Shown here in pieces: positions 1 to 36,574 of a stretch of 36,574 nt of DNA. Position 1 is the first letter of the stretch, and every line of letters begins with the position of its first letter. Made by a program: the position numbers and the translations under genes. Below the pieces are notes generated by a model that made no database searches, was not told the origin of the DNA, and saw only the letters and a program-made list of their open reading frames with translations. Source of the stretch: Candidatus Aminicenantota bacterium (lineage in GTDB: Bacteria > Acidobacteriota > Aminicenantia > Aminicenantales > Aminicenantaceae); the NCBI GenBank assembly GCA_023133225.1, contig JAGLWV010000071.1, forward strand, positions 1 to 36,574, given 5' to 3'.

Positions 1-46
1 TACTGAAAACCGGGCTATAATGTTAATGTTATTGAACATAAATGAA

Positions 47-80
47 GGTGTCGGCAGTTTTTATGAATAATTCAGGATAA
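47..80 (+). repeat. 34-nt terminal repeat, left copy
   Basis: ggtgtcggcagtttttatgaataattcaggataa; exact reverse complement at 36433-36466. Confidence 0.95.
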
Positions 81-103
81 TTGAATGTAAAATGAAGAAA
101 TGC

Positions 104-1564
104 TTAGTTTTCCTGGGCTAAAAAGTAGTCTGAAGGTTTAATGTCGTATTTTTCAGGTTCTAGAGATTTTATGATACTCCTTTTATATTCCTCTGTTTCA
201 GGGTCTCTCTCTGTCAAATCGATAATTTCTCCGTCAATTTTATTCCCAATCTCATCGGTAATAAGTTTCACTTTAGGTCTGAGAATAAAGGCCACTTCCG
301 GGTTTGTTTCTGTCACTATGCTCAGCTCACCTGTGTTAAGAGCCACAAGGGTGCCGATAGGATACACTCCTACCATGTTGGCGAAAATTTTGAGCAGGAC
401 AGGGTCGAATTCCTCTCCGCTTTTCTCTATCATCAGGCTCAGGGCTTCGTCTCTGTTCAAGACATACTCTCGATAGGGCCTTTTAGTGGTTATCGCATCA
501 AAAAAATCACATATTTTAACGATTTTACTGAACAGACTTATGGTATCCCTTTTCCAGTATTTGGGGTATCCGGAGAGGTTTGCCCAGAGATGATGCTCTA
601 AGGCAACGTAGATGGCCTTAACAGGAAGATAGCTTACATCTTTTAGACAAACCAGTTTTCCTGCGCCATGGTATGTATGCCTCTGCATTATTTTTTTTTC
701 TTCGTCGTTTAATTTCTCTTTTTTATCGATGATTTCTTTAGGGACACCCAATTTTCCGATATCGTGGAAAAAAGAGCTTATGCCTAAATCTATTAATTCT
801 TTTCTGTCAAGACCTAATCTTCTTCCAAAACAAACGGACAAAATGGAAACATTAGCTGAGTGATAGACAATGTAATCATCAAAATTTTTCATATTAGTTA
901 AGCCTATCATAAAAGCCTCATCCTGGTTTATGATATTGACTATGGATTGTATAAGTCTTCGAGAGGTTCTTAGTCGAGGCATTTTTTCTTCTGGTTCTTT
1001 GTTAAAAACATCTTTAAGGTGGACGATGCTCTTAATAAATACTTTTTTGGCGGCCTGTTTAACCTGTTCTGGTTTCTTGCTCGCGGCTCTTTCAAAAGGA
1101 TGGAGTTTTTCTAAAAATATATGGTTGAGTCCATCGCTTTCTATTTTTGCTTTGAAATCTTCAAAAGGATTTTCACCATTTGTCTTTGAATTTGCAAGAA
1201 GAACAACAAATTGGTTAAATTCATCATTATCCAGACCAGATGCAAAGCCGAGTAATCCTATTTCTCTTTCTCTGAATATTTCCGCCAATAATTTAAACTT
1301 GTGGAAGCTGAGAAAGTCAAATTTGACTCTAATGGTGTTGAAAAATAATGTATTTTCCCGAAAATGGAATTGAGCTTGTCCCCAATCATTTAAAATATTC
1401 TGGAGCATGGTGAAGAGAGGACTTATCTGTTTTACAAAGGCAAGGTTATTGGGCGCATAGATTTGGGCGGTTTTCAAGGCTGAAGAAAACCGGACAAATA
1501 GTTCTTCTGCTGTTTTAAGCAGGGCCTTTTGGGCAGGATCAATATGATTTTTTCTTTCTTCCAT
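104..1564 (-). CDS. HD-GYP domain protein (putative cyclic-di-nucleotide phosphodiesterase) with an uncharacterised N-terminal domain
   Basis: 486-aa ORF with YHSANVS...FFHDIGKLGVPKEIIDK...HTYHGA...EHHLWANLSGYPKYW...ICDFFDAITTKRPYRE, matching HD-GYP signatures. Confidence 0.93.
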   Translation of the reverse strand: MEERKNHIDPAQKALLKTAEELFVRFSSALKTAQIYAPNNLAFVKQISPLFTMLQNILNDWGQAQFHFRENTLFFNTIRVKFDFLSFHKFKLLAEIFREREIGLLGFASGLDNDEFNQFVVLLANSKTNGENPFEDFKAKIESDGLNHIFLEKLHPFERAASKKPEQVKQAAKKVFIKSIVHLKDVFNKEPEEKMPRLRTSRRLIQSIVNIINQDEAFMIGLTNMKNFDDYIVYHSANVSILSVCFGRRLGLDRKELIDLGISSFFHDIGKLGVPKEIIDKKEKLNDEEKKIMQRHTYHGAGKLVCLKDVSYLPVKAIYVALEHHLWANLSGYPKYWKRDTISLFSKIVKICDFFDAITTKRPYREYVLNRDEALSLMIEKSGEEFDPVLLKIFANMVGVYPIGTLVALNTGELSIVTETNPEVAFILRPKVKLITDEIGNKIDGEIIDLTERDPETEEYKRSIIKSLEPEKYDIKPSDYFLAQEN

Positions 1565-1572
1565 TTAATTAA

Positions 1573-1618
1573 CCTGTATTATTCATAAATAATAATAGAG
1601 GCATCGGCAGTTTTTATG
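1573..1618. repeat. rearranged/degenerate copy of the 34-nt repeat
   Basis: CCTGTATTATTCATAAA then GGCATCGGCAGTTTTTATG: the two halves in inverted relative arrangement. Confidence 0.55.
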
Positions 1619-1649
1619 TAAAGTCAAGGTTAACCATCTTCTGCATCGA

Positions 1650-3515
1650 TTAAGATTTTCTGGGTTCATCTTTACTAGCAATTTTCCACAGCGCAACCTT
1701 ACAGGCGTGACGGATGGTTTTATTCCGTGTTTTAGAACCTTTCATTAAAGCTGTCAATGCTTCAGGAGTGGCCATTGCTTCCAGGGCAGGAACAGTGCAG
1801 AGGCGCGTCTCATTTAGCTTAGATCTATAAAAAATCCTCCATTTTTTCAAAAGAGAACGAAGAAATACGCAAACTTCTGTACTTTGAGCCATTGCCAAAA
1901 ACAGTAAAAGAGCTTTCTTCTCCATCTTATTTCTTTCTTGGAAACCTTTTGTTTTAACCAATTGCATAACGTAGGCCAATGTCGATTTATCTCCAAAATA
2001 TTTAAGGCCCACAGCCGCCAGCGTGCACACTTCCGGCTCCTCATCAGAAAGAAATTTTATCAGGATCTTATTGGCATTCTCATCCTCAATATTTCTCAGA
2101 GCCTGGATAGTTTCGAGTCTTACGCTTTTATCTGGATGGGCAATAAATTTTTCAAGATAGGATATAATTTTCTTTCCCCTTATCCTTCCTAACAGAGATA
2201 TGATTTCTTTTGTCAGAGAAATTCTATTGCCTTGGGCAAGGTCAACAAGGGAAGGGAGATCCCTGCTGCCCATTTCGAAAAGGAAATGTGAGGCTTTCAG
2301 CCGGGTAAGAGGATCTTTTGAGATTTCCCAGATATCAGCAACAAGGGGCAGAGTGCGTGGTCCCAGAAGTTTTAAATATTGAAGTAAAGAGTCAAAATTT
2401 TCTATCTGTCCTTCCAGGAATGATTTTTTCAGGTGACCCAGAGAGCTTTGATCTCTGGCTTTTTGGAGGATTCTCTCCAGTAGTTTCGCCTTGTCTTTAG
2501 AATGTTCAGAGAATGTTTTTTCTAACTCCCGGATGCGGTTTATAATTAAGGCAGCTAAGTCATAATTGAATTTATAGATAACTTCCTTAAAGCATTGATT
2601 AAGGACGTTTAAAGTCGCTGCAAATTGGTCATATCTTTCTTCTAAGAAAAGGAGTTCAAAAAGCAAATTTACCATCTCGAACATGGGTGAAGCTACCCGA
2701 CATTCTTGTATCATGGACTCAATCTTAGGAGTTTCATCCTCGCTCAGGGCTGCTAATTGGGAAGGAATCATTATGTTTTTCTGATTATTTTTATCGTCTT
2801 TTCCCGCTTCCTTGGATTTACTTAAGTGAAGACCTAAAGCAATGCTTCTTCTATCGACATCTTCCCTGTCCTGACGAGTGAGGGGTACCTTTCCTTTTGA
2901 AAATTCTGTTTTATCGATTTCAAAATCTGTTTCTTCTTCTGCTGTGCTGATATCGGATTCAAGAAATTCATCGGGAGCAAAATATCGGATATGAGCAAAG
3001 TCTTTTACCCAAAGAGAATTAACGATGTCAATATTTTCTGGAGGAAGGTCAGAATCTGCTTTTATAGTCACTAAAAATTCTTGGAGCTCATTCTCATCCA
3101 GGCCTTTGTGGAAAGACAGCTCTCTCATTCCATCTTTAAAGAAGAGAAAAGGAAGGCTAGTCTGTTTCTTTTCATCTTGAAAAACTGTTTTTCCTTTGTA
3201 AATAAGTCTAAATTCATTGATAGTGATGAGTAACATCTCGTATTCGTCAAGAAATTCCCTCATTTTCTCAGCAAAAGCATCAAAAGAGTATTTAATGGAA
3301 GGACTTTCAGGGGGATAGATTTTCATCGAAGAATAGGCATTTCCTAATAATTTTAGAACTAACTTTACTTTTGCTGTTTCTTCAGGATCGAGTTGGATTT
3401 TTTTTTCTTGCTCAACAACCTTTTGCCTTTCTAATTTTGAAAAGTTCATTTTCGCCTCTGTCTCTGGAGAAGCACGAGCCTTAAAAGAGATTGGTGGATT
3501 CAGAATATGTTTCAT
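1650..3515 (-). CDS. HEAT-repeat protein with an N-terminal domain resembling that of the adjacent HD-GYP protein
   Basis: 621-aa ORF; C-terminal HEAT-like repeats (HPDKSVRLETIQALRNIEDENANKILIKFLSDEEPEVCTLAAVGL). Confidence 0.85.
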   Translation of the reverse strand: MKHILNPPISFKARASPETEAKMNFSKLERQKVVEQEKKIQLDPEETAKVKLVLKLLGNAYSSMKIYPPESPSIKYSFDAFAEKMREFLDEYEMLLITINEFRLIYKGKTVFQDEKKQTSLPFLFFKDGMRELSFHKGLDENELQEFLVTIKADSDLPPENIDIVNSLWVKDFAHIRYFAPDEFLESDISTAEEETDFEIDKTEFSKGKVPLTRQDREDVDRRSIALGLHLSKSKEAGKDDKNNQKNIMIPSQLAALSEDETPKIESMIQECRVASPMFEMVNLLFELLFLEERYDQFAATLNVLNQCFKEVIYKFNYDLAALIINRIRELEKTFSEHSKDKAKLLERILQKARDQSSLGHLKKSFLEGQIENFDSLLQYLKLLGPRTLPLVADIWEISKDPLTRLKASHFLFEMGSRDLPSLVDLAQGNRISLTKEIISLLGRIRGKKIISYLEKFIAHPDKSVRLETIQALRNIEDENANKILIKFLSDEEPEVCTLAAVGLKYFGDKSTLAYVMQLVKTKGFQERNKMEKKALLLFLAMAQSTEVCVFLRSLLKKWRIFYRSKLNETRLCTVPALEAMATPEALTALMKGSKTRNKTIRHACKVALWKIASKDEPRKS

Positions 3516-3726
3516 AAATTACTCAGTAAATGGATAAAATGGGCTTAGTCGTAACAGAAGACAAATAATTGAATAGAAATTCATTGCTGACCTTTATTGA
3601 CGTAACTATAAATACATGAAGAAATCTGCAGGTTCAATAGCCTTAAAAGATGAATTATGGAGTGATTTTTTTGCCACGTTTTTCTCACCCTGAATGAGGA
3701 GGAATATAATCCCCAATGAAGAAGAC

Positions 3727-5466
3727 TTATTTTTGGTGTTCTTGTGAAAGAACGCCCTGGTTTTTTTCTTCCTTTAGTTTTTGCAGAAGTTTGAAGGTTT
3801 CTCTGGTTGGAAAAAGATCATAGTCTCTTGTCAACAACTCAGAGGCTTTTTCATAGTTCTTTATTATGATGTAAAATTTTGCGGAATAAAGCAGGACCAA
3901 ATGATTTTTAGGAAAAAAATTCAGCATTTCGACTACAATCTTTTCTCCCTCTGAGATTTCCCCTTTAAAGGCAAGAAAAAAAGCATATATGAAGTAAAAA
4001 TGTTGTGATTGATCTCTTCTTAATTTTATTAACTTATTGAAATACTTTTCTGCCATATTAAAATTTTTTTTAAAAGTAAAATATTGGATAAGATTCTCGT
4101 ATATTTTCACTTCATATCTTGAATAGAGATGATGTTCTTTTTGAGAGAGAATAGAATTAAATATCTCCATTGCTTTTTTTTCATCCCTCGGGAGATATGT
4201 CACCCCAACATTAAATCTTGCCAGCAGATTTTCCCTTGAGGTATCTTTAAAACTGAGCCAGAAATCGGTTTCATTTTTTCCGAAAATTTTATTTTTTGGA
4301 TACATCTCAACCGCGTAAAAAAGAAACAGCAAAGACAGGAGAACGATCGAGACAGGTCTGAACTTCATTTTTTTTAAGAGGATAAAAGCCAAACATGTGA
4401 GGAACAGGGCTGATGGCAGGTAGAGAAATCGCCAGGCAATATAGATAGCGGTGGATGAGACAAATATGATCACGACAGAAGGTAAAAGAAGGAGGTAAAA
4501 AGAGACAAAAGCAAGTACAAGGGATGTATTTTTTACTTTTTTTGTCAATAACAGAAATGCTGAGATAATGAAAAGTATAGTAATCATTCCACCAAAAATC
4601 TGAAGAAAAATGTTGTTAAAAACCTTATATGAATCGACAGTAATGCTTAAAAGGAATGGAAAAAAAATCCGGAGAGAATAAAAACCAATTGTCGAGAAGA
4701 AATCGAACAGAGTTCTCCCCGAGGGTTCATATCCTGGTGAACCCATAGCAATATTCCTCAAAATGAACCATAAAAGAATGCTGAAGACAAAAGGAATCAT
4801 GGGAATAGCCGAATCTTTGAATCTTGGCTTACTCGCATACAGAATGAAGAAAAATATAAAGAATAAAAAAATGGTGTTTTCTTTAGAGAGTAGCGAACAA
4901 AGGTAAAAAAAAGAAGAAAAAGCTAGAGAAAGATAATGGTTTCTCTTTAAAAATTTCAAGAAAAGCAATATAGACAAGGATGCAAAAAGGAATGAGAGCA
5001 AATCGGTTCTTCCTGAGATCCAGGATACATTTTCGAAATGAAAAGGAAAAACAGAAAAAAGCAAGGTACTAAAAAAGGATGTGAGTAAACTCAGTCCAAG
5101 GTTTTGAAGGATAAAATATATAATGATTGTATTCAGTATTTGGATGAGGATGTTTGTTAAATGAAAACCGGCTGGATTAAATTCCCATGTTTTTCGGTCA
5201 AGCCAGTATGAGAGGGAGGTAAGTGGCCGGTAAAACTGTCTTGACCGATCTAAACGGATGCTGTTTTCATCTGTGCCAGAGAAGCCTCCAAAAGGAGTGA
5301 ACAAAAATTTTTTTAAGAAATGAGGTGCTGAGATGTAGGGATTTTCAGTTATGAAGTATTTATCATCCCATAGGAAATCTCCCTTCATAGACGGCAAGAA
5401 AATGGATAGATTAACCGTGATTATTACTAGAATGAAAATGAAATTAAATCTTATGTTTTTTTTCAA
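3727..5466 (-). CDS. polytopic membrane protein with C-terminal TPR-like region (TMTC / PMT-like glycosyltransferase type)
   Basis: 579-aa ORF; N-terminal GDFLWDDKYFITENPYI, multiple hydrophobic helices, TPR-like C-terminus. Confidence 0.75.
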   Translation of the reverse strand: MKKNIRFNFIFILVIITVNLSIFLPSMKGDFLWDDKYFITENPYISAPHFLKKFLFTPFGGFSGTDENSIRLDRSRQFYRPLTSLSYWLDRKTWEFNPAGFHLTNILIQILNTIIIYFILQNLGLSLLTSFFSTLLFSVFPFHFENVSWISGRTDLLSFLFASLSILLFLKFLKRNHYLSLAFSSFFYLCSLLSKENTIFLFFIFFFILYASKPRFKDSAIPMIPFVFSILLWFILRNIAMGSPGYEPSGRTLFDFFSTIGFYSLRIFFPFLLSITVDSYKVFNNIFLQIFGGMITILFIISAFLLLTKKVKNTSLVLAFVSFYLLLLPSVVIIFVSSTAIYIAWRFLYLPSALFLTCLAFILLKKMKFRPVSIVLLSLLFLFYAVEMYPKNKIFGKNETDFWLSFKDTSRENLLARFNVGVTYLPRDEKKAMEIFNSILSQKEHHLYSRYEVKIYENLIQYFTFKKNFNMAEKYFNKLIKLRRDQSQHFYFIYAFFLAFKGEISEGEKIVVEMLNFFPKNHLVLLYSAKFYIIIKNYEKASELLTRDYDLFPTRETFKLLQKLKEEKNQGVLSQEHQK

Positions 5467-5676
5467 TTTTTCTGCATTTCAAATAATATCTTTTTCTAGT
5501 TTACTCGAATCATCGCAATAAATCATCCTTTTGGGTGAGAAGTAAAGGGAGAAAATCCTTCCAGCAATCACCCCTAAAGGCTATTTACTTGAAGTATGAT
5601 TTATATTAATTTTAGTTTGACAATGGTGTCAGGGTATAAAGGATGTTTCCGGCCGTAATGAAAAAGAGGGCATAAA

Positions 5677-6639
5677 ATGGAAAAATTAAAGATATATGTT
5701 TTCAAACACTTCGAGAAAATTCTTATTTTGACAATTTTATTATGTATTATAGCCATTAGTTATTTTGTGCCCTATAAAATCGGATTCCTCAATTTCTTCT
5801 ATCTGCCCATAATCGCAGCCGGGTATTCCCTGGGTAGACGGATGGCTGTTCTCACTGCTTTTCTCTGCATCCTGGTCGTAGTTGTTTTTTTGCTGCTCTC
5901 CCCCTCTTCCTTCTTTACGGCCGACACAGAGAAGGTTTATGTCATAGTAAGCCTCACCGCCTGGGGCTCTTTTTTAATCCTGACAAGCGCGGCGATGGGA
6001 TATCTATACGAGGAAAAGGAAAGAAAGATCAAAGATTTGAAGGCTGCCTATATCGGGATTCTGGAGATTCTCTCCAAATACCTTGAATCTGCGGATAAAT
6101 ACACGAAAGGCCATTCGGTCAGGGTGTCTCATTTATCAGAAGATATTGCCCGGGTCATGGGATTACCCTCTTTCGAAAGAGAAAATATTAAGGTTGCAGC
6201 CCTTCTCCATGACATTGGAAAGACTGAGATAAGCATGGACATAGTCCGTAAAGCAGCCTCTCTGACTTCTTCGGAGAATGAGCTGATGTCATCCCATTCA
6301 GAGAAGGGCGCAAGGATCATATCTCTTGTGGGAGGAGTATTAGAGGAGGCGGTTCCGATCGTTATAGCCCATCATAAATACTATTTTGAAGACAAGGATT
6401 TTTCATCCAGTGATAGGGATAAGATTCCTATCGGAGCAGCAATAATCGCTGTCGCCGACTCATACGACGCCATGATAACAGACAGAGCCTACCGGAGAGG
6501 AAGACCCCCCTGGGAAGCCTACAAAGAGATTGAGAAAGGAGCGGGAAAGCAGTTTCATCCGCATGTGGTTAAGGCCTTTAAAGAAGTCCTCATGACTAAA
6601 GAAAAGTATAGATTTGAAAAAGAAGAAGCAGTTATGTAG
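5677..6639 (+). CDS. membrane-anchored HD-domain (HDIG) phosphohydrolase, HD-GYP-like with degenerate GYP motif
   Basis: N-terminal TM helices; KGHSVRVSHL, LLHDIGKTEIS, HSEKGARI, VIAHHKYY, IIAVADSYDAMITDRAYR. Confidence 0.88.
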   Translation: MEKLKIYVFKHFEKILILTILLCIIAISYFVPYKIGFLNFFYLPIIAAGYSLGRRMAVLTAFLCILVVVVFLLLSPSSFFTADTEKVYVIVSLTAWGSFLILTSAAMGYLYEEKERKIKDLKAAYIGILEILSKYLESADKYTKGHSVRVSHLSEDIARVMGLPSFERENIKVAALLHDIGKTEISMDIVRKAASLTSSENELMSSHSEKGARIISLVGGVLEEAVPIVIAHHKYYFEDKDFSSSDRDKIPIGAAIIAVADSYDAMITDRAYRRGRPPWEAYKEIEKGAGKQFHPHVVKAFKEVLMTKEKYRFEKEEAVM

Positions 6640-6693
6640 AAATCAGGGACATGTACCGATTTTGTGAAATCGGTAACGTGTCCCATGATTTCT
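6638..6693 (+). repeat. 56-nt hairpin repeat, copy 1
   Basis: agaaatcagggacatgtaccgattttgtgaaatcggtaacgtgtcccatgatttct; identical to copies at 17020 and 18138; imperfect inverted arms with TGTG loop. Confidence 0.95.
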
Positions 6694-7367
6694 TAATACT
6701 CTGGATGGTATCTTCTGATTTTGCTGGTGGATACTTTGTATTTTACTAAGCCAGCTGCGATGATTAAAGCACAAACGATGCCGTCTAAAACAGGAACCCC
6801 CAGTTTTTCTTCCAGATGCTTATCCAATCCTGTCATCCCAGCACATCCCAGGACGAGGACTTCTGCCATATCTTCCTTGATGGATGATTGTGCGGTCTCC
6901 ATGTACTTTAGCTCATCGCTTTTTTTAATCGTTTCTTTCCTGGGGGCTCTAACAGAGGCCAGAACATCCTGAAGGTGATATTTTCTCGCAAGGGCTTCTT
7001 TTATGGGTATAGAATGTTCGGAAGTTGTAAGGACTGAGAAGCGGTGTCCCAGCATAGAAGCAATTTTCATTGACGCTTCTGCAATTCCCACGACAGGTTT
7101 TCTGGTGATTTCTTTCATAACGTCGATATTGGGGTCATCGTGACAGGCGATGATAAAGGCATCAAATTTATCTTCATTTTCTCTAACAAGTTGTATCATC
7201 CCTGGAGCAGCTTTAATCTCATCCTCATAGGTTTCAATAAATTTCGGCGCCCCTGGCGTAGGTTTGCATGTTACCTCGAATTCTCCAGCGGAAAAACTTT
7301 CTGCGGTTCTCTGGATGGCTTCGGTCATTTCAAGGTCACTGTTTGGGTTTATGATCAATATCTTCAT
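6693..7367 (-). CDS. Asp/Glu/hydantoin racemase family protein
   Basis: MKILIINPNSDLEMTEAI start, two expected catalytic-Cys contexts (IIACHDDP and LVLGCAGMTGL). Confidence 0.9.
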   Translation of the reverse strand: MKILIINPNSDLEMTEAIQRTAESFSAGEFEVTCKPTPGAPKFIETYEDEIKAAPGMIQLVRENEDKFDAFIIACHDDPNIDVMKEITRKPVVGIAEASMKIASMLGHRFSVLTTSEHSIPIKEALARKYHLQDVLASVRAPRKETIKKSDELKYMETAQSSIKEDMAEVLVLGCAGMTGLDKHLEEKLGVPVLDGIVCALIIAAGLVKYKVSTSKIRRYHPEY

Positions 7368-7378
7368 GCTCTCTCTCC

Positions 7379-8788
7379 TTATTTTGCAGTTTTTACGTAT
7401 TTTTTTGAAGCATCAATGAGCTTTGTTGCATATTTATTCCTGGCGCTTAAGTAATCATTCATTAATTTGAAGAAAACGCCGCTAAGCGCCAGGACTGCTA
7501 CCAGGTTTGGCAGCGAACAGACACCTACGGATATGGTTGCAAATACCCATAATTTATCAACATCAGCGATTCCTGCAAATATCATACCCGGGATTAAGTA
7601 GAACCATTTAAGGTATTTCATCGCTTTTTTGCTGAATACGTTTAAAACAGCGGTTTCAAAGTAAATAAAGAATCCGATTTGAGTGGACAGGCAGAAAGTC
7701 AGTATGGAAAAAGAGATTAATGCGCTTGAAAGACCTGTAGGAAGAACAGAGGAAAAAGCCTGGATGACCAGCTCTATGCCTGATCGCCCGTTCGATAAAA
7801 CACCTGTGGAGAGGACAGCAAATGATGTTATCGTGCAGATAACAATTGTATCTATGAAGACTTCAAATGCTCCCCAGAGCCCCTGTTGAAAAGGATGTTT
7901 TGTGTTTGCTGTAGCATGGGCCATGGGTGCTGTGCCAAGGCCGGCTTCGTTCGATAGCATACCTTTTGCCATGCCTTCTTTGATAGCAACAGCCACTGCC
8001 GCCCCTGCAAATCCTCCGGTGGCTGGTGCAGTTGCGAAGGCATACTTGAATATCATTCCGAACACCTCAGGAATTTTCTCCCGGTTAAGGATAAGGATTG
8101 TTAATCCGCCAAAGATATATACAACGGACATGAGAGGAACGAGCTTTCCACAGAATTGCCCGATTCGCCTAATCCCTCCTATGACCACAAAACCTGTGAT
8201 TATGGCCATCGCTCCTGTTACCATGTAAGGATTAATATTATAGCTCGTCAAAAAGGCGCGGCCTACTGTGTGTGCCTGGAGCAGGGATGCGCTTAAAACA
8301 GCATTGATAAGCACACCTATACTGAACAGCTTGGCAAGAAATTTCCAGCCTAATGCTTTATTGATGTAATACATCGGTCCGCCGTGGAGGCGGCCTTTTT
8401 CATCGATATCTCTGTAATGTACGGCGAGTGTTATCTCAGCAGTTTTAGTCATCATTCCGAGTAAAGCCAATAGCCACATCCAGAATATTGCTCCCGGTCC
8501 TCCGATTGATAAAGCTGTGGCCACGCCCGCCATATTCCCCATTCCAACAGTACTGGCTAGAGCCGTGGTTGTAGCCTGGAAGGGTGTCATCTTTCCCTTT
8601 TCATCGGCTTCTGTCTTTTCAAAGATCTTCCCAAAGGTATTCTTCAGGATAAATCTGAATTTTCTTATCTGGAAGAAACCGGATTTCATTGAGAAAAACA
8701 CAGCAACAAATGCAATAAAGACCAGAGTCCACGGTCCCCAGAGTATGTCCTCGATCTTAGAGGCAAGATCCAGTATGCTTTCTAACAA
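7379..8788 (-). CDS. sodium:alanine/glycine symporter, AGCS family
   Basis: 469-aa polytopic ORF; GNMAGVATALSIGGPGAIFWMW, KEGMAKGMLSNEAGLGTAPMAHATA. Confidence 0.95.
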   Translation of the reverse strand: MLESILDLASKIEDILWGPWTLVFIAFVAVFFSMKSGFFQIRKFRFILKNTFGKIFEKTEADEKGKMTPFQATTTALASTVGMGNMAGVATALSIGGPGAIFWMWLLALLGMMTKTAEITLAVHYRDIDEKGRLHGGPMYYINKALGWKFLAKLFSIGVLINAVLSASLLQAHTVGRAFLTSYNINPYMVTGAMAIITGFVVIGGIRRIGQFCGKLVPLMSVVYIFGGLTILILNREKIPEVFGMIFKYAFATAPATGGFAGAAVAVAIKEGMAKGMLSNEAGLGTAPMAHATANTKHPFQQGLWGAFEVFIDTIVICTITSFAVLSTGVLSNGRSGIELVIQAFSSVLPTGLSSALISFSILTFCLSTQIGFFIYFETAVLNVFSKKAMKYLKWFYLIPGMIFAGIADVDKLWVFATISVGVCSLPNLVAVLALSGVFFKLMNDYLSARNKYATKLIDASKKYVKTAK

Positions 8789-10159
8789 TCAAAAGGCTCC
8801 TCTTGCCAGGAATCGGATATAAAAGATTGTTTCCATCAAAGCTTCACTAGTCACAACAGGTGAAATTGCCACCCAGCGCAGGACGGTTTTATTATCCAAT
8901 TTGGTCATCGATATAGAGCGTTTGCCCTCTGTCATGATTCTCTCATAGATGTATTGCTGCAGATGATCCAGTTCTTTTTCCGGAAAGCCCTCAGGGATGA
9001 TGCGGAAGCAGAGAATCCCTGTGTCAGGCTGGTGACACAGCTCAATATCAGGTTCGCTCTTAAGCTTATCAGCCGCAGCCTTGATCGCGTCGAGAGGAGC
9101 ACGAAGTCTTTTGATCGCTTTCGCCATTCCCTGATATCGCAGGGAAGTCACGAGGGATAGGGCAGAAAAGGGCCGGGTGGATGGAGCTGACTTCAGCCCA
9201 GGATTTGGTGTAGAATCCCTTTCAGGATTGAAATAATCGGCGTGAAGCACCATCCTGCGGAAGTCTTTCCGGCGGCGCACAAAAAGCAAAGAATTTGGGA
9301 TGGGAATTCCCAGTTGTTTGTGCGGATCCCAGGACACTGAATCCGCAAGCTCTATACCTGAAAATAAAGGCTTCCATGCAGGAACAAGGCTGTAAGCCAA
9401 TCCGTAGGCGCCATCGACATGAAGCCAGACATCGGAATTCTCACATAGCTTTACTATGGGGAGGATCGGATCAACCGAACCGGTGGAAGTCGTGCCTGCT
9501 GTAGCAACTACGCAAAAGACTTCTTTTGTTCTTCTCTGATTTTTTAAGGTTCCTTCCATGCGCTTGACATCGATCCGGCGATTTCTGTCAACATCCAGAG
9601 TCACAAGACTGTTTTCCCCAAGTCCCAAAATACGCAGGGCATGCTTTAGGGAAAAATGTGCATCACAGGAAGCTAATATCCTCAGATCGCCTGGATTTGC
9701 AAAGCCCTGCAGCCCTTTACGGGCAAAATCAAAACCGTTTTTTTCGGCTTTCCGGTGGAGTGCCATATACAAAGCTTGTTGATTGGCATAGGTGCCGCAG
9801 TACATAAACGTGGCATCAGAATCAGGGGAAAGTCCAAAGAGCCGGCATAAAGCTCTGCCGCACAGTTCTTCCAACATTGCTCCACCTGGAGAAACCTGCC
9901 AGTTTGTTACACCTTGATTGTAGGTGAGGGCAATCTTTGCCCCGAATTCAGCTCCCTCTTCAGGGAACGAATTAAACATTGATTGGAATTCAGGCAAGTC
10001 ATACCGCATCAGGTGAGGAAGGAGGCGTTCTTTGACCAGTTTGGTTAAAGTCTTCAGGGAGATTCCTTGATTTTGAAAATCAACGAGAGGTTCTAAATCC
10101 AGGGCGACTTGTTCAGGTTGGGCTCCCGAGTATATGGAGGCTTTGGTGTTATTTTTCAT
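8789..10159 (-). CDS. PLP-dependent group II amino-acid decarboxylase-like protein
   Basis: 456-aa ORF with VATAGTTSTGSVDPI, WLHVDGAYG, SVSWDPHKQLGIP (PLP-lysine context). Confidence 0.9.
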   Translation of the reverse strand: MKNNTKASIYSGAQPEQVALDLEPLVDFQNQGISLKTLTKLVKERLLPHLMRYDLPEFQSMFNSFPEEGAEFGAKIALTYNQGVTNWQVSPGGAMLEELCGRALCRLFGLSPDSDATFMYCGTYANQQALYMALHRKAEKNGFDFARKGLQGFANPGDLRILASCDAHFSLKHALRILGLGENSLVTLDVDRNRRIDVKRMEGTLKNQRRTKEVFCVVATAGTTSTGSVDPILPIVKLCENSDVWLHVDGAYGLAYSLVPAWKPLFSGIELADSVSWDPHKQLGIPIPNSLLFVRRRKDFRRMVLHADYFNPERDSTPNPGLKSAPSTRPFSALSLVTSLRYQGMAKAIKRLRAPLDAIKAAADKLKSEPDIELCHQPDTGILCFRIIPEGFPEKELDHLQQYIYERIMTEGKRSISMTKLDNKTVLRWVAISPVVTSEALMETIFYIRFLARGAF

Positions 10160-10201
10160 GGCTGTTCCTCCTTGGAAAAAATGGCAGGCTTGATGTTAAA
10201 A

Positions 10202-11659
10202 TCATAGTGATGCCTTGATGGACTGATTGAGCCTGCGGTGGAGATAGCGGCCTCTTCCTTTCTTGGCGAAACAGCGGTCTCCATCAATGATAAGCTCACC
10301 GCGGGAGAAGACTTTTTCGATTTTACCTCTTATCTCTATGTTTTCATAAGCAGACCAGTCAGTAGCCATGTGGAGAGATTCCTGGTTCATTGTCCATTTG
10401 GCATGAGGATCAAAGATTACAATATCCGCATCAGCGCTTGGAGCGAGGGTTCCTTTTTGCGGTGCCAGACCGAACAGGTTGGCCGGCGTGGTTGAAACCA
10501 ATTCAACAAATCTTTGTAGTGTAATCCGCCCTTTGGATACACCCTCGGAATAGAGCAAGTTGAGCCGCGGTTCAATCCCCGGGATACCGTTGGGACATTT
10601 GTCGAAGCTCTCTGCACCGAAGAGTTTTGCTTCCCACGAATAAGCCGCATCATCAGAGCTTACCATCGAAACACGGCCATCTTGAAGGCCTGCCCAGAGC
10701 CGGTCCTGGATGGATTGGCTTCTGAGTGGTGGGGAGCAGATCCATTTGATGCCGTCTTCTCGTTCCAGCATTTTGTCTGTAAAGATTAAATAATGGGTAC
10801 ATGTTTCAGCGAAAACATCCTGACCTTCACTCCGGGCCGCTCCAACAAGCTCAATGCCTTTGTCTGTTGCCATATGAACAATAAAGAGACGGCTCCCTGT
10901 TTCCCGCACCAGTTGAATACAGCGGCTGATGGCTCTATTCTCGGCTTCCGGGGGCCTGCTTTTGGCATGGTAGCCGGGTCTTGTCAGACCTGAATGGATC
11001 ATCCGCGGAACGTTTTCTTCTATCATATCGTTGTCTTCGGCATGAACCATTAACATGCCGCCAGCGTCTCGCAAACGTTCTAAAATACATCTTAAATCCG
11101 AGTCTTCGACCATAAGTCCCTCATTGCGGTAAGTCATGTAGCACTTGATTGTCGGAGCTCCTTCTTCAACTAAAAGTGGGATCTCATCTAAGACCTCTGG
11201 TCTGGGCTCCGTGATAACGGAATGTATTCCCCAGTCAACCAAAGCCTTCCCTTCGGCTTCTTCTTTTTTGTTTTTAAGAGTGCTCATCAGATTATCGCCG
11301 GGACTCTGATTTGAGAAATCGATAATACTTGTAACACCTCCATAGGCAGCTGCCAGCGTGCCAGTGTAGTAATCATGCACGCTGGTGGTGTTCATAAATT
11401 CATCGTTGAAGTGGACATGGGTATCGACTGCACCTGGAAGCACGAGAAGACCTGCCGCATCAATTTCAGCATCAACCTTATGATCTGAAAGGTTGTCTAA
11501 AGCTGCGATTCGCTCACCTCGAATAAGAACATCCTGTCGCGAGACAGTTTGTCCCAAAACGACTGTGCCTCCTCTGATCAATGTTGTCTTTGTTTTTGTC
11601 ACGATTTTCCCTTCTTTTTTTAGCGAAAGAATCTTAACACCCAAAAATTCTGAAGTCAA
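10202..11659 (-). CDS. dihydropyrimidinase / hydantoinase-type cyclic amidohydrolase
   Basis: 485-aa ORF; VDTHVHF metal motif, TIKCYMTYRNEG (carbamylated-Lys context), HAEDND, FIVHMAT. A GTG at 11600-11602, preceded by a GAAGGGA-like SD, may be the true start. Confidence 0.92.
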   Translation of the reverse strand: MTSEFLGVKILSLKKEGKIVTKTKTTLIRGGTVVLGQTVSRQDVLIRGERIAALDNLSDHKVDAEIDAAGLLVLPGAVDTHVHFNDEFMNTTSVHDYYTGTLAAAYGGVTSIIDFSNQSPGDNLMSTLKNKKEEAEGKALVDWGIHSVITEPRPEVLDEIPLLVEEGAPTIKCYMTYRNEGLMVEDSDLRCILERLRDAGGMLMVHAEDNDMIEENVPRMIHSGLTRPGYHAKSRPPEAENRAISRCIQLVRETGSRLFIVHMATDKGIELVGAARSEGQDVFAETCTHYLIFTDKMLEREDGIKWICSPPLRSQSIQDRLWAGLQDGRVSMVSSDDAAYSWEAKLFGAESFDKCPNGIPGIEPRLNLLYSEGVSKGRITLQRFVELVSTTPANLFGLAPQKGTLAPSADADIVIFDPHAKWTMNQESLHMATDWSAYENIEIRGKIEKVFSRGELIIDGDRCFAKKGRGRYLHRRLNQSIKASL

Positions 11660-11815
11660 AAGTTACACATTTTGAACAGGTGTTATAAGGAGTATTTCTC
11701 TATTATTTGACTTCAAATTTTTCCTAATATAAGCTCATAAAGGAAAAGGGTTGAGAAATCGCTAATTGTCGAAAAAGCAGATCCCTTTAAATAATAAAGG
11801 CAGGGACAACTGTAG

Positions 11816-13957
11816 GTGAAGATAAAACTGAATTGGCAGAGAAGGGCGATAATAATATTCGCCGGGACAATATTCCTCTTGAGCATCATACTAACCATAT
11901 TTGCTGTCCGGGAAGCGGAAAGAGAAAAGTTAATCAGGGAGAGCGAAATAGAAGAAGAACAACAAAGGTCATCAATACTCATTATTGATCAGGTCAAAGC
12001 AATTATATCTGAGGCAGAGGCAAGGATAATCAGGCTGGTTCGTGGCGCTCAAATCCAGTTTTATGGAAAAGAGCTTACTGAAGTTTGCAGGAGGATAGAA
12101 GAAAGCGAAGAAATAGTTGCTGATATTTTCCTTGTCAGCGGGAAAGGGGAAGTCAGTTTTCCGCTCTTCGAACCGCTTTTCCTTCTTCCCGGAGAAAAAC
12201 AGGAAATAAGAGAAAGACCCATTGAGATCGAGGCTGATTCTCTATTGAAAAGAGCAGAGACATCTGAATTCAAGACAAAAAATTATCCTCTGGCAATAAA
12301 GTCTTATCAAGAACTGATGGGTGCGACTTCTGATAGTGACTACCGAGCCATGCTCATAAACAGGATAGGAAGGTGCTACACGAAGTCCGGAAAACACCTT
12401 AAGGCTGTTCGGGCCTATCAAAAGATTTTAAAAGATTATCCAAGAAAAGTAAGCTCTGATGGAATACCGCTTGGAATCATAGCTCAGTATCAGATAGGAA
12501 ACATATACTTAGGGACAGGGAAAAAGATAGAGGCTGCTGAAGCATTCTTTGAACTCTACAACGGCCTTTTGGAATCCAAATGGCTGTTGAATAAGAATCA
12601 ATTTTTTTTCTACCGAAATAAAGTCAAAGATATGTTTAAAACATCCACAGTGGATACAGACGAGACAAGGGATGGAAAAAGTCTCATGAAAAAATGGAGT
12701 GAAATGGAGCAGATTGAAGAAGATAAATTAAGAAAGATGGAGACCATAGAGAATCTCATACAGAAGGTCATTCCCCTAATTAAGACAAAAAAGCCTGCCT
12801 CAAGTGAGGCCTCTGGAAGATTCCTTCACCTCTCTGAGACAATCGGAAAAGAACTTCATCTGGTTTCATATACACATATCAATGAACATTCAATCTTTGG
12901 CATAAAAATAGATTTCGAAGTCCTGGCAAAGAAGCTTCTTCCCCCAATTTTGGACAAGCTTCCACTGAGAAAAGAATGGCATGTCCAGATAAGAGATGAA
13001 TTTGGGAATACGGTCTCTGGCGAAGATATCACTAAGTTGATAGACCCAACTTCCCTGTTAACCTTTTCAAAAGGCTTTGAAGAAGATTTTCCTCCTTGGA
13101 AGGTTAATATTTTTCAAACCAACCCGGGCTCAGCGCAAAGGCAATTTAATCTGAGACGAAATATCTACATCCTCACTGTAGCAGTTGTAATATTCGCATT
13201 GCTTTTTGGAGGATTGTTGGCGATAAGGAGTACGGCGAAAGAATTGAAGTTGGCGAAGTTAAAGTCAGATTTCGTATCCACAGTTTCGCATGAATTCAGG
13301 ACACCTTTGACTTCTATTCGGTATTTAGCGGAAATGCTCCAGAGAGGGCGTGTGCAAGAAGAAGATAAGAAGCAAGAGTATTATGAAACGATAACCAGTG
13401 AAAGCGAACGCTTGAACAGACTCATTGAGAACTTACTCGATTTTTCGAAAATTGAAGCCGGAATGAAAGAGTATCAGTTTGAGGTGACAGATATAACCGA
13501 GTTGGCAAGAGACGTTAGCTCTCGATTTCAGAAGCAGATTGGCCGTGAGGAATTCATCATAGAGAGTGAGATGTCAGGCCAGGTGCCAAAAGTATCAGTA
13601 GATAGAGAGGCAATCTCCCGGGCTCTATTCAATTTGCTCGATAACGCTATAAAATATTCGGGGCAAAGCCGCAAGGCATTTCTTCGTGCCTGGCCTGACG
13701 GGGAAAACATATTTCTGGAAGTGCAGGATGAGGGAATTGGTATCAGCAAGCAAGAGCAGATGAAAATTTTTGAGAAATTTTATAGGTCTGATGATATACG
13801 GAACAGTCGCATCGAGGGAAGCGGTATTGGTCTAACCCTGGTAGCCCACATTGTCAAGGCACATGGAGGTGAAGTGCTGTTGGAAAGCGATGTGGGAAAA
13901 GGGACAAAGGTTACTATAAAACTGCCTGCGAAACGAAAAGTGGATAGAAAAGGTTGA
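11816..13957 (+). CDS. transmembrane sensor histidine kinase with a TPR-containing predicted extracytoplasmic sensor
   Basis: GTG start; TM helix, TPR-like segment (AMLINRIGRCYTKSGKHLKAVRAYQKILKDYP), second TM, FVSTVSHEFRTPLTSIRYL H-box, N/G1/G2 ATPase boxes. Confidence 0.95.
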   Translation: MKIKLNWQRRAIIIFAGTIFLLSIILTIFAVREAEREKLIRESEIEEEQQRSSILIIDQVKAIISEAEARIIRLVRGAQIQFYGKELTEVCRRIEESEEIVADIFLVSGKGEVSFPLFEPLFLLPGEKQEIRERPIEIEADSLLKRAETSEFKTKNYPLAIKSYQELMGATSDSDYRAMLINRIGRCYTKSGKHLKAVRAYQKILKDYPRKVSSDGIPLGIIAQYQIGNIYLGTGKKIEAAEAFFELYNGLLESKWLLNKNQFFFYRNKVKDMFKTSTVDTDETRDGKSLMKKWSEMEQIEEDKLRKMETIENLIQKVIPLIKTKKPASSEASGRFLHLSETIGKELHLVSYTHINEHSIFGIKIDFEVLAKKLLPPILDKLPLRKEWHVQIRDEFGNTVSGEDITKLIDPTSLLTFSKGFEEDFPPWKVNIFQTNPGSAQRQFNLRRNIYILTVAVVIFALLFGGLLAIRSTAKELKLAKLKSDFVSTVSHEFRTPLTSIRYLAEMLQRGRVQEEDKKQEYYETITSESERLNRLIENLLDFSKIEAGMKEYQFEVTDITELARDVSSRFQKQIGREEFIIESEMSGQVPKVSVDREAISRALFNLLDNAIKYSGQSRKAFLRAWPDGENIFLEVQDEGIGISKQEQMKIFEKFYRSDDIRNSRIEGSGIGLTLVAHIVKAHGGEVLLESDVGKGTKVTIKLPAKRKVDRKG

Positions 13958-13962
13958 TAAAA

Positions 13963-14655
13963 ATGGCGGAAAAAATGGATAAGATTTTAATTGTCGAGGA
14001 TGACAAAGCCATTCTCATGGGATTAAAAGATGACCTGGAGTTCGAGGGATACGGAGTCTCTATAGCCTTGGACGGCAAGGAGGGTTTAAAGCAGGCCATG
14101 GAGAAGGAGTTCCAGTTGATAATCCTTGATATATTGCTTCCAGAACTGAATGGCTTCGAGGTGTGCAAGAAGCTCAGAGAAGCAGGGAAAGACACACCGA
14201 TTCTGATGCTTACAGCGGCAAGGACAGAGGAGATGGATAAAGTGTTAGGGCTGGAGTTGGGCGCTGATGACTATGTCACAAAGCCTGTGGGATCAAGGGA
14301 GCTGGTGGCAAGAGTGAAGGCTATTTTAAGAAGGGCAAGACAGAAGGAGAAGAGTGGAGAAATTTACGAATTTGGTGATATCTCCGTAAATTTTAAAAGC
14401 CACGAGGTTCTCAAAGCCGGGCAGCAATTACACTTGACCGCTTTAGAATTTAAGCTGCTCAAGCTCTTCATCGAACACAGAGGAGAAGTACTGACTAGAG
14501 ATACCATGCTCGGTGAAACGTGGGGCGATGCTATTGTTTCTCCCCGGACAATAGATCCACATATCGTCCACCTGAGAAAGAAGATAGAGAATAATCCTTC
14601 TAACCCGGAATATATTATCAGTGTCAGAGGTGTCGGATACAAGTTTAACGGGTAA
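13963..14655 (+). CDS. OmpR/PhoB-family response regulator
   Basis: KILIVEDDKAILMGL receiver, IILDILLPELNGFEV, K in DDYVTKPVG, C-terminal winged helix (SPRTIDPHIVHLRKKIENNPSNPEYIISVRGVGYKF). ORF track starts at TTG 13954; ATG 13963 is the more likely start. Confidence 0.96.
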   Translation: MAEKMDKILIVEDDKAILMGLKDDLEFEGYGVSIALDGKEGLKQAMEKEFQLIILDILLPELNGFEVCKKLREAGKDTPILMLTAARTEEMDKVLGLELGADDYVTKPVGSRELVARVKAILRRARQKEKSGEIYEFGDISVNFKSHEVLKAGQQLHLTALEFKLLKLFIEHRGEVLTRDTMLGETWGDAIVSPRTIDPHIVHLRKKIENNPSNPEYIISVRGVGYKFNG

Positions 14656-14658
14656 GAA

Positions 14659-14700
14659 AATCTCAACTAAAAATTATTGAAAACTCAACTCAGTCTTAAC
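14659..14700 (-). promoter_or_regulatory. Second array of the same box (reverse orientation) with 11/22-bp spacing
   Basis: AATCTCAAC 14659-14667, AAACTCAAC 14681-14689, AGTCTTAAC 14692-14700 (reverse complements GTTGAGATT, GTTGAGTTT, GTTAAGACT). Confidence 0.5.
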
Positions 14701-14705
14701 ACTTA

Positions 14706-16886
14706 TTGGGAGGGAATTTGATATTATTCTCCAGGAAAAAGAATTTGAGAGGATATTTGATTGTGAATCCAACAAAAATTCACTTTTTGTTCTTCATAGC
14801 AATATTGATCCTGTTTTCTTTTACTCTTTTGCAAGAAGCCCTGTCCCAAGAATCAGCCGAGCAGCTCTACGAAGCCGCGTTATTTAAGAAGGAAGCAGAA
14901 GGAAATTTGGAAGGAGCTATAGAAATCTTCCGAAAGATTATCGCGGAGTTTCCTGAGAACAGAAAGATAGCCGCAAAAGCCCAGCTTCAAATCGGGCTGT
15001 GCTACGAAAAATTAGGCCTTAAAGAAGCCCAAAAAGCTTTTCAGAATGTTGTGGATAACTATCCTGAGCAGACAGAAATGGTTAATGTGGCAAAACAAAA
15101 ACTATCCCGTCTCTTGAGAGCTAAGACTGTCATCGAAAAAGGTGATAAGCGATTGAGAATGCGCAAGGTTTTCACAGGACATCCCAGAGACTTTGTAGGT
15201 ACACCTTCTCCTGATGGGCGATATCTTTCAACAGTGGATTGGGAGACAGGCGACCTGGCCATAAAAGAAATTCCCACAGGAAAGCTGCGTCGCCTCACCC
15301 ATAAGGAAAGTCGGAAGAAGTCGCAGGAGTATGCTTTCCTCTCCATATGGTCTCCTGATGGGAAAAAAGTGGCCTATTCCTGGCTTAATGAAGAGGAATT
15401 TTTTGAACTTCGTATCATCGGTCTGGACGGGGCAGAGCCTCGGATTCTCTATCGAAACAAAGAAAAATTCTTAGTTCAACCGTTTGAATGGTCCCCTGAC
15501 GGCAAACACATTTTGGCAGGACTTGGGGAATACCAAAGGATTACCCAAATAGCTACCATCTCTGTCTTGGATGGGTCGGTCCATATTCTCAAAGAGGGCT
15601 TGATCAACTCCGGACTCTATTCGTCAGACGGAAATTTCATCATCTATGATTTTGTTTCGATAGCTCAAGAGTCCCGGGGAAGTGATATTGCGTTGCTCCC
15701 TGTTCAGGGAGGTGAGGAAATTTCTCTGGTTAAACATCCTGCTCACGACTTCTCGCTCTGCTGGGATCTCCAAGGAGAGAGGCTGCTTTTTATGAGCGAC
15801 CGGACAGGAAATATGGATATATGGGCTCTTGAGGTGCAGGATGGAAAACCTCAGGGAAAACCCTATCTCATCAAAAAAAATATGGGAAGGATATCCCCAC
15901 TGGGTTTCACTGAGAGTGGTGCCTTGTATTACGAGATATATACAAGTATGGAGGATGTTTATACCGCGACTCTGGATTTAGAGCAAAATTCTCTTTTAGC
16001 TCTACCAAGCAGAGCAGAAAGCTTGTTTATCGGAGCTAACGGTTCTCCTGACTTCTCTCCGGACGGGAAATACCTTGCCTATATCTCAAAACGGACCTTC
16101 GGGCCTGGGCGCTTCGAACCCCTGGCTATATGTATTCTTTCTCTGGAGTCGGGCATAAAACGTGAACTTTTCCCAGACCTAGAGAATATGAGGTTTATCC
16201 GCTGGTCTGCTGATGGGAAAAATTTCTTTTCTTTTGGATTCGACAAAAAAGGACTCAAGGGTCTGTATTCCATTGATGCCCAAACAGGCGAAGTAGATCT
16301 TATCTTGAAGTGTAAGATACTTGAGGAGTTTATCCCTGAGATCGATGTGTTCCCTGATGGAAAAAAGATTGTCTACAAGAAATACAAGAGGGCAAAGGCA
16401 GGAACGGGTAGTATCATGAGCATAAGAGTCCGGGATATTCAAAGCGGGAAAGAAGAAGAGATTTATCATGAGGAGAATGCTTCGGAGAGTCATCATGTGG
16501 CTTTATCTTCTGATGGGAAGTGGATAGCTTTTGATGACATAGATTCACGATGGATTTTGAAAGTCATCAGAGTCACAGGAGGAGATTCCAGAGAGTTATG
16601 TAGAACAAGATCTGGAGAAAGTCTTTCTTCATTCGATTGGCGGCCTGACAGCCGAGAAATATTTTTTACAAAATGGATAAAAGGCAAAAAACTCACTCAG
16701 TTATGGCGATTGAGTTTAGAGGGTGAAGAACCACAAAGAATTGAGTTACCCATAAGGGTAATGAGGGAATTTTGTTTTCATCCGGACGGGAAGCGAATTG
16801 CCTTTAGTGCAGCCTACAGAGAAGTAGAGATCTGGGTGATGGAAAATTTGCTTCGCCTTAAGAAAGTCGAAAAAATATTCAAATGA
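14706..16886 (+). CDS. TPR plus TolB/PD40-type beta-propeller protein with N-terminal signal/TM
   Basis: N-terminal hydrophobic segment, TPR (IFRKIIAEFPENRKIAAKAQLQIGLCYEKLG), repeated SPDGK motifs. Start is uncertain: TTG 14706 in the track, downstream TTG/GTG possible. Confidence 0.88.
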   Translation: MGGNLILFSRKKNLRGYLIVNPTKIHFLFFIAILILFSFTLLQEALSQESAEQLYEAALFKKEAEGNLEGAIEIFRKIIAEFPENRKIAAKAQLQIGLCYEKLGLKEAQKAFQNVVDNYPEQTEMVNVAKQKLSRLLRAKTVIEKGDKRLRMRKVFTGHPRDFVGTPSPDGRYLSTVDWETGDLAIKEIPTGKLRRLTHKESRKKSQEYAFLSIWSPDGKKVAYSWLNEEEFFELRIIGLDGAEPRILYRNKEKFLVQPFEWSPDGKHILAGLGEYQRITQIATISVLDGSVHILKEGLINSGLYSSDGNFIIYDFVSIAQESRGSDIALLPVQGGEEISLVKHPAHDFSLCWDLQGERLLFMSDRTGNMDIWALEVQDGKPQGKPYLIKKNMGRISPLGFTESGALYYEIYTSMEDVYTATLDLEQNSLLALPSRAESLFIGANGSPDFSPDGKYLAYISKRTFGPGRFEPLAICILSLESGIKRELFPDLENMRFIRWSADGKNFFSFGFDKKGLKGLYSIDAQTGEVDLILKCKILEEFIPEIDVFPDGKKIVYKKYKRAKAGTGSIMSIRVRDIQSGKEEEIYHEENASESHHVALSSDGKWIAFDDIDSRWILKVIRVTGGDSRELCRTRSGESLSSFDWRPDSREIFFTKWIKGKKLTQLWRLSLEGEEPQRIELPIRVMREFCFHPDGKRIAFSAAYREVEIWVMENLLRLKKVEKIFK

Positions 16887-17003
16887 CAACTGTATGTCAT
16901 CGCGAGCGAAGCGTGGCGATCCACTGTTACGAAGCCTGAAAGGCCGTGGCAATCCCGAGGAATTGCTTCGTTGCTAACGTTTTTCGCAATGACGACTGTC
17001 ACG
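16885..17003. repeat. REP-like dispersed palindromic repeat remnant (GTCATcGCGAGCGAAGCG ... GAATTGCTTCGTTGCTAACG..TTCGCAATGAC)
   Basis: Imperfect inverted arms GTCATCGCGAGCGAAGC / GCTTCG...CGCAATGAC immediately after the stop of 14706..16886. Confidence 0.7.
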
Positions 17004-17019
17004 TCACTTTGACAGCCTT

Positions 17020-17075
17020 AGAAATCAGGGACATGTACCGATTTTGTGAAATCGGTAACGTGTCCCATGATTTCT
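17020..17075 (+). repeat. 56-nt hairpin repeat, copy 2
   Basis: Identical to copy 1 by direct reading. Confidence 0.95.
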
Positions 17076-17124
17076 AGAGCTGGGACTAAGATTTGCTCCC
17101 TCTTCCTATAAGATTTGTTCTTTA

Positions 17125-18108
17125 TTAGTTAGTGGTCGGATTCTTGATAAAGTCGATGTAGAAAGAGAAGTTGCCTGTTGCTTCAAGTGGAACGATGGTC
17201 ACCGTCTTAACGCCTCCTTTTTTCCCTTTTCCTTCTGCTCTTTGTGTATATTGTTCTTGAAACAGGAGGTCTGCGTCTAGGCTATCTGTTGTATAGGGGT
17301 TACTTCCAACACATATTCTCCATACTCCATCGCTACTTGTTATTCCATTGTGATAGATATAACTACTTTCCTCCAGTCTCACAATCCAGATGTTCATATT
17401 ATTAAAAATACCATCATCGTAGTTTCTCTCATCGCATTCTACATTGTGGAATTCAGTCTCAGGATTAAGAAAATCTTCTTGATTCTGCACACGGATCTTA
17501 ATCCAGTCAGAATAACTTGTGAATTTAACTGGAACATCATATTCCCAATTTTCATCTTCAATACCATCAATGATATAACCTAAACCTTTCGTAAATGAAC
17601 CTTGGCCAACCTGAAATTTCAGATTAAAATATTCGTAATTATCACCATTATCCGTATAAGGCTGATGCCTGTTCAAAAAACACTCCATGCATATTGCTGG
17701 AATGTTACTGCAGCCTCCGGGAAAGATGCAGGAGGGCCCTTCATCTGGATAGATTACATAATCATCAAAATAAACATTTTGAAAGCCCGCAAAACGACCT
17801 GTAGGATTGAGCAGCTTGAAAGAGAAATAATAATGAAATGCGGTTTGACCTTTACCAATCCTCGAAGAACCTTTTTCCACTTTTATTCTGACATCAATAT
17901 CATTGTTTATGTACGTAAAGCCGTCACCGTATAACATTGTACCTTCAGTTTCTGCTACCGGAAGCTGAACTGCCCAAGTCGCTTCTGGTGGTTTAACGGG
18001 TTTCTTGCCAATACTATTAGCCTGCAGAGAGCTGATTCCAAAGAAAATCAAGGTGCAAATAGCAACACCTAAAATTCCAAAAAGACTCAATTTTCGGATT
18101 TTTCTCAT
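17125..18108 (-). CDS. secreted protein of unknown function
   Basis: 327-aa ORF with signal peptide (MRKIRKLSLFGILGVAICTLIFFGISSLQA), Cys-rich CIFPGGCSNIPAICMECF segment, AGGAGG SD upstream (reverse strand). Confidence 0.8.
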   Translation of the reverse strand: MRKIRKLSLFGILGVAICTLIFFGISSLQANSIGKKPVKPPEATWAVQLPVAETEGTMLYGDGFTYINNDIDVRIKVEKGSSRIGKGQTAFHYYFSFKLLNPTGRFAGFQNVYFDDYVIYPDEGPSCIFPGGCSNIPAICMECFLNRHQPYTDNGDNYEYFNLKFQVGQGSFTKGLGYIIDGIEDENWEYDVPVKFTSYSDWIKIRVQNQEDFLNPETEFHNVECDERNYDDGIFNNMNIWIVRLEESSYIYHNGITSSDGVWRICVGSNPYTTDSLDADLLFQEQYTQRAEGKGKKGGVKTVTIVPLEATGNFSFYIDFIKNPTTN

Positions 18109-18137
18109 AAAAACCTCCTTTTCTCCTTTTTATTTTC

Positions 18138-18193
18138 AGAAATCAGGGACATGTACCGATTTTGTGAAATCGGTAACGTGTCCCATGATTTCT
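18138..18193 (+). repeat. 56-nt hairpin repeat, copy 3
   Basis: Identical to copy 1 by direct reading; same orientation. Confidence 0.95.
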
Positions 18194-18348
18194 AACTGGT
18201 ACATTTTTTGGCCTTATAATTAATGATCTTATCCTCTCCCATCACCTCCTTTTTTAAGAGACATGGCTTCATCCTCTATTTAAATTGAATTTTCATCCCT
18301 CAGGCCCTGATCCCGGAATTTGCGTTATTAATTATATAGGAATCTTGA

Positions 18349-18400
18349 ACTGAGATTGGTTAAGATTCTGTTGAGATTTGGTTAAGATTTGATTGAATTA
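18349..18400 (+). promoter_or_regulatory. Array of GTTRAGATT-like boxes with 11-bp periodicity (candidate OmpR-family regulator site)
   Basis: GTTAAGATT 18359, GTTGAGATT 18370, GTTAAGATT 18381, degenerate ATTGAATT 18392; partial CTGAGATT just upstream. Confidence 0.55.
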
Positions 18401-18636
18401 TTTATTTTGGTTTTATGGTAAAGTCCCGTGATGATATGTCATTGCGCACTGGCAAAGGCAGGCACGGCAATATCATAGAAGGAAGAGGGACTACTCTTTC
18501 TCTTCAGCTTGTTCTGGCAAAAGGGCTGCATTCACAACCAGATTGGAGGGTGATGAATTGTTTGACTCTTTCGTCATTAATGACTATTCTTTTAAAAGAA
18601 AAAACAGAGACAAAGGATAATACGTACTAAACGAAT

Positions 18637-21600
18637 ATGAAATGCCCCCAGTGTCATTTTGAGAATCCTGACAACACTCGTTTCTGCGGAAATTGTGGGA
18701 TACAACTTCAATCCTCAAAAGGAATACCTGCCTTCCCTACAGAAACCCTCCAGATCTCCCTGAAAGAGTTAACCAGAGGGATCACTTTTGCAGGAAGATT
18801 CGAAGTCATCGAAAAACTTGGTCAGGGAGGCATGGCCTCGGTCTATCGGGTTGTAGACAAAAATATAGACGAAGAGGTTGCGTTGAAGGTTCTCATTCCA
18901 GAAGTTGCGGCCGATGAAAAAACGATCGAACGTTTCCGGAACGAACTTAAGTTTGCGCGAAAGATCTCCCATAAAAATGTCTGCCGGATGTATGACCTTA
19001 ATGATGAGAAAGGGACCCAGTACATCACTATGGAATACGTTCCGGGTGAAGATTTGAAGAGCACGATCAAAAGGGTGGGTCAGTTAAGTACAGGAAAGGC
19101 TGTATCCATAACCAAGCAGGTATGTGAGGGGTTGTCTGAAGCACACAGGTTAGGAGTTGTTCACCGGGATATGAAACCGCAGAATATTATGGTTGATAGA
19201 GAAGGGAATGCAAGAATTATGGATTTTGGGATATCGCGTTCCCTTAAAGCAAAAGGGATAACAGAATTAGGCATGATTATCGGGACACCGGAGTATATGT
19301 CTCCTGAACAGGCTGAAGGAAAGGATATTGACCAGAGGTCAGACATTTATTCCATGGGAATTATTCTATTCGAGATGGTAACGGGGCAGCTGCCTTTTGA
19401 GGGAGAAACACCCTTAAGCGTGGCCATGAAACAAAAGAGCGAAAAACCCCGGGAGCCAAAAGAACTCAATCCACACATTGCCGAGGACATTAACCACCTG
19501 ATATTGAAATGTTTGGAGAAGGCAAAAGAGAAAAGGTATCAGACACCAGACGAACTCCTTAGAGATTTGATAAAGATAGGGAAAGGTATTCCCACCACAG
19601 AGAGGATTCTTCCCAGGAGAAAATCCATTACTTCGAAGCAAATAACCGTAAGATTTACCATGAGAAAGCTCTATATACCGGCTTTAATTTTGATTGCTGT
19701 TTTAATAATCGGGTGGGTAATCTTGCGTCTTATTTCCCAAGAAGAGGCGGTGTCTTTTCCCCCCGGCAAACCCTCGCTTGCCGTCATGTATTTTGAAAAC
19801 AATACAGGAGACGAGAAGTTAGACCACTGGAGAAAGGCCCTGTCTGATTTGCTCATAGCAGATTTATCACAATCAAAGTATATCTCGGTATTAAGCGGAG
19901 AGAAGTTGTTCAATCTCCTCGAGGAAATGAATCTTCTGGAAGCGAAAAGTTACTCTTCGAGGGTCTTAAATGAACTTTCCAAACGAGGAGGGGTCGAGTA
20001 CGTATTGGTGGGAAAAATAGCCATGGCAGGCGATGCCTTTAGAATTGATGCTTTGCTTCAGGAAGCAGATACAGGTAATGCCATGGGCACTGAAAGGGTG
20101 GAAGGGATTGGAGAAGAAAGCTTCTTTTCCATGGTGGATGAGCTAACAAAGAAGGTCAAGGAGAATTTTAAGCTTTCTGCTGAAGAGATAGCCAGTGACC
20201 TTGATGAAGAAGCCGGAATGATCACTAGCAGTTCTCCGGAGGCTTATCGATATTACAGCGAGGGAATGAACTTTCACAACAAGGGAGATTATCTGAAAAG
20301 TATTCCCCTCTTTGAAACGGCAGTAGCCATCGATCCTGAGTTTGCTATGGCTTACAGAACTATGGCAGTAGCTTATATGAATCTGGGATACAGGTCTGAG
20401 GCAAAGAGACGCTTCCAAAAGGCATTTGAATTGAGTAACCGGGTATCAGATAGAGAGCGCTATCAGATCCAGGGAGTTTTTTACGGTCAGTCAGAAAAAA
20501 CTTATGATAAAGCCATTGAAGTGTATAATAATTTATTGGAGATTTATCCAGAAGATATAAATGGAAATAACAACCTTGGGAGTTTGTATGCAGATTTAGA
20601 ACTTTGGGATAAGGCCAGAGAACAATATGAAGTGAACATCCGCAACAAGGATCTAGCCATCCAGTCCTATAATAATCTAGCCAATGTATTAATGGCTAAA
20701 GGATTGTATGGCGAGGCTAAAAATATATTAGAGCATTACCTGAAAGAAATTTCGGATAATGTTTATCTCCGTACTGTTTTAGCCGATACATATATCAGTC
20801 AAGGAAAATATGAACTAGCCCTTAAGCAGGCACTAAAGGCTTTTTCCCTTGACCCGACACATTACCGTAATTTCTTAATAAAGGGAGATATCGGCCTCTT
20901 TAAAGGGGATTTAGCTGGCGCAGAAAAAGAGTACCAGAAACTGCTTGATAAGGAAGCACCCCTTGCTCATGATTACGGGCTAAGCAGGCTAGGAGCCTTA
21001 TATCTGTTGCAGGGAAAATTCAAGGAGGCAAGAGACCAGGCAGAGCAGGGAATTGAACTGGCTGAAATGCTTGGAGAAAAGTCCTGGAAATCATGGTTTC
21101 ATTTATACCTAGCTTATCTGTATCTCAAATCAGGAAATCCTGAACAAGCTTTGAAGGAATGTGAGGTGGGGTGGACAAGTGCCGGAGAAGGGGAGAATTT
21201 AAACTGGCAAAGACGGGCGCTGCATTTTAAAGGGCTTATTTATCTTGAAGTGAAATCGATCGATCAAGCTCAGAAAGCAGCAGACGAGCTCAAGGAACTT
21301 ATTGAAAAAGGGAAGCACAGCAACTCCATAAGGCTTTACCATCATTTATTGGGACAGATAGCGTTTGAAAGGGGGGAGCTTTCCAACGCCTTGATACACT
21401 TTAAGGAAGCTTTGTCCCTGTTACCCTTTCAATATCCAGAAAAAAAGCGTATTGAGCATGCCTTATTTATTGATTCTCTGGCCTCAACCTATTACATGCA
21501 GAGAGATTTCGATAAGGCTCGAGAAGAATACGAAAAGATCATTTCTCTGACTGTAGGCAGGTTGTATTACGGAGATTTGTATGCCAGGAGCTTTTACATG

Positions 21601-21747
21601 CTGGGTAAGATTTACCAGGAAAAGGGCTTAGAAGAAAAAGCCAAAGAGAACTATCAGAAATTTCTTGATATATGGAAAAATGCTGACTCTGAATTTCCGG
21701 AATTAATTGATGCTAAAAAGCAATTAAGCTCCTTGAATGATCAGTAA
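18637..21747 (+). CDS. Ser/Thr protein kinase with N-terminal zinc ribbon, TM, TolB/FlgO-like segment and C-terminal TPR array
   Basis: MKCPQCHFENPDNTRFCGNCG; kinase motifs LGQGGMASVYRV, VHRDMKPQNIMV, DFGISR, GTPEYMSPEQ; TM ~aa 345-365; TPRs. Confidence 0.96.
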   Translation: MKCPQCHFENPDNTRFCGNCGIQLQSSKGIPAFPTETLQISLKELTRGITFAGRFEVIEKLGQGGMASVYRVVDKNIDEEVALKVLIPEVAADEKTIERFRNELKFARKISHKNVCRMYDLNDEKGTQYITMEYVPGEDLKSTIKRVGQLSTGKAVSITKQVCEGLSEAHRLGVVHRDMKPQNIMVDREGNARIMDFGISRSLKAKGITELGMIIGTPEYMSPEQAEGKDIDQRSDIYSMGIILFEMVTGQLPFEGETPLSVAMKQKSEKPREPKELNPHIAEDINHLILKCLEKAKEKRYQTPDELLRDLIKIGKGIPTTERILPRRKSITSKQITVRFTMRKLYIPALILIAVLIIGWVILRLISQEEAVSFPPGKPSLAVMYFENNTGDEKLDHWRKALSDLLIADLSQSKYISVLSGEKLFNLLEEMNLLEAKSYSSRVLNELSKRGGVEYVLVGKIAMAGDAFRIDALLQEADTGNAMGTERVEGIGEESFFSMVDELTKKVKENFKLSAEEIASDLDEEAGMITSSSPEAYRYYSEGMNFHNKGDYLKSIPLFETAVAIDPEFAMAYRTMAVAYMNLGYRSEAKRRFQKAFELSNRVSDRERYQIQGVFYGQSEKTYDKAIEVYNNLLEIYPEDINGNNNLGSLYADLELWDKAREQYEVNIRNKDLAIQSYNNLANVLMAKGLYGEAKNILEHYLKEISDNVYLRTVLADTYISQGKYELALKQALKAFSLDPTHYRNFLIKGDIGLFKGDLAGAEKEYQKLLDKEAPLAHDYGLSRLGALYLLQGKFKEARDQAEQGIELAEMLGEKSWKSWFHLYLAYLYLKSGNPEQALKECEVGWTSAGEGENLNWQRRALHFKGLIYLEVKSIDQAQKAADELKELIEKGKHSNSIRLYHHLLGQIAFERGELSNALIHFKEALSLLPFQYPEKKRIEHALFIDSLASTYYMQRDFDKAREEYEKIISLTVGRLYYGDLYARSFYMLGKIYQEKGLEEKAKENYQKFLDIWKNADSEFPELIDAKKQLSSLNDQ

Positions 21748-21770
21748 AAATATGGACAGTCCCTGTTTTT
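21746..21770. terminator. imperfect hairpin between convergent genes, possible bidirectional terminator
   Basis: AAAAATATGGACAGTCCCTGTTTTT in the 24-nt gap between converging stop codons. Confidence 0.45.
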
Positions 21771-21771
21771 C

Positions 21772-22998
21772 TTAATTAGCAAAATAACCGGCACGATGGG
21801 AGATCCTATAGTTTCCATTCTTGATCTTGACTTTAATTTTTTTAAATTTCCCGTCTCTCTTATAATTTGCGGGTGAGTAATAGAGGAGGTAGTAGTTTTC
21901 AGAAGCGTCCACGGCTTTTTGCAGTAAAAAAATAGGATTTGATGAGCTTTCTGTGAATCCCCCTGATGCTTCCGCGATTTCTTTAAAGGCATTGAAGATG
22001 CCTTCGGAATGCTCTTCCATATGTACACCGGGAATATGCCTGGCCTGCTTAGTAAAAAACAAGAAATGGATAGAAACGGAGGAATCAGCATAGGCTTGTT
22101 TTGCCTGATCAACATCAAATGGCGTGTCTCTTCTGTAAAAATCGAATAGTTCTGTAAGGGTAACGAGAATATCCGGTCTGCCCTGGTTTGCGCTCATCAT
22201 TTGATTTAATACTTTTTTACTGATCTGTGGAATATATTCTCTCTGATAAAACAAAAAAACATATTTCTGTCCTTCTTTATTTCTTAAAATTTCTGCAAAC
22301 TCTAAAAGTTTCTTTTGATCGATAGACCTTGTCTGTTCTAACCTTTCCACGAGGTTTCTATAACGTGACAGCATTTCATCAAGAGCCATATCTGTGTATT
22401 CACTCGTGCTTAATTCGTTTCGGCCTTGTGGCGGTGATAATTCAAGAGCCAATCTCGCTACATCATCGATGGCATTCCTGTATTCAGAGCTCCCTGTTAT
22501 TGCATCTCTTCTCAATATTTCTTTGAGCTGTTTGGCAATTAATTCTTTTGGGAGGATTTTAAGTCTTTCACTCTTCAATCTGTAAGTTTTCACTGGCGTC
22601 ACGATCTGGAGGTTATCACCTGAAACCAGGACATCCTGGATAAAGTAATTCAATGCCTCTCCCATTCTTGGAGTATACTCTGTGACTTCAAAGAGGAGAT
22701 AAAAGCTTCTTGAGGTTTGTGGTGCGAATTTTTTCTTTTCCTCTTTTCTCTCTATGTTTTTCCTTTTTATCAGATAAACAGCCTCTGTTTTCTGAAGTTT
22801 GCCGTCTTCGTAAACCTCGAAATCATTTATGGTTAAACGGTCGATGAACTTACCGCCTTTATACACTCTGACAGGAACTTCTATGTTTACCACAAGCGTA
22901 TCGTGCGAGAGTTCCTGAGAGAGGAGGACGAGACTTAAGGTTAATATTCCAATTAAAAGAAATGTATTTTTCACGTTGTTTTTCTCCGTCTTCCTCAA
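21772..22998 (-). CDS. VWFA-related domain secreted protein
   Basis: 408-aa ORF with signal peptide; VNIEVPVRVYKGGKFIDRLTINDFEVYEDGKLQ and YYLLYYSPANYKRDGKFKKIKVKIKN...YRISHRAGYF, typical of VWFA-related proteins. Confidence 0.8.
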   Translation of the reverse strand: MRKTEKNNVKNTFLLIGILTLSLVLLSQELSHDTLVVNIEVPVRVYKGGKFIDRLTINDFEVYEDGKLQKTEAVYLIKRKNIERKEEKKKFAPQTSRSFYLLFEVTEYTPRMGEALNYFIQDVLVSGDNLQIVTPVKTYRLKSERLKILPKELIAKQLKEILRRDAITGSSEYRNAIDDVARLALELSPPQGRNELSTSEYTDMALDEMLSRYRNLVERLEQTRSIDQKKLLEFAEILRNKEGQKYVFLFYQREYIPQISKKVLNQMMSANQGRPDILVTLTELFDFYRRDTPFDVDQAKQAYADSSVSIHFLFFTKQARHIPGVHMEEHSEGIFNAFKEIAEASGGFTESSSNPIFLLQKAVDASENYYLLYYSPANYKRDGKFKKIKVKIKNGNYRISHRAGYFAN

Positions 22999-23382
22999 TA
23001 ACGTTTGGGAAGCTTGTCTGCAGTAAGACGCGTTGGATCATTCTGAAAGCCTGTCTATCTACAGCTGCGTTAAATTTTTTGTTTGACTCAAGCGCACGAT
23101 CTCTCAGCGCTAACGCTAACTTACCATTTTAGTATGTTGAGAGGTTTTTGTCATGCATTAATGTAAATGATAACCTGTAAGCATTTCCAAAACCTGGTAG
23201 TGAAAAGAGAGAAGAGAAACCATGCCCGCTCAGCCTTTCTCACGGAATTAAAGATGCTTCATATAAAAAAAGCTCTCTCTTTCAGTAGCAGAAGCTTTAC
23301 AAAATAATGGGATTGGTTTAAATATACTAAGGCTTTGGATCGGACGGAAGTGAGATAGAAAACAAAAAATGCTGGAAAAGAA

Positions 23383-25029
23383 ATGGCTTTAGTTGATTAT
23401 TGCGTTGTTGTTATTTTTTTAGTTCTCATTTTTTGGGCTGGTTCTTATTTTTATAAATGGATCAAACATCCGGATGATTTTTTCGTTTCAGGCCGGCAGC
23501 TCACCCCATTTATTCTGGCTGCGACCATCACAGCCACCAATGTTAATCTGTACAGCTTTGTTGGCCAGGCAGGGGTGGCTTACAGTCATGGTATCTCCAT
23601 TATCTGGCAGACCTGGACGGGTAATATGGCCCTGGTACTGGCAGGTTTATTTATTGTTCCACTTTTCAGAACGCTTAAGGTCAGGACAATTCCCGAATTT
23701 TTGGAATTGAGGTACAACCAGGGCGTCAGGGTCCTCATCGGAATACTCTGGATATTCAGGTTAATCTTCTGGTTAGGTGTTGTTTTGTACACGGCCGCAG
23801 TTGCCGCTCAAACCATCACCGGCATAAAATCATTCACCGTCTGGGTTGCCGTATTCGCCCTGATCGCCATTTTTTACACCATGATGGGAGGAATGTGGGC
23901 AGTGGCATTAACAGATACAATTCAGTTCGTCTTGATGCTCCTTGGTGCCCTCCTGATTCTTCCTATTGTCATGAGTGCAGTGGGCTGGTTGCCTGGTTTG
24001 GTAGAGAAATTGCCCGCTCAAAATTTACAGTTGGTCACTCATGCAGGACTCTACAACTGGAAATTCGTTCTGGCCATTAGTATTCTAGGATTGCAATGGG
24101 CGAGTCTTGATCAGGGGTTATTGCAGAGAGCGTTTAGCGCAAAAGACACCAAAACAGTAACCAGAGGAATGGTCCTGGCAGGCATTATTACCACTCCCTT
24201 TGCGCTTCTCTGGAATTTCCCTGGATTGGCCGCTTCCGTGCTTCATCCGGGATTGAGCAATCCTGATTCGGCCATCCCCTTTTTAATTGCCAATCATCTG
24301 CCGTCTTTTTTTCTGGGACTGGTTGTCTGCGGGCTTTTAGCCTCTCAGCTCTCAACCATTGATTCCAACTTGAATGCGGTGGTCACTCTTTATGTCAACG
24401 ACATATATACAAGAGTCATAAAAAAGGAAGCCTCTCCTCAGCTGACTTTGAAGGTGGTCAGAATAGCGACTGTCTTTTTTGGCCTGCTGATCATTGCTTT
24501 TTCCTATCTTGTGCCTAGATTAGGAGGCGCTGTCCAGGCATATTTAACCGTCATTGGTATCATGGATATGCCTTTGTTCGTCGTCGCTGTTGTCTACGGC
24601 TTGTTGTGGAAAAGAGTGAACTGGCAGGGAGCTGTAGGAGGCTATCTGATCGGGGCATTAAGCGGGACGGTCGTGAGATTTGTCTTTCACGGCGATTTAG
24701 CGACCTCAACTCTGATCAGTGCCGCAGCGGCTTTAATTTCCTGCCCCCTGATCAGCATATTTTTCCCGCGTACTTCTCCGCATAAAATCCGATTGATCTG
24801 GGAGAAGAAAAAAGAATTCAGCCGGAAGAGTGAAGAGCTCGGGCACTATAAGATTATTCCTGTTTCCATTGGAGGAAGGATAGGTCTGGGAATGTTAGGT
24901 GTGGGTTTGATCACATTTTTTGCGGGAGTCATATCTGGAAGCATCCCTCATCCTCAAGCTTCTTCAATTGCTTTAGCGGGAATGATCTTATTTTTTTTAG
25001 GAGGATTAGTAAGGATCAAATTTACCTAA
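23383..25029 (+). CDS. sodium:solute symporter (SSS) family transporter
   Basis: 548-aa polytopic ORF; DDFFVSGRQLTPFILAATITATNVNLYSFVGQAG, RTIPEFLELRYN. Confidence 0.93.
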   Translation: MALVDYCVVVIFLVLIFWAGSYFYKWIKHPDDFFVSGRQLTPFILAATITATNVNLYSFVGQAGVAYSHGISIIWQTWTGNMALVLAGLFIVPLFRTLKVRTIPEFLELRYNQGVRVLIGILWIFRLIFWLGVVLYTAAVAAQTITGIKSFTVWVAVFALIAIFYTMMGGMWAVALTDTIQFVLMLLGALLILPIVMSAVGWLPGLVEKLPAQNLQLVTHAGLYNWKFVLAISILGLQWASLDQGLLQRAFSAKDTKTVTRGMVLAGIITTPFALLWNFPGLAASVLHPGLSNPDSAIPFLIANHLPSFFLGLVVCGLLASQLSTIDSNLNAVVTLYVNDIYTRVIKKEASPQLTLKVVRIATVFFGLLIIAFSYLVPRLGGAVQAYLTVIGIMDMPLFVVAVVYGLLWKRVNWQGAVGGYLIGALSGTVVRFVFHGDLATSTLISAAAALISCPLISIFFPRTSPHKIRLIWEKKKEFSRKSEELGHYKIIPVSIGGRIGLGMLGVGLITFFAGVISGSIPHPQASSIALAGMILFFLGGLVRIKFT

Positions 25030-25050
25030 CCTGGATTATTCATAAAAATT
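25030..25050 (-). repeat. partial copy of the 34-nt repeat
   Basis: CCTGGATTATTCATAAAAATT versus CCTGAATTATTCATAAAAACT. Confidence 0.6.
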
Positions 25051-25057
25051 AATAAAA

Positions 25058-25927
25058 ATGTATTTTGACTGGCTAACTTGGAGCGTCTGGCTGATAGGCT
25101 TCGTCATCCTCATCATCTGGATTTATCTCCCTCTAAAGGAATTCAGAAAGTTATACAAAACCAGAAAATCCGGGGGAAAGGGGGAGGAAACGCCGAAAAC
25201 TGCCGCTGTAATTCTGGCTGCCGGTAGGAGCACGCGCATGAAGTCTGATTTAAACAAGGTTTTATTGCCCGTGCTGGGAAGACCGATAATCAGATACCAG
25301 ATAGATGCCTTAAAAGAGGTCAAAGTTGAGAGTATCGTTGTTGTTATTGGATACCAGGCCGATAGGGTAAAAGAGGAACTGGGTCGTGAAGTGGAATATG
25401 TTTATCAGAGAGAGCAGTTAGGTACGGGTCATGCTTTACAACAGGCGGAAGAAAAACTGAAAAGTTTTGGCGAAAACCTAGACTTAATCGTCACTGTAGG
25501 CGATAATCCTTATCTAAAACCACAAAATATAAGGCGGCTGATTGACGATTACCGTAAGAGTGGAGCTGATGCGGCCTTTATTTCAGTTGTTTTCGAATCT
25601 CCTCCTCCTTATGGCCGGGTGATCAGGGATAAGCAGGGGAAAGTCAAAAAAATTGTGGAAGAGTTAGATGCAATCCCGGAGCAGTTAAAGATCAAAGAGG
25701 TTAATTCTTCCATTTATTGTTTTAAAGCCTCTGCTGTCTTTCCCCTTCTCTCAGAAATTAAAAACGACAATGTAAAAAAAGAGTACTATTTAACGGATAT
25801 CATAGAAATATTGGCATCGAGAGGTTTTCATGTGGAAGCCCTGATATCCAGTGACCAAAAGGTGGCAAAAGGAATCAACACCCTGGAAGAGCTGGACGCC
25901 GCAGAAAAGGAACTGAAAGAAAGCTAA
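25058..25927 (+). CDS. GlmU-N-terminal-like nucleotidyltransferase with N-terminal membrane anchor
   Basis: AAVILAAGRSTRMKSDLNKVLLPVLGRPIIRY, QLGTGHALQQAE, VGDNPYL; preceded by TM helix WLTWSVWLIGFVILIIWIYLPL. Confidence 0.9.
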   Translation: MYFDWLTWSVWLIGFVILIIWIYLPLKEFRKLYKTRKSGGKGEETPKTAAVILAAGRSTRMKSDLNKVLLPVLGRPIIRYQIDALKEVKVESIVVVIGYQADRVKEELGREVEYVYQREQLGTGHALQQAEEKLKSFGENLDLIVTVGDNPYLKPQNIRRLIDDYRKSGADAAFISVVFESPPPYGRVIRDKQGKVKKIVEELDAIPEQLKIKEVNSSIYCFKASAVFPLLSEIKNDNVKKEYYLTDIIEILASRGFHVEALISSDQKVAKGINTLEELDAAEKELKES

Positions 25928-26044
25928 ATTATCTCTTTTTATCATCGCTAGCCCTGTTAGTTTTGATACATCTAACAGGGCCAGCGACCAAAGGGAGCAC
26001 ATAGAAAGTGGGGCAGTAAAAAAGGGCAGTAAAAAAGGGGACAT

Positions 26045-26096
26045 AAAAAAGGGGACAGGCTACTTTTTTCCTAAAAAGTTGCCTGTCCCCTTTTTT
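26045..26096. repeat. GGGGACAGG-type long hairpin flanked by A/T runs
   Basis: AAAAAAGGGGACAGGCTACTTTTTT cct AAAAAGTTGCCTGTCCCCTTTTTT. Confidence 0.8.
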
Positions 26097-26276
26097 ACTT
26101 TCATTGCGGGCGGCCAAAGGAAGCATACCAAGTTAATCACAATAAAGTTTTCTGTCCCTTTTTTCACTGCCTTCAATTTTGAACGTTAGACATTGTATAA
26201 TTTTTATTTGTAAAATGGGATATCGGTGAGATCCAAAATAAAAAAATTGCTTATTGTTTCATTGGGAGAAATCATT

Positions 26277-27350
26277 ATGAAAAGAGCTGCTTTTATAGTT
26301 TTATTTTTATTTGTTTTCACTTTTGTTGCACTTAGTCAAACAATCATTGAAAATCCGGAAAAACCATTGAGTAAAAATGCGGGAAGAGTGCTCAAGCTCA
26401 AAGAAATAATGAGAATAACTGATGAGGGCGGTGAGTTTTATTTTGGAGGCCCTAGGAATGTGAAGGTTACCTCTGATGGCAGTATTTTTATTCAAGACAA
26501 GGAAAAGATTTTAAAGTTTTCTCCTGAAGGGGAATTTATTAAAAACCTTTATAAAAAAGGACAAGGCCCTGGGGAGATAATGGATTATTTCAGCTATCAT
26601 ATCCATAAAAATGAAATGTTTATTTGGGTTCCAATGGCTAACAAAGTCATTCATACGGACTCGGATGGAGGCCTGGTTGATGAGTTCAAGGTGGAATCCG
26701 GCGTTTACAAGGAGTTTCTTGGAAAGATGGATGGTTGGCTCATTTTTTTGAATAGTGTTTGGCCTGTTGAGAGAAAGACTTCCCGGCTGTATGACTTAAA
26801 AGATACGGTCGTGCTGGTTTCAGAAGATGGAAAAACTGAAAAAGAGAGTCATGTATTCCCAAGAATTTTTTTTTTAATAGCTCTTTCTCAAGGAGGCGGT
26901 TTCAAGCGTTGGGCTAGTTTTTATTCGATACTAAGTGAGGATAGAAGGTATCTTTTTGTTTCACATACCAGGGAATATCTGATTAATCTCCTGAATTTGA
27001 AGAAGGGGCAAGTCATAAGAAGTTTTAAAAGAAAATATCCTCGGATTAAACATGTGATGACAGACAGAGACAAGGAATTTTATAAGAAATATCATCCGCC
27101 GAAAAAAAAGTATAAAAACGATATTAATGGCCTTTTTCTGTGTAGAGATCTTCTCTGGGTCAAAACATCCACCCAAAATAAGAAGAAAGGTATTCTTTTC
27201 GATGTGTTTAATAGCAAAGGCCAATATCTTGATAATTTCTACCTCAATCTCAATGGTTCACTCGTGGGAATCCATGACGATTCTCTTTTTGTAACGGAAG
27301 AGGATGAGGATGGCAACATGAACATAGTTAAATATAAGATTGTTGAATAG
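26277..27350 (+). CDS. 6-bladed beta-propeller secreted/lipid-anchored protein
   Basis: ATG at 26277 with GGGAGA SD and signal peptide MKRAAFIVLFLFVFTFVALSQ; YFGGPRNVKVTSDGSIFIQDKEKILKFSPEGEFIKNLYKKGQGPGEI. The track extends the ORF upstream to GTG 26226. Confidence 0.8.
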   Translation: MKRAAFIVLFLFVFTFVALSQTIIENPEKPLSKNAGRVLKLKEIMRITDEGGEFYFGGPRNVKVTSDGSIFIQDKEKILKFSPEGEFIKNLYKKGQGPGEIMDYFSYHIHKNEMFIWVPMANKVIHTDSDGGLVDEFKVESGVYKEFLGKMDGWLIFLNSVWPVERKTSRLYDLKDTVVLVSEDGKTEKESHVFPRIFFLIALSQGGGFKRWASFYSILSEDRRYLFVSHTREYLINLLNLKKGQVIRSFKRKYPRIKHVMTDRDKEFYKKYHPPKKKYKNDINGLFLCRDLLWVKTSTQNKKKGILFDVFNSKGQYLDNFYLNLNGSLVGIHDDSLFVTEEDEDGNMNIVKYKIVE

Positions 27351-27412
27351 AAAATAGGAAAAAGAGGGTTCGGATCTTCAAACGTTACATAAAAAATGGT
27401 GATAGTGCTATT

Positions 27413-27435
27413 AAAAAGGGGACAGTCCCCTTTTT
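27413..27435. terminator. palindromic terminator-like hairpin AAAAAGGGGACAGTCCCCTTTTT
   Basis: Perfect 11-bp inverted arms around a single central A, followed by a T run, downstream of 26277..27350. Confidence 0.65.
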
Positions 27436-27499
27436 TCCCTTGTCCCCTTTTTCCTCTACATTGTTTATAGTCCTACCCTGCTAAACGGATAGGAATATG

Positions 27500-27550
27500 A
27501 CAAACGTTTGTTTAATTTTATATTATTATATGGATGAACAAACGTTTGAT
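27500..27550. promoter_or_regulatory. paired operator-like palindromes CAAACGTTTG
   Basis: CAAACGTTTG at 27501-27510 and 27539-27548, 38 bp apart, flanking an AT-rich promoter-like segment upstream of 27578. Confidence 0.7.
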
Positions 27551-27577
27551 TAACTCAGGCGATTGCCGGAGGTTGAG

Positions 27578-28891
27578 ATGAGATTGAGATGGCTGAGTTT
27601 TATCATTATTCTATTACCGTGGACTACACTCTCTGCACAGAGCCTTTTTGAGGAAGCCACTGCCAATAAAGATAAGGAAAAACTATACGAGCTGAACGGA
27701 TATATCAGAGGAACACTTTTTGCCGGGAATGTGCCGAATATAAGCGAAACTGAGATAAAAAGCGGATACGGAGAGGCTTCATTAAAGCTCAAGGTGCGGA
27801 AGATGAACTTCGGCGACGGGTTTGCTGAGATCCGATATAGAACGGGTTGTGAATTTGGAGAGTCGATATCCGAACTGGATCTTCGTGAAGCCTATGTCAA
27901 CGCCTATATCGGGCCTTTCGATTTTAGAATCGGACATCAAATTGTTGCCTGGGGAAGAGCGGACGGCACAAATCCAACGGATAACATAACGCCTAAAAAT
28001 ATGATTGCCCGCTCCCCTAACGAGGATGACAGGAGAAATGCCAATTTCCTCATTCGCTCATATTTCAATTTACATCCGCTAAGGCTTGAGGCAATCTGGG
28101 TGCCATTTTTCAAATCCTCGGTCATTCCGACGAACTTACTTGATTTTCCTTCAGATGTCACATTTATTGAAATGGATTATCCAGAAGCGAGGCTGGAAAA
28201 CAGCGCGTTTGCCGTTAGACTGAACCTTGAACTGCCCTCCTTCGACGGCTCCCTCTCTTATTTTAAGGGGTATAATCCATTTCCTATCATTGATTTCAGT
28301 ATTTCCGGTGAAAATGGAATGAACGTTTCTCCTGTAGCCTACAGGATGCAAGTTCTGGGTGCCGATTTTTCGACCACAGCAGGGCCCCTCGGCCTAAGGG
28401 GTGAGATAGCTTACAGAAAGCCTTATCAAAATGACATGATAAGCGATTACATACCCAATCGTGAGCTTCATTATGTCATTGGACTCGATAAAGCATTTTC
28501 CATGGATTTTAACATTATCCTGCAGTACGTCGGGAAATATGTTTTTGATTATGTTGATTTAGAAATGCCGTCCAGTCCAGGAAACTGGGTTCTCTATATG
28601 TTCGACCTCAAAAACAGGATGGTTGCTTCTCAGCAGTATGAGATAAGCCATTCTCTTTCCATGCGGGCGGAATGGAGGCTTTTTCACGAAGCCTTGAAAT
28701 TTGAGGTCCTGGGTATGGTCAACATCACATCAGAAGAGTCCCTACTCAGACCAAAACTGACATATGATATTGCCGATGCCTTAAATTTTACTCTAGGAGC
28801 TGAGCTCTATTCCGGTCCTGATGATACGCTCTTTGGGACAATTGATTCCCATCTGGGTGCAGTCTTTACAGAACTGAAAATATCTTTTTAA
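27578..28891 (+). CDS. outer-membrane beta-barrel protein (DUF1302/alginate-export-like)
   Basis: Signal peptide MRLRWLSFIIILLPWTTLSAQ; GYIRGTLFAGN, DFRIGHQIVAWGRADGTNPTDNITPKNM; ATG 27578 has SD GGAGG, while the track starts at TTG 27563. Confidence 0.82.
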   Translation: MRLRWLSFIIILLPWTTLSAQSLFEEATANKDKEKLYELNGYIRGTLFAGNVPNISETEIKSGYGEASLKLKVRKMNFGDGFAEIRYRTGCEFGESISELDLREAYVNAYIGPFDFRIGHQIVAWGRADGTNPTDNITPKNMIARSPNEDDRRNANFLIRSYFNLHPLRLEAIWVPFFKSSVIPTNLLDFPSDVTFIEMDYPEARLENSAFAVRLNLELPSFDGSLSYFKGYNPFPIIDFSISGENGMNVSPVAYRMQVLGADFSTTAGPLGLRGEIAYRKPYQNDMISDYIPNRELHYVIGLDKAFSMDFNIILQYVGKYVFDYVDLEMPSSPGNWVLYMFDLKNRMVASQQYEISHSLSMRAEWRLFHEALKFEVLGMVNITSEESLLRPKLTYDIADALNFTLGAELYSGPDDTLFGTIDSHLGAVFTELKISF

Positions 28892-28903
28892 AGGGAGGAA
28901 ATA

Positions 28904-31174
28904 GTGAAGTCAATGGCTGACCTGATTATCCGGTTTCGCTTGCTTATAATAGTGGCTTTTATAGCGATAACTGTGATTTTTGCCACGCAAATACCGAAAG
29001 CTTCGATTAATTCCGAAATGAAGTTAATGTTGCCTTCCCATCTGGAATCAAGAATAAACACCGAAAAGATCGATGAACTTTTTGGCGGCACAGAGATGAT
29101 GATGGTCATAATCAGGACAGACGATGTGCTCAATCCCGAAACATTGAGGCGCACCAGGAGTATTTCAAGACAGATGAAGAGGATTAAGGGAGTCGATAAG
29201 GTTCTTTCCCTTTTTGAACTCAAGAATATAAAAGGGGAAGAAGGAGCCATAATCGTTAATCCTGTTGTGAAACGTATTCCCAGAACAGATGAGCAGAAAG
29301 AGAAATTGAGAAAAGAGATTATGGAGAATGATTTAGTCTACGGAAGTGCAGTTTCAAAGGACTTCACCCTTACGGCAATCATCGCTCTTCTTAAAACAGA
29401 TGTTTCAGATGAATATTTATTGGCTGAGATTGAAAAGCTTATCGAAGAAAATCCGGGTAGGGAAGAAATTGTCATCGGAGGAATGCCTAATATCCGAGTC
29501 CAGATTGCTACTAGCATCCGGCGCGATATGAGCCGCTTATTACCTTTAGCCCTACTCATCATGCTTATATTTCTTTTTATCTGTTTCAAACAGCTCAGAG
29601 GCGTCATCATGCCCTTGGTGGTCGTTGTCATGTCCATTGTGGTTTCCATGGGTTTAGTCCATCTGTTCGGATGGAAGATACATATCATTACAATCATTCT
29701 TCCGGTATTCCTCATCGCTGTTGCCAATGACTATGGTATCCATCTGGTTGCTAAATATCAGGAGTATAATGTCGAAGGAAATCCCTATTCAAGAAAAGAG
29801 CTAGCCAAAAAAATTTTTCAAAGTCTCGGGAAACCTGTTTTATTGACGGGATTAACGACCATAGCTGGAATGCTCTGTCTTCTTGGTCATATTATTACAC
29901 CTGCCCGCCAGCTTAGTATTCTGGCCTCATTAGGCATTGTGTTTGCCTTGGCGGCAAGCCTCCTCTTTATCCCTGCTGTTATCTCTTTTCTTCCCAGGGC
30001 GAAGCCGATTATTCGGGAAAATAGGAAGGTCATGAGAAAACCCTTACTTGAGCGTTTACTTCATTTCTTTGGAAGTTTTGTATCAAGAAAGCCAAAAGCC
30101 ATTATTGCAGGAGCGCTCATTTTCGCTGTGATTGCATCAGCGGGGATATTCTTTATTGTTGTTGATACAGACCCAAACAATTATTATTCCAAAGATTCCC
30201 CGATTGTTTATGTTGCGAACTTGATCAATAAAAATCTGGGAGGTGCACAAAATATAGCTGTGGTTCTTGAAGGTGATATAAAAGATCCCCGGCTCATGAA
30301 AAAGATTGATCATCTGGAAAGAGAGATCGGAGAAATTCCCGAAGTCGGGAACACGACGTCCATAGCCCGGGTTATCCGCATGATGAGCAGAGTTCTGAAC
30401 GATAAAGGAGAAAAATGGTATGATGCCATTCCCGACACAAGGAATGCGGTTGCCCAATATTTTGAGCTCTATTCCATGAGCGGGGACCCTGAAGACTTTG
30501 AAAAGATGGTTGATTTCCCCTATGAAAACGCTCTGATAACTGCCCGTATTAATAGTATAAGCACGGCAAAACTTAGCAGAGTCAGAGAGCAGATAGAAGA
30601 AATGGTGAAAGGTGATAAGGATGTTAGGTTAGTAGGAGGCTTTGCTTTGATCCTATCAGAGCTTGCACGCTTTATAGTAAATGGGCAGTTGCTCTCTCTC
30701 GGTCTGGCAATTTTGATTGTTGGGATTCTGCTCATGATTCTTTTCCGCTCGATCACTGCCGGGCTCATTTCGGCTGTTCCACTCGGGCTCTCCGTAACTG
30801 TGCTTTTCAGTCTTATGGGTGTCTTCGGCATTGAGCTTAACATAGCGACCGCTATGCTATCATCCATAATGATCGGGGTGGGGATTGACTACACGATTCA
30901 TTTTCTCTGGAGATACAGGGAAGAGAGACAGAATGGGCTTGTGCCGCGAGAAGCCGTAAAGAAGACCCTTACCACAACAGGCAGAGGCATTGTATTCAAC
31001 GCTTTTTCTGTTATTATGGGGTTTGTTGTTTTGCTTACTTCCGGTTTCATGCCCGTGAGGTTTTTCGGATTTCTTGTGGTGGTATCGATTTTTGCCTGTC
31101 TTGTTGGGGCTTTAGTCTTTATCCCGGCACTCTGTCTTGTATTGAAGCCTAAGTTTCTTGAACCGAAAAAATGA
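28904..31174 (+). CDS. RND superfamily (MMPL/SSD-type) exporter
   Basis: 756-aa ORF with two symmetric TM blocks; VANDYGIHLVAKYQEY and GVGIDYTIHFLWRYREE. Confidence 0.93.
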   Translation: MKSMADLIIRFRLLIIVAFIAITVIFATQIPKASINSEMKLMLPSHLESRINTEKIDELFGGTEMMMVIIRTDDVLNPETLRRTRSISRQMKRIKGVDKVLSLFELKNIKGEEGAIIVNPVVKRIPRTDEQKEKLRKEIMENDLVYGSAVSKDFTLTAIIALLKTDVSDEYLLAEIEKLIEENPGREEIVIGGMPNIRVQIATSIRRDMSRLLPLALLIMLIFLFICFKQLRGVIMPLVVVVMSIVVSMGLVHLFGWKIHIITIILPVFLIAVANDYGIHLVAKYQEYNVEGNPYSRKELAKKIFQSLGKPVLLTGLTTIAGMLCLLGHIITPARQLSILASLGIVFALAASLLFIPAVISFLPRAKPIIRENRKVMRKPLLERLLHFFGSFVSRKPKAIIAGALIFAVIASAGIFFIVVDTDPNNYYSKDSPIVYVANLINKNLGGAQNIAVVLEGDIKDPRLMKKIDHLEREIGEIPEVGNTTSIARVIRMMSRVLNDKGEKWYDAIPDTRNAVAQYFELYSMSGDPEDFEKMVDFPYENALITARINSISTAKLSRVREQIEEMVKGDKDVRLVGGFALILSELARFIVNGQLLSLGLAILIVGILLMILFRSITAGLISAVPLGLSVTVLFSLMGVFGIELNIATAMLSSIMIGVGIDYTIHFLWRYREERQNGLVPREAVKKTLTTTGRGIVFNAFSVIMGFVVLLTSGFMPVRFFGFLVVVSIFACLVGALVFIPALCLVLKPKFLEPKK

Positions 31175-31214
31175 GCAACATAGACATAATATGAATAGAA
31201 AGAGAAGGAGGAAG

Positions 31215-32018
31215 ATGATGATAAAAGTCAAAACATTGGCCGTTGTTTTGACAGGGCTTTTAGCCTTTTCTGCTCTGGATGCACAGGAAAACCTTTCCGC
31301 AAAACAGATCGTCGAAAGGTCATTCAAAGCCACAAAACTGGCCGGATCTGAAGCCATATCCACTCTAACCATCATCGACAAAAAAGGAAGAGAGAGGGTA
31401 AGAAAAATCGCCGTGGTGACCAAACTCTATGATAACGAGACTACGGAGAAAAGGCTTATCCGTTTCCTTTCACCGCCCGATGTCAAAGGTACCGGGCTTC
31501 TCTCCTTTGACTATGAAAAGAAGGATGATGATATGTGGCTGTTCATGCCTGCACTCAGAAAGACAAGGAGGATAATCAGCAGCGAAAAAGCGAAAAACTT
31601 CATGGGTTCGGAATTTTCCTATGCGGATATGACACCTCCAGTATTGGATGACTTCACTTATGAAATTTTAGGTGAGCAGGAAGTCGAGGATACCCTCTGC
31701 TGGGAGATAGAATTGATACCTGTAGATGATGATATTGCTGATGAAAACGGATTTTCAAGACGGATCGCCTACATCGCAAAGAAGGACTTTGTGATAAGAA
31801 AGGCCGTTTATTATGATCTCGACGGCGAACTCCAAAAGGAACTCGAGATCAAAGAAATAAAGGAGGTGGATACAATAAACCATAAATACAGACCCGTGCA
31901 CATGATCATGGTCAACAAACAGAATGGCCGGAAGTCCATTCTCAAAGTGGACGAGATCCAGTTCAGCCCGAATGTCAAAGACGAATACTTTACAACAAGA
32001 TATCTGGAAAGATATTAA
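31215..32018 (+). CDS. LolA-like outer-membrane lipoprotein-sorting protein
   Basis: SD AGAAGGAGG before ATG 31215; signal peptide; VERSFKATKLAGSEAISTLTIID, RFLSPPDVKGTGLLSFDYEKKDDDMWLFMPALRKTRRI, MGSEFSYADM. Confidence 0.9.
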   Translation: MMIKVKTLAVVLTGLLAFSALDAQENLSAKQIVERSFKATKLAGSEAISTLTIIDKKGRERVRKIAVVTKLYDNETTEKRLIRFLSPPDVKGTGLLSFDYEKKDDDMWLFMPALRKTRRIISSEKAKNFMGSEFSYADMTPPVLDDFTYEILGEQEVEDTLCWEIELIPVDDDIADENGFSRRIAYIAKKDFVIRKAVYYDLDGELQKELEIKEIKEVDTINHKYRPVHMIMVNKQNGRKSILKVDEIQFSPNVKDEYFTTRYLERY

Positions 32019-32135
32019 ATTAGTAAAATGGGTTTGTAAGTTAGATTTTGTTGAAATTCAAGACGAAATAATATAATAAATTTTTATGCAAAAAAATTCA
32101 TACCTAAACAAACATGAATCAGGAGGAATAATATT

Positions 32136-33359
32136 ATGAGTAAGGTTGCAGAGATTTTACCCGCATTATTATCAAAAACATCAGAAGTTTTGGTCCGTTC
32201 TGAGATACGAGAGCTTTTAAAGCTTACATCCCAGCCGGGAATCGTTTCCTTTGCAGGGGGGCTGCCTGATCCAGGACTTTTTCCCATAGAAGAAATGAAA
32301 GATGTCGTTAATACAGTCCTGGAAAGAGAGGGCGGTCAAGCTTTACAGTATGGACCGACTGAGGGTGACAGCCGCTTGATTGATTTTATAGTGAGATGGA
32401 TGAGAGAGGATGAAGGGGCCGAAATAGATAAAGATAATATTTTAATTGTTTCTGGCTCGCAGCAGGCACTGGATTTGGTTGGCAAGATTTTTATTAATCC
32501 CGGAGACCCAATAATCGTTGGGCTCCCAACCTATCTTGGAGCTGTGCAGGCTTTCAAGAGTTATAGAGCGAAGATGATAGGGGTACATGTAGGTAATGAG
32601 GGAATGGATATAGAAAGAGTAGAAGAAATATTGAGGGAATACAGAGAAAAAGAAGAAAAAGTAAAATTTATCTATGTCGTTCCCGATTTTCAGAATCCTT
32701 CAGGTGTGACGATGACTCTGGAGCGTAGGGAAAAACTGTTAAGTCTGTGTTATGAATACGGGACGGTAGTTGTGGAAGACAGTCCTTACCGAGATCTGAT
32801 ATTCGAAGGCGAACCTTTTCCTATGGTGGGAGCCATGGACAAAAAGGGATATGCTTTTTCTCTCCATACATTTTCCAAGATACTTTCACCGGGTTTCCGC
32901 ATGGGCTGGATTATTGCCAATAGCGCGATCATGGATAAGCTGGTTATGGCCAAACAGTCTGCAGATTTATGCACTGCACCTTTCGGTCAATCCGTAATAT
33001 ATGAATTTTGCAGGCGCGGCCTTCTCAAGCCGCATATCGAAAAAATAGTCAAGCTCTACAGGAAAAAACGTGACATTATGCTTAACGCCCTCGATAAATA
33101 CATACCGAAGGAGACAGGCATTAGCTGGACACATCCTCAGGGAGGGCTTTTCCTGTGGATGACTCTGCCGGAACATCTCGATGCAGATGATATCTTCCCG
33201 AGAGCGGTAGAGAAAAAGGTCGCCTATGTTATGGGCTCTGCTTTTCATTTTGACAGGAGCGGGAAAAATACACTCAGACTGAATTTCTCTTATCCGCGTG
33301 AAGAGCAGATCGATGAAGGGATAAAGCGTCTGGCTGATCTGTTTAAGGAACTGCTTTAG
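32136..33359 (+). CDS. class I/II PLP-dependent aminotransferase (2-aminoadipate / LysN-like)
   Basis: ISFAGGLPDPGLFP-like start, YGPTEGDSRLIDFI, VPDFQNPSGVTM, SKILSPGFRMGW; SD AGGAGG. Confidence 0.93.
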   Translation: MSKVAEILPALLSKTSEVLVRSEIRELLKLTSQPGIVSFAGGLPDPGLFPIEEMKDVVNTVLEREGGQALQYGPTEGDSRLIDFIVRWMREDEGAEIDKDNILIVSGSQQALDLVGKIFINPGDPIIVGLPTYLGAVQAFKSYRAKMIGVHVGNEGMDIERVEEILREYREKEEKVKFIYVVPDFQNPSGVTMTLERREKLLSLCYEYGTVVVEDSPYRDLIFEGEPFPMVGAMDKKGYAFSLHTFSKILSPGFRMGWIIANSAIMDKLVMAKQSADLCTAPFGQSVIYEFCRRGLLKPHIEKIVKLYRKKRDIMLNALDKYIPKETGISWTHPQGGLFLWMTLPEHLDADDIFPRAVEKKVAYVMGSAFHFDRSGKNTLRLNFSYPREEQIDEGIKRLADLFKELL

Positions 33360-33395
33360 TAATAAAAAGGATTAACCAAAAAGGAGGGATATGCC

Positions 33396-33689
33396 ATGTT
33401 TGCACGTTTAACCACGGCTCAAATAAAGATGAAGAGGATAGATGAATTTATAAAGCGCTATGAAGAGAGTGTTGTCCCTGCAGCCAAGACACAGAAGGGG
33501 TATTGTGGAATCTATCTCTTCGTTGATCGCGAAACTGGCAATGGTGTTGCTATCAGCCTATGGGACAAAGAAGAAGATGCCCTTGCCAATGAACAAAACC
33601 TCTATTACCAGGAACAGGTAGCTAAGTTTATTACCTATTACGAAAAGAATCCTATTCGCGAAGGATATGAGGTTTGTGTTAAAGCCTGA
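33396..33689 (+). CDS. small antibiotic-biosynthesis-monooxygenase-like (dimeric alpha/beta barrel) protein
   Basis: 97-aa ORF with good SD (AGGAGGG); KTQKGYCGIYLFVDRETGNGVAISLWDKEEDALANE. Confidence 0.7.
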   Translation: MFARLTTAQIKMKRIDEFIKRYEESVVPAAKTQKGYCGIYLFVDRETGNGVAISLWDKEEDALANEQNLYYQEQVAKFITYYEKNPIREGYEVCVKA

Positions 33690-33802
33690 ACACTTCTTCC
33701 CAATTCAAATAACAATACATACTACCTGCAGATCATCCTTGGAGAAGACAATAGCCCTCCCTTCACCATAACTCGTACTTAGAGAGGGCCATTTAAATGA
33801 AA

Positions 33803-33880
33803 GTAAAACCGGACATTTTTACGTTGCTAAGAACCGGACATTTTCACTTTGCCTTGACACCGTACTTGCCGGTTTTGACA
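33803..33880. mobile_element. IS-terminus-like remnant with repeated ACCGGACATTTT motifs
   Basis: AAACCGGACATTTTTAC 33806-33822, GAACCGGACATTTTCAC 33831-33847, inverted CCGGTTTTGAC 33869-33879; no transposase ORF nearby. Confidence 0.5.
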
Positions 33881-33903
33881 GTAAACATATTCTATGATAT
33901 AAG
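33875..33903 (+). promoter_or_regulatory. near-consensus sigma70-type promoter
   Basis: TTGACA (33875-33880), 17-nt spacer, TATAAG (33898-33903), upstream of fabF. Confidence 0.55.
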
Positions 33904-34067
33904 TTTATTCTGGAAATTTGAGTGAGATATTCATAGTGAATAAATACTTGTTTTTATTCGCTTCTCATTTAAGCCACGTAACTTCTTCCCTCGACTCGTC
34001 ATCAAATCTTCGAGGATTATCGAGGTTTCTTATATAGCTTTTCGAATTCTCAAAAGAATAAAATGCT

Positions 34068-35321
34068 GTGAAAGAACATAGAGTTGCCGTGACAGGATTA
34101 GGAGTTGTAACTCCTGTTGGAGTGGGCATTGAAGAATTCTGGGAGGGATTGAAAGCTGGCAGAAACGGTGTGTCGAGAGTGACACACTTCGACCCGACTG
34201 ATTTTTCTTCTCATATGGCTGCAGAGGTGAAGGATTTTGATCCAAAAGAATGGGTGGATGCCAAATCAGTCAGGCGGATGGACAGGTTCACACAATTCAG
34301 TCTGGCCTCTTCAAAGATGGCGCTCGAAGATTCCGGTTTGTTTGATGCCTCCTTTGATGAAAACAGAGCGGGAGTGATCATTGGTTCTGGTATCGGAGGT
34401 TCAGATACAATTGAGAAGGCCCATTCCAGTCTTAGTGAGAAAGGACCAAAGTCTTTGAATCCCTTTTTTGTGTCGAAAGCGCTCATAAATATGGCAGCAT
34501 GTGCAGTTTCCATTAAATATGGTTTGAAAGGACCTCTTTCTGCCCCTTCCGTTGCCTGTTCCACCGGGGCGAATGCAATCGGTGAGGCATTCCGGATTAT
34601 TCAAAGAGGTGATGCGGACATTATGCTGACTGGAGGTTCTGAGGCCTGTGTCACTCCATTGGCCTTCGGAGGATTCTGTGCAACACGGTCCATGTCAAGA
34701 AGAAACGATTGTGTCGAGAAGGCAAGCAGACCTTTTGACAGAAACCGAGATGGTTTTGTTATGGGAGAAGGAGCCGGTGTCGTTGTTTTAGAAAAGCTTG
34801 CGCATGCGCACAGCAGGGGTGTCCGCATCTATGCCGAACTCGTCGGATATGGTAATGCCGCCGACGCTTTTCACTTCACAGCTCCGGAACCCAACGGTGA
34901 AGGGATGGTTAGAGTGATGAGAAAGACGATTAAAGATGCACATATCAATCCGGAGGACATAGAATATATCAATGCCCATGGCACTTCTACCGTACTGAAT
35001 GATAAAACAGAAAGTAAAGCCATTATGAAGGTTTTTGGAGAATACGCGAAGAAACTGAAGCTTAGCTCTATAAAATCAATGATCGGCCACCTCTTGGCTG
35101 CTGCTGGAGCAGTGGAATTTGTATCTACGGTTATGAGCGTTTATACTGGCATTGTTCCTCCTACAATCAACTATGAAGAGTCCGATCCAGAATGCCCGCT
35201 CGATTATGTAGTCAATGGCGTTGAGGCGGTCGACGTTAAGATGGCGATGAGCAATTCTTTTGGATTTGGTGGAGGGAACGCATGTCTTATAGTAAAGAAA
35301 AATATTGGGGCTGAGAAATGA
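34068..35321 (+). CDS. fabF: 3-oxoacyl-ACP synthase II
   Basis: GTG start; VAVTGLGVVTPVGVGIEEFW, APSVACSTGANAIGEA (Cys), NAHGTSTVLNDKTE, KSMIGHLLAAAGAVE, NSFGFGGGNA. Confidence 0.95.
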   Translation: MKEHRVAVTGLGVVTPVGVGIEEFWEGLKAGRNGVSRVTHFDPTDFSSHMAAEVKDFDPKEWVDAKSVRRMDRFTQFSLASSKMALEDSGLFDASFDENRAGVIIGSGIGGSDTIEKAHSSLSEKGPKSLNPFFVSKALINMAACAVSIKYGLKGPLSAPSVACSTGANAIGEAFRIIQRGDADIMLTGGSEACVTPLAFGGFCATRSMSRRNDCVEKASRPFDRNRDGFVMGEGAGVVVLEKLAHAHSRGVRIYAELVGYGNAADAFHFTAPEPNGEGMVRVMRKTIKDAHINPEDIEYINAHGTSTVLNDKTESKAIMKVFGEYAKKLKLSSIKSMIGHLLAAAGAVEFVSTVMSVYTGIVPPTINYEESDPECPLDYVVNGVEAVDVKMAMSNSFGFGGGNACLIVKKNIGAEK

Positions 35322-36394
35322 AAATTCCAAAGCTTACGATTGGAAGTATAACTTCAGATATTCCCATTATTCAGGGAGGTATGGGAGTCAAAGTTTCCCT
35401 TTCTTTGCTTTCTGCCGCTGTAGCCAAAGAGGGGGGAATAGGTACAATTGCAAGCGTGGGACTCGGTGATATTGAGGCTTCGAAAAATGAGTATGAAAGG
35501 GTGTCTCGGGAAGCTCTGGAGCAGGAGATCCAGAAAGCTAAAAGTTTGACAGATGGCCATATCGCCGTCAATATCATGGGTGTGCTCAGCAACGCCGACG
35601 ATTTGGTAAGGGCTGCTGTAAGAGGAGGAATTAAAATAATTGCTTTTGGTGCTGGTCTTCCTCTTAAGCTTCCTGCCCTGGTAGAAGATAATTCAGTAAA
35701 TCTTCTTCCTATCATCAGTTCGGGCAGGGCTGCTGAACTGATCCTTCGTTGCTGGGATAGACGTTTCAGAAGAACTGCCGATGGACTCATTCTCGAAGGC
35801 CCCTTAGCAGGCGGGCATCTTGGCTTTTCTTTTGAGCAGCTCAGTCATCCGGAAAAATATTCCCTCAATGATCTGCTGCCTGAAATTCTGGATGTCGTGA
35901 AACCATATGAAGATAAATACGGAAGCAAAATTCCTGTTATCGTTGCCGGAGGCATCTTTGATGGAAATGATATTGCCCGGATGTTGTCACTCGGGGCATC
36001 TGGAGTACAGATGGCTACACGTTTTGTTTGTACCGATGAATGTGATGTAGCTCAGGAGTTCAAGGAGGAATATCTTAAAGCTCGAAAAGAAGATATTGTC
36101 ATTATTAAAAGTCCTGTGGGCATGCCTGGTAGAGCTATTCGGAATCAATTTTTAAAGTCTTTAGAAAATCAAGGCAAACTTAAAATTAACTGTCCTTATA
36201 GATGCTTGAGAACGTGCAACGTGAATGAGGCGAAGTATTGTATTGCCCTGGCTCTTGTAAACGCCTGCGTTGGAGATGTTGTCAACGGATTGATCTTTAG
36301 CGGACAGAATGCCTATCGTATCAATAAGATCATAACCGTTAAGGAACTCATATCAGAGCTCCTCGCCGAGATCGAGGCAAGCGATTTGACTTAA
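35318..36394 (+). CDS. nitronate monooxygenase / FabK-like flavin oxidoreductase
   Basis: IPIIQGGMGVKVS, PVIVAGGIFDGNDIARMLSLGASGVQMATRFV; ATGA overlap with fabF stop; Cys-rich CPYRCLRTCNVNEAKYC. Confidence 0.9.
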   Translation: MKIPKLTIGSITSDIPIIQGGMGVKVSLSLLSAAVAKEGGIGTIASVGLGDIEASKNEYERVSREALEQEIQKAKSLTDGHIAVNIMGVLSNADDLVRAAVRGGIKIIAFGAGLPLKLPALVEDNSVNLLPIISSGRAAELILRCWDRRFRRTADGLILEGPLAGGHLGFSFEQLSHPEKYSLNDLLPEILDVVKPYEDKYGSKIPVIVAGGIFDGNDIARMLSLGASGVQMATRFVCTDECDVAQEFKEEYLKARKEDIVIIKSPVGMPGRAIRNQFLKSLENQGKLKINCPYRCLRTCNVNEAKYCIALALVNACVGDVVNGLIFSGQNAYRINKIITVKELISELLAEIEASDLT

Positions 36395-36432
36395 GTGAGT
36401 CATTTTATTCCTTTTTATCCCCTCTAATCCAT

Positions 36433-36466
36433 TTATCCTGAATTATTCATAAAAACTGCCGACACC
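36433..36466 (-). repeat. 34-nt terminal repeat, right copy (inverted)
   Basis: ttatcctgaattattcataaaaactgccgacacc. Confidence 0.95.
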
Positions 36467-36574
36467 ATATCTTATTTTCAATGATATCAGCTCTTTATGC
36501 TGTTTTTCTCATGACAAAGTCTTAGACTTTCTTCTATGTTCTCAATTTTATAATAAGTCGGCATTTTTTACCCT

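Follow-up and report, generated by a model that had tools for sequence, protein, structure and literature searches.

A putative response-regulator operator of the OmpR/PhoB type in an Aminicenantia genome, predicted to serve a leftward promoter next to a two-component cassette

Binding sites of response regulators (RRs) have been described in several systems to which a direct-repeat array can be compared, namely (i) PhoB, a winged-helix RR by which 11-nt repeats are bound head-to-tail and sigma70 is contacted (PMC4415409), (ii) ArcA of E. coli, the sites of which are repeats at 11 bp centre-to-centre, mostly of three to five units (PMC3798270), and (iii) PhoP of Salmonella, where a box placed 12 or 23 nt ahead of the -10 element is active in one orientation only (PMC3335776). 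For the Aminicenantia, no two-component promoter work was found in the literature searched. The window, i.e., the whole stretch of 36,574 nucleotides analysed here, carries at 18349-18400 an 11-bp array which is a real and well-supported RR operator of the OmpR/PhoB type, with putative binding. The kind of operator is already known; the target and direction are corrected here, from which a two-component system of the Aminicenantia would gain a candidate regulator, a direction and a short list of predicted targets. The features considered are as follows.

11816..13957, plus strand: cognate histidine kinase (HK), with TPR, HisKA and HATPase_c domains
13954..14655, plus strand: RR of the OmpR/PhoB family (Response_reg PF00072, Trans_reg_C PF00486), proposed binder
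14659..14700, minus strand: second array (GTTAAGACT, GTTGAGTTT, a degenerate box, GTTGAGATT), between the RR and PD40 genes
14706..16886, plus strand: TPR/PD40 beta-propeller gene, second predicted target
14722..14727, plus strand: -10 element TATTAT of the PD40 promoter, 21 nt past the last box
17125..18108, minus strand: predicted target, a 327-aa protein with an N-terminal hydrophobic signal and a 66% orthologue in genome G022
18109..18324, minus strand: predicted long leader of about 215 nt, the transcription start being placed from the -10 element
18329..18401, minus strand: whole promoter module (array and -10 element), matching a model built from relatives only at E 1.5e-7 over the whole genome
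18331..18336, minus strand: -10 element TATAAT (perfect), 22 nt past the last TTAAC box
18349..18400, plus strand as first written: 11-bp direct-repeat array, with boxes at 18359, 18370 and 18381 and degenerate boxes at 18349 and 18392
18562..18590, plus strand: sigma70-like promoter of the kinase gene, TTGACT-N17-TATTCT, 46 bp ahead of the ATG
18637..21747, plus strand: Ser/Thr kinase with TPR repeats, judged not to be the target, its homologues being without array

The array lies in AT-rich, intergenic DNA, in the divergent gap between the genes at 17125-18108 and 18637. The original prediction saw four GTTRAGATT boxes at exact 11-bp spacing; three of them are indeed perfect and 11 bp apart, i.e., GTTAAGATT (18359-18367), GTTGAGATT (18370-18378) and GTTAAGATT (18381-18389), but the fourth, ATTGAATTA (18392-18400), is degenerate. 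A half-box, ACTGAGATT (18349-18357), stands 10 bp ahead of the box at 18359, and the boxes read TTAACNNAATC on the minus strand. No other stretch of the window shows period 11 as strongly, and TRF gives the array a score of 51 at this period. Its three in-phase boxes match at 27/27 box positions, a score that did not rise above 19 in any of 15 Markov-shuffled windows. The metagenome-assembled genome (3.08 Mb, about 80% complete) was covered by pattern and model searches, in which the exact two-box pattern has this array as its sole occurrence and the reversed control pattern has none. Over 119 genomes, the three-box pattern with at most 3 mismatches gave 10 matches vs 0 for the control; the general three-box pattern GTTAANANTT also gave 10 matches vs 0 for its own control.

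The regulator proposed originally (as 13963..14655) is the likely binder, and the assignment of the direct repeats to the OmpR/PhoB type was borne out. At least two direct half-sites about 11 bp apart are present, a winged-helix RR with a receiver domain is encoded about 4 kb away, and the same boxes recur directly 3' of the RR gene, in a second array (14700-14659) which starts directly after the RR stop codon and had been overlooked. The orthologues are arranged alike. Among named relatives, the one closest to the RR (87% identity) is encoded on the ‘Candidatus Aminicenantes’ chromosome CP070825, and RR relatives with 73-87% identity have the same boxes beside the RR gene in G013, G019, G002, G022, G024 and G027, where the array holds the same post-RR position as 14700-14659, as well as at loci L128 and L131. 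The array is also found ahead of the HK gene in cassettes of G002, G019, G020, G024, G027 and G038. Conservation beside RR orthologues thus concerns the cassette promoters, whereas the target orthologue has no counterpart of the 18349-18400 array.

Direction can be read from the position of the core promoter. When 32 arrays are aligned on the TTAAC strand, a TATAAT-like hexamer appears 21-22 nt past the last box (offset 22-27), with a mean match to TATAAT of 3.97/6, as compared with 1.93 when other offsets are taken; the mean match of 2000 jittered controls was 3.13 at most. Eight of the 32 arrays, taken from another collection or obtained by a separate pattern search in relatives, obey the rule to within about 1 base; the array at L117 fits only when one further, weaker box is counted by eye. 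The placement relative to the core promoter is therefore fixed, the -10 element of the window lying at offset 23-28, i.e., 1 nt farther than the rule. In the opposite direction, the same 32 arrays show no comparable promoter element, the best mean match to TATAAT being 2.63, and no conserved plus-strand core promoter stands downstream of the window array, toward the Ser/Thr kinase gene. The promoter-like DNA which had been pointed out to the right of the array was not confirmed as such, the conserved -10 element being found on the other side and on the other strand. In these cassettes, the GTT strand of the arrays runs opposite to the downstream gene. Taking the -10 element as -12 to -7, the boxes span about -35 to -80 of a leftward promoter devoid of a good -35 element. 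It appears likely that the array serves a promoter directed leftward, into 17125-18108, that this promoter is activated by the RR and that the PD40 gene is the second output of the same RR.

The sequence-only model R1, built from 14 promoters of relatives and including no sequence from the source genome, recovers both arrays of the window when run over the whole genome, i.e., 18401-18329 on the minus strand (E 1.5e-7) and 14658-14729 on the plus strand (E 5.7e-7), the next match standing at E 0.136. A boxes-only position weight matrix from which the most similar promoter, that of G053, was left out likewise puts 18402 minus in first place (42.9) within the window, followed by 14657 plus (37.9). 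In 60 genomes, most R1 matches precede PD40 or HK genes of RR cassettes, many of them outside the model set, and two weak matches (L232 and L234) do not; the ten matches checked in relatives, most of them again outside the set, all lead in the same direction into PD40 or HK genes (10/10). Across 41 genomes, a close relative of the RR (69% identity or more) and an R1 match tend to be present together (9/10 vs 2/31, Fisher p 1.5e-6), which is in part to be expected given that many sites lie directly beside the RR gene. Contrary to what a motif widespread in promoters would give, the relatives-only model finds this version of the array at two promoters of the genome only, and the regulon of the RR is, as predicted from these searches, very small and local.

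Mechanistically, we infer that the phosphorylated RR (13954-14655) would bind head-to-tail on three to five 11-bp half-sites and, once bound, would recruit RNA polymerase to a promoter with a perfect -10 (TATAAT, 18336-18331) and a poor -35, switching on the gene at 17125-18108, which presumably encodes a secreted protein. The same RR may bind the second array (14700-14659) and activate the PD40/TPR gene. Because the PD40 gene and the 17125-18108 gene are arranged tail-to-tail, a single two-component cassette would, through its pair of arrays, induce two adjacent outputs together. Of note, the ORF start of the PD40 gene (TTG 14706) overlaps its predicted promoter, and for this reason the true start is probably GTG 14763, which is preceded by GAGAGGA. 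Activation by the RR is the most likely mode of action because the boxes cover about -35 to -80, the region in which activators of the OmpR/PhoB type bind, no good -35 is present and PhoB, ArcA and PhoP offer parallels.

The predicted target itself matches no Pfam or NCBIfam family, and its AlphaFold model was set aside (mean pLDDT 34, four sequences). The orthologue in G022 (66%) is tail-to-tail with a PD40 gene sharing 74% identity with that of the window, and a distant relative in G007 (34%) is tail-to-tail with a PD40 gene of 57%. The G022 pair (L098:2043-6018, G022:C41) adjoins a different RR, 51% identical, so that the PD40 and secreted-protein genes are kept together beside another RR, as if the output pair had changed regulator. 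This G022 orthologue is the only close one and has no same-direction array upstream; an array near it was considered as its operator and rejected, the orientation assigning it to the divergent HK gene. Because of this other RR and the missing same-direction array, the link between operator and target is seen in the source genome only, and its lack of conservation at G022 is the main weakness of the leftward target. Also counting against this target is the closest array elsewhere, in G053 (L211:11055-11140, G053:C5), which resembles that of the window box for box and precedes an unrelated gene of the arylmalonate decarboxylase/Asp-Glu racemase family. An Asp/Glu racemase gene is also present in the window (6693-7367), near the same two-component system as the array. 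The long leader, together with the -10 element 1 nt off the rule, points against the leftward reading as well. This leader holds a 26-aa ORF (18192-18272) and, at about 18138-18193, a strong hairpin (z -2.8), and post-transcriptional control of the target gene via the leader is possible. The hairpin has no plasmid match, and Rfam gave no match at gathering score, the single sub-threshold match (16.8 vs 174.8 bits) being ignored. Separately, a tandem repeat of 13-14 bp, GGGCAGTAAAAAA / TAAAAAAGGGGACA, lies at 26011-26057 of the window, and a similar motif, AAAAAAGGGGAC, is found in a hairpin ahead of the G022 target orthologue.

Other assignments of the array were weighed against leftward activation by this RR. 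The original prediction had the array serve the Ser/Thr kinase gene, and regulation of this gene from about 240-290 bp upstream, alone or with the leftward gene, would suit the divergent intergenic position, the GTTAA strand reading toward the kinase and the AT-rich DNA that follows the array. The 32 arrays, however, have no conserved promoter element in that direction, ten close homologues of the kinase (52-64% identity) have no array upstream, R1 finds no site at 17 kinase-homologue loci, and the kinase gene possesses its own sigma70-like promoter, similar elements standing near the start codon at L079, L085 and L086. The kinase gene was rejected as the target on account of its own promoter, its array-less homologues and the absent rightward core element, and a role of the array at this gene is judged improbable. 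As for the binder, the genome has 30 RR matches, and cross-binding by another of them as main binder of an OmpR/PhoB-type operator is conceivable since paralogous systems have similar arrays, i.e., GTGAAGATT beside a paralogue of 59% identity (contig C344) and GTTAAAAGTTT at four other places. The box letters of the array nonetheless best match the arrays beside this RR and its orthologues, unlike the paralogue arrays, and the recognition helix VSPRTIDPHIVHLR is conserved among RRs with the GTTRAGATT box, whereas the C344 paralogue has VLPRTVDKHIAELR; another main binder is accordingly unlikely.

That the RR would instead block the leftward promoter finds a precedent in ArcA, which has the same multi-repeat site layout and often represses (PMC3798270). 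Yet the boxes reach from farther upstream to the -35 position, their distance from the -10 element is constant and a good -35 is missing, and the same work contrasts the unfixed location and orientation of ArcA sites with direct recruitment by OmpR and PhoB; repression is thus considered quite unlikely. A chance or structural repeat of no function, as AT-rich intergenic DNA may harbour, can practically be discarded, the array far exceeding its controls, whether shuffled or reversed in pattern, and showing conservation at orthologous positions. Activation of the leftward promoter by the neighbouring RR remains the preferred reading, and a warning for annotation follows, namely that an array located between two divergent genes may serve another gene than the one it seems to precede.

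Beyond this locus, tandem HK-RR-PD40 cassettes of about 5 kb each, several per locus, are found in relatives (L046-L047, G027:C36; L048-L049, G002:C143; L044, G024:C1; L050, G025:C20), which suggests that the two-component unit has been duplicated as a whole, and more than once. Arrays of the GTTAAAAGTTT type, three to four times repeated and with the same -10 spacing, form a second family (L057:4206-4248, L058:9897-9939, L059:8544-8586, L060:8592-8634, L102:1002 and 5584), which precedes a 5'-nucleotidase-like gene, NAD-dependent epimerase-type genes and lipid-type genes (UbiA, DAGK, SDR). This family is perhaps a phosphate or lipid regulon of the class. The corresponding operon in G010 was ruled out as a pst operon, its Pfam matches being UbiA, DAGK and SDR genes, and for this reason the family is not termed a Pho regulon, despite the one array ahead of the 5'-nucleotidase-like gene. 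More generally, the chances seem evenly balanced that Aminicenantia share a strict promoter grammar for their HK-RR-PD40 cassettes, which are expanded and often repeated in tandem, i.e., three to five TTAAC-type 11-bp half-sites, 21 nt and a -10 element, with box letters specific to the RR lineage, and that the 327-aa protein and PD40 form a co-induced, transferable output pair able to change RR partner (as in G022). If true, the sequence could reveal which genes dozens of uncharacterised two-component systems control, and in which direction; at the least, a simple promoter rule is available that can be tested on many paralogous cassettes.

Among the systems described, the PHO box of PhoB/PhoP (E. 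coli, B. subtilis, Streptomyces) is alike in its 11-nt direct repeats upstream of a -10 element with no good -35, but differs in its letters, CTGTCAT-type half-sites being absent from the 18349-18400 array, which reads TTAACNNAATC. The Pho regulon further differs in its phosphate genes, whereas cassette genes lie downstream of GTTRAGATT arrays, the neighbours here being PD40/TPR, HK and the 327-aa protein and not phosphate genes. ArcA shares the 11-bp repeats in three to five units; its sites have no conserved location or orientation and its regulon is global, whereas in the present arrays both are fixed to the -10 element and the regulon is tiny. Architecture III of Salmonella PhoP is alike in that a box is placed 21-23 nt, or about two helical turns, from the -10 element and has one active orientation, but here three to five boxes stand in a row, and the GTT-type strand of the arrays reads away from the -10 element, opposite to the direct orientation of PhoP.
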